A DNA stretch of 64,000 nt from a virus. The notes beneath the pieces are model-generated. The model did not search any database, was not told the DNA's origin, and saw nothing but the letters and a program-made list of their open reading frames with translations. Made by a program: the position numbers and the translations under genes. This document shows positions 1 through 64,000 of this stretch, one piece after another. The stretch is taken from positions 150,201 to 214,200 of IMG/VR virus record IMGVR_UViG_3300032931_001151. The stretch is one strand, 5' to 3'. The first letter of the stretch is position 1. Each line of letters starts with the position of its first letter.

Positions 1-396
1 ACCTTTAACCATACTATACATGTCTAAATTCTCGTAAGTAAAAGCATTAGGACTATTATATGCTATATTTCTTTTAACTTTAGACATTTGATTAGTTTGT
101 GGGTCTATTTTTTGGTCCCAATATACCTTTTCAAATCTTCTAAGAAACGATACCCCTATAGATGGTTGTTTATCCATGTAGAACATTCTAAGGTTTGGGC
201 CATATATAAGATTATTAGTAGCATCATATCCAGCAAATACTATTAATGGATTAATAATCTCATCATCTCTATTTGCCCCAGTGTATCCAAAATATAATAT
301 ATCACCCCTCTCCAAGCCTTCAGCCGAGAAGTTCCCAAATGCCATCTTTTTTATATACGGCTGTAATTTAGCATTTTTCGGTCTATCCCCAAACAT
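1..396 (-). CDS. Hypothetical phage protein, N-terminal 132 residues
   Basis: An open frame starts at an ATG at 394-396 and runs off the left edge of the window, so the C-terminus is missing. A ribosome-binding site (GGAGG on the minus strand, about 401-405) and a T4-type late promoter at 414-421 precede it. The protein has a basic N-terminus and a segment reading NPLIVFAGYD then YGPNLRMFYMD, a pattern I associate with small conserved proteins of T4-like phages that sit near head or neck genes. I cannot name the family. It is divergent from gene 4, with only 48 bases between them. The late promoter suggests a virion or assembly role; that is an inference. Confidence 0.7.
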   Translation of the reverse strand, partial: MFGDRPKNAKLQPYIKKMAFGNFSAEGLERGDILYFGYTGANRDDEIINPLIVFAGYDATNNLIYGPNLRMFYMDKQPSIGVSFLRRFEKVYWDQKIDPQTNQMSKVKRNIAYNSPNAFTYENLDMYSMVKG

Positions 397-413
397 AGAA
401 TCCTCCAAATATC

Positions 414-421
414 TATTTATA
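414..421 (-). promoter_or_regulatory. T4-type late promoter
   Basis: TATAAATA on the minus strand, 18 bases before the ATG of the truncated left-edge gene. It lies inside a near-palindrome (TATTTATA followed by ATAAATA), so a weaker plus-strand copy could serve gene 4. Confidence 0.6.
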
Positions 422-444
422 ATAAATAACATTTAGGAGAAATT

Positions 445-933
445 ATGAAAAAACCACACACCCATTTAAATGATAGAAAAGAAGGCTTTAAGCAAGATTA
501 TTTCATTCCAAAAAATAAAGAAAAATACATAGGAACTTGGCCAATTACTTATCTTAGTTCGTGGGAACATAAATTCATGCGCTTTCTAGATATTAATGAA
601 AATATACTTCAATGGGGAAGTGAAAGTATACAAATTAGATATATGTACTTTGACCCTATTAAAAAGACTCAAAGCGAGCACACCTACTTTCCAGACTTTA
701 TTATAAGAATAAAGAAGTCCGAAACCGTCACGAGAACTCAAGTAATAGAAATAAAACCATTTAGAGAGACTAAAGCTCCTAAATTAGCCAAGAATAGAAA
801 TACCAAGACAATGTTATACGAAGTGAAAACATATGCCAAGAATCAAGCAAAATGGGCCGCCGCTAAAGAATATTGTAGAGTTAGGGGTTGGGACTTTGTA
901 GTGATAACGGAAAAGGATTTACCGAATTGTTAG
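445..933 (+). CDS. 4: Head completion protein gp4-like
   Basis: 162 residues that resemble T4 gp4 (gp50), the head completion protein needed to finish DNA-filled heads before tail joining. The family has a TnsA/PD-(D/E)XK nuclease-like fold. Visible landmarks are YLSSWEHKFMRFLD (about residues 36-49), HTYFPDFIIRI (about 79-89), QVIEIKPF (about 99-106, the E-I-K of the nuclease-like core) and NQAKWAAAKEYCRVRGWDF near the C-terminus. AGGAG stands 8 bases before the ATG. The gene ends in TAG and its last 53 bases overlap the end of the convergent RNase H gene. The amber stop matters because the phage carries a CTA-anticodon tRNA; readthrough would add only four residues before a TGA. Confidence 0.85.
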   Translation: MKKPHTHLNDRKEGFKQDYFIPKNKEKYIGTWPITYLSSWEHKFMRFLDINENILQWGSESIQIRYMYFDPIKKTQSEHTYFPDFIIRIKKSETVTRTQVIEIKPFRETKAPKLAKNRNTKTMLYEVKTYAKNQAKWAAAKEYCRVRGWDFVVITEKDLPNC

Positions 934-1795
934 GATTTAATTTTTTGAGTATCTTTTCAATCTTTCCAATCTTATAAAACATATCTCTCATTTTATGTTT
1001 AACTATATAATCATAAAATCCTTTTGACGAGGCTGGATGAGCGTCATCAACAACTTTTTCTAATATATCAATAAGTTGGGCCGGGGTTTTAGTTAAATCT
1101 ATTAATTTTTTATTTCTATTATAATTTTTAACTAACTCGGTTGGTCCACCTTCTGGAGTTGTTTCTTTTAGTAATTCGTCTAATTTCCCAGACTCTATTA
1201 ATTCGGCGCTTCGTACTTTACCCAAACCTACACGAATCGAAGGTATATTATCCGAATTCTTATCACCCATTACAATCTTTCTCTCAAGATGAAATATAGG
1301 ATTGTCGAACTCAATGTATGTTTTCTTTAATGGGCAATATATTTTTGTATTTGGATATCTCAACAATTGAACGAAATCCGAGTCAGATGAAATAATTAAC
1401 TTTTCATCATTGATATTCTTTCTAACTAAATATGAAATAATATCATCTGCCTCAAGCCAATCTACTTGAAGGACATAAAAAGGAAAACTAGATTTAAATC
1501 CCATTTTAACTTCTTCAACTATTTCTTGGAATTGGTTCCAATCAATATCAGTTTTTTCTTTTGCGGCGGCTCTATGTGCCTTGTAAGGCTCATAGAACTT
1601 CTTACGCCAATTTCTTGGAGCATCACAACAAATAAAAACTTTATTAGGTTCAAATTTTTCAACATTATATAAAACGCTTGTTATAATTGCGTGACGTAAA
1701 ATACCGTAACCATTAGACTTTAGATCCGGTCCTAATTGGTGAACATTTCTATAACAAATATTAGATAAGTCTATATATAGATGTTTTTCTGGCAT
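881..1795 (-). CDS. rnh: RNase H / 5'-3' exonuclease, T4 Rnh-like
   Basis: 304 residues (T4 Rnh is 305) of the FEN/5' nuclease family, which removes RNA primers and flaps from Okazaki fragments. Metal-binding acidic positions are visible: LYIDLSN (about 6-12), CCDAPRNWRKKFYEPYKAHR (D of the first site with the following basic arch), WLEADDIISYL (about 113-123), ISSDSDFVQL (about 135-144) and GDKNSDNIPSIRVGLGKV (about 177-194, the helix-hairpin-helix region). AAGGA precedes the ATG by 6 bases. It sits apart from the other replication genes, tail-to-tail with gene 4 and overlapping it by 53 bases, so the two C-termini are encoded on opposite strands of the same DNA. Confidence 0.93.
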   Translation of the reverse strand: MPEKHLYIDLSNICYRNVHQLGPDLKSNGYGILRHAIITSVLYNVEKFEPNKVFICCDAPRNWRKKFYEPYKAHRAAAKEKTDIDWNQFQEIVEEVKMGFKSSFPFYVLQVDWLEADDIISYLVRKNINDEKLIISSDSDFVQLLRYPNTKIYCPLKKTYIEFDNPIFHLERKIVMGDKNSDNIPSIRVGLGKVRSAELIESGKLDELLKETTPEGGPTELVKNYNRNKKLIDLTKTPAQLIDILEKVVDDAHPASSKGFYDYIVKHKMRDMFYKIGKIEKILKKLNPNNSVNPFPLSLQSPNP

Positions 1796-1821
1796 TGGAA
1801 TTCCTTTTCAATAGGATATAT

Positions 1822-1866
1822 CCAAAAACAAAAAAATAAAGGGAGCCAATTAGGCTCCCTTTATTT
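1822..1866 (-). terminator. Rho-independent terminator
   Basis: A 14-bp perfect stem (1834-1847 with 1853-1866), 5-base loop, then a T-rich tract on the minus strand. It ends the transcript of the 190-residue gene just upstream and separates it from RNase H. Confidence 0.85.
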
Positions 1867-1889
1867 AGAACAACTAACTTATCTTTAGA

Positions 1890-2462
1890 TTACTTACCTT
1901 TATTGAGGCCCTTATTTGGTTCGTTTAGAGGTCCGTTTACTATTTTTTCGTTACCGGCAAGGCCGAGTATATTACGAACTTTGCTACGGAAATCGGCATA
2001 AGGTTCTGCGCCTTCTTTCGTTTCGCCGGTTTCAACTTTGGTTCCTTTTGCTGCTCCACCCTTTGAGGCTTCTTCAGCGCCTTCACCACGTTTAACGCCA
2101 CCATCTTCACCAGCCGCTTTCTTTGAGCCAATATCAGCTTTCTTTGCTTCGGGTTGGGCATCTTTGACGCCTTCGCCACGAGCAACGGGTTTTACTCCGT
2201 CGCCGGTAGCAGACTTGTCGCCATGCTCGGTTTCATTTTTTACTTCTACTTGTTCGCCCGTTTTTGCTTTTGTTCCAGTTGAGCCGGCTACATCAGCGCC
2301 GCCTGCGGCACCAACTTCACGGCTTACTTCGGTTGGCTTTTTATCGCCATATCCTTTTATGGGTTTAATGCCTTGACCGGCGGGGAGAGTATTGTAAGCT
2401 TCACCTTCGGTTAGATTTTTATAGGCTTTTCTGATTTCGCTGAGAGTTACATCTTCTTGCAT
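1890..2462 (-). CDS. Low-complexity late protein with PTEVSRE motif
   Basis: 190 residues, rich in Gly, Ala, Glu and Lys with no obvious fold beyond the first 40 residues. Codon use is noticeably more GC-rich than in the flanking genes. It contains KKPTEVSREVG (about 41-51), a motif also found, as KAPTEVAREQG, in the neighbouring 344-residue protein. The shared word suggests a common processing, binding or anchoring signal. A strong RBS (AAGGAG) and a late promoter at 2501-2508 precede the gene, so it is probably a late virion-associated or internal head protein. No known family recognised. A long antisense frame over the same bases is a by-product of the GC-rich repeats. Confidence 0.75.
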   Translation of the reverse strand: MQEDVTLSEIRKAYKNLTEGEAYNTLPAGQGIKPIKGYGDKKPTEVSREVGAAGGADVAGSTGTKAKTGEQVEVKNETEHGDKSATGDGVKPVARGEGVKDAQPEAKKADIGSKKAAGEDGGVKRGEGAEEASKGGAAKGTKVETGETKEGAEPYADFRSKVRNILGLAGNEKIVNGPLNEPNKGLNKGK

Positions 2463-2500
2463 TTTATTTCTCCTTAAAGAAGTATTGTTGTTCTAAATAT

Positions 2501-2508
2501 TATTTATA
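2501..2508 (-). promoter_or_regulatory. T4-type late promoter
   Basis: TATAAATA on the minus strand, 38 bases before the start codon of the 190-residue gene. Confidence 0.7.
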
Positions 2509-2517
2509 TGAGATCGG

Positions 2518-3552
2518 TCAAATTTCATTTGACTCTTTTATGGCTCGTAGAAATAATCTTAAATTTGTTTGATAATTTGAATTTTCTTCCATTTTTATAT
2601 ACTCTTTTATTCCAGCCGATTCAACCCCTTGCTCTCTTGGAACTGGATTATCTATGTCCATTTTTGCTTTAGAAGGAGTAAACTCGGATATGTTAGATCC
2701 TTCAACACCTTGCTCTCTTGGAACTGGATTATCCACGTCCATTTTTACTTTAGAAGGGGCGAATTCTTTTATTCCAGACCCTTCAACACCTTGCTCTCTA
2801 GCCACTTCCGTTGGAGCCTTAGAATTTCCATCTTTATACCAAATAAAATCTTTCTTCTCACCTTTTCTATATAAGTTTTTGCCTTCCGGCTTTATTTGTG
2901 CTATTACCGCAACTTCTTCAGCCTTAATAGACGGATTTGTTAAAGGTTGAGTTGACGGTTCATTAGGAGCTGCGCCCAAAGTTTTTCCATCGTTATTAGA
3001 CCCTACACTATGGACAACATCTGGAGATTTTTCTGAAGTACCATTAGTATACGGTTGCTCTGTTTTTTGAGCTTCATCTAAACTATATGTTTTTGATGGT
3101 GTTGGAATTATATTAGAATCTATATGTTTTGTTGAAGTAGATAAAATATCTTTGTTTTCATGCATAAATTTTTGTACCGATTTTATAGTAGATTTTAATA
3201 TACCCTCAGATAATGAATCAACCCAATTTTTTAATTTAGTTTGAATATCTATAAAAATTGCCTCACTTGAGTCTTCCGATTTAAACTCTCTTAGACTTAA
3301 CTCGCTATTTGAATTATCTAACATAGTTGCATTATACACTATTTTATCTTTATTTTGTTCAATTTGCTCTTTAAGCCCATCCACATATGATTTTAAGTCC
3401 TGATCGGAGTCTTTATTTGTCCAAGAATCTAGTCTTTTGTTTATTATTTGTATAGCTTCATCATAAGATTCCACTTCTTTCTCAAATAGAAGACTTTCAT
3501 CTACTTGAGGTGATGTAACTTGACTAAATGATTCCGGATCGGTAAGTGCCAT
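2518..3552 (-). CDS. Late protein with C-terminal 27-residue repeats
   Basis: 344 residues of unknown family. The N-terminal half is predicted by eye to be helical and acidic (for example IQIINKRLDSWTNKDSDQDL, KLKNWVDSLSEGILKSTIKS). The middle is Ser/Thr/Pro-rich. Residues about 235-325 hold three imperfect copies of a 27-residue unit starting REQGVE and containing the words IKEF or ISEF, PSK and DNPVP. KAPTEVAREQG just before the repeats matches a motif in the next gene. The late promoter at 3572-3579 and RBS TAGGAG support late expression, perhaps as a head or internal protein. T4 prohead protease cleaves after short I/L-x-E words, and several occur here; that link is speculative. Confidence 0.75.
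   Translation of the reverse strand: MALTDPESFSQVTSPQVDESLLFEKEVESYDEAIQIINKRLDSWTNKDSDQDLKSYVDGLKEQIEQNKDKIVYNATMLDNSNSELSLREFKSEDSSEAIFIDIQTKLKNWVDSLSEGILKSTIKSVQKFMHENKDILSTSTKHIDSNIIPTPSKTYSLDEAQKTEQPYTNGTSEKSPDVVHSVGSNNDGKTLGAAPNEPSTQPLTNPSIKAEEVAVIAQIKPEGKNLYRKGEKKDFIWYKDGNSKAPTEVAREQGVEGSGIKEFAPSKVKMDVDNPVPREQGVEGSNISEFTPSKAKMDIDNPVPREQGVESAGIKEYIKMEENSNYQTNLRLFLRAIKESNEI
2590..2805 (-). repeat. Three imperfect 81-bp tandem repeats in a CDS
   Basis: The word CTTGCTCTC recurs on the plus strand at 2628, 2709 and 2790, exactly 81 bases apart, matching a 27-residue protein repeat. Copies differ at many third positions as well as some residues, so this is an old, selected repeat and not a recent slippage event. 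Confidence 0.85.
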
Positions 3553-3560
3553 AAAAACTC

Positions 3561-4052
3561 CTATTTTACATTATTTATAGTAATCGTTCCATAATGACCG
3601 ATACAAATTGAATCGGCTTTTCCGTCGTGTGGAACTTTACATCTTGCCGATTTTAATAAGTTCATAGTCGGGTATGTATCTTTTACGAAATCTATTGCTC
3701 CACTTTTCTCGTCGTGTATGTATTTTTCACCCAATACATTCTTTTTCCATTTTTGTGGAGATATTTCCTTATATTCTATCCCAAGACACTCACATACCCC
3801 CTTAACCACTCCAACTCCTTCTCCGAAATTCCAAATGGACGTTCTTCCCTGGCCGGCAAATGCATGAACATGTTCCAAGTATACTAATTCAACTTTATTG
3901 GTTTTTAGATAATTAGATAGTTCTTTACCGTTTATTTTATTTTTTCCGTTTTCCTTTTCTTCTATTGGCATAATGATACAATCAATAAGATTTGTATCAT
4001 TAAAGATAGAAATTCCACCACTAAAACCAGGATCAATCCCGCATATAATCAT
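3561..4052 (-). CDS. RuvC-like Holliday junction resolvase
   Basis: 163 residues of the RuvC/RNase H-like superfamily, which cuts four-way DNA junctions. The catalytic acids are in the expected places: D7 in GIDPGFSGG, E60 in YLEHVHAF, and D143/D147 in HDGKADSICIG. ISPQKWKKNVLG (about 97-108) is the family's typical middle motif. T4 itself resolves packaging junctions with endonuclease VII (gp49), an unrelated enzyme, and I see no gp49 in this window, so this protein may do that job during DNA packaging. It lies between late structural-looking genes, with GGGGAAC before the ATG, and its 5' neighbour is separated by a terminator. Confidence 0.85.
   Translation of the reverse strand: MIICGIDPGFSGGISIFNDTNLIDCIIMPIEEKENGKNKINGKELSNYLKTNKVELVYLEHVHAFAGQGRTSIWNFGEGVGVVKGVCECLGIEYKEISPQKWKKNVLGEKYIHDEKSGAIDFVKDTYPTMNLLKSARCKVPHDGKADSICIGHYGTITINNVK
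3572..3579 (-). promoter_or_regulatory. T4-type late promoter
   Basis: TATAAATA on the minus strand, 20 bases before the ATG of the 344-residue gene and inside the last codons of the RuvC-like gene. Confidence 0.65.
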
Positions 4053-4059
4053 TTGTTCC

Positions 4060-4099
4060 CCTAAAAGAATAAACCTTCCCGATTAAAGGAAGGTTTATT
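4060..4099 (-). terminator. Probable terminator
   Basis: A 12-bp perfect stem (4068-4079 with 4088-4099) follows the 318-residue gene on the minus strand; the downstream T tract is short (CTTTT), so termination may be partial and let RNA continue into the RuvC-like gene. Confidence 0.65.
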
Positions 4100-4118
4100 G
4101 TAGTACATTATAGTAAAC

Positions 4119-5075
4119 TTATAGTCCTATATTGGTTCCAATATTAGTTAAACCAATTCCACCTTTGCTCCCGCTTCTATCACCCTCTTCTGCACTCTTT
4201 TTTGCAGTTTCTTCTAATTCTTTTTTCATCATTTCTTCATATGCATTGGATAAGTTACCCATTAATTCGCCACTATTCTCATTATACTCACCTTCGCCAA
4301 CATATCCATATGATTCATCAATAGCGGGATTTCCACGACTCGTGCAAGCATCTTCGTAAACTGAATGAATCTCTTCCATTGAATTTCCGCACATTTCGCC
4401 CAATGATTGTAGTGCGGCACCACGATCTCCATTTTCATGTAGACCATTTGATTTTATGTGATTATATAATTCGTTCTTTTCCATTATACGTGATTCTTGT
4501 TTTGGCATCATTTCGGGTTCCAATTCGGCAGGCCCCCCACAACCTTGGGCAGATTCTACTGAATTCATTTCCATAGTCTCATATATTTTTCTCAAGTCGC
4601 TAACACTATCTTCAAATCTTTCACGGTGTATTTCAACTCCCTCGATATGCTCAACAATCATTTCCGTTGGATTTACTATCATTTTTCTTAGACCACAACG
4701 AAGTCCAAATTTAGCAGAATCTTCGTTTAATTTAATTGATTCAATAATCCACTCACGATTCTTTATATTATTAATACAAACCGTATCACCAACTTTAAAT
4801 TCATTATACGATTCTGCTATTGAGTCGCCGTTTCCAGTCATTGAGCCTCCAAATTTTTTCCCGGTAGATCCTTTTACGCTATGTTTTCCTTTTGCTTTCT
4901 CGTCATCTTCGTCGTCTTCGTCATCTTCATTTCGCAAATTATTACCTTTTAATATTTCCGAATCTTTTACCATATCGTCCTTATCACCTTTTAGTAAAGG
5001 ATCTTGAGTAAAAGGGATAGGACCCTTTTTTACTCCGGCTACTAAATATTCACCTTCTTTAAGTTCTGTTTCCAT
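4119..5075 (-). CDS. Acidic hypothetical protein with KOW-like segment
   Basis: 318 residues, strongly acidic, with a run of Asp/Glu around residues 50-60. The segment YNEFKVGDTVCINNIKNREW (about 90-109) and the following SIKLNEDSAKFGLRCG look like a small beta-barrel of the KOW/SH3 kind. The 615-residue neighbour has a matching segment (NYKQGQDVIFENEHWVIMEI), so the two proteins share this domain. The C-terminal third is helical and rich in Glu and Gly. The gene starts 10 bases after the 615-residue gene ends and has AAAGGA before its ATG, so both are likely on one transcript. Function unknown; a DNA- or capsid-associated late protein is possible. Confidence 0.75.
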   Translation of the reverse strand: METELKEGEYLVAGVKKGPIPFTQDPLLKGDKDDMVKDSEILKGNNLRNEDDEDDEDDEKAKGKHSVKGSTGKKFGGSMTGNGDSIAESYNEFKVGDTVCINNIKNREWIIESIKLNEDSAKFGLRCGLRKMIVNPTEMIVEHIEGVEIHRERFEDSVSDLRKIYETMEMNSVESAQGCGGPAELEPEMMPKQESRIMEKNELYNHIKSNGLHENGDRGAALQSLGEMCGNSMEEIHSVYEDACTSRGNPAIDESYGYVGEGEYNENSGELMGNLSNAYEEMMKKELEETAKKSAEEGDRSGSKGGIGLTNIGTNIGL

Positions 5076-5085
5076 ATATTATCCT

Positions 5086-6933
5086 TTAGGGCTGTACATT
5101 TGAATTGGGTAGGGTGTCTTCTATTGGGGAAATTTCAACATTCGGATTAGGTGCATCTTCGTATGCTATTCCGAATCCCTTTCCGCCGATTCTTTCTTCT
5201 GGGTCAAATGATTTATTTTTTTGTTCGGCGGGAGTTCCGCCTTTTGGCAATTGTATGGCACCGGATTTGTTAAAATTCTTTAAACTACTCGGAGTTCTTT
5301 TTGGGGGAGCAAGAGTTGCTTCCGGATCAAAATTTTCTATACCTTTTTGTTTTGCTTTAAATTTAGTAGGATCAAACATTCTATCTACTTGCAAAAGAGG
5401 AGCAGATTCGCCAATGCTCTTTTCTATCTTTTCCCATTCTTTTCTTAAATTGTCAGTACCACGTTCATAATGGTCTTCCATTTCGTCAAATCCTTGCCTA
5501 TCTGATAATTCTATATTTTCCATATTAGTTTCGGCGGTTTCGCCGTTATCAGACTCAAGCAATACCGTATCGCCTTGTATCTCCATTATAACCCAATGTT
5601 CGTTCTCAAATATTACATCTTGTCCTTGTTTATAATTTCCTAGTGGAATATCTTCAATTTCTCCAGGTTCTTCTTTTTCATCTTCAAATCCTGGATCTCC
5701 GAAATATGCACCTGGGGAATGTTGCGTGAAATTATTATTTGTGTTAAATGCCAACTCAGATTCTTCCGATGGTGGAATTGATGTTTCTGGAGTAAGTAAC
5801 TCGGGATCTATTCTGTCAATATTAGACTCGGTAACGGTTGGATTTTCCATATCTCTAGTGTCTACTTGAGAGTCGCCCATTTCTTTAGTAGACGTGCTTA
5901 TTGATTGATCTTTTTGGACATTTACTTCATCATGGGTAACTAATTCTGCATCTTCTTTCATGTTAATTCCACATTCTTGTAACATATTGCACGCCTCGTC
6001 GCATACGGTTTGCATGTCTTGCTTCATAGAAGTGATATCGCCATGTCCAATATTAGCATTAAGTTGTTCAGAGATAGTATCTACCGCTCTTCTAATATCG
6101 GGAGCACTATAATGTGCATTTACTTCATTTTGTAAATAATCATTAAGATTAGATTGTATATCATTTATAGCAGACTTTAATTTTTCAAGTATTTGAGCCT
6201 CTTGCTCTTCATGATCATGTCCTTCATCGGACCCATATTGTCTTTCTTGTTCTTCCGCATTATTAAGTAGATTTAAGGCATTTTTAAGACCTTCTACGTT
6301 ATTTTTGAGGGTAGCAAGGGCTAAATGCTCTATTTTTTCGGCGGCAGGAGCATTTTGATCAACCATGCCCATTGGATCCATCGCTTGAGAGCCATCTTCG
6401 GCATCAAACGTTTCGCTTGGGGTTTTTATTTCTATATCACTACCGACTCCAATTTCATCCTCATCATCATCATTTCCCACCATCATATTATTTTCTTGCT
6501 CTTCTTCTTCTTCTTCGGGATAATCAAAATCGGCATCATTTGGATTCTGTATATTATGGAATTCTATTAATTTTTCTATGCCTTCCATAATTGCAGAAAA
6601 GTCATACTCTTCTCTTAACCCGGCTTTATAATCCATATATAATTCGGTGGCAATGCTACTTAATCTTTCAATAAAGTCTTTAGTATATTCTGGACCGTCA
6701 TTAATATAGCCCTCTTTTATTTCACCAATAGCCGATGAAATAATAGCATCATTAAGATTTGATCTCATTCTCTTGATTATAGTTTCACAAAATAATCTAT
6801 AGTTTGGGGATGTATATGCTTCGTTGGTTACTTCTGAGAATTCGGAGCCGCAATCGTTACAAACATATTCTTCACTCAACATAGTTGGTGTGAATTCATT
6901 TGTATTTCCGCAGCAAGGACATTTTTTATCCAT
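5086..6933 (-). CDS. Large acidic protein with N-terminal zinc ribbon
   Basis: 615 residues, acidic. The N-terminus is a zinc ribbon: CPCC at residues 5-8 and CNDC at 25-28. Then come helical and coiled-coil segments (about 50-330) with a Glu/Asp run near 150, a small KOW-like segment around 455-490 (YKQGQDVIFENEHWVIMEIQ), and a Pro/Lys-rich tail. The tail has FDPEATLAPP, close to FDPEATLDPAF in the 428-residue membrane protein at 55987-57273; the shared word hints at a common partner or processing site. A late promoter at 6975-6982 and RBS AAAGGGAG precede it. I do not recognise the family; a late virion or head-assembly protein seems likely. Confidence 0.75.
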   Translation of the reverse strand: MDKKCPCCGNTNEFTPTMLSEEYVCNDCGSEFSEVTNEAYTSPNYRLFCETIIKRMRSNLNDAIISSAIGEIKEGYINDGPEYTKDFIERLSSIATELYMDYKAGLREEYDFSAIMEGIEKLIEFHNIQNPNDADFDYPEEEEEEQENNMMVGNDDDEDEIGVGSDIEIKTPSETFDAEDGSQAMDPMGMVDQNAPAAEKIEHLALATLKNNVEGLKNALNLLNNAEEQERQYGSDEGHDHEEQEAQILEKLKSAINDIQSNLNDYLQNEVNAHYSAPDIRRAVDTISEQLNANIGHGDITSMKQDMQTVCDEACNMLQECGINMKEDAELVTHDEVNVQKDQSISTSTKEMGDSQVDTRDMENPTVTESNIDRIDPELLTPETSIPPSEESELAFNTNNNFTQHSPGAYFGDPGFEDEKEEPGEIEDIPLGNYKQGQDVIFENEHWVIMEIQGDTVLLESDNGETAETNMENIELSDRQGFDEMEDHYERGTDNLRKEWEKIEKSIGESAPLLQVDRMFDPTKFKAKQKGIENFDPEATLAPPKRTPSSLKNFNKSGAIQLPKGGTPAEQKNKSFDPEERIGGKGFGIAYEDAPNPNVEISPIEDTLPNSNVQP

Positions 6934-6974
6934 TTTTTAAACTCCCTTTAATGAAGCGTAATAATCTATATTCT

Positions 6975-6982
6975 TATTTATA
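6975..6982 (-). promoter_or_regulatory. T4-type late promoter
   Basis: TATAAATA on the minus strand, 41 bases before the ATG of the 615-residue gene. Confidence 0.65.
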
Positions 6983-6988
6983 ATGCTT

Positions 6989-8107
6989 TTAAAATCCTTC
7001 TTCGGTGCCACTAGCCCCTTCGGGTGGAGTTTCGGACGCCGTAGATGATTCGCCACCCGAAGCAGATTCCGCACCACTAGTATCTTCCGGATTGGTTGGT
7101 TCTGCACTAGCACCGGATTCGGCTGACGCACTTCCGCCCGCACCACCACTAGTTGAACTACTAATAACCGGTTTCAATCCTATTTCTTCGCTAACTTCTT
7201 TTTGTGCTTCTTGTTGTCTATCCGAAACCCTATTTTGATATAACTCTCTCAAGTACATCTTTTTTAATAATTCCATAATAAAAATATAGTTTATATCTTT
7301 TTCGTCTTCTTCTTCGTCGCCAAATACCGACAAATCCGGAAATAGTGCTCTAAATGCTAGTAGATATTTCTCTCCCATAACTTTGAAATGTATCGTTCTA
7401 ACTAGATCTAAAATGTTTGCCAATTTATACTTATAACAAAAACTTTTTAATTCGTCCGGGTTTGGTCTTTCAAAATCCATAAGACAAATAGCTTTGATTA
7501 TTTGCCCCGACATTTTAGCATTACCTAAGAACTCAACGGGGGTGGTTTCTTTTGGCCTCCATGTAATAAATCCAATATTTAAATCTTGGTCAGAGAATTT
7601 TTTAGTTATTTCGTCTGTAGCATTATTATTCTCGGGAAAATCGTCAACGCTTAAAACTATTAATATATTTGCTCTTTGAAATGATTTTTTCAAATTATTA
7701 ATAGAATCTTTAAAATTTTCTTCTTTATCCGTATAATTTTGCTTTTCGTCGGTGGCTAATATTAAGTCTTTAAAGTCCAAAGGGAACATTCGTAACCCGA
7801 AAATCTTCGCAGTAATGAATTCTTTTTCGTCGTTAGTTAAATTGTATTTAAACTTATCTAATATAGCAGATTGGGAAGTTTTTTCTTCGTTACATATTAG
7901 ACCAAACTCTACTTTAGGTGAAAACTTATCTTTATGTTGTCCAGTTTGAACTACCTCTTTTATAAATTTCTTAATCTTCTCATGTTCATCCCTTGTAATA
8001 GGATCATATGTTCCACTAAATAATACAACATCCCATTGATCATTAGTTTTGGGTGTGTTGTTATTTATTCCACTCGCATTTCCAAAAAAAGTTTTAAATG
8101 TTGACAT
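6989..8107 (-). CDS. Nucleotidyltransferase-like protein
   Basis: 372 residues. VVLFSGTYDPITRDEHEKI (residues 27-45) resembles the start of cytidylyltransferase/PPAT-type nucleotidyltransferases, where GTFDPITNGH forms the nucleotide site; here one extra residue sits before the histidine (TRDEH for TNGH). GNAKMSGQIIKAICLMDFE (about 199-217) may be the second family motif, usually ISGTKIR. The last 70 residues are a Gly/Ser/Ala/Glu-rich tail. The variant motif means the active site may be altered, so catalysis is uncertain. The late promoter at 8143-8150 suggests a late product, odd for a metabolic enzyme. Start chosen at the ATG behind a GGGG-containing RBS. Confidence 0.6.
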   Translation of the reverse strand: MSTFKTFFGNASGINNNTPKTNDQWDVVLFSGTYDPITRDEHEKIKKFIKEVVQTGQHKDKFSPKVEFGLICNEEKTSQSAILDKFKYNLTNDEKEFITAKIFGLRMFPLDFKDLILATDEKQNYTDKEENFKDSINNLKKSFQRANILIVLSVDDFPENNNATDEITKKFSDQDLNIGFITWRPKETTPVEFLGNAKMSGQIIKAICLMDFERPNPDELKSFCYKYKLANILDLVRTIHFKVMGEKYLLAFRALFPDLSVFGDEEEDEKDINYIFIMELLKKMYLRELYQNRVSDRQQEAQKEVSEEIGLKPVISSSTSGGAGGSASAESGASAEPTNPEDTSGAESASGGESSTASETPPEGASGTEEGF

Positions 8108-8119
8108 TATTACCCCGTA

Positions 8120-8476
8120 TTATTTTATATTGCTCAACAAAGTATTTATAAGTTCACGGTCTTTTCTTTTTAAAAATGGGGTCTTTACTAGTTCCCCGCC
8201 AACAACTATAAACTTTTGTCTTGTTAGTAATATATCATTATTTTCCCCTAGACCATAGAAATTCAAAAATTTACTAATTAATATAGCATTGTACACGTCA
8301 TCTTTTGAATTCTTTATAGAATAAATTAATATATCTATAAGCGGAGTTAAATCTTTATCAATATTTTTGAATAATTCCAATAACTCGGTTATCTTACTTT
8401 TAGTTAGAGAATACTCCTTTGCTTCTATATCATCTAACTTTAATTTCAGTTTCTCTTTTATTGAAGATTCTTCCAT
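8120..8476 (-). CDS. Small helical hypothetical protein
   Basis: 118 residues, Lys/Leu/Asp-rich and mostly helical, with no motif I recognise. GAGGAAA stands before the ATG. It ends 12 bases before the nucleotidyltransferase-like gene and contains that gene's late promoter in its 3' end. It is divergent from uvsY, and a palindromic element with back-to-back TATAAT boxes lies between them. Function unknown. Confidence 0.7.
   Translation of the reverse strand: MEESSIKEKLKLKLDDIEAKEYSLTKSKITELLELFKNIDKDLTPLIDILIYSIKNSKDDVYNAILISKFLNFYGLGENNDILLTRQKFIVVGGELVKTPFLKRKDRELINTLLSNIK
8143..8150 (-). promoter_or_regulatory. T4-type late promoter
   Basis: TATAAATA on the minus strand, 36 bases before the ATG of the nucleotidyltransferase-like gene. 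Confidence 0.65.
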
Positions 8477-8493
8477 AATATTTCCTCATAATT

Positions 8494-8521
8494 TGGTATA
8501 ATAGGTAAGTTAATTATACCA
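8494..8521. promoter_or_regulatory. Palindrome with divergent -10 boxes
   Basis: A perfect 9-base inverted repeat (TGGTATAAT at 8494-8502, ATTATACCA at 8513-8521) lies between two divergent genes. It places a TATAAT on each strand, pointing at uvsY and at the 118-residue gene. No good -35 box is seen, so it may be a divergent promoter with an operator-like shape or simply a hairpin. Confidence 0.5.
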
Positions 8522-8540
8522 TATACAAGGAATATATTTT

Positions 8541-9011
8541 ATGGCCGAAAATGATAAGACAAATGAAGAAAAAAAGGCAATATTGGACGAACTTGATAAT
8601 AGATACAATGAAAAATATCAAGAAATAAAAAAAGAAATTGACGAAATGTTTAAAATCAATCAATTTGAATTGGCCGAAGAAAGTGTAAAACATGTATCAA
8701 AAATGCACTTCTATAATAGTAGACTTTCAGAAGAGAAAATGATGTTATTTAAGATTAAAAGAAAGATGGATGAAATTCATGGAGAATTATTTGAGAAATA
8801 TAGATTTAATAATAGTTTTAAAATAACTACTAAGGGTGAAGTAGAGGAATGGATAAATAGAGACATAAAATGGCAGAATATTAATACAAGATATGAAAAT
8901 CAAAAAATAATGGTAGATCATTATCAACGAGTAGTTGAAGCTATTAAGGATAAAGGGTATATGATTAAAAACTTAATTGACTTAAAAAAGATTGAACTAG
9001 GTCTTCGATGA
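8541..9011 (+). CDS. uvsY: UvsY recombination mediator
   Basis: 156 residues (T4 UvsY is 137). UvsY loads the UvsX recombinase onto gp32-covered single strands during recombination-dependent replication. The match lies in the overall all-helical, charged make-up and in the C-terminal segment VVEAIKDKGYMIKNLIDLKK, like T4's ALDAIKSRGFAIKHIQDMRA. An extra acidic N-terminus accounts for the greater length. AAGGAA precedes the ATG. The 3' end overlaps the start of uvsW by four bases (ATGA), the same gene pair and order seen in T4-like phages, which strengthens the call. Confidence 0.88.
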   Translation: MAENDKTNEEKKAILDELDNRYNEKYQEIKKEIDEMFKINQFELAEESVKHVSKMHFYNSRLSEEKMMLFKIKRKMDEIHGELFEKYRFNNSFKITTKGEVEEWINRDIKWQNINTRYENQKIMVDHYQRVVEAIKDKGYMIKNLIDLKKIELGLR

Positions 9012-10528
9012 GTCTAATTAGCAAAGATATATACATCGTAAAACTCAATAACGTTTGGGGTCAAATTTCATGTGAAGACTATGAAGTTATTGAAGGTGCA
9101 TATCAACAATTTGGTTTATTTGCAGATGGATATTTCTTTGATAAAAGATATAAGGCTGGTATATGGGATGGAAAGGTTCGAGGAGTTAGAAGAGATGGAA
9201 CGTTCTATCTTGGATTATATAAAGAAGTTAAAGACTATCTTGAAAAACAATCAGAATATTCATTACAAATAGATCCAAAGTTTATTTCTACCATTGAAGA
9301 TAAAGAAGAGTTAAAAGATGACTTAGTGATAGTTACTAATAAGATGTTAGATTCTGTTAAATGTGATCTCTCTCCTAGATATTATCAATGGCGGGCCGCA
9401 CTTAAGGCATATTATTATAAAAGAATGATAGTAGAGCATTGTACTAGTGCGGGTAAGTCATTAACTATTGCTATTATAATAAATTACATATTACATAAAA
9501 ATCCAAATTTTAAAATATTAATATTAGTCCCAAGGCTTGATCTTGTTGAACAAATGACCGAAGATTATACTAAATATGGAATTGATCCTAGTAAAATGGG
9601 AAAATTTACCGGAGAATTTAAAGATTTTAATGAACAAATAATAGTTAGTACTTGGCAAAGCATGAACTCTCAAAAATTTCTTTTGGGTAAATTTAATGCT
9701 ATTATAGCTGACGAATGTCACTCTTTAAAAGCTTCCGTAGTTAGATCGGTTGCGGAAGATGCTATTAATGCTGAGTATCGGATAGGAATGACTGGTACTA
9801 TGCCTGATCCGCCGGCAGAGCAAATGCTAATTAAAGGAGTTTTAGGTTTCGTCGGTGATATAGTTAAAGTAGCCGAATTGGCCGAACAAAAAATGATTGC
9901 GATACCGAAAATACATATACCTTATTTGAAATACTCTAAAGAAGATGTTAAGTCTATAGTGTCAGCACAAAAGAATCTTGAAGGAAGAGACGCTTATAGG
10001 TTTGAACAAGAGTTTTTATTTAATCACGATAAAAGAAATGAATTAATTTATAAAATAACTAAAAAGTTCATTCAACGAAAGCAAAATATTCTTATATTAG
10101 TTTCTAAACATGACCATTGTGAAAAAATTAAAGAAAAGTTAATGAGTAGGGGTATTATACCACTAGTAGTCACGGGCGAATTAAAAGATATGGGTGAAAG
10201 AAATAGAATTAGAAAATCATTAGAAGATGAAGGCGGGCAAGTCATATTAGCAACGGTTGGCGTTTATTCAACCGGTATTTCAATTAAGAGACTACATGCT
10301 ATAATATTTGCGGCGGCAGGTAAAAGTAAAATCCAAACATTACAATCTGTTGGTAGAGGTCTTAGACTAGATAAGAGGAATGACAAAACTCAATTATACC
10401 TTTACGACTTTGCCGATGATTTGAAATATTCTAATGACGGGTTAACAACCCGAATGGAATATTATGCTAGAAATGAGTTTAATGTTAAAATTAAGGAAAT
10501 AGATCTTTATGCCGAAATTCCAGAATAA
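9008..10528 (+). CDS. uvsW: UvsW ATP-dependent DNA helicase
   Basis: 506 residues (T4 UvsW is about 500), superfamily 2 helicase that unwinds and regresses branched DNA and R-loops and helps switch from origin to recombination-driven replication. Motifs in order: an N-terminal substrate domain, Q-like LSPRYYQWRAA (about 118-128), Walker A-like CTSAGKSLT (about 145-153), ILVPRLDLVEQM (Ia), DECH (about 236-239, motif II), GMTGT (III), and C-terminal ILATVGVYSTGIS and QSVGRGLRLD (motif VI with arginine fingers). Start codon overlaps the uvsY stop. The 3' end overlaps the next gene by 20 bases. Confidence 0.95.
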   Translation: MSLISKDIYIVKLNNVWGQISCEDYEVIEGAYQQFGLFADGYFFDKRYKAGIWDGKVRGVRRDGTFYLGLYKEVKDYLEKQSEYSLQIDPKFISTIEDKEELKDDLVIVTNKMLDSVKCDLSPRYYQWRAALKAYYYKRMIVEHCTSAGKSLTIAIIINYILHKNPNFKILILVPRLDLVEQMTEDYTKYGIDPSKMGKFTGEFKDFNEQIIVSTWQSMNSQKFLLGKFNAIIADECHSLKASVVRSVAEDAINAEYRIGMTGTMPDPPAEQMLIKGVLGFVGDIVKVAELAEQKMIAIPKIHIPYLKYSKEDVKSIVSAQKNLEGRDAYRFEQEFLFNHDKRNELIYKITKKFIQRKQNILILVSKHDHCEKIKEKLMSRGIIPLVVTGELKDMGERNRIRKSLEDEGGQVILATVGVYSTGISIKRLHAIIFAAAGKSKIQTLQSVGRGLRLDKRNDKTQLYLYDFADDLKYSNDGLTTRMEYYARNEFNVKIKEIDLYAEIPE

Positions 10529-12353
10529 TAGTAAAAAAAGGATAGATATTATATATCAAGGAAGAAAGATAGTAATTCCAATTGGCGGATTTATTGAAGG
10601 ACCGCCACATTTAAAATTATATAAGGGACTTGAATTATGTATAGATGCTACTAATAAGGTAGCACTCAACTCCTCCAAAAAAATAGAGTCAACTTTAGAT
10701 ATAAACCAAGAGAATATAAACAACATAAATAAAACAATTCAATATATTAGCGATTATACGACTCTACCATCTATATCTATTTGTATATTAACAAAGAATA
10801 AATTACATTTTATCTCCGATTGCATAAATTCTATTCTTGATAAAGTTAAATATCCTAATACAAAAATATTGTTATTTGATACTGGAACAACCGAGCAAGA
10901 AGTTTTAAATTATTATAAAACACTTTCTAATACAAGAATACCTATTATTATTCATAATATAGGAAAATATCATTTTTCAACAAATTACAACGATGGAATA
11001 TTTAAATGCGTTGATACTGATTATTGTCTAATTCAAAATAATGATACTATTGCGTTGAATGATTACGTTAGTAAATTAATGAAAATTTCTATTATTGAAA
11101 AAGTGGGTGCTTGTGGACCTAGAATGTTATATAAAAATGGCACTATACAACACGACGGTCAATATATGTTTAACCATCAAGTAGGATCCGGATTTGTTAA
11201 TCCAGGCCATTTAGGAATGGGAAAATTACCATCTGAAGTTGGAGGAGGTAGACATCTAGTTGATGGCATAACTGCGGCAGGTCAACTTGTTAGAACTAAA
11301 TTATTTAAGAAATTAGGAGGATTTAATACTAATTTTAAAGACATCTATCAAGATGTCCATTTTAATATGACATTAAGAGGGAATGGATATATTTCTATTT
11401 GTGATAGAGATGCGGTAATTAATCACTATGACAATTCTTCTCGTAAAGATTCGTTTCATATACAGGAAGAAGTTGCAAAGATGTGGAAAGATAGTAACTA
11501 TCTATTCCATGAATTAATCCCTCGTGATGGCACATTACGGAATTTTAAAAGAAAAACGCCAATATTTAGCATTATTACATTAGTAAACGATAAAAAACAA
11601 TATATTGATTTTCTAGAAGATCTAAAAAATCAAAAATTTAATGGAATATTTGAAGTAATAGCCTTGCCAAATTTTAATGACGAATATAAAAGTGCAGCGG
11701 AAGCACTTAATGTTGGTAAAGATATAGCAGAAGGTGACTATGTAATGTATTGTCATCAAGATTTAAAAGTTCCATGTGATTGGCTTCTAAAAATATCAAA
11801 TAATATAAACTCATTAAATATGAAATCTATTGGGTTTCTTGGAATGGCTGGAGTTCTTTACAAAGAAGAAAATAATAAAAAGCAAGATGCTGCCATATTT
11901 CTTTCTAATTTAAATAGCAATAAACAAAAATTGTCGGATTACTATATGAAATTAGTGGGAGACAAACTTGAAGTTCAATGTTTAGACGAATTATGTATTA
12001 TAGGGTCTAGATCTGACCGCTATAGATTTGATGAGATTAATTTTGATCACTATCATTGGTATGGAGCCGACATATGCTTACAAGCATTGGTAGATAGTAG
12101 AAAGAATTATGCCATTAATGCCGAATGCTATCATTTATCCAATGGAGTATCCAATTTCAATAGAAGTGGGCATAGTGAAAAATATATAGAAGGTTCAAAA
12201 AAACTATATATTAAGTGGACACCTAAAATAAGTGAATTTAGAACAACTACCGCAACGTTCATTAAATCTACGAAAACTATTAAATTTTTAGTATATAAAG
12301 TATTACCAAATGAATTAAAAAAGAATTTTATTGAAACAATCTTAATGACTTGA
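10509..12353 (+). CDS. Two-domain family-2-like glycosyltransferase
   Basis: 614 residues with two GT-A type modules. The first begins ISICILTKNKLHFISDCINS (about 92-111), with LLFDTGTTE and the DxD-like region LIQNNDTI (about 177-184), followed by acceptor-side motifs GGGRHLVDGITAAGQLVR and GGFNTNFKDIYQDVHFNM. The second begins PIFSIITLVNDKKQYIDFL (about 349-367), with YCHQDLKVP as its acidic site. It probably adds a sugar to a virion, DNA or host glycan; substrate unknown. The start lies inside the end of uvsW, with AAGGAA 10 bases before the ATG, so it is likely co-transcribed with uvsYW. Confidence 0.82.
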   Translation: MPKFQNNSKKRIDIIYQGRKIVIPIGGFIEGPPHLKLYKGLELCIDATNKVALNSSKKIESTLDINQENINNINKTIQYISDYTTLPSISICILTKNKLHFISDCINSILDKVKYPNTKILLFDTGTTEQEVLNYYKTLSNTRIPIIIHNIGKYHFSTNYNDGIFKCVDTDYCLIQNNDTIALNDYVSKLMKISIIEKVGACGPRMLYKNGTIQHDGQYMFNHQVGSGFVNPGHLGMGKLPSEVGGGRHLVDGITAAGQLVRTKLFKKLGGFNTNFKDIYQDVHFNMTLRGNGYISICDRDAVINHYDNSSRKDSFHIQEEVAKMWKDSNYLFHELIPRDGTLRNFKRKTPIFSIITLVNDKKQYIDFLEDLKNQKFNGIFEVIALPNFNDEYKSAAEALNVGKDIAEGDYVMYCHQDLKVPCDWLLKISNNINSLNMKSIGFLGMAGVLYKEENNKKQDAAIFLSNLNSNKQKLSDYYMKLVGDKLEVQCLDELCIIGSRSDRYRFDEINFDHYHWYGADICLQALVDSRKNYAINAECYHLSNGVSNFNRSGHSEKYIEGSKKLYIKWTPKISEFRTTTATFIKSTKTIKFLVYKVLPNELKKNFIETILMT

Positions 12354-12363
12354 AAGAATTATG

Positions 12364-12392
12364 TTGAAGAATATGTTTTTGGATTGTATAAT
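12364..12392 (+). promoter_or_regulatory. Candidate sigma-70 promoter
   Basis: TTGAAG (12364-12369), a 17-base spacer, then TATAAT (12387-12392), directly after the glycosyltransferase stop and before the hairpin-rich gap. Predicted start of RNA is near 12399. Confidence 0.5.
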
Positions 12393-12398
12393 GAATAG

Positions 12399-12880
12399 GT
12401 CGCTCTTTAAAACTATCTTATCTAATGGAGATATAAAAGTACATTAGAGATTTTTAGACATCATTTTTATTAAAATGATTCCACGATGCTACATATAAGG
12501 TTATTATTATCCTTATATTCTGGAGAGAAGGGTTGGAGATCCTGTAGTATGGTACGCTAGTGATAGTCTACCCAACAAATTGCTTTGACGGTAATCATAT
12601 AGTTTAATTGATTACTAACACGCAAAAAAAATAAATTATACATAAAACTAATCAAAGTATAACTCCGCAACTTAGGAGTTTATTACCTCTACTTAAGCTA
12701 AAATCTTCTTTAGTGGCTACTAATTAACCAAAGTGGTGGAAGTAACTAAAAAGAAATAAAAGTTCGTGTAACTTGAAATAACTAGTAAAAAGCCTTCTTA
12801 AAAGAAAATGTAAATAAAATAACACGGAAGGATTTTAAGGAAGAATTGTTTTTAATTTTGTTTTATATAATAGATAATAA
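12399..12880 (+). ncRNA. Candidate structured non-coding RNA
   Basis: This 578-base gap (12354-12931) has no gene-like frame. Between 12421 and 12680 it holds at least six near-adjacent perfect inverted repeats: 12421-12427 with 12442-12448, 12460-12467 with 12472-12479, 12493-12500 with 12511-12518, 12532-12536 with 12572-12576 (enclosing 12544-12547 with 12568-12571), 12591-12597 with 12609-12615, and 12661-12666 with 12675-12680. Such a run of stems is what a folded RNA would leave. A promoter-like sequence stands at its left end. I found no tRNA, group I intron core or known RNA family. The strand and the 3' end are uncertain. Confidence 0.45.
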
Positions 12881-12908
12881 AAAACCACCATATTGTGTAT
12901 GGTGGTTT
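12876..12908 (-). terminator. Terminator, mainly for the gp46 transcript
   Basis: An 11-bp perfect stem (12882-12892 with 12898-12908) and a run of T on the minus-strand exit side. On the plus strand the following T tract is weak, so termination of rightward RNA is possible but less sure. Confidence 0.75.
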
Positions 12909-12931
12909 AATTTAATAAATATGTTAATGTA

Positions 12932-14752
12932 TTATATAATTTTATCTATTGAAGTAAATTCATTCTTTTTAATTAAATGTATAATACTATCAAATATTTC
13001 TTCACCCAGTTCTTTTTTATGTGAAATAATGTAAATACATTTATCAGGACAATTAGTTTTAAATCCATTCTTTAAATGCTCTAAAAATGATTCGGCTCCT
13101 ACGGTATCCAATGATGTATCAAGTACTTCATCAAGTACTAATATATTTGTATCAATTGAATTTCTCTCTTTTGATACATCCATTAAAGCAAGAAGTAATG
13201 CTAAATCTATTCTTTTCTTTTCTCCACCAGAAAACGACTCGTATGATCTTATATCTTTATTTCTTGCTATTAATTTTTCTTTTAGTTCACTATCAAACGT
13301 AATAGTATAATCGGAACCTAACATTGATAAGTAAAAATTAACTTTTTTGTTCAAAATAGGTAATACTTTCATCGTTACATATTTTCTTACACCATCTTCT
13401 CCAAGTAAACCTCTAATAAATTTATTGTACTTAAAGTCTTTTTGGGCAATATTAAATTTTTCTTCGGCTAATTTAACTAAATTTTCTAATTTATTATATT
13501 CTTGTTGGGATATAATCTCTTTTATTTCAAGTTTTCTTTTAATTTCTCTTTCTAAGTTATCATTAGAATTTTTAATTGACATTTCTAATTCACGAATTTT
13601 ATTTTTAGCCATTCGTAATTTATCAACATTATCTTCAAGTTTTGAAATTTTTTCTGTTATTAATTTTGAATTTGTATAACATTCGTTAATAAATGTAGTA
13701 TATTCATTAATTTTTTTATTTAAGTCGTTAACTTTAAGTTTTAAATTATTAACATATTCGGTAATTAATGGATTATTGGTTGAAGTTTGGCATAGCGGAC
13801 AATGTTCCGTATGTTCAAGTTTAGCCAATACACTATTATTCATTTTTATTTCTGTTTCTAATTTTGATTTATCATTAATATAACCATTTCGTTTAATTGT
13901 AATATCATTAAGTTCTTTCTTCAATGTATGAAGTAAATCATCAAAATTGACATCTTTAATTTTTTCTTCTATCTTATTTTTATTAATTTCAAATGATTGT
14001 ATTTCATCTTTTAAATCTTGAATTCTTTTTTGTTTATCCGTTTCAAACTTCAAAGTTTCAATAAGCAATGACTCTCTTCTATCTTTAGTTAAAGAAAGAG
14101 TATTAACCGCATTCTTTAGATCATTTTCAAGTACTGTTATATCACTTTTGGCATTTAGATGTTTAGTTTTAGCCTTATCACTCATTCTTCCATAGATTGA
14201 AAGAGATAGAATGTCTTCTAACACCGATCTTTTAGATGCAGGATCCATACTTAAAAATGGTACAGAGTGGTTTACATTTAAAATAATCATATTAGTGAAG
14301 CAAGTAAAACTAATTTTTATTTTTTCTTCAAGTAACGATTGGGTGTGTTTAATACTGTCCAATTGAATTTCATTGTCATCTTCCCAAACATCTGGGTTAA
14401 TTTCCCAATCCTTTATATCCTTTTCCCAAATTTTCAATAAATTCGGTTTAATTCCTCTTTCGATTTTATAAGCTTTATCTCCAATTTTGAAAGTTCCACT
14501 TAATAAACATCCATCACCATTTGTAGTATTAATAATTTCATCTTTATTAATATTTCTTAATGTTTTACCATAAAGTAAGTATGTTAACGATTCGGCTAAT
14601 AAAGTAGTTTTACCAATACCATTTCTTATAGTAGTATTTGGGACTAAATTGCCGGTTACAGCATGTATTCCCGGAGTATATTTGAAGGTTGTTGGAATAT
14701 TTCCAAAAGATAGAAAGTTTTGGATAGTTATATCAATGAACTCTAATTTCAT
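12932..14752 (-). CDS. 46: gp46 recombination nuclease, SbcC/Rad50-like subunit
   Basis: 606 residues (T4 gp46 is 560). With gp47 it forms the Mre11-Rad50-type complex that resects DNA ends for recombination-dependent replication and helps degrade host DNA. Visible parts: N-terminal ATPase half with Walker A NGIGKTTLL (about 42-50), two long coiled-coil arms, a zinc hook CPLC near residue 318, then the ABC signature SFSGGEKKRIDLALLLALMD (about 519-538) and Walker B NILVLDEVLDTSLD. The ATG sits beside the gp47 stop codon, with AGGGGGA as RBS, showing tight coupling. Confidence 0.95.
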   Translation of the reverse strand: MKLEFIDITIQNFLSFGNIPTTFKYTPGIHAVTGNLVPNTTIRNGIGKTTLLAESLTYLLYGKTLRNINKDEIINTTNGDGCLLSGTFKIGDKAYKIERGIKPNLLKIWEKDIKDWEINPDVWEDDNEIQLDSIKHTQSLLEEKIKISFTCFTNMIILNVNHSVPFLSMDPASKRSVLEDILSLSIYGRMSDKAKTKHLNAKSDITVLENDLKNAVNTLSLTKDRRESLLIETLKFETDKQKRIQDLKDEIQSFEINKNKIEEKIKDVNFDDLLHTLKKELNDITIKRNGYINDKSKLETEIKMNNSVLAKLEHTEHCPLCQTSTNNPLITEYVNNLKLKVNDLNKKINEYTTFINECYTNSKLITEKISKLEDNVDKLRMAKNKIRELEMSIKNSNDNLEREIKRKLEIKEIISQQEYNKLENLVKLAEEKFNIAQKDFKYNKFIRGLLGEDGVRKYVTMKVLPILNKKVNFYLSMLGSDYTITFDSELKEKLIARNKDIRSYESFSGGEKKRIDLALLLALMDVSKERNSIDTNILVLDEVLDTSLDTVGAESFLEHLKNGFKTNCPDKCIYIISHKKELGEEIFDSIIHLIKKNEFTSIDKII

Positions 14753-14753
14753 A

Positions 14754-15833
14754 TTAGTCCCCCTCTTTCAATGATTCGCTATAAATCTCCATAAGATAAC
14801 TCTTTAACTCCGTTTTATCTATTCCATCTTCGTCTATATCAAGATTTTCTACACATTCCATTAGTAAACTAAATGGATCGCTAATTTTAGTAATATCTAT
14901 ATCGGAATCCTCTACTATTGAATCAATAATAGTGTTTTCTACTTCAAAAGTTAAAGATTCCATGCTTTCTAGTTTTGCTCTTGCTTTTATAAGCCACGAC
15001 TCATCAACTTTTTTATCAATCATAAATTTAATATGATTTCCCTTAATCTTCTTTAAAATAGTCATATTTTTAGTTTCAACATCATTAATGAATACCTTAA
15101 CAAATTCTGGGCTTTTGTCATTTTTTATAAAAGTGTGTTTTTCTTCATCTATATCCCAAATATTAATACCTTTGTCGTCACCATAGTCGCCCCAATTTTG
15201 TTGAAATGGGCATCCTAAATAGGTAACATTATCAATAGTATTCCTTATATGGTAATGTCCAGTAAATACTTTTTTAAAGTTCTTAAATGCTGATATTGGT
15301 AAATTTTCAGTGTCATAAGTACCTCTACTTATTTCAAACCCTCTTACTTCAAAGTGACCTAAACAAAGATCATAGAATACATCATTCGATGAAGTTGATA
15401 GAAAATGAGTATGTTCATTGCCACCCGGAACCAACCAAGGATATGTAATTATTTTTTTGCCGTTTATAGTTTCCGTGGTTACTTTATCAATAATTTCAAT
15501 ATTACCTATATGCCTTAAACAATCAATTGAATTAACATCAATTCTATTTTTATAGTAAATATCGTGATTTCCTAATAATATTTTGAATTTTACGTTAGGT
15601 CTATTGGTTTTATACCATCTAAAGGCATCCATAGCCACTGAAAGGGTTCTTACATTAATATTATTGCGACAATCAAATAAATCACCCAATATTCTTACGT
15701 CGGTTATTTTTTGATTATCTAACACATCAAGAAAAGTCTCGGTTAATAACTTTTTAATTATTTCTAGATATGTTTCACTATTATTACGGCACCCGAAGTG
15801 AATGTCGCTTATTAATGCTATTTTATATCCCAT
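14754..15833 (-). CDS. 47: gp47 recombination nuclease, SbcD/Mre11-like subunit
   Basis: 359 residues (T4 gp47 is 339). Calcineurin-like metallophosphoesterase, the nuclease half of the gp46/47 complex. Metal-binding motifs appear in order: LISDIHFGCR (about 7-16), LGDLFDCR (about 49-56), LLGNHDIYY (about 85-93), LCLGHFEVRG and FTGHYHIRN (about 190-198). AGGAT precedes the ATG. It leads the two-gene unit 47-46; gp55 lies just upstream on the same strand after a 69-base gap, an order common in T4-like phages. Confidence 0.95.
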   Translation of the reverse strand: MGYKIALISDIHFGCRNNSETYLEIIKKLLTETFLDVLDNQKITDVRILGDLFDCRNNINVRTLSVAMDAFRWYKTNRPNVKFKILLGNHDIYYKNRIDVNSIDCLRHIGNIEIIDKVTTETINGKKIITYPWLVPGGNEHTHFLSTSSNDVFYDLCLGHFEVRGFEISRGTYDTENLPISAFKNFKKVFTGHYHIRNTIDNVTYLGCPFQQNWGDYGDDKGINIWDIDEEKHTFIKNDKSPEFVKVFINDVETKNMTILKKIKGNHIKFMIDKKVDESWLIKARAKLESMESLTFEVENTIIDSIVEDSDIDITKISDPFSLLMECVENLDIDEDGIDKTELKSYLMEIYSESLKEGD

Positions 15834-15902
15834 ATCCTATCCCCTTATCTATAGTTCCATTTGTTAATTATAGGTCCAAGAAACGGGGATAAAAATGAAA
15901 TA

Positions 15903-16358
15903 TTAAAGGTCTTCGGCAATAGAAAATGATAATTTTTGAAGAGATACTTTATCTTGATTTTTAATTAAGGCGTCTTTAACCTTACTTTGATGTTTCTCTT
16001 TGTACATAACTTGAATAAATGCTCTTACTATTATAGTAGTACAGTAGCTAAAAGCATCGGTTGGTTTTCCCTCTCTCGTTTTTCTAGTTGGATCGTAATT
16101 ATGACTATATTTTAGAAGATGTAATAGAGCCGTCCCTTCCATATCAGATTTATACGTATAGTCTTTAAAATTATGGGCACTTGATACTCTAGATACATGT
16201 AACATGAATAATTCACCAAGTCTATCGGTGGCTTTACCAGTTTTAGTATATTTTATCAATTCATTAGAATATTCGTCTTTATCAATATAATACCGTGATT
16301 CGTCAGAGAACGTTCTTCTTTTTCTTAGAATAATTCTCTTCTTTTCTTTTTTGGACAT
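15903..16358 (-). CDS. 55: gp55-like late sigma factor
   Basis: 151 residues (T4 gp55 is 185). gp55 directs host RNA polymerase to TATAAATA late promoters, with the gp45 clamp as activator. The sigma region 2-like core is visible: GELFMLHVSRVSSAHNFKDY, then EGTALLHLLKYSHNYDPTR and DAFSYCTTIIVRAFIQVMYK, matching the order of T4's GLSKRFNFSGY, GIEASIKGLHNFDETKY and NPHAYITQACFNAFVQRI. The many TATAAATA sites in the window fit its presence. A strong RBS (AAGGAG) and an extended -10 promoter on the minus strand precede it. Confidence 0.85.
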   Translation of the reverse strand: MSKKEKKRIILRKRRTFSDESRYYIDKDEYSNELIKYTKTGKATDRLGELFMLHVSRVSSAHNFKDYTYKSDMEGTALLHLLKYSHNYDPTRKTREGKPTDAFSYCTTIIVRAFIQVMYKEKHQSKVKDALIKNQDKVSLQKLSFSIAEDL

Positions 16359-16385
16359 ATAATATCTCCTTATAGATTTAACTAT

Positions 16386-16394
16386 ATTATAACA
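16386..16394 (-). promoter_or_regulatory. Extended -10 promoter for gp55 operon
   Basis: TGTTATAAT on the minus strand, 28 bases before the gp55 start. It mirrors an identical word on the plus strand at 16446-16454, giving divergent promoters in one 124-base gap. Confidence 0.55.
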
Positions 16395-16445
16395 TTAAGA
16401 TACAATATATTGTAAATTATTTAGTTATAAAATTTACGAACTATG

Positions 16446-16454
16446 TGTTATAAT
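16446..16454 (+). promoter_or_regulatory. Extended -10 promoter
   Basis: TGTTATAAT, 28 bases before the ATG of the GT-B glycosyltransferase. The TGN extension may offset the lack of a clear -35 box. Confidence 0.55.
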
Positions 16455-16482
16455 ATTTTTATTAATACCTTGAAAGGAATTT

Positions 16483-17526
16483 ATGACTACTCAAAATCAA
16501 CCTGATAAAAATATTGTTAACTTTCCATCAGACAAGAATGGGTGTGGATATTATAGAACATTTATACCCTATGGCTATTTAGCTTGTAAATATAATTATA
16601 ATGTTACGAACCTAATGGAATTCGTATTTGATTTAAATTTTATAGCAAGATCGCAATCTATAAGATTTCAACGTCAAGTAACAGAAGCACAAAAGAAAGT
16701 AGTTTTTGAGTATAAAAAAGTAATTCAACGAGTTGGCGCAAAAACTAAGTTAATTTACGAGATTGACGATAATGTACATGAAATTATGCCGTCCAATATA
16801 GTAGCATATCAATTCTACACCGAGACGAAAAAGAATAATATGCTTCAGATTATGAGGAATGTTGATAAAGTAACCTTTAGTACACAATTCCTTAAAGATT
16901 ATTACAAAGAGAGATTTGGCATTGAAAATTCTATAGTTGTTCCAAATTATCTACCAAAATTCCTTTGGGGTGGAGCCGGTAAGAGAGATAAGTACAAAAA
17001 AGGATCAAAGCCAAGAATTTTATGGGCAGGTTCCGCCTCGCACGTAGGAAAAGGGGGAGATTTAGAATTCTTATTACCTTTAATTAAGAAGACGAAGGAT
17101 GAGTTTGAATGGGTATTCTTTGGTGTAATTCCCCCAGAATTAACTGGTCAATTTGAATTCCACAATTGGTCGGATTTTTATTCTTATCCCGCCGCACTAG
17201 ACGCTATTAATGCGGATATAGCTTTAGCTCCAATTTGTGATAATGCTTTCAATTATGGAAAATCCGATTTGAAATTGCTTGAATATGCGGCATTAGGTCT
17301 TCCCGGAGTATACTCATCAATAGGTGATGGTCTAGGCCCATACGATCTAGTTGAAGGTATTCCATGTGTTAAAAATAATATGGATGAGTGGTATCAAGCT
17401 ATTAAAGGGCTAACTAGCGATCAAGCAAAATGGGATGCGGCACTTCAAGCATCACAAAGAGAATTATCAAAGCGTTGGTTAGAGGATGAGAGTAATATAA
17501 AAGTTTACCACGATGTACATTCTTGA
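16483..17526 (+). CDS. GT-B type glycosyltransferase
   Basis: 347 residues resembling family-4-like glycosyltransferases found in T4-type phages. The N-terminal half has GCGYYRTFIPYGYLACKY (about 20-37) and YEIDDNVHEIMPSN (about 96-109). The C-terminal Rossmann domain has PRILWAGSASHVGKGGDLEF (about 177-196) and the sugar-nucleotide site YGKSDLKLLEYAALGLPGVY (about 259-278), the E-x7-E-like region of GT4. The substrate is unknown; virion protein, host surface or DNA base glycosylation are all possible. AAAGGAA precedes the ATG. It heads a rightward set that runs toward the DNA polymerase gene. Confidence 0.85.
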   Translation: MTTQNQPDKNIVNFPSDKNGCGYYRTFIPYGYLACKYNYNVTNLMEFVFDLNFIARSQSIRFQRQVTEAQKKVVFEYKKVIQRVGAKTKLIYEIDDNVHEIMPSNIVAYQFYTETKKNNMLQIMRNVDKVTFSTQFLKDYYKERFGIENSIVVPNYLPKFLWGGAGKRDKYKKGSKPRILWAGSASHVGKGGDLEFLLPLIKKTKDEFEWVFFGVIPPELTGQFEFHNWSDFYSYPAALDAINADIALAPICDNAFNYGKSDLKLLEYAALGLPGVYSSIGDGLGPYDLVEGIPCVKNNMDEWYQAIKGLTSDQAKWDAALQASQRELSKRWLEDESNIKVYHDVHS

Positions 17527-17541
17527 TAAAAGGAATATAAA

Positions 17542-17943
17542 ATGGATGACCCAACGAATGTATTAGTTGACCAAGAAGTATCCGATGCCATATCAAAAAG
17601 ATGTGCTGAAGAAAAAAGAAAAGAAGAAATTCGTCAAGAAATGAAGATGGCAGACGCAAGAGCGAAAATGAAAAATAAAAATGTTGTAAATGATGCAAAA
17701 GTAATAGCTCAACCATCGGAAATTGTCCAACCAACAAAAAAAGAAGAAATTTCCGAGCCGATTAAGGTAGAAAACGGAGAAGAGTTGGTAACTAAACAAA
17801 AATTAGTGGAAGTTGTTGGCGGAATAAACAAAAGTTTTGCATGGTTAGAGAAGTTTATACAAGCACAAAATACGCAAAATGCAAAAGTTAATAAATTTAT
17901 TTCAGATATTTCAAAGGCAATTGAAGAATATAATAAAAAGTAA
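17542..17943 (+). CDS. Coiled-coil hypothetical protein
   Basis: 133 residues, highly charged and almost wholly helical: KRCAEEKRKEEIRQEMKMAD near the N-terminus, a Pro/Ser/Glu linker, then a C-terminal heptad-like helix (LVEVVGGINKSFAWLEKFIQ). AAAGGAA stands before the ATG, 15 bases after the glycosyltransferase stop, so it is co-transcribed. No family recognised; it may be a small adaptor or virion assembly factor. Confidence 0.75.
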   Translation: MDDPTNVLVDQEVSDAISKRCAEEKRKEEIRQEMKMADARAKMKNKNVVNDAKVIAQPSEIVQPTKKEEISEPIKVENGEELVTKQKLVEVVGGINKSFAWLEKFIQAQNTQNAKVNKFISDISKAIEEYNKK

Positions 17944-18003
17944 TTTCTATTTTTGATTTTGGATTTATATTATGGTCATCACCTAATGAAAAGGAGTATA
18001 TGT

Positions 18004-18393
18004 ATGGGTAAAAAACCTAACGACGTTGAAGAAGATAAGAAACCACCAAAACCAAAGAAAATTTTTATGTTAACATATGAATTTTGGGACGATGGCGAAG
18101 TGACTTGTTCTAGAATAGAAAAGGTCCCTCAAGAAAGAGGTGCTCCAAAAAATCTTCCTTATTTTGAAGAGAATAAATTAGATTTTGTTACTTCTCTTAA
18201 GTCAAGGTTGGCCAAGGATAAATATGAAATTTTCCAAGAGGTTATAAAAGCAATTTCAATAACGGAAGATGAAATTAAGCATTTTTATGCTCCAACTACA
18301 AAAAAAGTAATGACCAAAGAGGACGCTGATATAGTTAGCGAAGTTAACAAAAAAGATTCTAAAGTAGATGGGTTTGATTTTGAAGAAAAATGA
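18004..18393 (+). CDS. Small acidic protein upstream of DNA polymerase
   Basis: 129 residues from the ATG at 18004, chosen because AAGGAG lies 7 bases before it; a longer frame from 17953 has no RBS. The protein starts with a Lys/Pro/Asp stretch, has FMLTYEFWDDGEVTCSRIEK, and ends DGFDFEEK, an acidic aromatic tail like that of gp32 and of proteins that dock on gp45 or gp32. T4 has RegA just before gene 43, but this is not RegA (that gene is at 35806). Function unknown; a replication-linked role is inferred only from its place and tail. Confidence 0.75.
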   Translation: MGKKPNDVEEDKKPPKPKKIFMLTYEFWDDGEVTCSRIEKVPQERGAPKNLPYFEENKLDFVTSLKSRLAKDKYEIFQEVIKAISITEDEIKHFYAPTTKKVMTKEDADIVSEVNKKDSKVDGFDFEEK

Positions 18394-18472
18394 AATAATT
18401 TAAAATTATTTAAAATTATTTAAAATTATTTAAAATTATTTAAAATTATTTAAAATTATTTAAAATTATTTA
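18394..18472. repeat. 10-bp tandem repeat (TAAAATTATT)
   Basis: Seven perfect copies of TAAAATTATT occupy 18401-18470, with a partial copy on the left. The repeat lies between a small gene and DNA polymerase, just before a terminator. With a period near one helical turn and in-phase A/T runs, it should form curved, easily melted DNA. It could be an origin or a protein-binding array; it could also be slippage-prone filler. Confidence 0.95.
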
Positions 18473-18508
18473 AATAAAGGGGAAGTAAATCTTCCCCTTT
18501 ATTTTTTT
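18473..18508 (+). terminator. Rho-independent terminator
   Basis: A 10-bp GC-containing stem (18476-18485 with 18491-18500), extended by A/T pairs, 5-base loop, then a run of seven T. It closes the glycosyltransferase transcript ahead of gene 43. Confidence 0.88.
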
Positions 18509-18573
18509 GTTCTTGGATGTTAAATAGGTAATACATCAAGACGAAACCCCGTCTTACTCAATAGGATATAAAA

Positions 18574-21450
18574 ATGTATTCATCTATCTACTTTAATAGG
18601 TCTAAATCTATAATCCATCTATGGGAATATATTGATGGAGTAAAAACCCATAATACATTTGAGGCTCCACTCTATTTTTACAAACAAGATAAAGATGGTC
18701 CTTTTACTTCAATATATGGCGAAAAACTAAAAAAAGTTGAATGTAAAACATATAACGAATATCAAGAGAAGATTGAAAATCTCAAAAAGATGGGTAAAAA
18801 GTTATATGAATCCGACGTTTCAATAGATTCTAAATTTATTATTGATCATTACATAGGACAAGATTTACAACCACCAAAATTCAATATACACTTTATTGAT
18901 ATTGAGGTTCATTCTGAGGATGGATTTCCTTCACCCGACGAAGCAAAACATCCTATTACGGTTATAACCGTGTGGTCAACAAAGCACGAAAAATTTTTCA
19001 TTTTTGCTGAAAAAGATTTTGAAGTTAATTTTCTTCGTGAAGGTGAGAGTTGTCAAAAAATAATTTGCTCCGATGAGGCTGGCAGATTAAGGGAATTCGT
19101 TAATTTTATCAATGAAGAGCATCCGGATGTGATTTCCGGGTGGAACTCGGATGGATTTGATATACCATATATTATTCGTAGAACAGAACAATTATGTGGA
19201 GAACGATGGGTAAAAAAGTTAAGTCCTATTGGGGTAGTTAGAGAAGTGGAAATGACCGTAGGAAAAGGTGCAAACAAAAAGAAAGAAAAAAGATTCATAA
19301 TTGGGGGAATTAATTGTCTTGATCTATTATGGGTTTATAGAAATTATACTTTCTCGGATAGAGAAAACTATAGATTGGGATATATAGCCGAACTTGAGAT
19401 AGGGGAAACGAAGCTTGAGTATGACGGATCTTTGTCGGATCTATATAAAGACTGGCAAAAGTATATGGAATATAACGTTCAAGATACTCGTCTTTTAAAA
19501 TTAATTGAACAAAAACTTGGATATCTTGGTTTATTATTTACCTTTTGTTATGGATGCCGTGTTCCATTTGATCAATATAGTAAAACTACAAGAGTCCTTG
19601 ATGGGGCTTTTATCTCGGAACTATCAAGAGAAGGCATAATTCTCCCCGATGTAAATAGAGACATCACGGACGTTCAATATCCTGGTGGGTTCGTGAAGGA
19701 TCCGGATAGAGGTGTTCACGATTGGATTATGTCGTTTGACGCAACCTCGCTTTATCCATCAATTATGATGAATTGGAATATAAGCCCCGAAACTAAATAT
19801 GCCGTATTAAATAAGAAATTTATTGATGCTACCGTTGAAGCATATCGTGGGGTTTCGCTTAACGATGATTTAAAATTTAATCTTCCGGGAAAAGCACAAA
19901 ATAAAACAATTTATGAAATAGTATCATATGTAAGACAAAAAGGATTGAAAGAGGTAAACAAAGAAGACGGTGGAATACATGGTTTATTTAATGACGAACC
20001 TATAAAGCACATAACAAATGCTTTAGCTAATCTTCCATATGAAAACATTGAGGTATATTTTAATAATGAATTAACTAACATAGTTAATGTCGTAAAGATT
20101 ATAAAAGATAAGAACTTATGTCTATCTGGAAATGGGATTTTATATACTCAAGATAAGATCGGGGTTATTCCAAGATTCGTTAAAATATGGTTTGATAAGA
20201 GAAAAGAATATAAAAAGAAAATGCTTGAAGCCGAAACTCTAGGTGATAAAGATAAGAAGAAATACTACGATTTACTCCAATTAAATTTTAAGATTCTAAT
20301 TAATAGCGTATATGGTTATTTAGGTACTTGCCATTCAAGGTTCTACGATTTTGATAATGCTGTGGCGGTTACGATAAATGGTCAAAATATTATTAAAGAT
20401 GCATCATATTCTATTGAAAACTTCTTTCTTAATAAATGGTCAACCCATTTCATGGGAGAAAAGTTAAAAGCAAGTAACTTTGAAGGTGTTATTACATATA
20501 ACGATACGGATAGCGTATATGTAAATGGTGGAAGAATTATTAATAGTATTAAAGCAATAGACATGAACTCTTATGACATGAATAAAATAAAGAACTTTAT
20601 AATATTTGGAAAGCCATATTCCAATGAAGATTTGTACGATATCCACGAAGAAAAAGGTAAGAAGAATCTAAAAATAAAAGAACAATTTAAAAAATTAGAA
20701 GATAACGCTAAAAGTATTCAAAATATTATTCAAAAACTTATAACGGACTCCATGATACATTTAACGACTATAAAATTTAATTGTAAAGAAAATAAAATCT
20801 TCTTCAAGAGAGAGGCGGTTGCAAGGCGAGCTGGGTTCTTACAACGAAAGAGATATGTTGCATGGGTTCTTAATAATGAAGGAGTTGAATGTGATAAGAT
20901 GAAATGTGTTGGGGTTGAAATGGTTAGATCTTCAACCCCATTATTCATTCAAGATGTTCTTGAAGATGTTGTTTTTGATATGTTGAAGTATAAATCTCTT
21001 GAAAAAAGCGATGAAAAGGTAAAAGATATTAGAGATAAATTTCTTAAGGCTCCTATAGAACAAATCTCATTTCCAAGAGGTATTCATGGGATGGACAAAT
21101 ATGAAGAAGGCGGTGAAAGTGAAAATAAATCCCAACCCATTCATGTTAGAGCGTCTATGTTATATAATGATATGATAAGTTCAAATCCTATACTTAAAAA
21201 TAAATATAATTTAATTAAGAATGATTCAAAGTTAAAATTCATATATATGAAACCATCGGCTATCTTTAGATCAAATGTTATTGCTTTCGTCGATAAATGG
21301 CCTAAAGAGTTTAATCTTGAAGCCAATATTGATAAAGATTTACAATTTGAAAAGACTTTTATTATGCCTATGACACAGTTTTATGAGTTGTTTGGCTGGA
21401 CTATGCCAAATTTAAAAAATGTAGATGTTTCTGATCTATTCGTTTTTTAA
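18574..21450 (+). CDS. 43: gp43 family B DNA polymerase
   Basis: 958 residues (T4 gp43 is 898). Replicative polymerase with proofreading. The 3'-5' exonuclease starts with FIDIEVHSEDG (about 110-120, Exo I), then WNSDGFDIPYI (about 190-200, Exo II) and YNVQDTRLLKLI (about 305-316, Exo III). Polymerase motifs: DATSLYPSIM (motif A, about 388-397), LNFKILINSVYGYLG (motif B) and YNDTDSVYV (motif C, catalytic Asp pair). The C-terminus ends MPNLKNVDVSDLFVF, where T4 has its clamp-binding tail. The start ATG follows TAGGAT. An antisense frame of 480 residues beyond the 3' end is a separate real gene. Confidence 0.97.
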   Translation: MYSSIYFNRSKSIIHLWEYIDGVKTHNTFEAPLYFYKQDKDGPFTSIYGEKLKKVECKTYNEYQEKIENLKKMGKKLYESDVSIDSKFIIDHYIGQDLQPPKFNIHFIDIEVHSEDGFPSPDEAKHPITVITVWSTKHEKFFIFAEKDFEVNFLREGESCQKIICSDEAGRLREFVNFINEEHPDVISGWNSDGFDIPYIIRRTEQLCGERWVKKLSPIGVVREVEMTVGKGANKKKEKRFIIGGINCLDLLWVYRNYTFSDRENYRLGYIAELEIGETKLEYDGSLSDLYKDWQKYMEYNVQDTRLLKLIEQKLGYLGLLFTFCYGCRVPFDQYSKTTRVLDGAFISELSREGIILPDVNRDITDVQYPGGFVKDPDRGVHDWIMSFDATSLYPSIMMNWNISPETKYAVLNKKFIDATVEAYRGVSLNDDLKFNLPGKAQNKTIYEIVSYVRQKGLKEVNKEDGGIHGLFNDEPIKHITNALANLPYENIEVYFNNELTNIVNVVKIIKDKNLCLSGNGILYTQDKIGVIPRFVKIWFDKRKEYKKKMLEAETLGDKDKKKYYDLLQLNFKILINSVYGYLGTCHSRFYDFDNAVAVTINGQNIIKDASYSIENFFLNKWSTHFMGEKLKASNFEGVITYNDTDSVYVNGGRIINSIKAIDMNSYDMNKIKNFIIFGKPYSNEDLYDIHEEKGKKNLKIKEQFKKLEDNAKSIQNIIQKLITDSMIHLTTIKFNCKENKIFFKREAVARRAGFLQRKRYVAWVLNNEGVECDKMKCVGVEMVRSSTPLFIQDVLEDVVFDMLKYKSLEKSDEKVKDIRDKFLKAPIEQISFPRGIHGMDKYEEGGESENKSQPIHVRASMLYNDMISSNPILKNKYNLIKNDSKLKFIYMKPSAIFRSNVIAFVDKWPKEFNLEANIDKDLQFEKTFIMPMTQFYELFGWTMPNLKNVDVSDLFVF

Positions 21451-21451
21451 A

Positions 21452-22894
21452 TTATTTTATATCCGGGGTGGATCCTCCCATTTTACTCCAAGTATCACCC
21501 GCTTGTTGGAGATAATCATTTAATCCCCCTAATATATTCTTAACAAATCTACCAGATAAAATGCCATCGACTACTTTAAATGAAGCTCCGACAGCTTTAA
21601 GCCAAGCAAACCCTTTAGCATAGTTTACTTTAGATACAAGTTTAGATTCAACGTCTTTAAATTTATTTTGTGGCTTTCCTTTACTAATAACAAATGCTTT
21701 AGTTAAAGGTTTGTTATTAATAGAGTTATCAATAATTTTTGCTTTTGTATTTCCATCAAAATTAACCAATTGAATATGCATCATCTTCGTTCCCGAAGAT
21801 TTAGCTTCTTTAGTATCTTCAATTTGCGCTTTAATATCAACTATTTCTTTAATTGCTTCTTCAAATTGCGGACTACTAGCTTTTTCTTCCAAAGCTTTTC
21901 TTAAAGCGGTATTTCCCATAACTTTTGTATACATAACATCGGTTTTTTCTTTTTGTATAGCATCCGCATTAACTTTAGTATTTAAAGGCGATCCACTTTT
22001 TAGATTAGAACATATTTGTGCTATTTTATTCTCATATATAGTTGTAGCCTTTTCAACATTTCTATCTGCTTGATAATATCCGAATTGAATACATTCCGTA
22101 ATAGTCGCCCTATCTAATATTAAATCAACTAATTTTACTACCACTTCTTTTCCCTTTTCTGGTCCGTCAGTATATACTACTTTAGCCGTTCCATTTTTTT
22201 CGTCAATATATTTAGGTGGAAGTTTATTATCTTTAGTATCAATTGGGGGTTTCGGGTCTTCAATTTGTTTGGGGTCTTCCGAGGTGGAATCAGGAGTAGA
22301 GGTCGGAGCATTGAGATCTTCCGCCGCTTCGTAAAACAAAGACGATATATGTTCTTTTAACTCTTTGATATTATTATCTTTAGGCGCATTCATATCAACG
22401 AACTTCACATGATACTTATCAATTTTAATCTTTCCTTCTAATTGTTCTGGTTTTTTGAGTTTATTTAATAGCGTTTCGGTGTCAACGTACCATACCATAT
22501 CTCCGGGAGTAGCATCTTTTGATGTTGACATAGTTTCAGAATCTTCCGCTTCTTTCATATAAAAAGATTCGCTCACTACTTTTTTAATTTTACTTTTTAT
22601 TTTTTTCTTTTTTGTTTTCTTATCAACCATAGATTTAGGTCCAATTACTTTTGTAATCTCGTCATGAGTCGGAGACTGGCTAATGGGTGTATCATCTATT
22701 TTTCCGCCAACTTGAGTTACTTTTTTATCCATACTAATTTTGTTCAATGCGTCTCCTACTACTAAAGAGGGATTATCAAATCCAGATTTTATATCACTTA
22801 CGGCACCTTTAAATTTACTCCAAATTCCTTCCTTTTTATTAGAATCCGCCTCATTTTTTTGTTCTTCTAATAATGTCTTGAAAAAGTCTTCCAT
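21452..22894 (-). CDS. Large hypothetical protein, possibly virion-associated
   Basis: 480 residues, Lys/Asp/Thr-rich. It begins with a helical stretch (DFFKTLLEEQKNEADSNKKE), has a very basic patch KKTKKKKIKSKIKK around 92-105, a Pro/Thr/Asp-rich linker around 205-230, and an ordered-looking C-terminal half ending with a Gly-rich amphipathic segment (SGRFVKNILGGLNDYLQQAG). The mix of linkers and basic patch is like internal head or DNA-associated phage proteins. It ends one base after the polymerase stop, on the other strand, and is divergent from uvsX. No TATAAATA precedes it, only GAGGAT as RBS. Family not recognised. Confidence 0.72.
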   Translation of the reverse strand: MEDFFKTLLEEQKNEADSNKKEGIWSKFKGAVSDIKSGFDNPSLVVGDALNKISMDKKVTQVGGKIDDTPISQSPTHDEITKVIGPKSMVDKKTKKKKIKSKIKKVVSESFYMKEAEDSETMSTSKDATPGDMVWYVDTETLLNKLKKPEQLEGKIKIDKYHVKFVDMNAPKDNNIKELKEHISSLFYEAAEDLNAPTSTPDSTSEDPKQIEDPKPPIDTKDNKLPPKYIDEKNGTAKVVYTDGPEKGKEVVVKLVDLILDRATITECIQFGYYQADRNVEKATTIYENKIAQICSNLKSGSPLNTKVNADAIQKEKTDVMYTKVMGNTALRKALEEKASSPQFEEAIKEIVDIKAQIEDTKEAKSSGTKMMHIQLVNFDGNTKAKIIDNSINNKPLTKAFVISKGKPQNKFKDVESKLVSKVNYAKGFAWLKAVGASFKVVDGILSGRFVKNILGGLNDYLQQAGDTWSKMGGSTPDIK

Positions 22895-22926
22895 TTTATC
22901 CTCATTTTAGTGATACCAAGTTTGTA

Positions 22927-22955
22927 TTGGTTTTTGGATTTATGTGCGATATAAT
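22927..22955 (+). promoter_or_regulatory. Candidate sigma-70 promoter of uvsX
   Basis: TTGGTT, 17-base spacer, TATAAT, with the -10 box 37 bases before the uvsX start codon. Confidence 0.5.
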
Positions 22956-22992
22956 AACTACAATTCATATTTATACAAAAGGAGAAATTGAT

Positions 22993-24150
22993 ATGGCTAG
23001 AAAATCATCCACCCCAGAAGATGGCGAAGCAAAACAAAGTAAGTCTTTAATTGCAGATTTCTTAAAGAAATCACAAATAAAAGGACTTGAAATGGCGAGT
23101 GTGTTAAGCACTAGTCTTCTTTCAAACGTGTCGGAATGGGTTAGTACCGGTAGTCTATCTCTTAATAAGATAATATCTGGTGATATCTATAAAGGTTTAC
23201 CAAGAGGTAGAATTATGGCCTTTGCTGGACCTTCTGGTGTCGGTAAAACCTATTTACTTATGTCTTCAGCAAGAGAAGCTCAAAAACAAGGATATACTAT
23301 ATTAGTATTAGATTCGGAAAACGCTTTTGACGCTGACTCTTTTCGAAGACTCGGCGGAAATCCTGACGAGGTTCTGCATTTCCCGGTTATAACTGTTACG
23401 GAGTGCCGTAATAAATGTGTTCAAATAATGGACGAATGGATGAAACTTCATCCCGAGTCAAAGTTGTTTATTATAGTGGACTCATTAGGTGGACTAACTA
23501 CGGAAAAGGTATTTGAAGATATAGAAAAGGATGAAGGTAAGGCCGACATGGGTAATAGAGCCAAACAACTTCGTGAGATGGCTAAAGTATTCACTAATTA
23601 TATTGCCAAGCATCAAGCTATCATGATCGTTTCCAATCACACGTATGAGCAACCACCCCCAAATCCAAAAATGCCACCCGTTGTTAAATTTGGTGGCGGT
23701 GAGGGATTTGTATATGCTACTTCTGGCATAGTATTCTTAAAAAAGAGTCAAATCCGTGAAGAAGAAGTTGACGCTCAAGGCAATTCCGTTAAGGTTAAAA
23801 AGGGAAATATTCTCAAAGCAACCGCTGAAAAAAATAGATTCGTCCCAGAAGGCATGGTTGGGGAGATTTATCTTTCGTTTGAAACCGGACTTAATAAGTG
23901 GTATGGATTACTTAATGATGCGCTTGAAGCACAATTAATAACTGAGCCGTCTCAAGGTTGGTATCACTTTGCACACCAAGAAGGCAATGTTAGAAAGAAA
24001 GAATTATATAAAACGGCAAATTGGGTTGGATTAATTGATAAGTTGGCTGAACATATTAGAAATAAATACAAATATACCAAATTTACTACCGATGAAGAGA
24101 TTGAGGCTACCTTGGGGTCAGTAGAAAAAGAAGAAGATAAAGGCGATTGA
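22993..24150 (+). CDS. uvsX: UvsX RecA-like recombinase
   Basis: 385 residues from the ATG at 22993, chosen because AAGGAG lies just before it; a longer frame from 22927 covers the promoter. UvsX catalyses strand exchange that starts recombination-dependent replication. Features: Walker A GPSGVGKTYL (79-88), the RecA-type ILVLDSENAFD (about 105-115), Walker B LFIIVDSLGGL (about 158-168), a DNA-binding loop region around 180-200 (EGKADMGNRAKQLREMAK) and KFGGGEGF. The C-terminus is acidic (EEIEATLGSVEKEEDKGD), as in the family. It leads the set uvsX-41-sigma4-like-59-like-32. Confidence 0.95.
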   Translation: MARKSSTPEDGEAKQSKSLIADFLKKSQIKGLEMASVLSTSLLSNVSEWVSTGSLSLNKIISGDIYKGLPRGRIMAFAGPSGVGKTYLLMSSAREAQKQGYTILVLDSENAFDADSFRRLGGNPDEVLHFPVITVTECRNKCVQIMDEWMKLHPESKLFIIVDSLGGLTTEKVFEDIEKDEGKADMGNRAKQLREMAKVFTNYIAKHQAIMIVSNHTYEQPPPNPKMPPVVKFGGGEGFVYATSGIVFLKKSQIREEEVDAQGNSVKVKKGNILKATAEKNRFVPEGMVGEIYLSFETGLNKWYGLLNDALEAQLITEPSQGWYHFAHQEGNVRKKELYKTANWVGLIDKLAEHIRNKYKYTKFTTDEEIEATLGSVEKEEDKGD

Positions 24151-24205
24151 CATATAGTTATTTTGGAACTATAGTTAGAATTATCAACCAAGGAGGTAGC
24201 GGCGA

Positions 24206-25633
24206 GTGTCGGACAACAATATTCAATATTATATTTTAAACGGGCTTCTATCAATAGAAGATTATGCGTCTAAATATATTGATAAAATAGATGCCTCGCA
24301 TTTTGCAATAGAAATGCGACCAATTATAAAGGGGATTCAGAAGTTCCATTTAAAGAACTTGAAAATCCCCTCAATTGGCATCCTTATTGATAGAGTTATT
24401 CCAGTAATTACGAAAAATGATCCAGAGCAACAACAAAAATGTGAAGATATAATTCAATCCGCAATGGCTATTGAGTTTAAGAAAAATGACTTTTATGATT
24501 GGTTAAAAACGGAAACTAATGAGTTTATCAAGAAACAACGAGTTATTGATGCTTTGATGAAAGCCGTAGATATTGTAAATAACGGTGACGTGGACGAAGC
24601 CAAAAAACTAATGGATGAGGCTTATCAAATTACATTTGATGATAATCTCGGATTAGATTATTTTGGAAATTTAGAAGATAGAATGAAAAGACTTAAAACT
24701 GGAGCAAACATAATTAATACTGGATTAGAAATACTTAATAATATGATTGGTGGTGGTTGGAGAAATAAGTCATTAATAGTGTTTGGTGCTGGAACTAACG
24801 TAGGTAAAACTCTAATTTTAAGTGATATATCATTTAAGTTAATAAAGCAAGGTCTTAACGGATTATATGTAACTCTTGAAATTTATGAAGATAGTTTGGC
24901 GAATAGAATAGATGCTAATTTATCTAATATTGAATTAAGTGAGTTACCTTCAAATGTTGATTATTTAATGCAAAAAATATTAGAAGAAAAGAAAAACGCC
25001 GAAGCTTCGGGTAATCCGTTTGGAAGATTTATTATCAAAGAATTCCCACCTGGCATTAATTGTAATACTATTCTTTCTACCATTAGAGAATTAAATCTTA
25101 AACAAGGATTTAAACCGGATTTCCTTGTGATAGATTATATTGGATTATTGGCTCCAAATGGAAAAACTGCCGATAATTCTTTTACGGATTTAAAGAAAGT
25201 ATCGGAACAAGTTAGAACTCTATCGTCAATGTTGAATATTCCCGTATTTACCGCCCAACAAACAAATCGTGATAGTTACGGGTTGAGTGAAATCGGACTT
25301 GAATCCACCTCGGAATCAATGGGTATACCTTTTACCGCCGATATTATGATTATGTGTTCACGGACGAAAGATATGGAAGAAGAAAATCAAATGTATTGGT
25401 ATATAGCCAAGAGTAGATTTAGTAAAAATAACGTTGGATTCTTTGTAAATGTTGAATATCCATATATGAGAATATCTGAAACTAACGTATCTATCCAAAA
25501 TATATCCCAAAATGTATCTACAAAACCCAAGGCTGAAAAAAGAAAAGTTGAAGTAAACTTTTCTTCTCATTCCCCAAATATTAGCGGAGGCATAGATGAA
25601 ACCGAAGAATGGACAAAGACAATTAACTTATGA
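24206..25633 (+). CDS. 41: gp41 replicative DNA helicase, DnaB-like
   Basis: 475 residues (T4 gp41 is 475). Hexameric 5'-3' helicase of the replisome, partner of the gp61 primase. The N-terminal helical domain is followed by the RecA-like core: FGAGTNVGKTLILSD (about 194-208, Walker A), LYVTLEIYEDSLANRID (about 224-240), FLVIDYIGLLAP (about 307-318, Walker B) and VFTAQQTNRD (about 349-358). The start is GTG at 24206, supported by the strong AAGGAGG 9 bases upstream. A small hairpin (24153-24173) lies between uvsX and this gene. The 3' end overlaps the next gene by 38 bases. Confidence 0.94.
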   Translation: MSDNNIQYYILNGLLSIEDYASKYIDKIDASHFAIEMRPIIKGIQKFHLKNLKIPSIGILIDRVIPVITKNDPEQQQKCEDIIQSAMAIEFKKNDFYDWLKTETNEFIKKQRVIDALMKAVDIVNNGDVDEAKKLMDEAYQITFDDNLGLDYFGNLEDRMKRLKTGANIINTGLEILNNMIGGGWRNKSLIVFGAGTNVGKTLILSDISFKLIKQGLNGLYVTLEIYEDSLANRIDANLSNIELSELPSNVDYLMQKILEEKKNAEASGNPFGRFIIKEFPPGINCNTILSTIRELNLKQGFKPDFLVIDYIGLLAPNGKTADNSFTDLKKVSEQVRTLSSMLNIPVFTAQQTNRDSYGLSEIGLESTSESMGIPFTADIMIMCSRTKDMEEENQMYWYIAKSRFSKNNVGFFVNVEYPYMRISETNVSIQNISQNVSTKPKAEKRKVEVNFSSHSPNISGGIDETEEWTKTINL

Positions 25634-25886
25634 CGAAATAGCTCGTAAGTACGATATGACCCCCGCCAAAGCACATTCGGTGGTCAAACAAGCATACAAT
25701 AAAATGGTCAAAGCATTGATAGAAAGAGAAAAAATAAATATTTTTGATGCAATTTTAGCACTTCGAGAATATTTTAATATGTCAGAGCAAGAAGCATATG
25801 ATAAACTAACCGACGAACATAAAGAATTATTAAAAGAATATGCTATAAAAGAGTTTGATATAAGATCAAAGAAAGGCAAGGCGTAA
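25596..25886 (+). CDS. Sigma region 4-like helix-turn-helix protein
   Basis: 96 residues. LTYDEIARKYDMTPAKAHSV then VKQAYNKMVKAL (about 10-41) closely follows the region 4.2 helix-turn-helix of sigma-70 factors, the part that reads the -35 box and binds the RNA polymerase flap. The rest is two or three helices. T4 gp55 lacks region 4, and gp33 fills that place as coactivator; I found no clear gp33 here, so this protein could do a similar job, though that is inference. AGCGGAGG lies before the ATG, which sits inside the end of gene 41 in another frame. The next gene starts one base after its stop. Confidence 0.75.
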   Translation: MKPKNGQRQLTYDEIARKYDMTPAKAHSVVKQAYNKMVKALIEREKINIFDAILALREYFNMSEQEAYDKLTDEHKELLKEYAIKEFDIRSKKGKA

Positions 25887-25887
25887 A

Positions 25888-26478
25888 GTGATTCCGCACG
25901 ATCTATTTAAATTATGCATGGGGTGTTTACATAGATCGTGTGGCACTACTATACAAGATTTTAACGAGTCTAAACATTATAATTTTTTTAATATGCTACT
26001 TAAATATTTTAAAAATGAATTGAAGTTTAATAGTATACAAATAAGACAATATGTAACGGTATTAGCCAAAATACATGAAAATAGTTTTGACCCTTGGAAG
26101 TTAGATTCTCAAGAATACTTTAATGATTTTAAGGCTTGGTATAAAGTCAACTCCTCTAAAGATGCTTACTTAAATAATGTTAAAGAAAGCGTTAAGACCA
26201 TAATAAAATTTTGTAAAACGAAAAAAATAAAAAAGTTAGAAGACTATGTAAAGAATTGGGGTGTAACACATTATATCTCCGGAGTGCTTAACGAAAACGT
26301 CGCATATGCAATAGGTTTACATGAACTTACTCTATCTAAACCTGAAAAATTTATGGTAAAAAGATTTTTGAAGAATGTTCCAATGATAAAAGAGAGACTT
26401 GAGAGAGAAGGTCGCTTAAAAGTATTATTAGAAGATGAAATAAAACAAGCCAAAGAAATGTTGATTTGGATTTCTTGA
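25888..26478 (+). CDS. Candidate gp59-like helicase loader
   Basis: 196 residues, all-helical and basic. T4 gp59 (217 residues), the loader that puts gp41 on gp32-coated forks, is also all-helical, basic and next to gene 32. Weakly similar stretches are YNFFNMLLKYFKNELKFNSI and YFNDFKAWYKVNSSKDAY. The gene lies directly before gene 32 and directly after gp41 and the sigma-like gene. The start is GTG at 25888, one base past the previous stop, with AAGGC upstream. The call rests on position and general shape more than on sequence, so a different small replication protein is possible. Confidence 0.5.
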   Translation: MIPHDLFKLCMGCLHRSCGTTIQDFNESKHYNFFNMLLKYFKNELKFNSIQIRQYVTVLAKIHENSFDPWKLDSQEYFNDFKAWYKVNSSKDAYLNNVKESVKTIIKFCKTKKIKKLEDYVKNWGVTHYISGVLNENVAYAIGLHELTLSKPEKFMVKRFLKNVPMIKERLEREGRLKVLLEDEIKQAKEMLIWIS

Positions 26479-26489
26479 CTTGCTATAAT
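26461..26489 (+). promoter_or_regulatory. Promoter of gene 32
   Basis: TTGATT, 17-base spacer, and TGCTATAAT with an extended -10, at the end of the gp59-like gene. It yields a leader of about 85 bases for gene 32. Confidence 0.65.
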
Positions 26490-26503
26490 AAATAAAGAAT
26501 GAG

Positions 26504-26570
26504 TTGGGAATGTTTCCCGATTTCTATATCTAGTTAGAAGTATCTAACGTATCCAATATATCCCAAAAGG
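26504..26570 (+). promoter_or_regulatory. Structured leader of gene 32, possible autoregulatory pseudoknot
   Basis: Two perfect small hairpins (GGGAA/TTCCC at 26506-26518 and GTTAGA/TCTAAC at 26533-26548) are followed by an A-rich stretch with the RBS. TTGGGA at 26504-26509 can also pair with TCCCAA at 26561-26566 next to the RBS, which would give a pseudoknot. In T4, gp32 binds a pseudoknot and adjoining unstructured RNA in its own leader to repress translation. Confidence 0.45.
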
Positions 26571-26578
26571 AAATATCC

Positions 26579-27556
26579 ATGTCAAAATTCGACACATTAT
26601 CCCAAAACACTAAATTTGAAGAACTTCGCCAGAAACTTCAAAAGCAACGCACCGATGCTGAAAATAAAAAGAACGGTGGGACTACCCGAGATGATACTTG
26701 GAAGTTTCTTCCCGAGCTTCCAGCCGATAAGCCAAGTGCAAAATACACACTAAGAATTCTACCAAATCGCCACGATATGGAATCGTCATATCCTTGGATT
26801 GATGGTTATTTCCATATGTTCCGTAGAAGCGATGGTAAGTTCATCTATACTATGTGTCCTACTACGGTGGACGAAAAAGCCCCATGTCCAATTTGTGAAA
26901 AAGCTAAAAAACTATTCGCAACTAAAGATAAAGCAGACGAGGATGCCGCTTTTAAACTCTATAGAAAACAACGCTTCTTCGTTAACGTTTACGTAAAAGC
27001 GGATCCGAGAGTTGGCGAAACCAATCAAGCAGGTAAAGTCGTTGTATACGAATTTGGTAAGAAATTATTTGATAAGTTCTCGGATGCTATTCTTGAGCAA
27101 CAACTTGAAATTGTTAATACTTTAAACGGACACGATTTCATGCTTGTACTTAAGAAACAAGGCGAATATACAAACTATGATAGTTCGCTATTCGTTGCTA
27201 AAGAAAGTGTAGTCCATGAAGAGGAAGAAGAGTTGAATAAGATTTATGATTCGATAATTAATCTTAAAGAGAAAGTTATAGGTCGTGGACCGCAAACTTA
27301 CGAGAAACTTCAAGAGATGCTTACTGGTCAACCCGCTAATGGGGCTTCAGTATCAAATGCTCCTAAAGTTTCAATTACGAGTGATTCGGCTAAAGGTGGA
27401 GCAAAGGTAATTGAAAAGCCATCAGAAGGGGTAGTTCCCGACGAAGCCGCATTCAATGAAGGTCTTGGTGCTAAACCAAAGGTAGAAACGAAAGTAAAAG
27501 CCGATGTCGCTAAAAAGAGCGACGATGACTTTGACTTTGATTTTGATGAAAAGTGA
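26579..27556 (+). CDS. 32: gp32 single-stranded DNA-binding protein
   Basis: 325 residues (T4 gp32 is 301). Coats single strands during replication, recombination and repair. The basic N-terminus (QKQRTDAENKK) is the cooperativity region. The zinc-binding core is visible as MCPTTVDEKAPCPICEKAKK (about 97-116; T4 uses His and three Cys). The central OB-type core ends near residue 215, then comes a linker and the acidic tail ending SDDDFDFDFDEK, which in T4 recruits partner proteins. AAAAGGA precedes the ATG. A strong terminator follows, so it can be expressed alone at a high level. Confidence 0.95.
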   Translation: MSKFDTLSQNTKFEELRQKLQKQRTDAENKKNGGTTRDDTWKFLPELPADKPSAKYTLRILPNRHDMESSYPWIDGYFHMFRRSDGKFIYTMCPTTVDEKAPCPICEKAKKLFATKDKADEDAAFKLYRKQRFFVNVYVKADPRVGETNQAGKVVVYEFGKKLFDKFSDAILEQQLEIVNTLNGHDFMLVLKKQGEYTNYDSSLFVAKESVVHEEEEELNKIYDSIINLKEKVIGRGPQTYEKLQEMLTGQPANGASVSNAPKVSITSDSAKGGAKVIEKPSEGVVPDEAAFNEGLGAKPKVETKVKADVAKKSDDDFDFDFDEK

Positions 27557-27580
27557 TAATCTTATAAAATAGGATATAAT

Positions 27581-27615
27581 AAAGGGGTGCTCAATTGAGT
27601 GCCCCTTTATTTTTG
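27581..27615 (+). terminator. Rho-independent terminator of gene 32
   Basis: A 14-bp stem with two G-T pairs (27581-27594 with 27595-27608) followed by a T-rich tract. Confidence 0.88.
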
Positions 27616-27626
27616 AAAGGAACTAA

Positions 27627-28652
27627 ATGGATAAAGTTTTAATATTGACTGGAATGGCCGGATTTATAGGAATGAATGTATTAAAAGAAATGGCAAAAGA
27701 TGAAAATTTTATAAAATCATATAAAGATGTAATTTCTATAGATAAAATGGGATATGCTACCAAATATAACGATGCCGAATATAAAAAAATATGCGATTTG
27801 CATTGTATTAATATAATTAACATAAATATTAACGATTTACCTAAATCTAAATATAAATTAGAATATAAAGACGTTAAATATGATATTTTAGATATGGCTT
27901 CAGAATCGCATGTTGACAATAGCATACTAGATCCCTTTTCAATATATAATCAAAATACATCAATACCAGCAAAGTTACTTGAGTGGATTGGAAAAGAAAA
28001 TTGGAAAAATATTGGAACATATTACCATATTAGCACTGACGAAATATACTCAGAAATACCTTTAAATAAAGTAAATGATGATAAAAATTGGTTTAAAATC
28101 GATGACTCATTTAAGCCGAACAACCCATATTCAGCGTCAAAGGCGGCACAAGATTGTTTCTTAATAGCAATGAGACATACCTTTGGGTTAAATGTCAAAT
28201 TTATTAGGATGGCGAATCAAGTTGGCACATTCCAACATATAGAAAAAATGGTTCCCGCAAGCACATTAAGAATTTTAAAAGGCGAGGCTATAAAGATTTA
28301 TGGAGAGGGATTAAATGTCCGTCAATGGACCCCTGTTAATGTGACGGCTAAAATAATAGTTGATATATTAAGAGAAAAAGTTATCTTTAATGATATATTA
28401 CACATTGCTTATAGATACGGGATATATAACAATAATGAAATTTCAAATTTGATATCGGAATGCATGTTAGACTTTGGGTATAATGCTAAAATAGAATATA
28501 TTGAAGATAGATTGGGGCATGATTCCGCATACGCATTGGATACAACTCCAATAGTTGATGAATATTTTGAAGAAATAATAAACTTCAAAGACTACTTAAA
28601 ATCAACTATTGAGTTCTATGTTAAAAATAAAGAATTATATTTAGGAAAATAA
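27627..28652 (+). CDS. rmlB: dTDP-glucose 4,6-dehydratase-like (RmlB)
   Basis: 341 residues of the extended short-chain dehydrogenase family. RmlB makes dTDP-4-keto-6-deoxyglucose, the second step of dTDP-rhamnose synthesis. Seen: NAD site LTGMAGFIGMNVLKEM (about 7-22), DMASESHVDNSILDP (about 89-103), the catalytic Thr-Asp-Glu in YHISTDEIYS (about 132-141) and YxxxK in NPYSASKAAQD (about 161-171). The Asp-Glu pair after Thr marks a dehydratase, not an epimerase. AAAGGAA precedes the ATG. The next gene supplies RmlC and RmlD functions; I see no RmlA in this window, so host dTDP-glucose may be the input. Confidence 0.85.
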   Translation: MDKVLILTGMAGFIGMNVLKEMAKDENFIKSYKDVISIDKMGYATKYNDAEYKKICDLHCINIINININDLPKSKYKLEYKDVKYDILDMASESHVDNSILDPFSIYNQNTSIPAKLLEWIGKENWKNIGTYYHISTDEIYSEIPLNKVNDDKNWFKIDDSFKPNNPYSASKAAQDCFLIAMRHTFGLNVKFIRMANQVGTFQHIEKMVPASTLRILKGEAIKIYGEGLNVRQWTPVNVTAKIIVDILREKVIFNDILHIAYRYGIYNNNEISNLISECMLDFGYNAKIEYIEDRLGHDSAYALDTTPIVDEYFEEIINFKDYLKSTIEFYVKNKELYLGK

Positions 28653-28653
28653 A

Positions 28654-29952
28654 ATGAAAACCGTAGCACATAAAAATATACATAATTGGTGGGATGGAAA
28701 AGTTATTATTGATGAAGTTAGGGAATATATAGACGATCGAGGATCGTTGACGGAATTGTGGAGAACTGATGACGAGGTAATGTGCGAAGACCCATATTGC
28801 CCGCAAATGTCATATTGGTCAATAACAAAGCCATATGTAATGCGTGGAATGCATCAGCATTCAATGGCTCAATGTGACTGGTTCTATACTTTCAAAAGTA
28901 AAATGGTGTATCAATTATATAACGAAGAAACTAAAGAGATGCGATGCTATTTCACCAATCCTAATGCTATAACAAGAGTTAAAGTGTCGCCCCCTATAAT
29001 TCACGGATATAGATCCCTAGAAAATAGAGATATAGTTACCGCAAATTTCCCATCTTCGCTATTCATGGGGGAGAATAAAAAAGAACCGATTGATGAAATT
29101 AGATGGGAAGATAAATTTAAGGATGTACCCGTAGTCTTCATTTTTGGCGCTAATGGTAGATTGGGTAAAGCTTTAACAAAATCTTTTTTTGATAATATGG
29201 GGTTTTGTACTTATGAGGTAGTTCCATGCTATGAGAAACTTAATAGTGTTGAAGAAGTTTCAAAATTGTTTAAGACACTTGAGGCATTGTTTAAAGGTAG
29301 AAAACTATATTTCTTTAATTGTGCTGCGCTAACAAATGTTCAAGATAAAAATACACTTTTTGATATTTGGGAATGGGCTAATGCTAAAATGCCATCATAT
29401 ATGGCAAACTATTGCGTTGCCAATGATTGGAAATTTATAGGGTTTAGCACGGATTATATATATCAAAATAGCGAAGAAACTAAAAATAATTATACGTTAT
29501 CAAAGAAGTTATTTGAGAAATTAATTGAGACTAATTCAAGAAATGATGGGATATCTATATTAAGAGTAGCAAATCTCTATTCAAAAGACCCTAATGATGT
29601 TCATAATGCCATTATTAAGTTTTGTAATGTTATAAAATCGTGTAAAGAAGCAACTATAGACCCAAAATTAAGTATATTCCCAACAAACGTAGAAATATTA
29701 TCTTTTAAAATTGTTGGATTATTTAAAAATTCATCATTTGATCATATGGATTGCAAGTATTTCAATATAATACCGAAAAAATATAAACTTGATAATTTTA
29801 TATCCACGTTCTTTCCTAACACTCCGATTAAAACTATTGACTCTAAATTAACTCCGTGGGATATAAAATTTGAAACCGATAAAGAGCCAATTAAATTAAA
29901 TATAGGTCAATCGGAAAATGCCATCCAAAATATAATTTCATTAAATAGTTAG
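28654..29952 (+). CDS. Fused RmlC-RmlD: dTDP-rhamnose epimerase and reductase
   Basis: 432 residues in two parts. Residues about 15-155 resemble RmlC (dTDP-4-dehydrorhamnose 3,5-epimerase): DDRGSLTELWRTDDE, MRGMHQHSMAQCDWF with the catalytic His region, and SPPIIHGYRSLE. Residues about 160-430 resemble RmlD (4-reductase): FIFGANGRLGKAL (about 165-177), FFNCAALTNVQDKN, FSTDYIYQNSE and YTLSKKLFEKL with YxxxK. The fusion would carry out the last two steps of dTDP-L-rhamnose synthesis on one chain. It starts one base after the rmlB stop. It ends in TAG, with a TAA six codons later. Confidence 0.82.
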   Translation: MKTVAHKNIHNWWDGKVIIDEVREYIDDRGSLTELWRTDDEVMCEDPYCPQMSYWSITKPYVMRGMHQHSMAQCDWFYTFKSKMVYQLYNEETKEMRCYFTNPNAITRVKVSPPIIHGYRSLENRDIVTANFPSSLFMGENKKEPIDEIRWEDKFKDVPVVFIFGANGRLGKALTKSFFDNMGFCTYEVVPCYEKLNSVEEVSKLFKTLEALFKGRKLYFFNCAALTNVQDKNTLFDIWEWANAKMPSYMANYCVANDWKFIGFSTDYIYQNSEETKNNYTLSKKLFEKLIETNSRNDGISILRVANLYSKDPNDVHNAIIKFCNVIKSCKEATIDPKLSIFPTNVEILSFKIVGLFKNSSFDHMDCKYFNIIPKKYKLDNFISTFFPNTPIKTIDSKLTPWDIKFETDKEPIKLNIGQSENAIQNIISLNS

Positions 29953-29965
29953 AATGTCATATTAG

Positions 29966-29973
29966 TATAAATA
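29966..29973 (+). promoter_or_regulatory. T4-type late promoter
   Basis: TATAAATA, 21 bases before the ATG of the lipoprotein gene. Confidence 0.75.
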
Positions 29974-29994
29974 CTAGTAAAAGGAATTACTATT

Positions 29995-30837
29995 ATGAAA
30001 AATATTAAATATATAGCAATGGGATATTTATTAGCAACAATAACCTTTGTTTTACTTAGTTGTGCTGATAATAGACCCATACAACAACCAGAAACTAAAC
30101 CGGAACAACAAATAGCGACCAATGTTCCGCAAGCACCAAAGGAAACTAAAACTCCATTGGAGCAGAAAATAGATGCTTTACAAAAGCAACTTGATGTATT
30201 AAATACAAAAGCGGATACGGCAGCGTCATCCGGAAATAAAGTAGATCAATTAACTGCCGAAAAAGATGCATTGTTAATAAAAACTCAATTAGCAGAAGCA
30301 TATGCCACGGAATGGAAGAATAACGCTGCCGCCTATAGTAGTCAAGGAAAAGAAAAAGAAAAAGAGTTAGCACAAGCAAAACTTGATGCTTGGAAGGTAA
30401 AACTTTGGTGGATGGCTGGGATTTGTGGGTTTTTAGCTATAGTTAGTGCGGGATTGGCTTGGGGAATGCCATTACTTAGACCTATAGCAAAAAAGGCAGC
30501 AATTATATTTGCGGCTATAGCTGGATTGATGTTATTTGTAGCGGAAAGTATATCAACAATTGCTTGGCTATTAGGATTAGTTCCATATATTATAGGTATT
30601 GCGGTTGTGATAGCAATGATATACATAGTAGTTGGCCTCTATCATTGGTGGTTAGATCACCATAGTTTATCTCAAGTCATACAAGCAATTGATCCTATTA
30701 AAACTCAAGTTTCCAACTTTGGAGAACATATGGAAAAGAATCTTGATTCGTCTTTAATAAAAAATATAGATAAGTATAGAGTTGGATTGGGAATAAAAAA
30801 AGTAAAATCTAAAATTCTAGATATACCGCAAAAGTGA
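29995..30837 (+). CDS. Lipoprotein with coiled coil and membrane helices
   Basis: 280 residues. The N-terminus is a lipoprotein signal: basic start, hydrophobic run, then VLLSC with the lipid-bearing Cys at 23. A Pro/Glu/Gln linker and a coiled coil (about 55-125) follow. Three hydrophobic segments lie at about 138-160, 165-187 and 190-217, then a basic C-terminal tail. A lipoprotein that also spans a membrane is unusual. The late promoter and its own terminator mark it as a separately controlled late gene. A role in lysis (spanin- or holin-like) or in changing the host envelope is possible, but no family is recognised. Confidence 0.75.
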   Translation: MKNIKYIAMGYLLATITFVLLSCADNRPIQQPETKPEQQIATNVPQAPKETKTPLEQKIDALQKQLDVLNTKADTAASSGNKVDQLTAEKDALLIKTQLAEAYATEWKNNAAAYSSQGKEKEKELAQAKLDAWKVKLWWMAGICGFLAIVSAGLAWGMPLLRPIAKKAAIIFAAIAGLMLFVAESISTIAWLLGLVPYIIGIAVVIAMIYIVVGLYHWWLDHHSLSQVIQAIDPIKTQVSNFGEHMEKNLDSSLIKNIDKYRVGLGIKKVKSKILDIPQK

Positions 30838-30859
30838 AAAATAAATAATTTTATTTATT

Positions 30860-30896
30860 AAAACTCTAGTTAGAAATAACTAGAGTTTTTCTTTTT
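30860..30896 (+). terminator. Rho-independent terminator
   Basis: A 13-bp perfect stem (30860-30872 with 30877-30889) capped by a GAAA tetraloop and followed by T-rich sequence, ending the lipoprotein transcript. Confidence 0.88.
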
Positions 30897-30928
30897 TGGA
30901 TATAGTATAGAGGTATATAGGAGATATT

Positions 30929-32809
30929 ATGACTAATGTGAATGATGTAAAGATACTCACCGATAATGACCATGTGTTATTACGAAGTGAAATGTACATT
31001 GGAACTGTTAGTTTAGAAAAACAACCTTTTTTCGTTCCAATAAATGATAAATTTAAAATTAAAGAAATTAATAATATTCCCGGACTATATAAAATAGTAA
31101 ATGAGATAATTGATAATGCTATCGATGAACATCAGAGAGGATTTTGTAGTGAGATTTGGATTTCGGCTGATACCGAAGAAGGAATTTATTCAGTAAAAGA
31201 CAACGGAAGAGGAATAAGCCCGGATAAACATGAGTGTGGCAAACATGTGCCCGAAGTTCTATTCACAATGTTAAGATCTGGTACTAATTTTGATGATAGT
31301 AAAAGAAATACACTGGGAATGAATGGAGTTGGAGCGGCACTAACTAATATATTTTCCACTAAATTTACGGTTGAAATACACCGTGATAACAAAATTTATA
31401 TTCAAACATATTCAAATAATAATAAAGATATCTCGTCGCCCCAAATATTAAAAGAAAAAACGAAACAAACTGGAACAAAAGTAACATTTATCCCCGATCA
31501 AAACATATTCAAAACCACTCTTAACCCGTTATTATTAAAAAAGAGATGTTTAGAGTTGGCCTACATGTTCCCCGAATTAACTATTAATCTTAGAGTTAAT
31601 GGGGAGACGGAAACATATAAAGGAAAAGACTTTGAAGAATTAGTAAAAATGTTTGGTGAAGAATACTATATATTAGATGAAAAGAAACTTGGGGTTAGAT
31701 TAGCCATAGTAAAAGGTGATGGTGAATCGTTCTCACACTTTTCAATAGTAAATGGAGCAGATACTATTAGAGGCGGAACCCACGTTGATTACATAAAAGA
31801 TTGCATAATTGATAAATTAAAAGAAGTCATAAAAAAAGAATATAAATTAGAAGCCACTTCAATTGACCTAGCTAAACATTTACATATTGTTAATTTTCTA
31901 AAAATGAATGCCCCTAGATTTGATAGTCAAACAAAAGAAAAATTGTCATCTTCTAAGGAGGATATTGCTAAGATATACGATCCTTTATTTACGACACGTA
32001 GAATTAATATGATACTTGATTCTATGAAGGGTTTAATAAATCAAATACACGAATCATTAATGTCAAAAAATGAAGCAAGGGAATTAGCGGATCTTAAAAA
32101 AGCACAAAAAGATATAAAATCAAAAAAAGTCGCAAAATTAATTGATTGTTCATCAAAAGATAGAAAAAATTGCACAATATTTCTAACTGAAGGAGATTCG
32201 GCTGTTGCAGGGTTATCGGCTATTAGAGACACTAAACATCATGCGGGTCTACCCTTGAGAGGTAAAGTGCTAAATGTGTCTGGAATGACACCTAAAGATA
32301 TTATAGAAAATAAAGAAATACAAACCCTTATGGGGGTTATTGGATTGGAATTTGGAAAATCTCCTATAACAATATCAAGAGGCAAACCAGATTTGAATGG
32401 TCTGAGATATGGTAATATTTCCATATTGACCGACGCTGACCATGATGGTAGTGCCATTAGGTGTTTATTGATTAATTTTTTCTTTAGATTTTGGCCAGAA
32501 TTATTTGAACATGGGTTTATAACCATTTCAGAGGCTCCGCTATATGAGGTCATAGAAAAGAAATCTGGAAAACAAGAATTTTTTTATGATAAGATAGAAT
32601 TTACTAGTTTCTTAAAAGGAAAGAATTCTTTAGATTATGAAATAAGTTATTTTAAAGGTCTTGGTTCATGTGATAAGAACGGATGGGATTTTTTCATAAA
32701 CAAAAAACCTAAAATGTATAAGGTTGATAAAGACGAGCAATCAAAATCAAAATTATTAATGGCATTTGGAGATGATGCGGATTTAAGAAAGCAATGGCTC
32801 CGTAAATAA
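30929..32809 (+). CDS. 39: Topoisomerase II large subunit, gp39 fused with gp60
   Basis: 626 residues. GyrB/ParE-like ATPase and TOPRIM parts of the phage type II topoisomerase. GHKL ATPase: EIIDNAIDEHQRG (about 61-73), VKDNGRGISPD (about 87-97) and GMNGVGAALTN (about 128-138). The C-terminal TOPRIM domain has FLTEGDSAVAGL (about 413-424) and ILTDADHDGSAIR (about 500-512), the metal-binding D-x-D. In T4 this C-terminal part is a separate protein, gp60; here it is joined, the likely ancestral state. TAGGAG precedes the ATG. It starts the main replisome block. Confidence 0.94.
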   Translation: MTNVNDVKILTDNDHVLLRSEMYIGTVSLEKQPFFVPINDKFKIKEINNIPGLYKIVNEIIDNAIDEHQRGFCSEIWISADTEEGIYSVKDNGRGISPDKHECGKHVPEVLFTMLRSGTNFDDSKRNTLGMNGVGAALTNIFSTKFTVEIHRDNKIYIQTYSNNNKDISSPQILKEKTKQTGTKVTFIPDQNIFKTTLNPLLLKKRCLELAYMFPELTINLRVNGETETYKGKDFEELVKMFGEEYYILDEKKLGVRLAIVKGDGESFSHFSIVNGADTIRGGTHVDYIKDCIIDKLKEVIKKEYKLEATSIDLAKHLHIVNFLKMNAPRFDSQTKEKLSSSKEDIAKIYDPLFTTRRINMILDSMKGLINQIHESLMSKNEARELADLKKAQKDIKSKKVAKLIDCSSKDRKNCTIFLTEGDSAVAGLSAIRDTKHHAGLPLRGKVLNVSGMTPKDIIENKEIQTLMGVIGLEFGKSPITISRGKPDLNGLRYGNISILTDADHDGSAIRCLLINFFFRFWPELFEHGFITISEAPLYEVIEKKSGKQEFFYDKIEFTSFLKGKNSLDYEISYFKGLGSCDKNGWDFFINKKPKMYKVDKDEQSKSKLLMAFGDDADLRKQWLRK

Positions 32810-32864
32810 ACTACTTTTATTCTATGATTTTGGACTTACGATGTGGGTATAAGGAGTTTATAAA

Positions 32865-33638
32865 ATGAGTGAATTTAATATACAAGCGACTCTTACGGAT
32901 AAACAAGCAAAGGACTTTTTTACTCCATTAAACGATATTTTGAGAAATTGTGGCCAAAAAGTTGTAATTAGATTTTTCAAAGAGAAGAAAATAATTATTA
33001 AGACTATTACTGAGCAACGAGATTTAATTCAATTTGTTAACTATAATGATAGTATTTCTTCTCTTTTCAATATAGAGAATGATTATAGAACTGGAATTTA
33101 TGACTTAAGTGAATTTGTTAATCTTTTCAAGATATTTGACACGGGATTAGATTTTAAGTATCACGCAAATGAGAAAAAAATAGAGTTAAGCAATAATGTT
33201 AACGGTGAGGATCAATCCCTTCAATACTATATTTGCGACGAAACTGTAGTCCCAAAGCCACCCGAAGGCATTGATTTTTCGAAGATTACATGGTCCACTT
33301 CATTTGTTTGGAATATCTCTAAATACGATACTCTTTTTAATGCAATGAAGAGTCTTAAATATCCCAATATAATTATAGTAGGAAAGAAGGACGAAAAGCA
33401 TCTAACGGTTTCAATTACCGAAAGTGATATCAAAACTACTACTTTTAAATCAAAGATAAATCTTGATGCTCCTATAGTATCAAGCTTCAATATAATTGTT
33501 GATAAGGCTAAATTCATCAACATAGTATCAAGTAGTATAAAAGAGTTTAATATTAATATATGTGAAAGATTGCTACATTTCAAGGGGAAGTCTGACATTT
33601 GTGATGTAGAATATATGCTTTCACCTTTGAAGAAATGA
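32865..33638 (+). CDS. 45: gp45 sliding clamp
   Basis: 257 residues (T4 gp45 is 228). Trimeric PCNA-like ring that tethers the polymerase and activates late transcription through gp55. Matching features are the two-domain repeat, FVNYNDSISSLFNIENDYRT then GIYDLSEFVNLFKIFD (about 60-95), and a C-terminal half with SSFNIIVDKAKFINIVSSSI (about 203-222). The order 45-44-62-regA follows T4. AAGGAG stands 11 bases before the ATG. Confidence 0.93.
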   Translation: MSEFNIQATLTDKQAKDFFTPLNDILRNCGQKVVIRFFKEKKIIIKTITEQRDLIQFVNYNDSISSLFNIENDYRTGIYDLSEFVNLFKIFDTGLDFKYHANEKKIELSNNVNGEDQSLQYYICDETVVPKPPEGIDFSKITWSTSFVWNISKYDTLFNAMKSLKYPNIIIVGKKDEKHLTVSITESDIKTTTFKSKINLDAPIVSSFNIIVDKAKFINIVSSSIKEFNINICERLLHFKGKSDICDVEYMLSPLKK

Positions 33639-33648
33639 GAAATATAAT

Positions 33649-34548
33649 ATGTCCGATTTACTTGTAGAAAAATATAGACCTACTACTTTATCCGATATTA
33701 TTCTATCGGAACAACTTAAAGAGAAGTTTAAAGAATATATTGACCAAAAGTATATTCCTCACATACTTTTAAATGGGCCACCGGGAATAGGGAAAACTAC
33801 GATAGCTAAAATACTAGCTAAAAGTATAACCGAAGATTATTTATTTGTATGTGCGAGCGATCACAATTCGGTTGAGGATATTCGTGGTAAAGTAAAAGGG
33901 TTTTGTATTACGATGGGATTCTCAAAATTTAAAATAGTTATTCTAGATGAATGTGATGCCATATCATTAAATGGCCAAATGATGTTGAGAAATCTAATGG
34001 AAGAGTTTCATGAAACTTGTAGGTTTATATTGACTTGTAATCTTGGAGAGAAAGTTTTAGATGCCGTGAAATCTAGATGTCAATCTTTTGATTTAGTTGC
34101 CCCGGATATGAAAAGTGTTGCTATGAGATGCATGGAGATATTAAAGAGTGAAAATATAAAATGTGATAATAAAGAAGATATTAAATCATTAGTAAAGAGA
34201 TTTTACCCAGATATTAGAAGAGTAATTAATAACTTACAAAAGATGACTACTAACGGGGAGTTTAAATATACAGAATCAAAATCGTTGGAAGACCAAGATA
34301 TACTAATAGAATCTTTAAAAAATGGAGATTTAAAAAAGATATACAAAGAAATTCTCGGCCCTGGTTGCGATTATATATCATTATATAGAATTCTTTTTGA
34401 TAGATGCGACGAGATATCGGAGAGCCAAAAGATAGAAATTATGTTAATTGTTGGCGATTTTCATAAATATCACGGATTGGTAATTGATCCACAGATACAT
34501 TTTAAGACTTGTTTACTAACTATCGCTAAATTAATATTCAAAAAGTAA
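33649..34548 (+). CDS. 44: gp44 clamp loader large subunit
   Basis: 299 residues (T4 gp44 is 319). AAA+ ATPase that, with gp62, opens and loads the gp45 clamp. Motifs: EKYRPTTLSDIILS at the N-terminus, Walker A NGPPGIGKTT (about 42-51), Walker B VILDECDAIS (about 99-108), sensor FILTCNLGEKVLDAVKSRCQ with the SRC arginine finger (about 124-143). The gene starts 10 bases after the gp45 stop; the RBS is weak, so translation may be coupled. Confidence 0.95.
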   Translation: MSDLLVEKYRPTTLSDIILSEQLKEKFKEYIDQKYIPHILLNGPPGIGKTTIAKILAKSITEDYLFVCASDHNSVEDIRGKVKGFCITMGFSKFKIVILDECDAISLNGQMMLRNLMEEFHETCRFILTCNLGEKVLDAVKSRCQSFDLVAPDMKSVAMRCMEILKSENIKCDNKEDIKSLVKRFYPDIRRVINNLQKMTTNGEFKYTESKSLEDQDILIESLKNGDLKKIYKEILGPGCDYISLYRILFDRCDEISESQKIEIMLIVGDFHKYHGLVIDPQIHFKTCLLTIAKLIFKK

Positions 34549-34618
34549 TAGTTTTGTGGTAGAATATACAATGGAATTTCTAAAAACTATAAAAAACTTC
34601 TTTAAAAGGACTTTAAAC

Positions 34619-35320
34619 ATGGAATTATATCTTGTTACTATTGATACAACTTTCTCTCAAAAATTAGGGAAGTCTTTGCAAAATTACGGCATTTGCTTGG
34701 CTAGTGATCCCAACAATGCACGAGAAAGATTTATACAACCTCTTCGTACAAGAGTTCCACCCAACGTTCTTGCAGATATATATCCATATGTATATGCCTA
34801 TAAATTGAGTGACATAACAGAAACAATTAATGACCAACATCCTATGTGGGCATATGTTTCTAATTCTCAAAATAGAAGCGTTGGACAACAAACAAAATAT
34901 CCATTTTTTGTACCAGTTCCTAATACAATAGAATCCCCGCCTCCAATTCAAGAAGTCCAACCTACCGCACCCCCAATTCCTATCGTTGAAGAGTTTAAAG
35001 CCCCCGATGGAGTAACGGATCCGGTCCAATTAGCTATGTTGAAGACTATGTATGATATGGCCAAAGAAATAAAGAGCTTAAAATCCGCTCCTTCCAACCC
35101 TCAAACAGGCTCAAAAGTATCAATACTTGATTTGGAGTCCCAATTTCGTGCACCACCTCCAGCATCTATTATGCCGGGGTCTTCACCTCTTAATGTTAAT
35201 TCTATACCCGTTCCACAAGTTCCACATGTTACTTCATTTCCTAAAGGAAAAATTGACCGTGAAACGAAAGCAAGGTTAGAACAAAATATGCGACCAAGTA
35301 ACTTTGAAGTTATAGATTGA
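34619..35320 (+). CDS. Proline-rich hypothetical protein in the clamp-loader operon
   Basis: 233 residues from the ATG at 34619, chosen for the AAAGGA upstream; an earlier in-frame ATG at 34571 has no RBS. The N-terminal 100 residues (MELYLVTIDTTFSQKLGKSL) look ordered, then comes a Pro/Ile/Val-rich linker (about 115-150), a short helix (LAMLKTMYDMAKEIKSLK) and another Pro/Ser-rich stretch. T4 has nothing of this sort between genes 44 and 62. It may be a replisome accessory or a lineage-specific insert. No family recognised. Confidence 0.72.
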   Translation: MELYLVTIDTTFSQKLGKSLQNYGICLASDPNNARERFIQPLRTRVPPNVLADIYPYVYAYKLSDITETINDQHPMWAYVSNSQNRSVGQQTKYPFFVPVPNTIESPPPIQEVQPTAPPIPIVEEFKAPDGVTDPVQLAMLKTMYDMAKEIKSLKSAPSNPQTGSKVSILDLESQFRAPPPASIMPGSSPLNVNSIPVPQVPHVTSFPKGKIDRETKARLEQNMRPSNFEVID

Positions 35321-35331
35321 TATAATAAATT

Positions 35332-35766
35332 ATGGCAAAGCGTGAAGGACTATCAAAGCAAATAAAAGAGAAGCCAACAAATTATCTTTTTGAAATTTTA
35401 AATGATATTAAAGTTTATAAAAAAGGTAATTTGTTGGATATTTCGGAGTATGAAAGAGCATTTGATAAGTTTATAATTATGAAGTTTCTTTCTATGAATG
35501 ACGAAATTTGTGAAATAATTAATTATGTTAATGATTTTCATGATATTTTATCTAAAAAACAACTTTATAAATTACTAATTGAAATAGTTCCTATCACAAA
35601 ATCATATGACCCGTATATAAAGTCGGATGTTGAGGTTATTGAAGATGGGGCAAAGAAAGTTGCGGAATATTACGAATGTTCTCTTAAAGATGCTAATGAA
35701 TATATAAAAATTATGGGGTCAGATTGGTTAGTGCTTTTAAATGGAAAATTTGGACGTACAATATAA
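35332..35766 (+). CDS. 62: gp62-like clamp loader small subunit
   Basis: 144 residues, shorter than T4 gp62 (187). The position between gp44 and RegA is that of gene 62. The helical sequence fits, with NYLFEILNDIKVYKKGNLL followed by EYERAFDKFIIMKFLSMNDE (about 16-55), like the family's Y-x-x-F-M-V-N-R-x-L-S segment, and a C-terminal segment KVAEYYECSLKDANEYIKIM. It would stabilise the gp44 ATPase and contact the clamp. No RBS is evident before the ATG, 11 bases past the previous stop. Sequence alone would give only moderate confidence; synteny raises it. Confidence 0.78.
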   Translation: MAKREGLSKQIKEKPTNYLFEILNDIKVYKKGNLLDISEYERAFDKFIIMKFLSMNDEICEIINYVNDFHDILSKKQLYKLLIEIVPITKSYDPYIKSDVEVIEDGAKKVAEYYECSLKDANEYIKIMGSDWLVLLNGKFGRTI

Positions 35767-35769
35767 ATA
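35762..35769 (+). promoter_or_regulatory. Possible late promoter before regA
   Basis: TATAAATA overlapping the gene 62 stop codon, 36 bases before regA. RegA is an early repressor in T4, so this may be a chance match; low confidence. Confidence 0.3.
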
Positions 35770-35805
35770 ATGATTGATATAAAACCTTATAAGGATTGAA
35801 ATTAT

Positions 35806-36210
35806 ATGAATGATTTAGATATTATTAATAAGATTGGAATAAAAGTTCTTTTAAAGGCCGACTATCCGATAGTGTGTGAAACTCTTGAAAGAATTGGCAT
35901 AGTTAATAAAATCGAAAAAAAGATATTCCCAAGTTGCTATTGTATAAAATATCAAGACCAAGAAGGTAGTGAATGTTATAGAATATGCCACTTCAAGGAG
36001 ATGTTTTTGCTCCAAAATAAAGAATCAACTTTCAATGATCTTGACAAGGTTCGTAGAAATACAATTGGATATTTGCTTCAATCATGGAATCTAATTGAAG
36101 CACTTAATCCGGATGATATTGCAGATATTCTAAATAGAAAAATACCAGTTGTTCCTTACAAAGAAAAGAAAGACTATAGAATAATACATAAATTTAGAAA
36201 TATTCATTAA
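35806..36210 (+). CDS. regA: RegA translational repressor
   Basis: 134 residues (T4 RegA is 122). RegA binds the start regions of many early phage mRNAs and blocks their translation. The core matches T4: CYRICHFKEMFLL (about 65-77) against T4 LYYIVHFKEMLRM, and DLDKVRRNTIGYLLQSWNLI (about 85-104) against T4 EDEVRRDSIAWLLEDWGLI. The place after gene 62 is as in T4, but the polymerase gene that follows it in T4 has moved to 18.6 kb here, and primase follows instead. TAAGGA stands before the ATG. Confidence 0.92.
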   Translation: MNDLDIINKIGIKVLLKADYPIVCETLERIGIVNKIEKKIFPSCYCIKYQDQEGSECYRICHFKEMFLLQNKESTFNDLDKVRRNTIGYLLQSWNLIEALNPDDIADILNRKIPVVPYKEKKDYRIIHKFRNIH

Positions 36211-36249
36211 TTCCGTTTTTCCAACAATTTAGTTGGATGTGAAAATATT

Positions 36250-37377
36250 ATGTCATATGTGAAATTACCAAGTTATGCTATTAAAACTTCATTTTTTAGG
36301 GTGATGCATACGCAATCGCCGGTAGAATCCCGTCACTCTTTCTTATTATTAAGTTGTAAATGTCCTCTATGTGGGGACTATAAGAGAAGAATGTACCTAA
36401 GAGAATATCCGGGCGATTATCTTCTATTTTGCCATAATTGTGGATACTCAAGGCCATATGGTCTATATTTAAAAGACGAGAAACCCGATGAAATAGAGAA
36501 TTTAAAAGAATATTTTCTTAAGTCTATTAGCGACGGTTCGGCATTTAAACCTAAATCAAATATAATTGAAAAAGAACCTAAAAGTAAATTTGATGAAGTA
36601 AATTATAAATTAAGAAAGTATTTATCTTTTAGATCATTCCCTATATTTGATGAACAACCTAATGAGAAAAAAGAGAAATTTAGGCAACTATGTCTAAATG
36701 AGATGAAAAGACGAAAAATATCCGAAGAAATCTATTCCGATTTTTATTGCATTACTAAAGGTCCATTAAAGGGATATCTAGGCATTCCATTTTTTGATAG
36801 AGAACAAAAGAATCTTATTCATATTCAAGGTAGAAGAATGTTTAAGCCTAAAGATGAGTATGAGGAAAGTTGTTGTCCAAAGTACCTATTCTTAAAAGAT
36901 TCCGAAGAAGACATTATGCTTGATAAAAAATATATATGGGGACAATGGAACGTTGATAGAAGTAAAGAGGTAATCGTAAATGAGGGAACTCTAAATGCTG
37001 GATTTTACGATAATGGTATAGCAACGTGTGGCGCAAGAGTATCTTCTTCTTTTATATCAAAGTTAAAAACTGAATATCCTAAAAGAATTTGGGCATTTGA
37101 TAATATATGGAACGACGAAACAGGTAGAGAATTAACCATATCATTATTACATTCCGATGAAACGTGTTTTATTATACCAAAGGAATTTAAGGCTAAAGAT
37201 GGAAATGACTTGGCTTTGGAAATGAATGTTGATAAAATTCCTATGGACTTCGTTATGAAGAATACCTATAAAGGAAAGTCGGGACTTATAAAATTGAGCC
37301 TAATGGATGAAAGAATATCTCAAATAATTAAATATCAAATTAAAAATATTGAAAGAAAGAGTAATTATGCAAATTAG
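36250..37377 (+). CDS. 61: gp61 DNA primase
   Basis: 375 residues (T4 gp61 is 342). Makes RNA primers at the fork with gp41. The N-terminal zinc ribbon has CPLCG (about 37-41) and CHNCGYSRP (about 60-68). The catalytic TOPRIM-like region has KEVIVNEGTLNAGFYDNGIA (E of motif at about 240) and RIWAFDNIWND (about 278-288). The gene ends TAG immediately followed by TGA, a tandem stop that would limit any amber readthrough. Its 3' end overlaps the gene 52 start by 11 bases. The RBS is weak. Confidence 0.93.
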   Translation: MSYVKLPSYAIKTSFFRVMHTQSPVESRHSFLLLSCKCPLCGDYKRRMYLREYPGDYLLFCHNCGYSRPYGLYLKDEKPDEIENLKEYFLKSISDGSAFKPKSNIIEKEPKSKFDEVNYKLRKYLSFRSFPIFDEQPNEKKEKFRQLCLNEMKRRKISEEIYSDFYCITKGPLKGYLGIPFFDREQKNLIHIQGRRMFKPKDEYEESCCPKYLFLKDSEEDIMLDKKYIWGQWNVDRSKEVIVNEGTLNAGFYDNGIATCGARVSSSFISKLKTEYPKRIWAFDNIWNDETGRELTISLLHSDETCFIIPKEFKAKDGNDLALEMNVDKIPMDFVMKNTYKGKSGLIKLSLMDERISQIIKYQIKNIERKSNYAN

Positions 37378-38668
37378 TGATATCATAGAAGGCCAATATA
37401 AGCCATTTAGTCATTATGTGATTGAATCTCGTGCCATTCCAAAAATAGCGGATGGCCTAAAGCCAGTAGAAAGAAGATCACTTTGGGCAGCTAAAAAAGT
37501 AGCGGCGAAAGAGTGGTGCAAAGTTAGTAAGTTGGCAGGCGCAACTATGAGCAATCACCCCCACGGAAATATGTCAATTGAAGCCACTATATCTTCTATG
37601 GCTCAAGACTTTGCCGGAGCCAACAACGTCCCGTTCTTTGACGGAAAAGGAACCTTTGGGTCGAGATTAACCGGATCGGGAGATGGATATGCATCGGCAC
37701 GTTATGTTGCCGTCAAACTATCCGACAACTTTTATAAGTACTTTGATGTTGATTCGGATTTGGTTCCATTTGTGCCTAATTATGACGAGACGGATAAAGA
37801 ACCTAATTACTTTTTACCTATAGTTCCCGCCGTTCTTTTGAATCCGACAACCGGTATAGCAGTAGGATTCGCTTGCGAGATACTCCCTAGAAACATTGAC
37901 GAGGTTAAAAAAGCACAAATAGCATATTTACAAGGTAAGAAATTGCATAACCTAACCCCATACTATAAAGGATTTAAAGGTCAAATTTATAAGAATGCTG
38001 AAGGAGGTTGGGCAAGCCGGGGTGTGTGGAAAATGGAAGGGAATAAAATACATATAAGTGAATTGCCTGCGGGTTACAATAGAGAACATTTTGTAAATAT
38101 TTTAGATAAATTGGATGAAAAGGGGATTATTAAAAATTTCGTAGACAATTGTAAAGAAGATTTTGATTTTGACATAGTATTGACTCAACCAATTACCGAA
38201 GAAGAGTTTATATTAAAATTCAAAATGACCAATAATCTTAATGAGAATATTACCCTTATTGGTTTTAATAATGAGGTTTTAGAGAAAATTAGTGATATTG
38301 ATGTTATAGAGAAATTCACTAAATGGAGATTTTCATTCTACTTGGACAGATATAAGAGAAAATTAGAAGATACTATAGTAGATCTAGAATTGAAAATATC
38401 TATACTATTGGTCATTGAAAAAGGAATATTTAAGAAATTTCCAAATCAATCAAAAAAAGAAATTATCAAGATATTACAAGATGAAAATATTAAAAAAGAT
38501 AATATTATAAAGATAATGCAACTCCCAATCTATAAATTTGGTAAAGATGAAGTAGATAAGTTAAAAACCCAAATAGATGAGTTAGAAAAGAATCAAAAAG
38601 AATATACGGATTTGGTCAACAATGAAGATAAAAGAAAAGAAATGTATATAAAAGAATTAAAAATATGA
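37367..38668 (+). CDS. 52: Topoisomerase II medium subunit, gp52
   Basis: 433 residues from the ATG at 37367 (T4 gp52 is 442). GyrA/ParC-like DNA-cutting subunit, partner of the gp39/60 fusion. Features: KIADGLKPVERRSLWAAKK (about 24-42), HPHGNMSIEATISSMAQDF (about 65-83) and GDGYASARYVAVKL, where the Tyr is the likely DNA-linking residue (about 110-123), then GIAVGFACEILPRN. The C-terminal coiled coil has KYRKLEDTIVDLELKISI-like heptads. A TTG 18 bases upstream lengthens the frame but the ATG is preferred. It overlaps the primase end. Confidence 0.94.
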   Translation: MQISDIIEGQYKPFSHYVIESRAIPKIADGLKPVERRSLWAAKKVAAKEWCKVSKLAGATMSNHPHGNMSIEATISSMAQDFAGANNVPFFDGKGTFGSRLTGSGDGYASARYVAVKLSDNFYKYFDVDSDLVPFVPNYDETDKEPNYFLPIVPAVLLNPTTGIAVGFACEILPRNIDEVKKAQIAYLQGKKLHNLTPYYKGFKGQIYKNAEGGWASRGVWKMEGNKIHISELPAGYNREHFVNILDKLDEKGIIKNFVDNCKEDFDFDIVLTQPITEEEFILKFKMTNNLNENITLIGFNNEVLEKISDIDVIEKFTKWRFSFYLDRYKRKLEDTIVDLELKISILLVIEKGIFKKFPNQSKKEIIKILQDENIKKDNIIKIMQLPIYKFGKDEVDKLKTQIDELEKNQKEYTDLVNNEDKRKEMYIKELKI

Positions 38669-38697
38669 TATAATATCCTTAATGGGAGGATATTATG
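38666..38697 (+). promoter_or_regulatory. Hairpin over gmd RBS with internal promoter
   Basis: TAATATCC (38671-38678) pairs perfectly with GGATATTA (38688-38695), trapping the GGGAGG ribosome site and reaching the gmd ATG. The 5' arm overlaps an extended -10 promoter, TGATATAAT at 38666-38674. RNA started there would begin near 38681 and lack the 5' arm, leaving the RBS free. Confidence 0.5.
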
Positions 38698-39723
38698 ATT
38701 AAAAAAGCTTTTATAACCGGTACGACAGGGCAAGATGGTAGTTATCTAATAGAATTTTTGCTTAATAAAGGTTACGAGGTTCACGGAATAGTTAGAAGAG
38801 CCTCAACTTTTAATACATCAAGGATTGATCATTTAATAAACGATTCAAATATTTTTGGAAAAACGTTTTTTACACATTATAGTGATATAACCGATCCTCA
38901 GAGTATAAATGAACTAATTAGTAAGATACAACCCGATGAGGTATATAATCTTGCTGCGCAAAGTCACGTTAAAGTTAGTTTTGAAATTCCGTATTATACG
39001 GCCCAAGTTGATGCATTGGGAACTTTAAATATTCTTGAAGCTATTAGAAATCATTGCCCGAAATCAAAAGTATACCAAGCATCAACCTCTGAAATGTTCG
39101 GTGGACAAGTAGATGAGATGCCTATAGGTGGATTTGTGGAAACTACTCCATTCCATCCTCGTAGTCCATATGGATGTGCTAAAATTTATGCATATTGGAT
39201 AACTAAAAATTATAGGGAAGCATATAATATCTTTGCGTGTAATGGACTTCTATTTAATCACGAATCTCCTAGGCGTGGTGATACATTTGTTACAAAAAAA
39301 ATAACCAATTGGGTTAAAAATTGGAACAACGATAATAAAACCCCAACATTAAAATTGGGTAATCTTGAAGCTTCTCGTGATTGGGGGCATGCTCGTGACT
39401 ATATAGAGGCTCAATGGTTAATATTGCAACAAAATATACCGCAAGATTATGTTATTGCAACCGGCACCACCTATACCGTCAAGCAATTTATAGAGGAATG
39501 TTTTAAATATATAGGAAAGAAAATAGATTGGGTTGGCATTGGCATTGATGAAAAAGGATATTGTGATGGTAAAATAGTAATAGAAGTAGATGCGAAATAT
39601 TTTAGACCATCCGAAGTTGACTATTTGTTGGGAAATCCATCTAAAGCATTTAAAGAGCTTAAATGGACACCGAAATTCACATTTGAAACTCTTGTACAGG
39701 ATATGATGAAAAATGAAAAATGA
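38695..39723 (+). CDS. gmd: GDP-mannose 4,6-dehydratase
   Basis: 342 residues. Converts GDP-D-mannose to GDP-4-keto-6-deoxy-D-mannose, the entry to GDP-fucose, colitose, rhamnose and perosamine. Diagnostic features: FITGTTGQDGSYLIEFLLNK (about 6-25), VHGIVRRASTFNTSRIDHL (about 31-49), NLAAQSHVKVSFEIP (about 82-96), the catalytic Thr region YQASTSEMFGG (about 123-133), SPYGCAKIYAYWI with YxxxK, and LLFNHESPRRGDTFVTKKI. GGGAGG precedes the ATG, partly in a hairpin. The last codons overlap the next gene. Confidence 0.96.
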   Translation: MIKKAFITGTTGQDGSYLIEFLLNKGYEVHGIVRRASTFNTSRIDHLINDSNIFGKTFFTHYSDITDPQSINELISKIQPDEVYNLAAQSHVKVSFEIPYYTAQVDALGTLNILEAIRNHCPKSKVYQASTSEMFGGQVDEMPIGGFVETTPFHPRSPYGCAKIYAYWITKNYREAYNIFACNGLLFNHESPRRGDTFVTKKITNWVKNWNNDNKTPTLKLGNLEASRDWGHARDYIEAQWLILQQNIPQDYVIATGTTYTVKQFIEECFKYIGKKIDWVGIGIDEKGYCDGKIVIEVDAKYFRPSEVDYLLGNPSKAFKELKWTPKFTFETLVQDMMKNEK

Positions 39724-40642
39724 CAATATTTTAGTATTAGGTGGATCGGGATTAGTTGGAAGTTCAATAATTAGAAATCTTAAAGCTAAAGGATATTCTA
39801 ATATACACTCACCTAGGAGTTCTACTCTCAATTTATTAGATAAGACCGATGTATGTGCGTATATGTCGGAAATACAACCGGAGGTTGTAGTTATGTGTGC
39901 GGCAAAAGTTGGCGGCATTTCTGCAAATATCAAATATCCAGCCGAATTTGGGTATATAAATGGAATGATGAGTTTAAATGTAATTGATTGTTCTTATAAG
40001 AATAGAGTTAATAAATTACTTTACTTGGGTAGTAGTTGTATATATCCAAGAAATTGTCCGCAGCCTATGACAGAGGATAGTTTATTACAGGGACAATTTG
40101 AGCCAACAAATGAAATGTATGCTCTTTCAAAGGTGTTTGGATTAAAACTTTGTGAGGCATATAATAAGCAATACGGAACTAACTTCATAACTGTTCAACC
40201 ATGTAACATATATGGGGTTGGTGATAATTTTAATCCGGAGAATAGTCACGTTGTTGCTGGATTAATAGGAAAATTTCATAAAGCAAAAATTAATAATACC
40301 CCTTCAATAAGTATGTGGGGCACCGGAAATGCAAAACGAGAACTTATGTACGTAGATGATTGTGCCGAGGCTTGTACCTTTCTTCTTGAAAATTATAACG
40401 ATTCACAATTTATTAATGTTGGCACCGGAGTAGATATTACTATTAAAGAATTGTCCGAATTAGTTAAAGAAATAGTTGGATATAACGGGGAACTTACTTG
40501 GGATATCTCTAAACCAGACGGCATGCCTAGAAGAGTTCTTAATGTATCTAAAATAAATGCACTTGGATGGAAGCACACAATAAATATAAAGGAAGGTCTT
40601 CAAAAGACTTACGAGTGGTACTTAAAGAATGTGGGGAATTAA
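39713..40642 (+). CDS. GDP-fucose synthase / ColC-like epimerase-reductase
   Basis: 309 residues of the Fcl family, which epimerises and reduces GDP-4-keto-6-deoxy sugars to GDP-L-fucose; ColC, from the same family, does the last step to GDP-L-colitose. Features: LVLGGSGLVGSSIIRNL (about 7-23), CAAKVGGISANIKYP (about 62-76), LYLGSSCIYPRNCPQPMTED (about 102-121), YALSKVFGLKLCEAY with YxxxK, and VQPCNIYGVGDNFNPENSHV. Between a GMD and a ColD-like gene, either product is possible; the nearby ColD favours colitose. Its ATG lies inside the end of gmd, and its stop TAA overlaps the next ATG. Confidence 0.88.
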   Translation: MKNDNILVLGGSGLVGSSIIRNLKAKGYSNIHSPRSSTLNLLDKTDVCAYMSEIQPEVVVMCAAKVGGISANIKYPAEFGYINGMMSLNVIDCSYKNRVNKLLYLGSSCIYPRNCPQPMTEDSLLQGQFEPTNEMYALSKVFGLKLCEAYNKQYGTNFITVQPCNIYGVGDNFNPENSHVVAGLIGKFHKAKINNTPSISMWGTGNAKRELMYVDDCAEACTFLLENYNDSQFINVGTGVDITIKELSELVKEIVGYNGELTWDISKPDGMPRRVLNVSKINALGWKHTINIKEGLQKTYEWYLKNVGN

Positions 40643-41469
40643 TGATTAATACTATTATTTGGAGCAAAGATAGAGCTTGTCAATTAGATTTAACCCTTAA
40701 TACATATAAAAAATATTTTACCGAGTGGAAAGAACAACAAGTAAATATAATATATACTTATTCTAATCAGTTATATCATCAGGGATATGAAATAGTAAAG
40801 GCGAAACATCCGGAATTTAATTGGATAAAAGAGACTAACTTTAGACAAGACACTATAAATTGTTTTAATAAGTATAGAAGAACATATACATCTTTCGTCG
40901 TTGACGATGATGTGTTTATTGATTATTTTTCATTGAAGAGTGACGAATTTAGAATTTTTCAAAATGAGCCTAGCATAATATGTGTTAGTCCTAGAATGGC
41001 ACCATATGTTAATTATTGTTATCCTGCCAATTTAGATAGTCCACCCCCCCAGTTCCTATCTCAATACGATAAAAGGGTCTGGAATTGGAAATTGGGACAC
41101 CTCCGAGGGGATTGGGCATATGCCGCAAGTGTTGCTTGCCATCACATTTTTAGATCCGAAGACTTAGAGTATCCAATCAATAATATCCCATTTAAATTTG
41201 CTAATTCGTTTGAAGGTAATTGTTTACTTGGACATATTGATAATATAATTGGCCCTAAAAGACCCTATATGGTGTGCTTTGAAACATCTAAATGTATATG
41301 TTCGGAGAATAATAAGGTTCAAAACGAAAATCAAAATAGAAACGAGAATAGTCATCCCTTAGAATATATGAATGATATGTTGCTACAAGGAAAGAGATTA
41401 TGCCCTAATATAAACCATCAAGCAAGAATTAATGCTTGTCATGGCCCAGTACAAATCAAATGGATTTAA
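40642..41469 (+). CDS. GT-A type glycosyltransferase
   Basis: 275 residues from the ATG at 40642, which overlaps the previous stop (TAATG); the longer frame upstream lies within the Fcl-like gene. The N-terminus NTIIWSKDRACQLDLTL and the acidic metal site SFVVDDDVFIDYF (about 85-97) fit a nucleotide-sugar transferase of the GT-A fold. PPPQFLSQYDKRVWNWKLGH and a C-terminal His/Cys-containing segment follow. The substrate is unknown, but the location inside the GMD-ColC-ColD set suggests it uses one of their products. Confidence 0.75.
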   Translation: MINTIIWSKDRACQLDLTLNTYKKYFTEWKEQQVNIIYTYSNQLYHQGYEIVKAKHPEFNWIKETNFRQDTINCFNKYRRTYTSFVVDDDVFIDYFSLKSDEFRIFQNEPSIICVSPRMAPYVNYCYPANLDSPPPQFLSQYDKRVWNWKLGHLRGDWAYAASVACHHIFRSEDLEYPINNIPFKFANSFEGNCLLGHIDNIIGPKRPYMVCFETSKCICSENNKVQNENQNRNENSHPLEYMNDMLLQGKRLCPNINHQARINACHGPVQIKWI

Positions 41470-41479
41470 AGGAAAACAA

Positions 41480-42688
41480 ATGAAGTATCCTCTTGCTACC
41501 GAGTCTTGGGACGAAAAAGAAATCAATGCCGCATGCGAAGTTATAAAGTCCATGAAGTGTACTATGGGTGATAGATGCAAACAATTTGAGCAAGAGTTTG
41601 CTAAAATGTTCGGGAGTAAATATGCTATTTTTAGCAATTCGGGATCTTCCGCTAATTTATTAATGCTATCCGCATTAATGTATAGAAAAAATGGTCTAAA
41701 ATTAGAAATTGGAGATGAAGTAATAGTTCCTACAGTTTCTTGGAGTACTACTTATTACCCTATACATCAAAATGGATTAGCGTGTTGTTTTGTTGATATT
41801 GACAAAGACACGTTAAACATAGATTGTAATAAGATAGAAGCCGCTATTACTCCTAAAACAAAAGCTATATTAGCTGTAAATCTTTTAGGAAATCCTAACG
41901 ATTTTGATAGACTTAATGAAATATGTGTAAAGCACAATTTAATTTTACTTGAAGATAATTGTGAGTCTATGGGTGCTTTATACAAAGGAAAATATTGCGG
42001 ATCTATAGGACTAATGGGTTCTTTTAGTACGTTTTTTAGCCACCATATTAACTCAATTGAGGGCGGAATAACATTAACTAACGACGAAGAATTATATCAA
42101 ATAATGATCTCATTAAGAGCGCACGGATGGACACGAGGGTTGCCCAATAAGAATTTTGTTCATGATAAAGATGGTGTTGCTTTTAACGATTTATTTAGAT
42201 TCGTTTTACCGGGATATAATCTAAGACCAAATGAGGTATTTGCCGCTCTAGGTCTAGAACAACTAAAGAAGTTGCCCAAATTCATTGAAGATAGAATAAA
42301 AAATGCGGAATACTTTAATACAAGAATGGGTTATATTAAAAATAAATATCCAAACATGTTCACTACTCAATCCATTACTTTAAACTCAACCTCTTCTTGG
42401 TTTGGATTTGCTTTCGTTTTAGATTCGGAATTGAAAGGAAAGCGACTTGAAGTGGTTGAAGGGCTTACAATAGCTAATATTGATTGTAGACCAATCGTAG
42501 CAGGCAATTTCTGTAAGAACCCGGTCATTCAGCACATGAAAACGAGAATTAGTGGAAATACTAACTACGCAAATCATATAGATGAAAATGGGTTATTTAT
42601 TGGAAACAATCAAGGTAATATTAAAGATCAAATAGACCACTTTGCTAATACTTTTGATGCAATTATAGCAAGTATTCTTTCTAAATAG
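41480..42688 (+). CDS. ColD-like GDP-4-keto-6-deoxymannose 3-dehydratase
   Basis: 402 residues from the ATG at 41480 (AAAGGA upstream). DegT/DnrJ/EryC1 aminotransferase fold using PLP. In true aminotransferases a lysine holds the cofactor; here the site reads FFSHHINSIEGG, with His in its place, the mark of the sugar 3-dehydratases ColD and RfbH. RAHGWTRGLP, RFVLPGYNLRPNE, SSWFGF and DCRPIVAGNF also match what I recall of ColD. It would remove the 3-hydroxyl of the GMD product on the way to GDP-L-colitose, with the Fcl-like protein finishing. The gene ends TAG followed directly by TGA. Confidence 0.86.
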   Translation: MKYPLATESWDEKEINAACEVIKSMKCTMGDRCKQFEQEFAKMFGSKYAIFSNSGSSANLLMLSALMYRKNGLKLEIGDEVIVPTVSWSTTYYPIHQNGLACCFVDIDKDTLNIDCNKIEAAITPKTKAILAVNLLGNPNDFDRLNEICVKHNLILLEDNCESMGALYKGKYCGSIGLMGSFSTFFSHHINSIEGGITLTNDEELYQIMISLRAHGWTRGLPNKNFVHDKDGVAFNDLFRFVLPGYNLRPNEVFAALGLEQLKKLPKFIEDRIKNAEYFNTRMGYIKNKYPNMFTTQSITLNSTSSWFGFAFVLDSELKGKRLEVVEGLTIANIDCRPIVAGNFCKNPVIQHMKTRISGNTNYANHIDENGLFIGNNQGNIKDQIDHFANTFDAIIASILSK

Positions 42689-42694
42689 TGAAAC

Positions 42695-42727
42695 TATAGC
42701 AAGAATACTTGCTATTTAATTTTTTTG
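42695..42727 (+). terminator. Rho-independent terminator
   Basis: ATAGCAAG (42696-42703) pairs with CTTGCTAT (42708-42715), followed by a T-rich tract. It ends the gmd-to-colD transcript and overlaps the last codons of the convergent glycosyltransferase gene. Confidence 0.8.
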
Positions 42728-43551
42728 TATATTTTAACTAAATGAGCGAACGAGCTATTAGGATGATATATTCTAAAGTTAGTTCTTGCCAATAGTAGTA
42801 AATCAACAAAAGCATCTTCTACCGAATCGGTCGGTGTGTATACATTATTTGACCAACCGCCGTTTTGTTGTTTGGACACATATTTTTTATCAGATCTAAT
42901 AACAATATTTCTTTTATCTTTTTCTTTTATATATCGTTCATATTGAGGTGAATCCGAGCATACAAAGAAACTCCAGTTTGACATTACACTCATGCTATCC
43001 AAATAGTAATCGGCGTTTATTCCAGAATCTTCAAAGTCTGTACCTCTTGCATGAACGCCGATATAATCTTTATGTAAGTTAGCATTTTTCCAAAATTCAT
43101 CCACTTTATCAATAATATTTTTATTTATAGTAAGATAATATTGAAATATAGCCGTATGAGAGTCTATGCTTATATCGGGTAAGAATGTATTAGAGAATAC
43201 GACTAAATTTTCCGTTTTATCTTCGATTATTTTTTTGGTGTCAATTAAAGTACTACCATATTTTTTTATTAAGTCTCTCATCCCGGAAAGTTTGTTTAGA
43301 TTGTATTCATAATCACCCGCATCACTTGGACACCATACTTTAACATTAGATAGTAGTGATAGCTCCGATTCCTTTATGAATTTTATGTTTTTATTTGAAA
43401 ATAGGGATTCAAATGGTGCGAGACACCTTAAAGTTGGTTCCCATACTACTACAAGTTCTCTCCCGGTAAGATTAGCAATAACCCAACATGAAGCAATTGG
43501 CTTTAATCTATTCCCAATTCCCCCAGAACAATAACAAATTATACGACTCAT
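42712..43551 (-). CDS. Fucosyltransferase-like protein (GT-B, HxRGxD motif)
   Basis: 279 residues. CYCSGGIGNRLKPIASCWVI (about 6-25) and YIGVHARGTDFED (about 164-176) are the N-terminal glycine motif and the H-x-R-G-x-D-like GDP-fucose site of the GT11/GT23/O-fucosyltransferase superfamily. With a GDP-fucose or GDP-colitose pathway next to it, transfer of fucose or colitose is likely. The start is placed at 43551, whose ATG overlaps the upstream stop (ATGA). It is the last gene of the eleven-gene leftward set. Confidence 0.8.
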   Translation of the reverse strand: MSRIICYCSGGIGNRLKPIASCWVIANLTGRELVVVWEPTLRCLAPFESLFSNKNIKFIKESELSLLSNVKVWCPSDAGDYEYNLNKLSGMRDLIKKYGSTLIDTKKIIEDKTENLVVFSNTFLPDISIDSHTAIFQYYLTINKNIIDKVDEFWKNANLHKDYIGVHARGTDFEDSGINADYYLDSMSVMSNWSFFVCSDSPQYERYIKEKDKRNIVIRSDKKYVSKQQNGGWSNNVYTPTDSVEDAFVDLLLLARTNFRIYHPNSSFAHLVKIYKKIK

Positions 43552-44231
43552 ACATCTACCCAAGGCTTAGGTTGTCTAGGATCATGTCCCCATTTACTCA
43601 CAAATAACTCGGTGTTGTGTCCTATAATATTCCACGATCTATCATTATCCGCATAGTTTTTTCCTAAATGATATGTTAAAGTTCCTAGTTGTTGTGGTGC
43701 GGACTTTGTATATCCAAATTGTCTTAATGTTAATCCTATATCTTGATCTTCATGGCCATAGTGTCCGTTGTATCTTTCGTCATAATAACCAATTTCTTTT
43801 AACACATCATTTTTGAACCCTATATTAGCACACGAGAACCAAGCATTAGCATTAGCGAAATTATCAGAAGGAAATTGTATTATTCCTCTTGATATAGGAA
43901 AATTCTCTAATGAATGTAAGTGATTTTCAATAAATGTTTGAGATTGTGGAACACAATCGTCATCAAGAATTATGATATCCGGCGAATTACACATTTTCAT
44001 TGCTTCGTTTAGTCTTGCAACTTTAGTGTATCCCTCATCCTTAGCCCATAAATATCTTGAAACTATTCCGAATTTATTCGGATCAATCATATGGTGTGAT
44101 TTACTACCATCATCGGTAACTATTAAATTAAAATTGGTTATAGTTTGATACATCAATTTTTGCAAAGTTTGTTGTAAAAACTCGCTTCTATTATATGTAA
44201 CTATAATAATATCAACATCTTTAATTTTCAT
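43548..44231 (-). CDS. Family-2 glycosyltransferase
   Basis: 227 residues. Classical GT2 fold: VDIIIVTYNRSEFLQQTLQ (about 6-24), VTDDGSKS (about 38-45), the DxD motif in IIILDDDCVP (about 89-98), then the acceptor-side GYYDERYNGHYGHEDQDIGL (about 147-166), as in chondroitin-type polymerases. The start follows the previous gene's stop by three bases; its stop overlaps the next start (ATGA). Confidence 0.85.
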   Translation of the reverse strand: MKIKDVDIIIVTYNRSEFLQQTLQKLMYQTITNFNLIVTDDGSKSHHMIDPNKFGIVSRYLWAKDEGYTKVARLNEAMKMCNSPDIIILDDDCVPQSQTFIENHLHSLENFPISRGIIQFPSDNFANANAWFSCANIGFKNDVLKEIGYYDERYNGHYGHEDQDIGLTLRQFGYTKSAPQQLGTLTYHLGKNYADNDRSWNIIGHNTELFVSKWGHDPRQPKPWVDV

Positions 44232-44234
44232 ATT

Positions 44235-44936
44235 TCATTCCCAAAATACTTGGTTTTCTCTTTTTTTACCATAAGCGTCTACTATTAACGGAAAGCACAC
44301 TTCAAAAAAGTATCTATCTTTAAGATTCGTAGTGAAGAATTCTTCGGTGCTATTGTCTAAAAACCACTTTACTATTTTACCTTTTATAGCATAATGCGTT
44401 AATAACCACATAGTATTTGTTGGAATAGTTTCCGAATTTATGGGAATTTTCATATAAGAAGATATTACTTCTAAATTTTTACTAATTTTCATATCAAAAT
44501 TTCTTGCTATATGTGCCCAGCCACCAATTTCATCATTTTCAAGAATCTCATCATATTCTTTTCTCTTTTCAGCAAATTGCATAAAATAATCTCGGCATGA
44601 GATATACCATACACTATCTAGCGGATAGCTAATTCCTTTAGAATGCATAAAATATACATTTTCATAATCTTCTCTATTATCCTTCATCAATTTTAATGCC
44701 GATTGGAATCCGGATACATCGGAATTTACAGCTAAGTCGGGATCAACTAATGCGATATGAGCCTCTGGTAGTGTTGATTCAATTAAATCAATCCATGCTA
44801 AATCTGATTCGGCATTCACTCCAATATATACATCACAATCTCCAAAGTAATCTCTAATGTAACTTAAATATATTCCCGATCGATGTATAGTTGAATTTGG
44901 AATCCACGAAGAGAATACTACCGCATTTTTTTTCAT
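44235..44936 (-). CDS. Putative glycosyltransferase-like protein
   Basis: 233 residues. The N-terminal VVFSSWIPNSTIHRSGIYLS and the later ENVYFMHSKGISYPLDSVWY resemble rhamnan/mannan-type phage and bacterial proteins that accompany glycosyltransferases, but I cannot fix a family. Its membership of the overlapping glycosyltransferase set supports a sugar-related role. AAAGGA lies before the ATG. A TATAAATA word on this strand at 45003-45010 within the upstream gene could be a late promoter. Confidence 0.6.
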   Translation of the reverse strand: MKKNAVVFSSWIPNSTIHRSGIYLSYIRDYFGDCDVYIGVNAESDLAWIDLIESTLPEAHIALVDPDLAVNSDVSGFQSALKLMKDNREDYENVYFMHSKGISYPLDSVWYISCRDYFMQFAEKRKEYDEILENDEIGGWAHIARNFDMKISKNLEVISSYMKIPINSETIPTNTMWLLTHYAIKGKIVKWFLDNSTEEFFTTNLKDRYFFEVCFPLIVDAYGKKRENQVFWE

Positions 44937-44964
44937 TTTTTTAATCCTTTAATAATATTATACA

Positions 44965-46320
44965 CTAAAATCCTATTTTTTCATTAGGAGAAAATGGAAA
45001 ATTATTTATATTTAAATAGTTACCTATTACCGATTTGTATTGACTATTCTTAAGTGTATGTGTTATATTTAAGAATTCTTGAACAACTTCAGTATCAAGA
45101 AAAGGATATCTTCCTTCTTGTGAATAACTTCCCGTAACAAATTCGTCTTTTTTAAGATATGAGCACATACTACTACTATAAAACGACGCCCAAATAGGTT
45201 TATTATTTAGTTTCGTTGGAAATATAGTTTCTAAATTCTCGGGAAATACTCCTAGGAAATTTGAATGTTGGTATTTTGATGAGCCGTTCCAAGCATAATC
45301 TGAAAATAATTCATCCGCTCCCGCTCCGCTCATAAAGACTTTTCTATCATCTAATTTTGCTTTTGAACATACATAAGAAAGGCCATTAGACCCATTATCA
45401 TCCCATAAAGATAGATATGATTCCGAATAATTAGATCTCGCTGAATAAATTGTGTATTTAAACTCTTCGGTGTTGTCTAATAGATATTGGTGTGCCATAT
45501 TTCGCATACTAGGGGTTATAGTTAAAACTTCTAATTCGCAATTTGGATAGGACGTTAATATATTATATCTTTTATCTAATATCTCTTTATTTTCCGACCC
45601 TATTACACTAAATGCTTTAAATTTCGCCCCTTGCTTAATCATCTCACATATTAATGCTCCGCTATCATATCCACTTGACATTCCGATAAATAATTTTTGC
45701 GACATGTTTTGACAAGAACGTTTTTTTATACTATTTGAGAATGCTTTATTCCAATCATCAAAGTTTGTTTTATATTGATCTAAATTGAAGTCATAAATAG
45801 TTTTGGTTTCATAAATCCCGGTTAACATATCAAAAATAAGTGTAGTATTAGCATCAAACATCTTTATATTGCTATAAGTTTCTTCAAGCCCACTTTTATA
45901 TGACGCCACTCCTATATCTTTACCTTCTATGGCATACCATAACGGCTTCGTGCAAAAAACATCCCCCGTTACTATTAATATATTATTTTTAAAATCGGCC
46001 AATACTATTGCGAATTCTCCATCAAGCTTTTTTACAAAATCATTTCCATATTTTTTATAAAGCGGAATAATACATTTAGTATCATTATCATAGTCCCCAA
46101 ATTCTTTAAAGTTATATATCTCTCCATTAAAGATAATTACTATATCATCATCAACTAATGGTTGTGGAGTAAAAGTTCCGGTAATGCTTAGTAAATTATG
46201 AAGAAAAGTACATCCTTTATAATCTATAATATTAGTGGAATCCGGTCCACGCAATTTCATAAATCTATTTCTATGATCTATATTATCAATATTTTTTGTT
46301 GAAAATAGGATACTACACAT
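44965..46320 (-). CDS. Asparagine synthetase-like amidotransferase
   Basis: 451 residues. N-terminal class II glutaminase: catalytic Cys2 in MCSILFSTK, FMKLRGPDST (about 21-30), VIIFNGEIYNF (about 61-71). C-terminal ATP-dependent synthetase domain: IGMSSGYDSGALICEM (about 211-226, the pyrophosphate loop) and FMSGAGADELFSDY (about 329-342). Free asparagine is one possible product. In O-antigen clusters, relatives such as WbpS amidate sugar acids, and the surrounding glycosyltransferases make that role plausible. The gene ends in TAG with a TAA seven codons later. Confidence 0.88.
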   Translation of the reverse strand: MCSILFSTKNIDNIDHRNRFMKLRGPDSTNIIDYKGCTFLHNLLSITGTFTPQPLVDDDIVIIFNGEIYNFKEFGDYDNDTKCIIPLYKKYGNDFVKKLDGEFAIVLADFKNNILIVTGDVFCTKPLWYAIEGKDIGVASYKSGLEETYSNIKMFDANTTLIFDMLTGIYETKTIYDFNLDQYKTNFDDWNKAFSNSIKKRSCQNMSQKLFIGMSSGYDSGALICEMIKQGAKFKAFSVIGSENKEILDKRYNILTSYPNCELEVLTITPSMRNMAHQYLLDNTEEFKYTIYSARSNYSESYLSLWDDNGSNGLSYVCSKAKLDDRKVFMSGAGADELFSDYAWNGSSKYQHSNFLGVFPENLETIFPTKLNNKPIWASFYSSSMCSYLKKDEFVTGSYSQEGRYPFLDTEVVQEFLNITHTLKNSQYKSVIGNYLNINNFPFSPNEKIGF

Positions 46321-46328
46321 AATTTTCC

Positions 46329-47033
46329 TTATTTTGGGCCGCTACTAATATGACCACGAACTTGAGGCATTAGTCTATTACATCCTAAAGAGCCATCAGA
46401 ATTAAACCCGTTAGCATATCCTGGTAATATTTTTAATTCAATTCCAGTTTTCCAAACACATCTTGGAAAACTTAATTGATCTCTTGAACTAAATTTTTCA
46501 ATTTCATTCCACCACATCTCATTAAATTCTATCACATTACGGGTATTTTTTCTAATTGAGACTGGCAATTCAAATAATCCAAAGTTTTTTGGAAATCCTT
46601 CCTTTTCATATGATTGTATTTGGCTATCTATTAAATTGATATGATCATAATTTAATTCTTTTAATATCTTTGACTCTTCATAAGCACAATTTCGTTGATT
46701 GTGCTTAAATACCCCAATTTCAAGTTCTTTCAAATAATCTCTAATTATTATTCTAGGATCCTCAACTACGGCATGAGATACGTCGGCCCATAACCAATAA
46801 TCGTACATTGGTAAAATTCTATGTGGTAAAATTTTGTAGTATTTAGCATTTCTTCTATTAGAGTACATGTCCCCAATATGTCTTTTTTCTAAAGGAATTT
46901 GTCTCCATATAGTAGAATTAGGCCAAGGTCTATCAACGAAGGCATAGTAATCAACATTAGAATGGATTATAGTCGGATTGACTAGACTTTCTCTATCGCC
47001 ACATAATGAAGTTATTATTGCAATTTTATTCAT
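46329..47033 (-). CDS. DUF616/TOD1-like glycosyltransferase
   Basis: 234 residues. IAIITSLCGDRESL at the N-terminus, DYYAFVDRP, WRQIPLEKRHIGDMYSNRRN and YKILPHRILPMYDYWLWADV (about 66-85) follow the pattern of the DUF616/TOD1 family of GT-A transferases. IGVFKHNQRNCAYEE is the usual next motif. Substrate unknown. Its ATG overlaps the stop of the gene upstream (ATGA). Confidence 0.8.
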   Translation of the reverse strand: MNKIAIITSLCGDRESLVNPTIIHSNVDYYAFVDRPWPNSTIWRQIPLEKRHIGDMYSNRRNAKYYKILPHRILPMYDYWLWADVSHAVVEDPRIIIRDYLKELEIGVFKHNQRNCAYEESKILKELNYDHINLIDSQIQSYEKEGFPKNFGLFELPVSIRKNTRNVIEFNEMWWNEIEKFSSRDQLSFPRCVWKTGIELKILPGYANGFNSDGSLGCNRLMPQVRGHISSGPK

Positions 47034-47770
47034 TCTAATCTTTCCGGTTTTAAGATATAGTCGGAATGCTTTTCTAATACATACTTTTGTTCTTTTTGAG
47101 TTATCTCTATATTATCCCTTACTTGAGACGATATAGACTTTTCCCATATTCTAATACTAACTAAAAATTCATTAATAAGCTTTGGGGGTCCGTATTTTTT
47201 ATGTAATCTATAAAATAATTCACAATCCATTAGCCATATAAGTTCTTCATCAAAAAAATTATCATTATTTTTAAAATATATAGCACTAGGACATCCTAAC
47301 TCATTATATCCTTGTAATATATCATCGGTATATTTTGGGAATTGCGGTTTATGTTTTATTCCATTATATATTTGATTTGCATTAGAAATGTGATTAAATC
47401 CTATAGCGCCCCAATTATTGCCATTTTTATATTCTCTTATTATTTTATCAAGACAATCTATATCATAAAACATATCATCTTGGAACATGGGCTTTATAAT
47501 TTCTCCTTTAGAGTTCTTTATCCCCATATTTACGTTTGCCGATGAATTTCCTCTTTTATAATTATGCCTCATATAATTTATGAGGATATTTGATCCCATA
47601 AACTTAGATTTCAAATACATTTCAATTTCATTATTTTCCGAATGGTCTGTGATATTAATTTCATAATTTTTATACGTTTGACATATTATAGATTTCATTA
47701 GCTCATTAAGATATTTTATTCCGTTACCACTCATTTCATAACATGGAATACAAATAGAGATTTTACACAT
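47030..47770 (-). CDS. Family-2 glycosyltransferase
   Basis: 246 residues from the ATG at 47770; the longer frame upstream lies inside the previous gene. ISICIPCYEMSGNGIKYLNE (about 4-23) is the nucleotide-binding start, NITDHSENNEIEMYL the second strand, and PMFQDDMFYD (about 98-107) the DxD site. IWLMDCELFYRLHKKYGPP is the acceptor-side motif. Its start overlaps the previous stop by 8 bases, its stop the next start by 4. Confidence 0.85.
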   Translation of the reverse strand: MCKISICIPCYEMSGNGIKYLNELMKSIICQTYKNYEINITDHSENNEIEMYLKSKFMGSNILINYMRHNYKRGNSSANVNMGIKNSKGEIIKPMFQDDMFYDIDCLDKIIREYKNGNNWGAIGFNHISNANQIYNGIKHKPQFPKYTDDILQGYNELGCPSAIYFKNNDNFFDEELIWLMDCELFYRLHKKYGPPKLINEFLVSIRIWEKSISSQVRDNIEITQKEQKYVLEKHSDYILKPERLE

Positions 47771-48632
47771 TGAATTTTTCCCATAGATAATGTGCAAAAT
47801 TCTTTTCTCCTCTTAATAAGTTTTTAGCAATTTTATAGTTCTTAGTACTTCCGTTTCTATAAGTATTAATTATGATATCCATCATATCGTTAATATTCTT
47901 ATTAGTTATATCAATATGAGATTCGTTAGTGAATATTTTAGATACTTCCGATGCTCCCCAATAAATCGGAATACTATTACACAAGATAGGATCATAGAAT
48001 TTTTCAGTTACCCAATATCTATAAGAGGCATTTTCAATTGCTATAGAATATTCATATGGTGAGAAAGCATCCGGCTTATGTTCTACTATTCCCTTAACTC
48101 TTGAATCTCCTTGATAGTAACGACATCCTCTTCCGTATATATGAATATCTAAATTAGTTTTTAATATTCTTTTTATTAGTTCATGTCTTAATGCATGTCC
48201 GCTAAAGTATGTTTTATCCGATGCTATTATAGACATTCTATATGGTTTACTGACATTTTCAAATTCGTCTTTTTCTCCGTAAATTGGGACTTGCGGAGCT
48301 AAATAGCAAATACCTTCTTGAAAACATGGCCAATTCGGAAATCTTTTCTTATCGTGGCATATATACGTTCCAATATTTTCTTTAATATATGGCAAATAAC
48401 TAGACGAATCTAATATCTCAAAAGGCTCATGCATTAACCCTAATACTCTTTCTTTTGGTACTTTTAATTGCGGAGTTCCATGATTTATAATAACCGCATG
48501 AGTATAGTTATCATCGTCAACAATTTTCATATTTTTATATTCTGCTTTTCCATATCCCCAAGATTTAAAAGCATTTCTTAATCCATATGATGGTGCAAAG
48601 TCGGAAAATATTTGTACTCTTATTTCGTCCAT
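47763..48632 (-). CDS. GT10-like fucosyltransferase
   Basis: 289 residues from the ATG at 48632, which AAGGAG precedes by 6 bases; a TTG two codons upstream is less likely. The C-terminal half carries the hallmark of family GT10 alpha-1,3/1,4-fucosyltransferases: YEYSIAIENASYRYWVTEKF (about 195-214), corresponding to the family's FENS...YVTEK, then CNSIPIYWGASEV. VLGLMHEPFEI earlier is also typical. It is likely to use GDP-L-fucose, or GDP-colitose if that is what the adjacent pathway makes. Confidence 0.83.
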   Translation of the reverse strand: MDEIRVQIFSDFAPSYGLRNAFKSWGYGKAEYKNMKIVDDDNYTHAVIINHGTPQLKVPKERVLGLMHEPFEILDSSSYLPYIKENIGTYICHDKKRFPNWPCFQEGICYLAPQVPIYGEKDEFENVSKPYRMSIIASDKTYFSGHALRHELIKRILKTNLDIHIYGRGCRYYQGDSRVKGIVEHKPDAFSPYEYSIAIENASYRYWVTEKFYDPILCNSIPIYWGASEVSKIFTNESHIDITNKNINDMMDIIINTYRNGSTKNYKIAKNLLRGEKNFAHYLWEKFNV

Positions 48633-49393
48633 GGCCAACTCCTTACATAAGCTTTTAAATCTTCTTTTGACATTCCAATGATTTTTTTATATTCTTCTTC
48701 GTTTTGTTTAAATCTTGGATTGGTTGTATCGCTATTAAATGTTCTAGAATGGTCTAAATGGAATAATTTACCATCAATCGATCCTATTTTATATCCCAAT
48801 TTTCCAAATCTATCTCTTCTCTCAACATCTTCAGGTCCCCAAGACATAAAGTTTTCATTTTCCATACCTCCTTCTACGTATTTTGATTTATTCATAAATA
48901 AACATCCGCCGGGCGGTGGTGACGGATGTTCAAATGATACTAATGGATCAATTCCTGCTAAATTGAGAGTTAATCCAAATGAATTATGGTATTTACTTGG
49001 AATATTATGATTCGGCTTATTAAAAGGATAGCAAAAATCTAATATATTACCTCTAACAACTTGTGCGGCATTAAGATATTGATGTGGATAAAAAACTACA
49101 TCCGAGTCTTGGCTAACTATTATTGGGGTTTTAGCCCTCTTCGCCATAATATTTAGGTTTTTTGTTTTATGGAATAAGTCGGAGTCGTTTTGTCTATATA
49201 TGTATGTTAATTTTTTATTCCATTCTGCTCTCATTAATTGTGGAAATAGTGCTTGTTTCCCTTCTTCACATATGATGACAGAAGTATCAAAGTGCTTAAA
49301 AAGATACGAGAGAAGTAAATCTATTATTTTCTTTCTATCTTCTGATTCTATTTTAAGAGGTATTAAAAACGTTACGTCACGCAAATTAGACAT
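48620..49393 (-). CDS. GT-A glycosyltransferase, galactosyltransferase-like
   Basis: 257 residues from the ATG at 49393, which overlaps the previous TAA. VTFLIPLKIESEDRKKIIDL opens the fold, VSQDSDVVFYP (about 91-101) is the metal site, and GGCLFMNKSKYVEGGMENEN then FMSWGPEDVERRDRFGKLGY (about 165-205) match the C-terminal acceptor domain of GT7/chondroitin-synthase-like enzymes. It is a paralogue of the next gene upstream (49393-50151), with the same motif order. Confidence 0.82.
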   Translation of the reverse strand: MSNLRDVTFLIPLKIESEDRKKIIDLLLSYLFKHFDTSVIICEEGKQALFPQLMRAEWNKKLTYIYRQNDSDLFHKTKNLNIMAKRAKTPIIVSQDSDVVFYPHQYLNAAQVVRGNILDFCYPFNKPNHNIPSKYHNSFGLTLNLAGIDPLVSFEHPSPPPGGCLFMNKSKYVEGGMENENFMSWGPEDVERRDRFGKLGYKIGSIDGKLFHLDHSRTFNSDTTNPRFKQNEEEYKKIIGMSKEDLKAYVRSWPWTK

Positions 49394-50151
49394 TATTTTA
49401 TCCATCCCCAAGTTGCCACTTGTGTTTTCAATGCTTCTCTTGAAAGAGATGATATTCTATGAAATTCCATCTCGTTATCTCTATATGCTTTATGTTCGGT
49501 GTTTGCGCTATTAGGACTTCTCGGATGCGATAGATGATAAAGAGCGCCCTCTATTCTTGAAATTCTATATCCTAATGTTCCAAAACGTTTTAACCTTTCA
49601 TCATCTTCCCAACCCCATGACACAAATCGTTCATTTTCCATTCCACCTTCAATGAACTTTTGCTTATTCCAGAATATAGCACCACCAACGGATTTAGGAT
49701 GAATTAAGTTGCCATTTGATGGTGTTATATTCTCAATCGTTAGATTATTTTGAACATTTGATATGTGTGGTTCAATTAAATCTATAAATCGTCCATCATA
49801 TGGGTAAACCATATCATATTTATTCTCTCTAATAACTCTTACGGCTTGGACATATTGTGCAATTGGGAATAAAACGTCGGTGTCATAGTTAACTATAATT
49901 GGCGTAGTTGATTGTTTGGCTAGAACATTAAGACAATACGTTCTATGCATAAGATAATCACCACGAGGAATGAAAATATGCTTGAATTTTCCAACATCTT
50001 TAAATTTTGATTCCGTGTCATTTTCGCAAATTAATATATTTGTATCAAAATGTTTATTGAGATAATTTATAATAATTCTAATATTTCGTAATCTTTCGGG
50101 GGTGTCTAATTTGAAGGGGATATTAAATGTCACGTCGGTTAAATTTATCAT
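49393..50151 (-). CDS. GT-A glycosyltransferase, paralogue of the next gene
   Basis: 252 residues. VTFNIPFKLDTPERLRNIRI, VNYDTDVLFP (about 89-98), GGAIFWNKQKFIEGGMENER and FVSWGWEDDERLKRFGTLGY repeat the motifs of the gene at 48620-49393, so the two arose by duplication within the island. The two may add alternating or related sugars. Start and stop both overlap their neighbours. Confidence 0.82.
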   Translation of the reverse strand: MINLTDVTFNIPFKLDTPERLRNIRIIINYLNKHFDTNILICENDTESKFKDVGKFKHIFIPRGDYLMHRTYCLNVLAKQSTTPIIVNYDTDVLFPIAQYVQAVRVIRENKYDMVYPYDGRFIDLIEPHISNVQNNLTIENITPSNGNLIHPKSVGGAIFWNKQKFIEGGMENERFVSWGWEDDERLKRFGTLGYRISRIEGALYHLSHPRSPNSANTEHKAYRDNEMEFHRISSLSREALKTQVATWGWIK

Positions 50152-50774
50152 ATTTCTTTTATTAAACCTTTATCTAAATAGTGGTTATATAATACCGTTT
50201 CTGCTTGTTGTGGATGATAATTAAAACAATCGCTTTTATCTAAATATTTTTCCCAATAATACTTGTATGGGTATTTTCTAGCCGGATCAAATCCTGTCAC
50301 GAATATTTCAGCATCTTTGAATCTATATAAACATGATTCTATAGTAGTCATTCCTGAGTCTGGGTAATACCATTCCATGTTATTTTTTAAATTCTCGCTT
50401 ATTGTCTTCATTTTATTGTATAAATTGTCGTAAATGTAAGGATCTACAAATATAAATTCTAATGGTTTAAATCTACCAAAATGTTCTCTAGCCCTAACTC
50501 TATTATTATGATGTCCTTTTGCAAATTTGTCTGGTATCCAAACTTCATTGCATAGTTTGAAATTTTCTATTAATCTATGACTCCCTAATAATCCCGCCGT
50601 AGCCCCTTCTCCCGTTATCATCATAGAAATAATATCTACTTTTTTACCAACATAACTTTCCCACCCTTCAATGAGAAAATTATTCATCCTAATAACCCTA
50701 TCACAAGAATCAATGAAATCTCCATTTTTAACCATGGAAGCCTTATATCCATTTGCAACAATCGCTATTCTCAT
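50148..50774 (-). CDS. GT29-like (sialyltransferase-like) glycosyltransferase
   Basis: 208 residues. IAIVANGYKASMVKNGDFID then SCDRVIRMNNF (about 3-33) resembles the sialylmotif L of family GT29, and WYYPDSGMTTIESCLYRF (about 133-150) the motif S. Bacterial and phage relatives of this fold act in capsule or LPS assembly and need not use sialic acid; no sialic-acid synthesis gene is seen here. Start overlaps the upstream stop (ATGA) and its stop overlaps the next start. Confidence 0.65.
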   Translation of the reverse strand: MRIAIVANGYKASMVKNGDFIDSCDRVIRMNNFLIEGWESYVGKKVDIISMMITGEGATAGLLGSHRLIENFKLCNEVWIPDKFAKGHHNNRVRAREHFGRFKPLEFIFVDPYIYDNLYNKMKTISENLKNNMEWYYPDSGMTTIESCLYRFKDAEIFVTGFDPARKYPYKYYWEKYLDKSDCFNYHPQQAETVLYNHYLDKGLIKEI

Positions 50775-51589
50775 TTATGATTTCTCCAAAATTCAGAAGC
50801 CTCTTGGATTTGTTGATTAATATTTTGTTTAACTACTCCGCTATCTCTTTGGCATACTTTTACTTTCCATTTAGCATATTCTTCGTCATTTTCCGGTGGG
50901 TGGATGATGGGTATAGAATCTGACATTTGCCAAGTAAATCCTTTCTGTCCCAAATCCATAAGGAAATAAGCATCATCACCGGCGTATACGCCCATAACCC
51001 TATATCCGCCAATCGTTTCCCATGCCCTTCTTGACATAAATAGGCATCCGCCCGCAATTCCACTCGGTTGATTAGGCCATACAACTTTTTCGTTGAATGT
51101 TTTGCCATTAAATGTTATAGAATAATCATTTACATTTTCATAACAAGTTTTATAATGACATCCGTGTCCGTTTTGTTGTAATCCTATTAACCCAAATGGT
51201 TTGCCTTTTATAGTCTCTGTCTTATTAGCCATAGCAATAAGACGATTGAAGAATTCTTCATTATCTTGGGGGAATAGTATATCCGAATCGGCTGACATAA
51301 TATACTTGTGGTGAGACTTTAAGAACTTTTTCGTTAAAGTGTTTACTACTACGGCTTTACCTACATTATCATTAAATGATAATATGTCTTTTTTTCCAAA
51401 TTGGTCTTTAATGGTTGATAAAATTGGTGCCCACTGTTGTTTATCTTTGCACCATCCGCCGAAGCAAACGTCAACATTCTCTACTTTGTGTTCTTTTAAG
51501 TATTTGCCCAAAGATATTAGAGAATTTATGTTTCTTTCTGTAACTCTAGTTATTGGTCCAAATATTGGCTGACAAAGTAAAATTGACAT
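50771..51589 (-). CDS. GT-A glycosyltransferase, first gene of the leftward island
   Basis: 272 residues. KYIMSADSDILFPQDNEEFF (about 95-114) holds the DxD site; PSGIAGGCLFMSRRAWETIG and GVYAGDDAYFLMDLGQKGF (about 175-225) form the acceptor side, as in GT2 enzymes. The N-terminus ILLCQPIFGPITRVTERNIN is the nucleotide end. AAGGAA precedes the ATG. All ten downstream genes follow on the same strand, most with start-stop overlaps, so this promoter region probably controls the whole island. Confidence 0.82.
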   Translation of the reverse strand: MSILLCQPIFGPITRVTERNINSLISLGKYLKEHKVENVDVCFGGWCKDKQQWAPILSTIKDQFGKKDILSFNDNVGKAVVVNTLTKKFLKSHHKYIMSADSDILFPQDNEEFFNRLIAMANKTETIKGKPFGLIGLQQNGHGCHYKTCYENVNDYSITFNGKTFNEKVVWPNQPSGIAGGCLFMSRRAWETIGGYRVMGVYAGDDAYFLMDLGQKGFTWQMSDSIPIIHPPENDEEYAKWKVKVCQRDSGVVKQNINQQIQEASEFWRNHK

Positions 51590-51604
51590 AAATATTCCTT
51601 ATAT

Positions 51605-51623
51605 TGTATAATGTAATTATACC
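51605..51623. promoter_or_regulatory. Palindrome with divergent -10 boxes
   Basis: TGTATAAT (51605-51612) and ATTATACCA overlap in a near-perfect inverted repeat centred on GTA, giving a TATAAT on each strand between the leftward sugar island and the rightward genes. The same layout occurs at 8494-8521. Confidence 0.5.
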
Positions 51624-51673
51624 ATAGAAGATATTTATTTTCCCTTCTAAATATATGTAATAGGAGATAATTT

Positions 51674-51844
51674 ATGATTATTCGTAGATATATTAATGGA
51701 AAGAAAGTTGACATAGAGGTTAATACGACACCTCCATCGCCAATTCCTCCACCAAATCCTAATCAACCTACACCAACTCAAACTAATCCTCAAGCACCAC
51801 CAGTTCCTCCACCGAGAAAAGGTTGTGGGTGTAAACGAAAATGA
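51674..51844 (+). CDS. Small proline-rich protein with C-terminal GCGCKRK
   Basis: 56 residues, too short for most gene callers. TAGGAG lies 7 bases before the ATG. The N-terminus is a basic strand (MIIRRYINGKKVDIEV), the middle is a Pro/Thr/Asn linker of about 30 residues, and the end is KGCGCKRK. The final Cys pair and basic residues could bind metal, form disulfides or reach a membrane or DNA. Its TGA overlaps the next ATG (ATGA), implying translational coupling. No family known to me. Confidence 0.65.
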   Translation: MIIRRYINGKKVDIEVNTTPPSPIPPPNPNQPTPTQTNPQAPPVPPPRKGCGCKRK

Positions 51845-53004
51845 TATTTAAGACATTTTTTGAAGATTATGAGAATATAATAAAAGAGTCAACTATTAAT
51901 ATGGGAGACTTTACGGAAGTATTATTTGCTATCGGGTTACTTCATTACACTCTAAAAAAGCAAATAACTCCCAAAGACATATTAGATACCCTTGATAATA
52001 TTCCATCTTTACCTTTTGAAAATACTTATAATCATGATAACTACGACGTTGCTTTACACTTAGAGGGCAAGTCGGGAATATCCAATTTAATTGGCGGTAA
52101 TTTTAAAAATTTGGAAGAAGAATATAAAAAACAAGTTATGGACATAATTCAAAAAATAACTAATAATATACCAAAATTAAAAACTATACATAAAGTTGAT
52201 AATTTTATAAAAGCATCAAAAGAAATATTAGAAAATAATAAATTTATCGTAGTTATTAAATCCACTGGATCAAAAACTACTCAAGGTGATGAAGTTAAAG
52301 CGGATGTAACTATGGATTTAATACCAAAAGAGAACATTAAAGTTCCCCAAGATATAAAGAAAATAGTATATTCTATTAAATATAGTAATAAAAAATTAGA
52401 AAGTAAAGTTTCCGAAATTAGTATATTTACTTTAATATTAAGATTAGGTATCGCTTTTAGATTGCCTATGGTAAGCGGACTTGACAATATGAGGGAATTA
52501 CCATATAAAGTAAATGCTCAAAGTGGATCAAAATGGCTTCACGAACTATTCTATGATAATGCACAATATAAGCAATTAAGTTTACAAGAAAATCATTTAT
52601 TTAATTTTATAAGAAAATTTTATACTACTAATGTGGGCGATAGAGAATCTATATTAAAACAATTTTTATTAGAATTCAATAATGAAATGTTAATTAAAGA
52701 AAAGAAACAACCCGAATTCTCCAATATATTATATAATTTTCTTGAAAAAGAATTATTTGGTAAGGACTTAGCAGACATAGTTAAAATAGATATTAATGGC
52801 ATAAGTGATATTGACGTAGAGGCTTATAATAAAATTAGAAATAACTATTTAGTTGATTTTAGTACAAGGCCATCAAAATCAAAAAATCTATTATTTAAAT
52901 TTGAAGCGGTTGGTAAAGATGATAGTAGATTTGTTCTATTTTGGATAGATAATCATAGGGATGGAACGGTTCAAATATATATAGGTGATGACCTACTTAA
53001 ATAA
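51841..53004 (+). CDS. Hypothetical protein, possible PD-(D/E)XK nuclease
   Basis: 387 residues, helical N-terminus (MIFKTFFEDYENIIKESTIN; FTEVLFAIGLLHYTLKK). The middle has QGDEVKADVTMDLIP (about 137-151) and, about 20 residues on, KIVYSIKYSNKKLESK; a D followed by x-x-K on the next strand is the layout of restriction-like endonucleases. YSIKYSNK has Ser where Glu is common. The C-terminal part reads LLFKFEAVGKDDSRFVLFWI. Nuclease activity is a guess. It is coupled to the small proline-rich gene upstream. Confidence 0.7.
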   Translation: MIFKTFFEDYENIIKESTINMGDFTEVLFAIGLLHYTLKKQITPKDILDTLDNIPSLPFENTYNHDNYDVALHLEGKSGISNLIGGNFKNLEEEYKKQVMDIIQKITNNIPKLKTIHKVDNFIKASKEILENNKFIVVIKSTGSKTTQGDEVKADVTMDLIPKENIKVPQDIKKIVYSIKYSNKKLESKVSEISIFTLILRLGIAFRLPMVSGLDNMRELPYKVNAQSGSKWLHELFYDNAQYKQLSLQENHLFNFIRKFYTTNVGDRESILKQFLLEFNNEMLIKEKKQPEFSNILYNFLEKELFGKDLADIVKIDINGISDIDVEAYNKIRNNYLVDFSTRPSKSKNLLFKFEAVGKDDSRFVLFWIDNHRDGTVQIYIGDDLLK

Positions 53005-53014
53005 GGAAATGAAA

Positions 53015-53239
53015 ATGAGTGAATACTTTTTACAACGCTTTAAAGTCAAAAAAGTTATTTTTGTTAATAACGAAAGATTTAGATATATTTCTAAAGATGA
53101 GATGGCAGAAGTCCGTCCAACTCATATTAGAATGTTAGAACAAATGGGTGACTTATCGGAAAAAAATCTTTATTTTATGCCGAATAATCCCGTTGATTTG
53201 CAAACGCAAATATTTAGAATTCATCTAAGCGATAAGTGA
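53015..53239 (+). CDS. Small hypothetical protein
   Basis: 74 residues from the ATG at 53015; the ATG two codons earlier is too close to the RBS (AAGGA). Mixed strand-helix content with a basic N-terminal part (RFKVKKVIFVNNERFRYISK) and no motif I recognise. It lies between the possible nuclease gene and ribonucleotide reductase. Confidence 0.65.
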   Translation: MSEYFLQRFKVKKVIFVNNERFRYISKDEMAEVRPTHIRMLEQMGDLSEKNLYFMPNNPVDLQTQIFRIHLSDK

Positions 53240-53289
53240 TCTTATCCAAATAACACTAGAAACAACCAAATAAAATTTGAGTTGATGTT

Positions 53290-53315
53290 GGACTATTTTA
53301 GAAGATAAATAGTCC
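53290..53315 (+). promoter_or_regulatory. Hairpin in the nrdJ leader
   Basis: GGACTATTT (53290-53298) pairs perfectly with AAATAGTCC (53307-53315), 30 bases before the nrdJ start. No T tract follows, so it is more likely an RNA stability or translation element than a terminator. Confidence 0.45.
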
Positions 53316-53345
53316 TTACCCAGATAATTAATAGGAGAGAAAGTT

Positions 53346-55598
53346 ATGTCAGTTAAAATGCTTCAAGAATATACTAGATATTCAAAATACTCAAAATACT
53401 TGCCAAATGAGAAAAGAAGAGAGACTTGGGAAGAACAAGTAAATAGAGTATTTAGTATGCACGAAGCAAATTTTGGAGATAAATTAAAAGATATTAAAGA
53501 AGATTTTGATTTTGCTAAATCAATGGTAATGAAAAAAAGAGTGTTAGGTTCTCAACGAGCATTACAATTTGGTGGAAAACCAATACTTGATAAGAATGCT
53601 AAAATGTACAACTGTACCGTTAGTTATGTAGATAGACCTAGATTTTTCCAAGAATGCATGTATTTATTATTGTGCGGATGTGGTACGGGATTCTCGGTAC
53701 AAACCCATCACATACAAAAACTTCCTGGAATTATGGCAAGAACTAATGGTGAAAAAACTTATGAAATTCCCGATAGCATTGAAGGTTGGGCGGATGCGGT
53801 TGGAATTTTAGTATCTTCATATTTTACGAATGATCAACCATTTAAAGACTATATTGGATATAAAGTAAATTTTGATTATAGTAAGATTAGGCCAGCCGGA
53901 GCTTCTCTCTCTTGGGGTGGGAAGGCTCCAGGACCTAAAGGATTACAAGCCTCTTTGAATAAAATAGAAGAAATTTTTGAAAATGTTTTAAAGTCTTCAG
54001 AAAAAGTAAGTTCCAAGTTAAGACCAATTGACGCATATGATATGATAATGCACTTATCCGATGCCGTAATTAGTGGAGGTGTGCGTCGAAGTGCGTGTAT
54101 TTCAATATTTTCCGCCGATGATATGGAAATGGCAAATGCTAAAACCGGAGATTGGTTTATAAAGAATCCGCAAAGAGGTCGATCAAATAATTCAGCTTTA
54201 CTAATTCGTAAGGAAACCACTAAAGAAGACTTTACAAAGTTAATGAAATCGGTTAAAGAATTTGGAGAGCCTGGATTTATTTGGAGCGATAATAAAGAAT
54301 CATTATATAATCCATGTGTTGAAATTAATATGTATGCTTATAATGACGAAGGAAAGTCTGGTTGGCAATTTTGCAACCTTTGTGAAATCAATATGAAAAA
54401 ATGCAAGACAAGAGAAGAGTTTTTAGAGTCATGTCGAGCCGCAGCAATTTTAGGAACATTGCAAGCCTCATATCATAAATTTGATTATTTGGGGGAGATA
54501 TCGGAGCAAATTGTTAAAAAAGAGGCATTATTAGGATGCTCAATGACTGGAATGATGGATAGTCCCGATATAGCATTTAATCCCGAAATACAAAAAGAGG
54601 GTGCTCAATTAATTCTTGATGTAAATGAAAAAATAGCTAAAATACTCGGAGTTAATAAATGTGCAAGAGCCACATGTGTTAAACCTGCTGGTAGTACAAG
54701 TTGTCTTCTTGGTTCGGCTAGTGGAATTCATCCACATCATGCTCGTAGATATTTCCGTAGAGTTCAAGCAAATGTAAATGAGGCACCTCTTAAGTATTTC
54801 CAGGCCCATAATCCAAGAGCCGTAGAAACTTCGGTTTGGAGTAATACCAAAACCGATATGGTAATTTCGTTCCTTTGTGAAGTTCCAGATGGTGCTAAGA
54901 TAAAAAATCAAGTAAATGCTATTCAACTATTAGATCATGTAAAATTGACCCAACAAAATTGGGTTGAATTTGGTACAAGAAAAGATGCACCCGTTGCATC
55001 TTGGCTAAGACATAACGTATCAAATACTATAACGGTAAAGGACGATGAGTGGGATGGAGTAACCGATTATATTTACGAAAATAGAAAATGGTTCGCCGGA
55101 ATATCACTATTGCCAATGTCGGGAGATCTTGATTATCCACAAGCGCCATTTACCACCGTACTTGAACCTAAAGAAATAATGGCTCAATATGGAGAAGGAT
55201 CGCTATTTGCTTCTGGTTTAATCGTTGATGGATTAAAAGCATTTAATGACAATCTTTGGGCAGCTTGCGATTGCGCTTTAGGAATAGGAGAAAAACTTTC
55301 ACTAACTCCCGAACAAGCAAAATTGACCAATGGGAAACTTAAAGCATTAGTTGATAAGTTATCGGAGAAAGAAGATTGGATTCGTAGATTTAAGCAATTT
55401 GCTGAAAGATATTGTAATGGCGATTTAAGAAGATGCTCACATCTTTTGAAGCACGTTACTAATTATAAACTTTGGGTGGATTTGAAGAGAGAATACCAAC
55501 CAGTTGATTGGTCATTATGCTATGAAGAAGACTTTAAAATAGATGTTACTACTTTGGCGGGCCAAGCATGTAGCGGCGGTCAATGTGAAATGAAGTAA
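53346..55598 (+). CDS. nrdJ: Adenosylcobalamin-dependent ribonucleotide reductase (class II)
   Basis: 750 residues, the size of monomeric class II triphosphate reductases. It makes dNTPs with B12 as radical source and so works with or without oxygen, if the host supplies cobalamin. Seen: MYNCTVSYVDRP (redox Cys), LLLCGCGTGFSVQ, GGVRRSACISIFSADD, the catalytic N-x-C-x-E as FCNLCEIN, and the terminal Cys pair in GQACSGGQCEMK that reloads the active site. TAGGAG precedes the ATG. T4 uses class I and class III enzymes instead. Confidence 0.93.
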   Translation: MSVKMLQEYTRYSKYSKYLPNEKRRETWEEQVNRVFSMHEANFGDKLKDIKEDFDFAKSMVMKKRVLGSQRALQFGGKPILDKNAKMYNCTVSYVDRPRFFQECMYLLLCGCGTGFSVQTHHIQKLPGIMARTNGEKTYEIPDSIEGWADAVGILVSSYFTNDQPFKDYIGYKVNFDYSKIRPAGASLSWGGKAPGPKGLQASLNKIEEIFENVLKSSEKVSSKLRPIDAYDMIMHLSDAVISGGVRRSACISIFSADDMEMANAKTGDWFIKNPQRGRSNNSALLIRKETTKEDFTKLMKSVKEFGEPGFIWSDNKESLYNPCVEINMYAYNDEGKSGWQFCNLCEINMKKCKTREEFLESCRAAAILGTLQASYHKFDYLGEISEQIVKKEALLGCSMTGMMDSPDIAFNPEIQKEGAQLILDVNEKIAKILGVNKCARATCVKPAGSTSCLLGSASGIHPHHARRYFRRVQANVNEAPLKYFQAHNPRAVETSVWSNTKTDMVISFLCEVPDGAKIKNQVNAIQLLDHVKLTQQNWVEFGTRKDAPVASWLRHNVSNTITVKDDEWDGVTDYIYENRKWFAGISLLPMSGDLDYPQAPFTTVLEPKEIMAQYGEGSLFASGLIVDGLKAFNDNLWAACDCALGIGEKLSLTPEQAKLTNGKLKALVDKLSEKEDWIRRFKQFAERYCNGDLRRCSHLLKHVTNYKLWVDLKREYQPVDWSLCYEEDFKIDVTTLAGQACSGGQCEMK

Positions 55599-55615
55599 AT
55601 TATATAATTAATTTA

Positions 55616-55657
55616 TGATATAATTACCTCCGTGGAAATACGGAGGTAATTTTTTTG
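55616..55657 (+). terminator. Terminator hairpin carrying the HNH gene's RBS
   Basis: A 12-bp perfect stem (55622-55633 with 55640-55651) and seven T close the nrdJ transcript. The 3' arm contains CGGAGGT, the apparent RBS of the TTG start at 55655, so folding hides it. An extended -10 box (TGATATAAT, 55616-55624) overlaps the 5' arm; RNA started from it would begin near 55631 and could not form the full stem. Confidence 0.7.
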
Positions 55658-55963
55658 AAAACACTCACTGATCAATATAAATGTTACTTTTGTGAATTAC
55701 AAGAACCTATTAATGTATCTAAAACTAATAATTTTAGAAGGCTCATAGAAAAGCACCATATTATAGAAAAAAACCAAAATGGAAATAATGATGCTAATAA
55801 TTTAGTTCCAGTATGCTCTAATTGTCACTCAAAGATACATCTAGGACTTATTAATCCAAAAATGTGGCTATTTACTACTAGCGGTTGGAAATTGCTTTGG
55901 AAAGATTCTAAGAATATAGAGTATCTCGGAAGAGATAAAATTTCTATAAATAGTCATATATAG
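55655..55963 (+). CDS. HNH endonuclease, probably free-standing homing type
   Basis: 102 residues. CYFC near residue 9, then EKHHIIEKNQNGNNDANNLV (about 32-51) and CSNCHSKIH (about 54-62): the beta-beta-alpha metal fold of HNH nucleases with two Cys pairs for zinc. The start is TTG, with the RBS inside a terminator hairpin, a design that would keep expression low until another promoter is used. It sits between intact genes after nrdJ, a gene that often hosts mobile endonucleases in phages. It ends in TAG. Confidence 0.85.
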   Translation: MKTLTDQYKCYFCELQEPINVSKTNNFRRLIEKHHIIEKNQNGNNDANNLVPVCSNCHSKIHLGLINPKMWLFTTSGWKLLWKDSKNIEYLGRDKISINSHI

Positions 55964-55986
55964 AAACTATTATTAGGAGTCTCATT

Positions 55987-57273
55987 ATGGATGCTATATT
56001 CAATGAAGAAGTTAAAAATATATTTACAACTACTTATAATACAACATTTAACGAAAATGTTAAAATTAGAAATTATTTGACGGAATCAAAAAAGAGATTT
56101 CCACATCTTAATGAGAGTTTTCTTATTGAAAATAAAGATTTGATGGAAAACATTAAGAAATTTGACGTATCTGATAGAGATATTATGGATGCTTTTCATG
56201 TTGACTTAGTACAAGCTAAAAATATTCATACATCATTTAGATCATTCGCAATAGCAGAACATTATGCAAAGATCGAACAAGACGTAGAATTATTCAATGA
56301 AAAAGTAAATGCCTCTTGTTTATCGGTTTTATTAGTTGAAGCACCTAAATTTGACCCAGAAGCAACTTTAGATCCGGCTTTTATGTCTCAACAAAAGTTG
56401 GCGGCAGTTAAAAAGGCTTCCCAAAAAGCACAACAATCTACTCCAAAAGCACTAGAAGTAGCACCTGAAGCCCCAAAGGCAGCCGAAACTACCCCCGAAC
56501 CGGCTAAAGCTGAAGAAAAAAAAGGATTCTTGGCAAAAGTTAAAGACTTCCTTGTAAAAGCTGGAAAAATAGTCGTGGCGGTTGGCCAATCTAAAGCTTT
56601 CTATAAAGCCCTTGCTATGGGTGCTATTATGGTTATTCTCGGAGTAATAGCCGGAGCATTAGGCGGTTGGTTCGCAATAGGATTTGCAGGGATAAAAGGT
56701 CTTTTAGGATTATTCTCAATATATAAGGGTTCAAAAGAACTTATTAAAACTGCCGATTTTGCACAAGGTAAAAAGGGAATAGAAGGTGTCAAAGAGTGGA
56801 TTAAGAGTTCTAAAGATCCAAAAAATGCAACCAAAATAATCGTTGCTATCGCTAAGATAGCTCTAGGTACTTGGGGTGCGTCATCTGCAATAGGTAAGAT
56901 AATGACTGAAATTACTATTATGGGTGGATCTCATGTTGGGGCTACTCCTGATGTAAGTAAAGCGGCACCAACTACTAGTCCAACTTCGGATATAGCGAAA
57001 GTGTCTGGCGCTGAAGCCGTTCCTACGGTTGATCACGCTAAAGATCAATTAGAAAAAATATCTAAAATATTTGCTACCAATCCAACTCAAGGAAAAGTTT
57101 TATTTTCAAAGTGGGGAGAAGCATTAGCATCGGCAGAATCTGAAGGAAAAATAACGGATGGTCAAGTGTTGGAAATGCTTAAAGGCAAAATGTCTCCAGA
57201 AAAAGCAGATACTTGGTGGGAAATGGCAAAACAAAGTTTTGACTCGGCCCAAAAAGCAACGGCGATTAGATAA
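55987..57273 (+). CDS. Hydrophobic hypothetical protein with FDPEATL motif
   Basis: 428 residues. Helical N-terminal domain (about 1-110), then PKFDPEATLDPAFMSQQ (about 118-134), a motif shared with the 615-residue protein at 5086-6933. An Ala/Pro/Glu linker follows, then long hydrophobic stretches (about 205-245 and 280-300: MGAIMVILGVIAGALGGWFA) that may span a membrane, and a helical C-terminus. TAGGAG precedes the ATG. It may be an internal virion protein delivered with DNA or a membrane-acting late protein. Family not recognised. Confidence 0.75.
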   Translation: MDAIFNEEVKNIFTTTYNTTFNENVKIRNYLTESKKRFPHLNESFLIENKDLMENIKKFDVSDRDIMDAFHVDLVQAKNIHTSFRSFAIAEHYAKIEQDVELFNEKVNASCLSVLLVEAPKFDPEATLDPAFMSQQKLAAVKKASQKAQQSTPKALEVAPEAPKAAETTPEPAKAEEKKGFLAKVKDFLVKAGKIVVAVGQSKAFYKALAMGAIMVILGVIAGALGGWFAIGFAGIKGLLGLFSIYKGSKELIKTADFAQGKKGIEGVKEWIKSSKDPKNATKIIVAIAKIALGTWGASSAIGKIMTEITIMGGSHVGATPDVSKAAPTTSPTSDIAKVSGAEAVPTVDHAKDQLEKISKIFATNPTQGKVLFSKWGEALASAESEGKITDGQVLEMLKGKMSPEKADTWWEMAKQSFDSAQKATAIR

Positions 57274-57274
57274 A

Positions 57275-57601
57275 TCATTTTAAATTTTGTGCGGCCTTGA
57301 TGTCTTTATCAAGGTCGCTAAATTTCTTCTCCGTGCTATCATTATTTTTCCGACCTAGAACTTTGTGATTTTTCATATCATCAATAGACTCCGATACCAT
57401 CTTATCAATGGTCAAATCTAAAGAAATGTACGGACTCATTTCGTTGATTTTTTCTTTGAGTTTCTTATTCTCGGTTTGATACGTGATTAGAGTCACTTCA
57501 AGTTGCTTAACTTTATTACGACTTTGAAGTCCATCCATAATAGATGAAGCTACTAATATAACTCCCGAAAGAATAAGACCGATTGCTAGTGATTTTGACA
57601 T
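57275..57601 (-). CDS. Small membrane-anchored coiled-coil protein
   Basis: 108 residues. One N-terminal membrane helix (LAIGLILSGVILVASSIMDG) then a coiled coil and a charged tail, the layout of an inner-membrane spanin, though such shapes are common. AAGGAG precedes the ATG and a strong sigma-70-type promoter lies at 57621-57648, so it is probably made early. Early timing suits a superinfection-exclusion or host-modifying role better than lysis. It ends one base after the 428-residue gene on the other strand. Confidence 0.72.
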   Translation of the reverse strand: MSKSLAIGLILSGVILVASSIMDGLQSRNKVKQLEVTLITYQTENKKLKEKINEMSPYISLDLTIDKMVSESIDDMKNHKVLGRKNNDSTEKKFSDLDKDIKAAQNLK

Positions 57602-57620
57602 TTTGTATCTCCTTGGCCTT

Positions 57621-57648
57621 ATTATAGAGATAGATTTGGATATGTCAA
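57621..57648 (-). promoter_or_regulatory. Sigma-70 promoter, consensus-like
   Basis: On the minus strand TTGACA, a 16-base spacer and TATAAT; drives the small membrane protein. Confidence 0.8.
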
Positions 57649-57672
57649 GAAGGTAATTCTAAAAGAAAGTTG

Positions 57673-57700
57673 TTGACAAACTTAAAAGGTATGCTAGAAT
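57673..57700 (+). promoter_or_regulatory. Sigma-70 promoter of the tRNA operon
   Basis: TTGACA (57673-57678), 16-base spacer, and TAGAAT with a TGC extension. It sits back-to-back with the promoter of the leftward membrane-protein gene. RNA would start near 57707, upstream of the leader ORF. Confidence 0.8.
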
Positions 57701-57724
57701 GAAAGAGAAGAAAAAAGAAATCAA

Positions 57725-57732
57725 TATAAATA
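57725..57732 (+). promoter_or_regulatory. T4-type late promoter in the tRNA leader
   Basis: TATAAATA, 19 bases before the leader ORF start. RNA would start near 57738 at the RBS, so late transcripts may translate the leader poorly. Confidence 0.55.
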
Positions 57733-57751
57733 ACACTAAAGGATATAAATC

Positions 57752-57868
57752 ATGACCACTCAAACTAACATTAAGCTTCGCTCGGATAGCAAGCCCTTAT
57801 CATGGGATTCCCATAGTATGTTAGTGTCCCTCTTTAGCATTATGCCAAGCAAGGGACTCCTAGGTTAA
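57752..57868 (+). CDS. 38-residue leader peptide of the tRNA operon
   Basis: AAAGGA lies 8 bases before the ATG, and the frame ends in TAA on the first arm of an attenuator. Eight of 38 codons are serine, and they use TCG, AGC, TCA, TCC and AGT, one for each of the five serine anticodons (CGA, GCT, TGA, GGA, ACT) in the downstream tRNA array. Most other codons (ATT, AAG, CTT, CTC, CTA, TTA, CGC, GAT, TGG, CAT, TTT, CCA, ACC, ACT, ATG) also match phage tRNAs. Several of these (CTC, CGC, TCC, AGC) are rare in the AT-rich genes around. The peptide itself probably has no function; a ribosome stalled in it would. Expression is unproven. Confidence 0.6.
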   Translation: MTTQTNIKLRSDSKPLSWDSHSMLVSLFSIMPSKGLLG

Positions 57869-57922
57869 GATTCGGACACATCCGATAACTCTTAAACCTA
57901 GGGCCAAAACCCTAGGTTTTTT
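57826..57922 (+). promoter_or_regulatory. Transcription attenuator with mutually exclusive hairpins
   Basis: Arm A, CCTAGGTT (57859-57866), covers the leader's last codons and stop. Arm B, AACCTAGG (57895-57902), pairs perfectly with A (with AAG/CTT extending it), enclosing a small hairpin (57872-57885). B also forms the 5' side of a terminator stem (57894-57903 with 57910-57919) followed by six T. An upstream stem, GTCCCT/AGGGAC (57826-57831 with 57852-57857), looks like a pause hairpin. A ribosome at the stop would cover A and allow termination; one stalled upstream would leave A free to take B and let RNA run into the tRNAs. Confidence 0.65.
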
Positions 57923-57979
57923 CGTATTTGACAACTATATAATTGTAGAATAGAAGACATACTCTTTGAGTGTGTCTAT

Positions 57980-58070
57980 GGAGTAGACAATAGGAAAAGT
58001 TCCTAGAGAGTTTGCTAAACTCATCGTGCCTTTTATTAGGCATTCAGTGCGAATCTGAGCTACTCCACCA
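57980..58070 (+). tRNA. tRNA-Ser (GCT)
   Basis: Acceptor GGAGTAG/CTACTCC with encoded CCA, anticodon GCT (loop TTGCTAA), long variable arm, T loop TGCGAAT. First tRNA after the attenuator; a 10-bp hairpin (57955-57977) just before it may guide processing. Discriminator base is A, unlike the G typical of bacterial tRNA-Ser. Confidence 0.88.
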
Positions 58071-58072
58071 AT

Positions 58073-58150
58073 GGGCAAAAGTCTAGCTGGTATGCTAGTA
58101 AACGTCTGATAAGCGTTTTTAGGTGAGTTCGATTCTCACTTTGCCCACCA
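58073..58150 (+). tRNA. tRNA-Ile (GAT)
   Basis: Acceptor GGGCAAA/TTTGCCC, anticodon loop CTGATAA, T loop TTCGATT, CCA encoded. Only two bases after the previous tRNA. Confidence 0.92.
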
Positions 58151-58218
58151 TTCCCTTTAATAGAGTTGGAGTTGAAACTATTTTAGCTGAGGTTAAGCTA
58201 ATTAAAACCTCAAGTCAT

Positions 58219-58294
58219 CAGGCCGTAGTGTTTAACAGTAGCATGGCTCGTTTGGGGCGAGGTGGAGGGAGTGCAAATCTCCCCGGCTTGACCA
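58219..58294 (+). tRNA. tRNA-Pro (TGG)
   Basis: Acceptor CAGGCCG/CGGCTTG with one G-T pair, anticodon loop TTTGGGG, T arm GGGAG/CTCCC, CCA encoded. The anticodon stem has one mismatch. Confidence 0.82.
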
Positions 58295-58309
58295 TTTTTA
58301 GTAATTCAT

Positions 58310-58383
58310 ACCGATGTAGCATAAGTAGCAAATGCGAAAGATTGTCGATCTTTAGATAGTGGGTGCAAGTCCCATCATCGGTG
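58310..58383 (+). tRNA. tRNA-Asp (GTC)
   Basis: Acceptor ACCGATG/CATCGGT, anticodon loop TTGTCGA, discriminator G as expected for Asp. CCA is not encoded. Confidence 0.88.
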
Positions 58384-58444
58384 CTTTTATTAACAATAGA
58401 ATTAATATATGATATAATGTACTTTCACTATTAGAAAGGATTAT

Positions 58445-58714
58445 ATGAAAGATTCAAAATATGGCATATTTCAAGAATATATAAGATGCTATAGAGATAT
58501 ACTCATTTATATAAAAAAGTATGAACATGATAGCGATGAAATCACTAAGGATAGATTTGAAAGTAAAAGGTTAAAATTAATAGATATGGAAGAAAACGAA
58601 TCGTTTATTGTTAATATTCTATCTATATTAGAAATGCCTAGCACACAAGATATTTGTATTACGAGTAGTTTCCCAAGTAATATTTTGAAATGCACTACAT
58701 ATAATAAAAATTAA
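58445..58714 (+). CDS. Small hypothetical protein inside the tRNA array
   Basis: 89 residues, helical and charged, with no motif I recognise. AAAGGA stands before the ATG. An extended -10 box (TGATATAAT, 58410-58418) precedes it, and its ATATAAT can pair with ATTATAT at the start codon, so expression may depend on where the RNA begins. It splits the tRNA array into two groups. Confidence 0.65.
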   Translation: MKDSKYGIFQEYIRCYRDILIYIKKYEHDSDEITKDRFESKRLKLIDMEENESFIVNILSILEMPSTQDICITSSFPSNILKCTTYNKN

Positions 58715-58730
58715 TTTATATAGAATTTAT

Positions 58731-58805
58731 GCCGGGGTCGTATATGAGGTAATACGCAAGTCTGAAGAACTTGATCAACGGATTCGAGCGCCGTCCCCGG
58801 CACCA
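58731..58805 (+). tRNA. tRNA-Phe (GAA)
   Basis: Acceptor GCCGGGG/CCCCGGC, anticodon loop CTGAAGA, CCA encoded. Confidence 0.92.
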
Positions 58806-58850
58806 TTTACATAGGGTTACAACTCCCATAGTTAAAAGTTGAAACTTTGT

Positions 58851-58927
58851 GGGTTGCAAGCATAAATGGAAGGATGCCATCGATTCTTAATCGATAGAGT
58901 AGGGTTCGAATCCCTAGCGACCCACCA
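58851..58927 (+). tRNA. tRNA-Lys (CTT)
   Basis: Acceptor GGGTTGC/GCGACCC, anticodon stem ATCGA/TCGAT with loop TTCTTAA, T arm TAGGG/CCCTA, CCA encoded. Confidence 0.92.
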
Positions 58928-58930
58928 CAT

Positions 58931-59019
58931 GGATTAGGCAATTGCAGGAGATGCAACATTGTTTGGAAAACAATTGGGGCCTTTACGGGCCTTTGGAGCG
59001 TAACCAAGCTAATCCGCCA
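58931..59019 (+). tRNA. tRNA-Ser (GGA)
   Basis: Acceptor GGATTAG/CTAATCC, anticodon loop TTGGAAA, long variable arm, T arm CTTGG/CCAAG, discriminator G, CCA encoded. Confidence 0.92.
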
Positions 59020-59024
59020 TTTTT

Positions 59025-59114
59025 GGAAATACGGGAACATAGTTGTTCAAATAGTTTCGAAAACTATCCTTGGTCTTAATTGGCCTAACCGTGCGATTCG
59101 GTGTATTTCCTCCA
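59025..59114 (+). tRNA. tRNA-Ser (CGA)
   Basis: Acceptor GGAAATA/TATTTCC, anticodon loop TTCGAAA, long variable arm with GGTC/GGCC, CCA encoded. Confidence 0.92.
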
Positions 59115-59148
59115 ACTTCGTGATATAATAAATAGTACGAGAGGCAAT

Positions 59149-59937
59149 ATGAATATAACAATTGATCACGATAACGATGGTTTTGGCGCACAAATGATGG
59201 GTATTATATCTGCTATAGCATATGCAAAATTTCATGAACATACTTATTATCACACACCAAGAAAAAATATAAAATTGGTTGGGATAGAAGAACCTCAGAA
59301 TGCGGAGATTGATAAAATTAATGAGTTTTTAAACACATTTATGAAAAATTTGGGAATAAATTTAATGCCATCTGAAATTTTACTTGACGGAGAGGGTAAA
59401 CCAAAATTTACATGTGAAGTTAGGCCACATTTTCATGACGAAATATATTACAACGGATCAAACTATTATACGAAAGAATTTAATACATATCTAAGACAAA
59501 ATTATCCACTTACTAAACCTAACTATTATGAAAATATGCATAATATAGCAATTCACATTAGAAGGGGATCTGATATAGATTCACCATCGCAACGGCATAA
59601 TAGATGGATTGATTCAAACGTTTATAATTGTCTTATAGACTTAATACACGTAAAATATCCAAATAGTATTATACATGTATTTTCTTGGGGTGATCCAGAA
59701 ATAGAGATAAAACCGTTCATAGTATTTCATTCATCAAATAGTGGTTCAACATTTTTAGATGACTATAATGCATTAGTTTGGGCCGACATATTGGTAGTGG
59801 GGTCAAGTACTTTTAGTCTTTCTGCCGCTCTTATAAACAATAATAAAATAATAATTGATGGGGCATTTTATAAATTAAATGGTATGTACATACCAAATGA
59901 ATGGATGCAAAATTTTAAAGAATTTTATGTAATGTGA
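59149..59937 (+). CDS. Fucosyltransferase-like protein in the tRNA array
   Basis: 262 residues from the ATG at 59149 (GAGAGG upstream; the longer frame overlaps a tRNA). DNDGFGAQMMGIISAIAYAK (about 8-27) and NIAIHIRRGSDIDSPSQRHN (about 137-156) are the glycine motif and H-x-R-R-G-x-D-type GDP-fucose site of the GT11/GT23/O-fucosyltransferase superfamily; the third motif is VGSSTFSLSAALIN near the end. It is a distant relative of the protein at 42712-43551. An extended -10 box (TGATATAAT) lies at 59121-59129. Why a sugar transferase lies among tRNAs is unclear; tRNA regions collect accessory genes. Confidence 0.78.
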   Translation: MNITIDHDNDGFGAQMMGIISAIAYAKFHEHTYYHTPRKNIKLVGIEEPQNAEIDKINEFLNTFMKNLGINLMPSEILLDGEGKPKFTCEVRPHFHDEIYYNGSNYYTKEFNTYLRQNYPLTKPNYYENMHNIAIHIRRGSDIDSPSQRHNRWIDSNVYNCLIDLIHVKYPNSIIHVFSWGDPEIEIKPFIVFHSSNSGSTFLDDYNALVWADILVVGSSTFSLSAALINNNKIIIDGAFYKLNGMYIPNEWMQNFKEFYVM

Positions 59938-59986
59938 AATATTATAGAATAAAGAATTATTCTAAAGATTATGAAAAAATTAAAAT

Positions 59987-60078
59987 GGATCGGTGAGTGA
60001 GCGGTCAAAACTAGAAATTTACTAAATTTCCGATCCCAGAAATGGGGTCCGTAGGTTCGAATCCTACCCGATCCGCCA
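59987..60078 (+). tRNA. tRNA-Ser (ACT), unusual anticodon
   Basis: Acceptor GGATCGG/CCGATCC, anticodon stem GAAAT/ATTTC, loop TTACTAA, long variable arm GATCCC/GGGGTC, T arm GTAGG/CCTAC, discriminator G, CCA encoded. The arms are perfect, but an ACT anticodon is very rare in bacteria and phages; it would read AGT. Confidence 0.82.
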
Positions 60079-60081
60079 TAT

Positions 60082-60174
60082 GGAGAGAACAACCGAGAAT
60101 AGTTTTCGGCACTGATTTGAAATCAGAGGGTTCCGTGCAAACGGGATAAGGTGCGATACCTTGGCTCTCCACCA
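60082..60174 (+). tRNA. tRNA-Ser (TGA)
   Basis: Acceptor GGAGAG/CTCTCC, anticodon loop TTTGAAA, long variable arm TCCGT/ACGGGA, CCA encoded. It completes the set of serine codons. Confidence 0.88.
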
Positions 60175-60176
60175 TC

Positions 60177-60204
60177 TTGACAATATATTAAAATATGCTA
60201 TAAT
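60177..60204 (+). promoter_or_regulatory. Sigma-70 promoter of the CTA-anticodon tRNA
   Basis: TTGACA, 16-base spacer, and TGCTATAAT, ending 10 bases before the tRNA. It is nearly identical in form to the promoter at 57673-57700, so this tRNA has its own strong start. Confidence 0.82.
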
Positions 60205-60214
60205 GAACTCACAT

Positions 60215-60288
60215 GGGTCATTGACCGAGTGGCACAGGTGATGGGTTCTAAACCCATTTAGAAGTGTTCAAATCACTTATGACTCACA
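60215..60288 (+). tRNA. Amber suppressor tRNA (CTA anticodon)
   Basis: A complete short-variable-arm cloverleaf: acceptor GGGTCAT/ATGACTC (one G-T), D arm ACC/GGT, anticodon stem ATGGG/CCCAT with loop TTCTAAA, variable TTAG, T arm AAGTG/CACTT with loop TTCAAAT. The anticodon CTA (60248-60250) reads UAG. The 3' end is ACA; full CCA is not encoded. The charged amino acid cannot be told; the short variable arm argues against Ser, Leu or Tyr. Confidence 0.85.
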
Positions 60289-60290
60289 AT

Positions 60291-60298
60291 TATAAATA
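60291..60298 (+). promoter_or_regulatory. T4-type late promoter
   Basis: TATAAATA between the amber tRNA and the next gene pair, 21 bases before an ATG with a strong RBS (AAAGGAG). Confidence 0.65.
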
Positions 60299-60319
60299 AA
60301 CACTAGCAAAGGAGCTAAT

Positions 60320-60430
60320 ATGATTGCTTAGAAGAAATTAGAATATGGGTAGGTAGGTTGTCGTGGACCTCCTATTTGTTATTGGTTGAATAATCTCAAA
60401 TTAACACCAATAACAAGGAATATAATATGA
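60320..60430 (+). other. Leader frame with two in-frame amber codons
   Basis: AAAGGAG precedes an ATG whose frame meets TAG at codon 4 and codon 11, then runs open to a TGA that overlaps the next gene's ATG (ATGA at 60427-60430). Two hairpins lie inside it, including GTTATTGGT/ACCAATAAC (60378-60386 with 60406-60414) right before that gene's RBS. If the adjacent CTA tRNA is active, ribosomes could read through, open the hairpins and restart on the next gene. Chance is a fair alternative. Confidence 0.35.
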
Positions 60431-60855
60431 ATAAAAAAGAATTGATTGCTAAGATTAAAGAAGAAATTAAAGTCACTTCCGAGATCCTTAGAATAAATAA
60501 AAAGACTCACAAACAAAACCAAAGAATGTATTCACAAGGCACAAGACCTTTTGAGTTAATTCAACTTTATCCGTTTGATGTGGAAAAGGTAACACCTTTT
60601 AATCATAATTATGTAAAAGTAATTGATGGAAAACATTATTGGAACTATAGTTACAACGAAACTCCATGCAATGCGGGCATTGAGTCGGCAAAGTGCCACT
60701 TGACTTGTCTACATATTGTGTATAATATGCTTCGTACAAAAAAGACGCATTGCCACAACATTGAAAGGAATGATTATTATGTTAAATATTTTGATAAGCT
60801 CATACAAGGATATCTTAGCCAAGTGGAAGAGGAACAAAATGTTGTCGTATCCTGA
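60427..60855 (+). CDS. Hypothetical protein next to peptidyl-tRNA hydrolase
   Basis: 142 residues. Basic helical N-terminus (KKELIAKIKEEIKVTSEILR), then a Tyr/Asn-rich middle and a Cys/His-containing segment NAGIESAKCHLTCLHIVYNM. No family recognised. AAGGA lies before the ATG, next to a 9-bp hairpin. Its 3' end overlaps the PTH2-like gene by 17 bases, so the two are probably made together. Confidence 0.68.
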   Translation: MNKKELIAKIKEEIKVTSEILRINKKTHKQNQRMYSQGTRPFELIQLYPFDVEKVTPFNHNYVKVIDGKHYWNYSYNETPCNAGIESAKCHLTCLHIVYNMLRTKKTHCHNIERNDYYVKYFDKLIQGYLSQVEEEQNVVVS

Positions 60856-61210
60856 ACCACCATCTTTAGAAGAAGCACTAAAACAAGTTAGAATGTATGT
60901 TTTAGTAAGAAGGGAAATTTTACCTTTAGTCCATTGTGTTTGTCAATGTACACATGCGGTAGCCGAATTTATTCATTATCATCAAAATGATAATACTAAA
61001 TTATGGGTTACATGTGAAAAAACTTTAATTGTTTTAGAAGCGACGGAAGACCAAATAAAAGAAAAAATGATTTGGTTTGCTGACCGTCATATGAATTATC
61101 AACCTTTTTGTGAACCGGATATGAATAATGTTCTAACGGCGGTTGCGTTTCAACCAATTACAAAACAAATTGGTAATGAAGTTTTTGGTAACTTAAAGCT
61201 TCTAAAATAA
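60839..61210 (+). CDS. PTH2-type peptidyl-tRNA hydrolase
   Basis: 123 residues from the ATG at 60839 (GAGGA upstream; the longer frame covers the previous gene). The pattern follows archaeal/eukaryotic-type PTH2 enzymes, which cut peptide from stalled peptidyl-tRNA: MYVLVRREI, CVCQCTHAVAEFI (family QCAHA), LWVTCEKTLIVLEATEDQIK, then CEPDMNNVLTAVAFQP (family D-x-G-x-T then T-x-x-A-x-x-P) and NEVFGNLKLL at the end. The usual catalytic Lys before QCAHA appears as His. Its place among the tRNAs suggests it frees tRNA lost by ribosome drop-off. Confidence 0.78.
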   Translation: MLSYPEPPSLEEALKQVRMYVLVRREILPLVHCVCQCTHAVAEFIHYHQNDNTKLWVTCEKTLIVLEATEDQIKEKMIWFADRHMNYQPFCEPDMNNVLTAVAFQPITKQIGNEVFGNLKLLK

Positions 61211-61223
61211 TATTTAAAAATGA

Positions 61224-61262
61224 CCCGTCCAAGTATAAATAAGTTTATAACACTTGGACGGG
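61224..61262 (+). promoter_or_regulatory. RBS-hiding hairpin with an internal late promoter
   Basis: CCCGTCCAAGT (61224-61234) and ACTTGGACGGG (61252-61262) form a perfect 11-bp stem ending 8 bases before the HNH gene's ATG, over its RBS. The loop begins with TATAAATA (61234-61241). RNA from the late promoter would start near 61247, without the 5' arm, and be translatable; RNA read from upstream would be folded and silent. T4's I-TevI is controlled in this way. Confidence 0.78.
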
Positions 61263-61270
61263 ACACTATT

Positions 61271-61897
61271 ATGAATGAAAATGTACTTAGAAAAGATAAA
61301 CAAAAATTACATCTTATTAAAAAATTAAGATGTATTATGGATCATGGCGGAAAATGTAAACATTGTGGAAAGGATTTAATAATAAACCACTACGATGCAG
61401 ATTTTCATCATATAGACCCTTCGATTAAAGAAGTTGTGGGGCATTCTTTAATGAATGGGCATTATTACAAAATAAAAAAAGAAGTTGATAAGTGTATTTT
61501 ATTATGTGGATCGTGTCATAGGTATGAACATTGTAAATGGAAAGATTGGATTAATCACAAAGAAGAATTACTTTCTTTAGCAAAAAATATTCATAATAGG
61601 AGAACCATAGAAGATACACAACAACGTATTAAAAAAATTAAAGAATTATATTTAAGCGGTAATGGTATAAGACAAATAGCAAAAATATTAGGAATACCTG
61701 TATCCTCTGTTGGATATACAATTAAGAAATTGGGTATAGGTAGACCATTTATTACTAAAGTGTCTAATGAAGAATTGATAGAATGTTTTAAGCAAGGAAT
61801 GACAGCAAGTGAGGTTTCAAAAAAATATAATTGTTGTTATGCAAACTGTTGTAGAAAACATAAAAAATGGAGAAATAAAAAAAGTAAGCTGCTATAG
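61271..61897 (+). CDS. HNH homing endonuclease with two DNA-binding helix-turn-helices
   Basis: 208 residues from the ATG at 61271. HNH core: CKHCGKDLI (about 34-42), DADFHHIDP (about 48-56), CILLCGSCHRYEHC (about 79-92). Two C-terminal helix-turn-helix segments, SGNGIRQIAKILGIPVSSVG (about 135-154) and QGMTASEVSKKYNC, would give site choice. Like other free-standing phage homing enzymes, it likely cuts a related genome lacking it. Its last 10 bases, including the TAG stop, are the first bases of tRNA-Thr, so the tRNA is the insertion boundary. Confidence 0.88.
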   Translation: MNENVLRKDKQKLHLIKKLRCIMDHGGKCKHCGKDLIINHYDADFHHIDPSIKEVVGHSLMNGHYYKIKKEVDKCILLCGSCHRYEHCKWKDWINHKEELLSLAKNIHNRRTIEDTQQRIKKIKELYLSGNGIRQIAKILGIPVSSVGYTIKKLGIGRPFITKVSNEELIECFKQGMTASEVSKKYNCCYANCCRKHKKWRNKKSKLL

Positions 61898-61961
61898 TAT
61901 AATGGTATTATGCGATCTTGGTATGATTGAGACGGAAGTTCGATTCTTCCTGGCAGCACCA
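61888..61961 (+). tRNA. tRNA-Thr (GGT)
   Basis: Acceptor GCTGCTA/TGGCAGC, anticodon loop TTGGTAT, T arm GGAAG/CTTCC, CCA encoded. The 5' acceptor strand overlaps the end of the HNH gene. Confidence 0.9.
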
Positions 61962-62027
61962 TTCAAGTTACACTTTTTTCTAAGAGTTTTGTGTTTCCAA
62001 GCAAGCAAACGAAAAAACTTAGTGCAT

Positions 62028-62101
62028 ACAGTAATAGTATAACGGAATTATTTTCCACTCCAAACGGAAAGATCGTGGTCCGACTCCACGTTACTGTGCC
62101 A
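62028..62101 (+). tRNA. tRNA-Trp (CCA)
   Basis: Acceptor ACAGTAA/TTACTGT, anticodon loop CTCCAAA, discriminator G, CCA encoded. One mismatch in the anticodon stem. Confidence 0.88.
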
Positions 62102-62106
62102 ATCAT

Positions 62107-62182
62107 ATCCGTTTAGCTCATTAGGAAGAGTTTCTTGGTCCTAACAAGAAGGTAGTAGGTTCGAATCCTACAACGGATGCCA
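62107..62182 (+). tRNA. tRNA-Arg (CCT)
   Basis: Acceptor ATCCGTT/AACGGAT, anticodon stem TCTTG/CAAGA with loop GTCCTAA, CCA encoded. Confidence 0.9.
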
Positions 62183-62193
62183 AAATTTAGTAT

Positions 62194-62267
62194 ACCCGGT
62201 TCATCTAATGGAAGGATATAAAACTACGAATTTTATCATTTAGGTTCGAATCCTAAGCCGGGTGCCA
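62194..62267 (+). tRNA. tRNA-Arg (ACG)
   Basis: Acceptor ACCCGGT/GCCGGGT, anticodon stem TAAAA/TTTTA with loop CTACGAA, CCA encoded. A34 is normal for this bacterial isoacceptor (edited to inosine). Confidence 0.9.
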
Positions 62268-62269
62268 TT

Positions 62270-62394
62270 TCTCTAGATGCATTAAAGGATTACACCAAAC
62301 AGTGGATTGTAGGTTCAACTCCTACCAAGTGAAAGCTTGTAGCTTAATTGGCAAAGCAACCGTCAAAAACATCTTTTAAACTTTTTGCTAGAGA
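62270..62394 (+). pseudogene. Two tRNA-like remnants in reversed order
   Basis: A good T ar​m (GTAGG TTCAACT CCTAC, 62309-62325) follows only a stunted anticodon arm (CAC/GTG), and about 10 bases later comes a D-arm-like 5' half (GCTT...AAGC near 62342-62357) with no matching 3' half. TCTCTAG (62270-62276) and CTAGAGA (62388-62394) also pair across the whole region. These look like decayed tRNA pieces; a permuted (3'-before-5') tRNA is a remote option. Confidence 0.4.
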
Positions 62395-62405
62395 ATCTTT
62401 TTCAT

Positions 62406-62495
62406 GCGGATGTGTTGGAATTGGCAGACATCATAGTTTTAGACACTATGGCGAAATTAAGTAGCGTGCAGGTTCAACTCCTGTCGTCCGCACCA
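62406..62495 (+). tRNA. tRNA-Leu (TAG)
   Basis: Acceptor GCGGATG/CGTCCGC, anticodon stem ATAGT/ACTAT with loop TTTAGAC, long variable arm, discriminator A, CCA encoded. Reads CTA. Confidence 0.9.
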
Positions 62496-62501
62496 AATTG
62501 T

Positions 62502-62634
62502 TGTCGTGTAGCTCAGTGGTTAGAGCGAATTTTTGAGGAAACGAGAAATTGTTTCTAGGTCGCAAATAGTGACCGTTCAAAATTGTGCGGGTAAAAATGT
62601 CTTTAGTGACATGGTTCGATTCCCCCTACGACAA
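62502..62634 (+). tRNA. Interrupted tRNA-like gene with two insertions
   Basis: Acceptor TGTCGTG/TACGACA and a textbook D arm (GCTC/GAGC) are followed by stem AATTT/AAATT (62528-62532, 62580-62584) closing a 47-base loop in place of 7. The T stem is split: GGG (62589-62591), a 21-base hairpin insert (62592-62612), then GG TTCGATT CCCCC. Removing the insert restores a perfect GGGGG/CCCCC T arm. Removing 40 bases from the loop would restore a normal length; the anticodon depends on the exact joint (GTT, GAT or GAG). May be spliced, or dead. Confidence 0.5.
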
Positions 62635-62646
62635 CATCTTTTTCAA

Positions 62647-62732
62647 GCGTCTATGGAGAAATAGAAGACTCGTGAGACTAAGAATCTCATTCCGTAAATG
62701 GAGTACAAGTGCAAGTCTTGTTAGGCGCACCA
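62647..62732 (+). tRNA. tRNA-Leu (AAG)
   Basis: Acceptor GCGTCTA/TAGGCGC, anticodon stem TGAGA/TCTCA with loop CTAAGAA, long variable arm, CCA encoded. An A34 leucine tRNA is uncommon in bacteria. Confidence 0.85.
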
Positions 62733-62747
62733 TTTTGTAAAATCCAC

Positions 62748-62835
62748 GGGGGCGTGGTGAAATAGAAAACACACAACGCTTAAAACGTTGCGGATAGAAA
62801 TATCCTTGCAGGTGCAAGTCCTGTCGCCCCTACCA
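62748..62835 (+). tRNA. tRNA-Leu (TAA)
   Basis: Acceptor GGGGGCG/CGCCCCT, anticodon stem CAACG/CGTTG with loop CTTAAAA, long variable arm GGATA/TATCC, CCA encoded. Confidence 0.9.
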
Positions 62836-62840
62836 ATTAC

Positions 62841-62914
62841 GCCGATTTAGTATAGTGACATTACAATTGATTCGTATCCAATAAACGATGGTTTAATTCC
62901 ATCAATCGGCACCA
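62841..62914 (+). tRNA. tRNA-Thr (CGT)
   Basis: Acceptor GCCGATT/AATCGGC, anticodon loop TTCGTAT, T arm GATGG/CCATC, CCA encoded. One mismatch in the anticodon stem. Confidence 0.85.
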
Positions 62915-62915
62915 G

Positions 62916-63344
62916 TTATTCGTGAAATAGTTTCTTTACTTTATTCGTAAGTTCAACATTTTCTACTAATTTAGGAATGACCATTCCAAATTCTCTACCT
63001 TTAGTTTTAATATAAGGAAATGCAATCATAAGAATATCGAGTAACTCTCTATATTTTCTAAAGTTTTCTATAAATTGTTTTTTATCTTTTATCTCTTTTA
63101 TGTTGTTTAAATTGGACAATAAAGAAATAAAACAAACTAAATCATCGTTATTCTTAAAGTGATCTAATGATATATTGGTAGAGTTGGTTAAATCGTCGTC
63201 AATTTGTGATTTTGAGGGTACTAATGGTTCTATTTTTTTAGGAGTTGGTCTTGACTTCCATTTATCAAAAAAACCTTCAATTAATTGTAAATCTTCTGTT
63301 AAACTTGATAAATCTTCATTTAATTCTTGTTGTTCTAATGGCAT
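62916..63344 (-). CDS. Hypothetical late protein
   Basis: 142 residues from the ATG at 63344, chosen for the GGGGAG site and the late promoter at 63364-63371; a longer frame reads through the promoter. Acidic N-terminus (ELNEDLSSLTEDLQLIEGFF), a Pro/Lys linker, then helices ending MVIPKLVENVELTNKVKKLF. No family recognised. It runs opposite to the tRNAs and ends one base past tRNA-Thr (CGT). Confidence 0.7.
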   Translation of the reverse strand: MPLEQQELNEDLSSLTEDLQLIEGFFDKWKSRPTPKKIEPLVPSKSQIDDDLTNSTNISLDHFKNNDDLVCFISLLSNLNNIKEIKDKKQFIENFRKYRELLDILMIAFPYIKTKGREFGMVIPKLVENVELTNKVKKLFHE

Positions 63345-63357
63345 AATGACTCCCCTA

Positions 63358-63385
63358 TTGACATATTTATAATGAGGACTATAAT
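63358..63385 (+). promoter_or_regulatory. Sigma-70 promoter
   Basis: TTGACA, 16-base spacer and TATAAT, 23 bases before the 76-residue gene. The spacer contains the oppositely directed late promoter of the gene to the left. Confidence 0.78.
63364..63371 (-). promoter_or_regulatory. T4-type late promoter
   Basis: TATAAATA on the minus strand, 19 bases before the ATG at 63344, inside the spacer of the rightward sigma-70 promoter, so early and late transcription here may exclude each other. Confidence 0.7.
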
Positions 63386-63408
63386 AAATATAAGAAAAGG
63401 GGTATAAA

Positions 63409-63639
63409 ATGAGTACTCTAGAACTCTTAAATAATGAAGACCTAGATTGCCTAGATGGTATGCTCATCTTTGGCATGAATGGGGATATTAATCGGTATAA
63501 CGTGTGTAAACTTAAGGTTGATGAATATTTAGTGGAAGAAGCCATTAAGGAATATGGATTAAAAGATGCTTTAAAAGAAAAAGTAATTACCCAAAAAGAG
63601 GCTAACGAGTATCTTGAAAAGCATAAGTTTGTTGCATAA
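63409..63639 (+). CDS. Small early hypothetical protein
   Basis: 76 residues, acidic then helical: DLDCLDGMLIFGMNGDINRY followed by a Lys/Glu-rich helix. A consensus-like sigma-70 promoter and an AAGGGG site precede it, so it is probably expressed early. No family recognised. tRNA-Val begins one base after its stop. Confidence 0.68.
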   Translation: MSTLELLNNEDLDCLDGMLIFGMNGDINRYNVCKLKVDEYLVEEAIKEYGLKDALKEKVITQKEANEYLEKHKFVA

Positions 63640-63640
63640 T

Positions 63641-63714
63641 GGGCGTTTAGTTTAATGGAAAAACATCTCTTTTACACGGAGAATTCGGGGGTTCGATTCC
63701 CTCAATGCCTACCA
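63641..63714 (+). tRNA. tRNA-Val (TAC)
   Basis: Acceptor GGGCGTT/AATGCCT, anticodon stem TCTCT/GGAGA with loop TTTACAC, T loop TTCGATT, CCA encoded. Confidence 0.88.
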
Positions 63715-63718
63715 ATAT

Positions 63719-63804
63719 GCGGAGTGAAGTCCAATGGCCGGACATCAGATTGTGGCTCTGAGTGCGAAAGCACATTGCGGGTTCGAATCCCGTCACTTCG
63801 CCCA
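63719..63804 (+). tRNA. tRNA-His (GTG) with a long variable arm
   Basis: Acceptor CGGAGTG/CACTTCG plus the histidine-specific extra G at -1 (63719) paired with C73, then CCA. Anticodon stem TCAGA/TCTGA with loop TTGTGGC. The variable region is about 15 bases with a hairpin GTGC-GAAA-GCAC, whereas tRNA-His normally has about five. Confidence 0.82.
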
Positions 63805-63809
63805 TTTAC

Positions 63810-63885
63810 GGTGGATTAGTTATTCGGCAATAACAGTAGTATCATAAACTACACAAAAAGGGTTCGACTCCCTTATCCACTACCA
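63810..63885 (+). tRNA. tRNA-Met (CAT)
   Basis: Acceptor GGTGGAT/ATCCACT, anticodon stem GTAGT/ACTAC with loop ATCATAA, CCA encoded. A lysidine-modified tRNA-Ile with the same anticodon cannot be ruled out. Confidence 0.82.
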
Positions 63886-63910
63886 ATTTTCTATTCTACA
63901 ATTCCCCTAT

Positions 63911-63918
63911 TATAAATA
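63911..63918 (+). promoter_or_regulatory. T4-type late promoter
   Basis: TATAAATA, 19 bases before the ATG of the gene that leaves the window at the right edge. Confidence 0.75.
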
Positions 63919-63937
63919 AGTTAATAAGGGGCTTTCA

Positions 63938-64000
63938 ATGAACTTTAAGCAATTTTATAAAGAAGGTTTAGTCCGTACTCCTACGGACGATATTCGTAAA
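63938..64000 (+). CDS. Start of a late gene, truncated by the window edge
   Basis: Only 21 residues are visible (MNFKQFYKEGLVRTPTDDIR...). AAGGGG lies 7 bases before the ATG and a late promoter before that. The opening F-K-x-F-[YF] is also seen near the start of the proteins at 6989-8107 and 51841-53004, perhaps a shared N-terminal tag of late or virion proteins. Confidence 0.65.
   Translation, partial: MNFKQFYKEGLVRTPTDDIRK

Follow-up and report, generated by a model that had tools for sequence, protein, structure and literature searches.

The stretch of DNA analysed here (the window, 64 kb in length) comprises bases 150201-214200, the last 64 kb, of a 214,200-base IMG/VR virus record derived from a metagenomic phage, labelled G000. 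In addition to a family B DNA polymerase, a topoisomerase II and a class II ribonucleotide reductase (RNR; 53346-55598), the window encodes at least 22 tRNA genes, which extend from 57978 to the end of the record, where the array runs off. An earlier note on this DNA had placed a promoter, a 38-codon open reading frame (ORF) with a ribosome-binding site and three RNA arms, A, B and C, ahead of these genes; all were located correctly, and the features of the region are as follows.

57673..57700, plus strand: sigma-70-like promoter, TTGACA-16 nt-TAGAAT with TG before the second hexamer, called from 11/12 consensus matches only
57752..57868, plus strand: 38-codon leader ORF, MTTQTNIKLRSDSKPLSWDSHSMLVSLFSIMPSKGLLG*, with a Shine-Dalgarno-like AAAGGA upstream
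57858..57871, plus strand: arm A (CCTAGGTT, extending to ..AAG), the 5' half of the antiterminator, covering the last leader codons and the stop, as the earlier note held
57872..57886, plus strand: 15-nt hairpin TTCGGACACATCCGA between arms A and B, from folding
57888..57903, plus strand: arm B (AACCTAGG), which pairs with A (antiterminator) or C (terminator), from folding
57894-57919, plus strand: intrinsic terminator B:C upstream of the tRNA genes, with a 10-bp stem, a loop of 6 and a U-run
57910..57925, plus strand: arm C (CCCTAGGTTT) and U-run, with a T-rich tail, completing the intrinsic terminator
57978..58070, plus strand: tRNA-Ser(GCT), the first gene of the array, read from the sequence (acceptor stem GGAGTAG/CTACTCC, anticodon stem-loop GAGAGTTTGCTAAACTC, 3' CCA) and missed by ARAGORN at its defaults
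58073..63885, plus strand: the remaining tRNA array with interspersed ORFs (Ile, Pro, Asp, Phe, Lys, Ser(GGA), Ser(CGA), Ser(ACT), Ser(TGA), tRNA(CTA), Thr, Trp, Arg, Arg, Leu x3, Thr, Val, His and Met)

ARAGORN called 18 of the tRNA genes in the window at its default settings; relaxed thresholds added Ser-CGA and Ser-GGA, while Ser-GCT and Ser-TGA were read by eye. The array carries five serine tRNAs (GCT, GGA, CGA, ACT and TGA) and the leader ORF eight serine codons of five kinds (TCG, AGC, TCA, TCC and AGT), exactly as had been claimed. A tRNA with the anticodon CTA (60215-60287, plus strand), designated Pyl by ARAGORN, may read amber codons; CTA tRNAs are also found in the arrays of G018, RHph_I1_18, AciJM_313 and XacN1. 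Within the window array lies a Y RNA-like element (62270-62397, plus strand; Rfam YrlA, 35.4 bits against a gathering score of 69, E 5.6e-5) that resembles a circularly permuted tRNA, the T arm preceding the D arm, and at 62502-62635 (plus strand) there is a tRNA-like gene with an insert of ~40 nt (Rfam tRNA, 24 bits), called by ARAGORN with the intron option only. Enlarged anticodon loops in tRNAs at loci L002 (4710-4807) and L029 (minus strand, 3283-3187), to which ARAGORN assigned the anticodons tggt and ggtg, may mark four-base decoders.

The promoter-like site alone proves little, because the region contains such sites about as often as shuffled sequence does (43 versus 40.2). TTGACA-type sites precede the leaders of several relatives as well. 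A separate motif, TTTTGACAACTTTATATAAGTAG.TTGA.TTATG, recurs before tRNA genes and just past the attenuator terminators (57928 in the window; 15362, 15029, 11235 and 5882 on the minus strand of L029), and could be a promoter-like or a processing element. The earlier note's proposal that A:B and B:C are mutually exclusive is borne out by folding, the A:B duplex having a predicted stability of about -16 kcal/mol. In the predicted window switch B is sequestered with a probability of 0.87 when a ribosome is stalled 12 codons before the stop, compared with 0.16 when the ribosome is at the stop, and dinucleotide shuffles of the sequence between the ORF end and B abolish the effect (p=0.01). The sensing zone of the window leader comprises codons 2-32, within which a stalled ribosome leaves arm A free. 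A structural filter that demanded a terminator, an ORF end 15-45 nt before it and a competitor duplex of -11.5 kcal/mol or better, and made no reference to tRNA genes, selected just 3 sites when both strands of G000, 454 kb, were scanned: the window leader and two 3' ends of long genes.

A DNA search with the window leader against cultured phages returned short matches only, none of them to the leader itself. Scans with one protein at a time identified no relatives for the neighbouring 428-aa protein or the topoisomerase, and one for the DNA polymerase. The productive query was the class II RNR and its alignment, which yielded 17 and then 80 loci, and tRNA arrays in the corresponding records were located with the Rfam tRNA model. 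Eight other metagenomic phages in this RNR group have the same arrangement, in unrelated sequence, before tRNA arrays. The leader architecture is present in G000, G001 (2), G005 (2), G013, G014, G018, G048, G052 (2) and G061, and in the cultured phages CcrColossus, CcrSwift and KVP40. In the closest relative, G001 (RNR 79%), there are two arrays, each preceded by a leader that bears no obvious resemblance in sequence to the window leader and has a hairpin at the same place as the one between A and B in the window; MTTCTYNKIANKGCAEGTILGGAV precedes Gly, Glu, Tyr, Lys, Thr, Asn, Ala, Ile, Arg and Met tRNAs, and MNTLSTQSWHQSQPSVSRLDRLVPFIDNGGSGF precedes Ser, Thr, Val, Arg, Ile, Pro, Asp, Phe and Trp tRNAs. 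One G005 leader, MRNILESLSSSSLWHLPRRPV, is followed by Leu, His, Leu, Ser, Leu, Ser, Ser and Trp tRNAs, and the second (G005-A) is broad and lies upstream of a 33-tRNA array. In G052, leader A (MTNLVNNSVLSLSLYYLLSDGSVLNGWTDK) precedes Tyr x2 and Leu x7, and leader B (MTNTIASIVAVSAAAVAAGVAADCEGGDEGTMSSGGIG) precedes Val, Gly, Ala, Cys, Asp, Leu and Glu; MTNLVNNSVLSLSLYYLLSDGS... stands before Tyr/Leu tRNAs and ...VAVSAAAVAAGVAADCEGGDEG before Val/Gly/Ala/Cys/Asp/Glu tRNAs. For G061, G048, G014, G018 and G013, the leaders either obey this rule or amount to near-complete lists of residues. The tRNA operons of G052 and G061 (L125, L129 and L124) are themselves sorted by codon class, one containing almost exclusively tRNAs for GNN codons (Val, Ala, Gly, Asp and Glu) and another only those for Leu and Tyr.

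Among tRNA-rich cultured phages, which served as controls, two unrelated groups display the arrangement: KVP40-like Vibrio phages and phiCbK-like Caulobacter/Brevundimonas phages, some genomes of the latter having two leaders. The KVP40 leader, MTHSNTHSDMILRSDFLRSEFVYLANPCAKQEWSPQT (19 amino acids), lies upstream of 28 tRNAs in a region kept in 50 Vibrio phage records, and in five aligned relatives the block from the stop through A, B and C is nearly invariant while the coding part diverges. KVP40.0315 (NC_005083, 178766-178930), annotated antisense across this leader, is probably a spurious gene. The phiCbK-like leader MTYRNNVRQIRVRQFN..., matched by 26 records, precedes Tyr, Phe, Val, Ile, Gln, Asn and Arg tRNAs, and Swift, Karma and BL57 have an additional leader, MFALSHNSLSTKAASPA..., before Pro, Thr, Lys, Leu, His, Ala and Ser, to which the first leader of CcrColossus is similar. 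The existing annotation of CcrSwift already places a terminator before each of its two arrays, and records the first leader as hypothetical gp079. In an alignment of 11 Caulobacter/Brevundimonas phages, cells with double changes retain pairing in 98.3% of cases for A:B and in 100% for B:C, and at one position of CcrColossus A, B and C all change together. Judged from this alignment, both helices are maintained through compensatory changes in the Caulobacter group. Related regions share an ORF, a terminator and the alternative pairing despite a complete turnover of sequence, and one family shows compensatory changes in both of its helices. Not every tRNA array is preceded by this design: the scan found no leader before the arrays of G027, G035, G059, G023, G054, RHph_I1_18, S-CRM01, DSS3P8, ChuuTotoro, AciJM_313, T4, T5 or XacN1.

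For most leaders folding indicates that a finishing ribosome masks A and a stalled one leaves it free. In the simulated leaders the terminator forms with a probability of 0.87-1.0 when the ribosome is at the stop, and a stall in the first 60% of the ORF sequesters B (0.58-0.86) before C exists in 16/16 of them; for CcrSwift op1 and leader A of G052 the simulation fails to separate the two states clearly. Compared with shuffled sequences the switch is significant across leaders (combined p=9e-5), G052 leader A, G061 and CcrSwift op2 being among those that do not exceed their shuffles. At equilibrium the full-length terminator still forms with A free in many leaders (P 0.8-1.0 in several; 0.50 in the window), and the switch would therefore have to rely on kinetics. 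In classical attenuators, too, a kinetic decision is assumed. In the Caulobacter group and in G052-A a ribosome at the stop codon would mask A less directly, because A lies 7-15 codons before that codon.

The composition of the leaders mirrors that of the operons that they precede. In the sensing zone of the window leader 93% of residues correspond to amino acids carried by tRNAs of the array, compared with 66±9% in windows of the phage's own genes (p=0.001). For 14 leader-operon pairs, from which G013 was left out as its array offers six tRNAs before the record ends, the match to the leader's own operon exceeded that in all 200,000 permutations, the comparison here being with the leaders of other phages. 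The ORFs of G005-A, G013 and CcrColossus op1 had first been spotted by eye with their composition in view. The structure-only filter, combined with tRNA proximity, gave 15 hits, all of them such leaders, and again 0/200,000 permutations reached the observed match, with the qualification that the thresholds were fixed after the first leaders were known and that a few of the 15 hits come from related phages. This filter later recovered G005-A and G013 unaided, and did not recover CcrColossus op1, the terminator of which is weak. When leaders were compared with windows of each phage's genes the combined p was ~8e-14. If A must be free for antitermination, matching codons should precede A by no less than one ribosome footprint, and this is what is observed: residues match in 243/304 positions (80%) in the sensing zones compared with 57/114 (50%) after them (Fisher 4e-9; paired Wilcoxon p=0.0014).

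In two-operon genomes each leader is suited mainly to its own operon. Swapping the leaders within such genomes lowers the match in most cases, for example from 0.83/0.62 to 0.30/0.31 in G001 and from 0.92/0.55 to 0.05/0.21 in CcrColossus; broad tRNA sets such as that of G005-A accept any leader. Where arrays are near complete the leaders are unusually diverse, with 15 kinds of amino acid in 16 residues in G018 (p=0.0005) and all 20 kinds in 42 in G013 (p=0.002). The claim in the earlier note that leader codons match the tRNAs of the array holds for amino acids. A match of exact codons is not significant for the window leader alone, where 12/20 anticodons are covered compared with 10.5 expected (p=0.28). 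Over all leaders, coverage of isoacceptors and codons is 130 compared with 117.2±5.4 expected (p ~0.01). An exact codon-to-anticodon match was accordingly demoted as a basis for the claim: leaders match their tRNAs strongly in amino acids and only to a modest degree in individual codons.

The sequence thus contains a leader ORF built from residues of the operon's tRNAs, an intrinsic terminator and a competing arm at, or shortly before, the stop codon. We read this arrangement, with a probability of roughly 0.8, as a putative ribosome-mediated transcription attenuator of a phage tRNA operon. The attenuator interpretation of the earlier note is supported, and appears largely right, because the related regions and the composition of the leader both proved favourable to it. 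When charged tRNAs are plentiful, the ribosome translating the leader would reach the stop and cover A, such that B:C would form and transcription would end after ~215 nt (OFF). If any of the required charged tRNAs were scarce, the ribosome would stall upstream, A would capture B before C is made and the polymerase would enter the tRNA genes (ON). The tRNA block would then be made only when the cell lacks tRNAs, for example through decay of host tRNAs or a tRNA-cutting defence during infection, and would be switched off once the supply recovers; with two tRNA blocks in a genome, a separate sensor for each would be possible. Two papers describe phage tRNAs that counter tRNA-cutting defences (PMC10264068, PMC11555353), and this known role fits the proposed trigger without proving it.

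A missing tRNA, an uncharged tRNA and a shortage of amino acid are indistinguishable as signals. It could therefore be argued that the leader gauges the general rate of translation, or amino-acid starvation, rather than the supply of tRNA, its composition merely broadening the sensor. Such a role would be in keeping with the modest match at the codon level and with the leaders of complete arrays (KVP40, G013, G018 and G005-A), which hold almost every amino acid. Specialized operons, however, have specialized leaders, and the leaders of two-operon genomes differ as their tRNAs do, which a general sensor would not need; we thus regard this explanation as unlikely. It is considerably less probable that the hairpin is an ordinary terminator, of the kind common at gene borders, that insulates the array from upstream transcription, with the array's own promoter following it and the small ORF being incidental. 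In several RNR-group phages a promoter-like TTGACA motif does lie directly downstream of the terminator, where it could equally serve as a bypass of the switch, but a composition-matched ORF recurs in unrelated sequence, a competitor of the 5' arm of the terminator is repeatedly located at the end of that ORF and both helices covary. Conservation of parts of the peptide within families (TYRNNVQQIRVRQFN; LRSDFLRSEFVYLANP) might instead reflect a functional micropeptide, acting for example on ribosomes or tRNAs; this is very improbable, as by inspection the families lack mutual similarity, the AGRS kept in the Caulobacter group is nothing other than arm A (GCGGGCC) and composition tracks the tRNAs of each operon. 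Least probable is an arrest peptide or a drug or metabolite sensor of the erm/tnaC type, in which short leaders and attenuation also occur but a specific nascent chain stalls the ribosome, since inspection revealed no arrest motif common to the leader peptides of different families, and it is the list of residues that recurs, not their order.

The attenuator that we propose shares its logic with those of the amino-acid operons (trp, his, leu, ilv, thr and phe), as modelled by Elf and Ehrenberg in 2005 (PMC1183508): a leader ORF enriched in codons for the product that the operon provides, an antiterminator and a terminator that exclude one another, and a predicted sign in which shortage of charged tRNA leads to read-through. 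Features of trp/his-type systems that are found in the sequence are an enriched leader ORF (at the amino-acid level), a terminator before the first structural gene and an exclusive antiterminator, albeit one that does not exceed shuffles in every member. In contrast to the trp and his operons, however, the phage operon encodes the tRNAs themselves, in a virus, and the amino acids sampled by a leader range from a few to all 20. In further contrast, A is at or near the stop and there is only one competing pair (three arms). The classical 1:2 pause/protector hairpin, through which termination occurs when the leader is untranslated, is not seen as such in the window, where the minimum free energy structure of the full leader pairs part of the ORF upstream of A. 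T-box riboswitches likewise turn tRNA-charging genes on in response to uncharged tRNA, but do so by binding the tRNA directly through a conserved RNA fold, whereas the phage leader is an ORF; no T-box was detected in the window in Rfam scans at the gathering score or at an E-value of 5.

In the part of the literature searched there is no description of phage tRNA genes controlled by leader-peptide attenuation, in agreement with the earlier note. The papers on tRNA loss and tRNA-targeting defences, in which phage tRNAs replace depleted or cut host tRNAs, deal in the sections concerned with the tRNAs and not with leader control of the array, and terms for leaders or attenuation were not found there (PMC10264068, PMC11555353). 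Similarly, the relevant portions of the phiCbK genome paper make no mention of a leader or attenuator, list tRNAs as the only functional RNAs identified with Rfam and state that Tyr and Thr tRNAs are absent from these phages (PMC3556154); ARAGORN calls Tyr and Thr tRNA genes in CcrColossus (L153, 11366) and CcrSwift (L161, 505), the leaders of which contain Tyr and Thr. As far as we found, viral tRNA operons as the target, leaders that sample many residues and separate leaders paired with separate operons are new.

Why phages carry tRNA genes is a question of decades' standing, argued mainly from codon-usage statistics. This study suggests that in several unrelated phage lineages the leader ORFs are probably condensed lists of tRNAs through which depletion of a tRNA class, by host tRNA decay or anticodon-nuclease defence, would be sensed by ribosome stalling and the class replaced on demand, with separate sensors for separate operons; this would constitute an apparently undescribed class of regulation. 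The leaders aid annotation, as illustrated by the Tyr and Thr tRNA genes above, and may find use as multi-codon sensors of ribosome stalling. A built-in sensor of this kind, listing the tRNAs that its operon encodes, would show that the expression of phage tRNAs is tied to their shortage in the cell, and opens the depletion hypothesis to direct tests in phages that can be cultured: CcrSwift and CcrColossus on Caulobacter crescentus, and KVP40.
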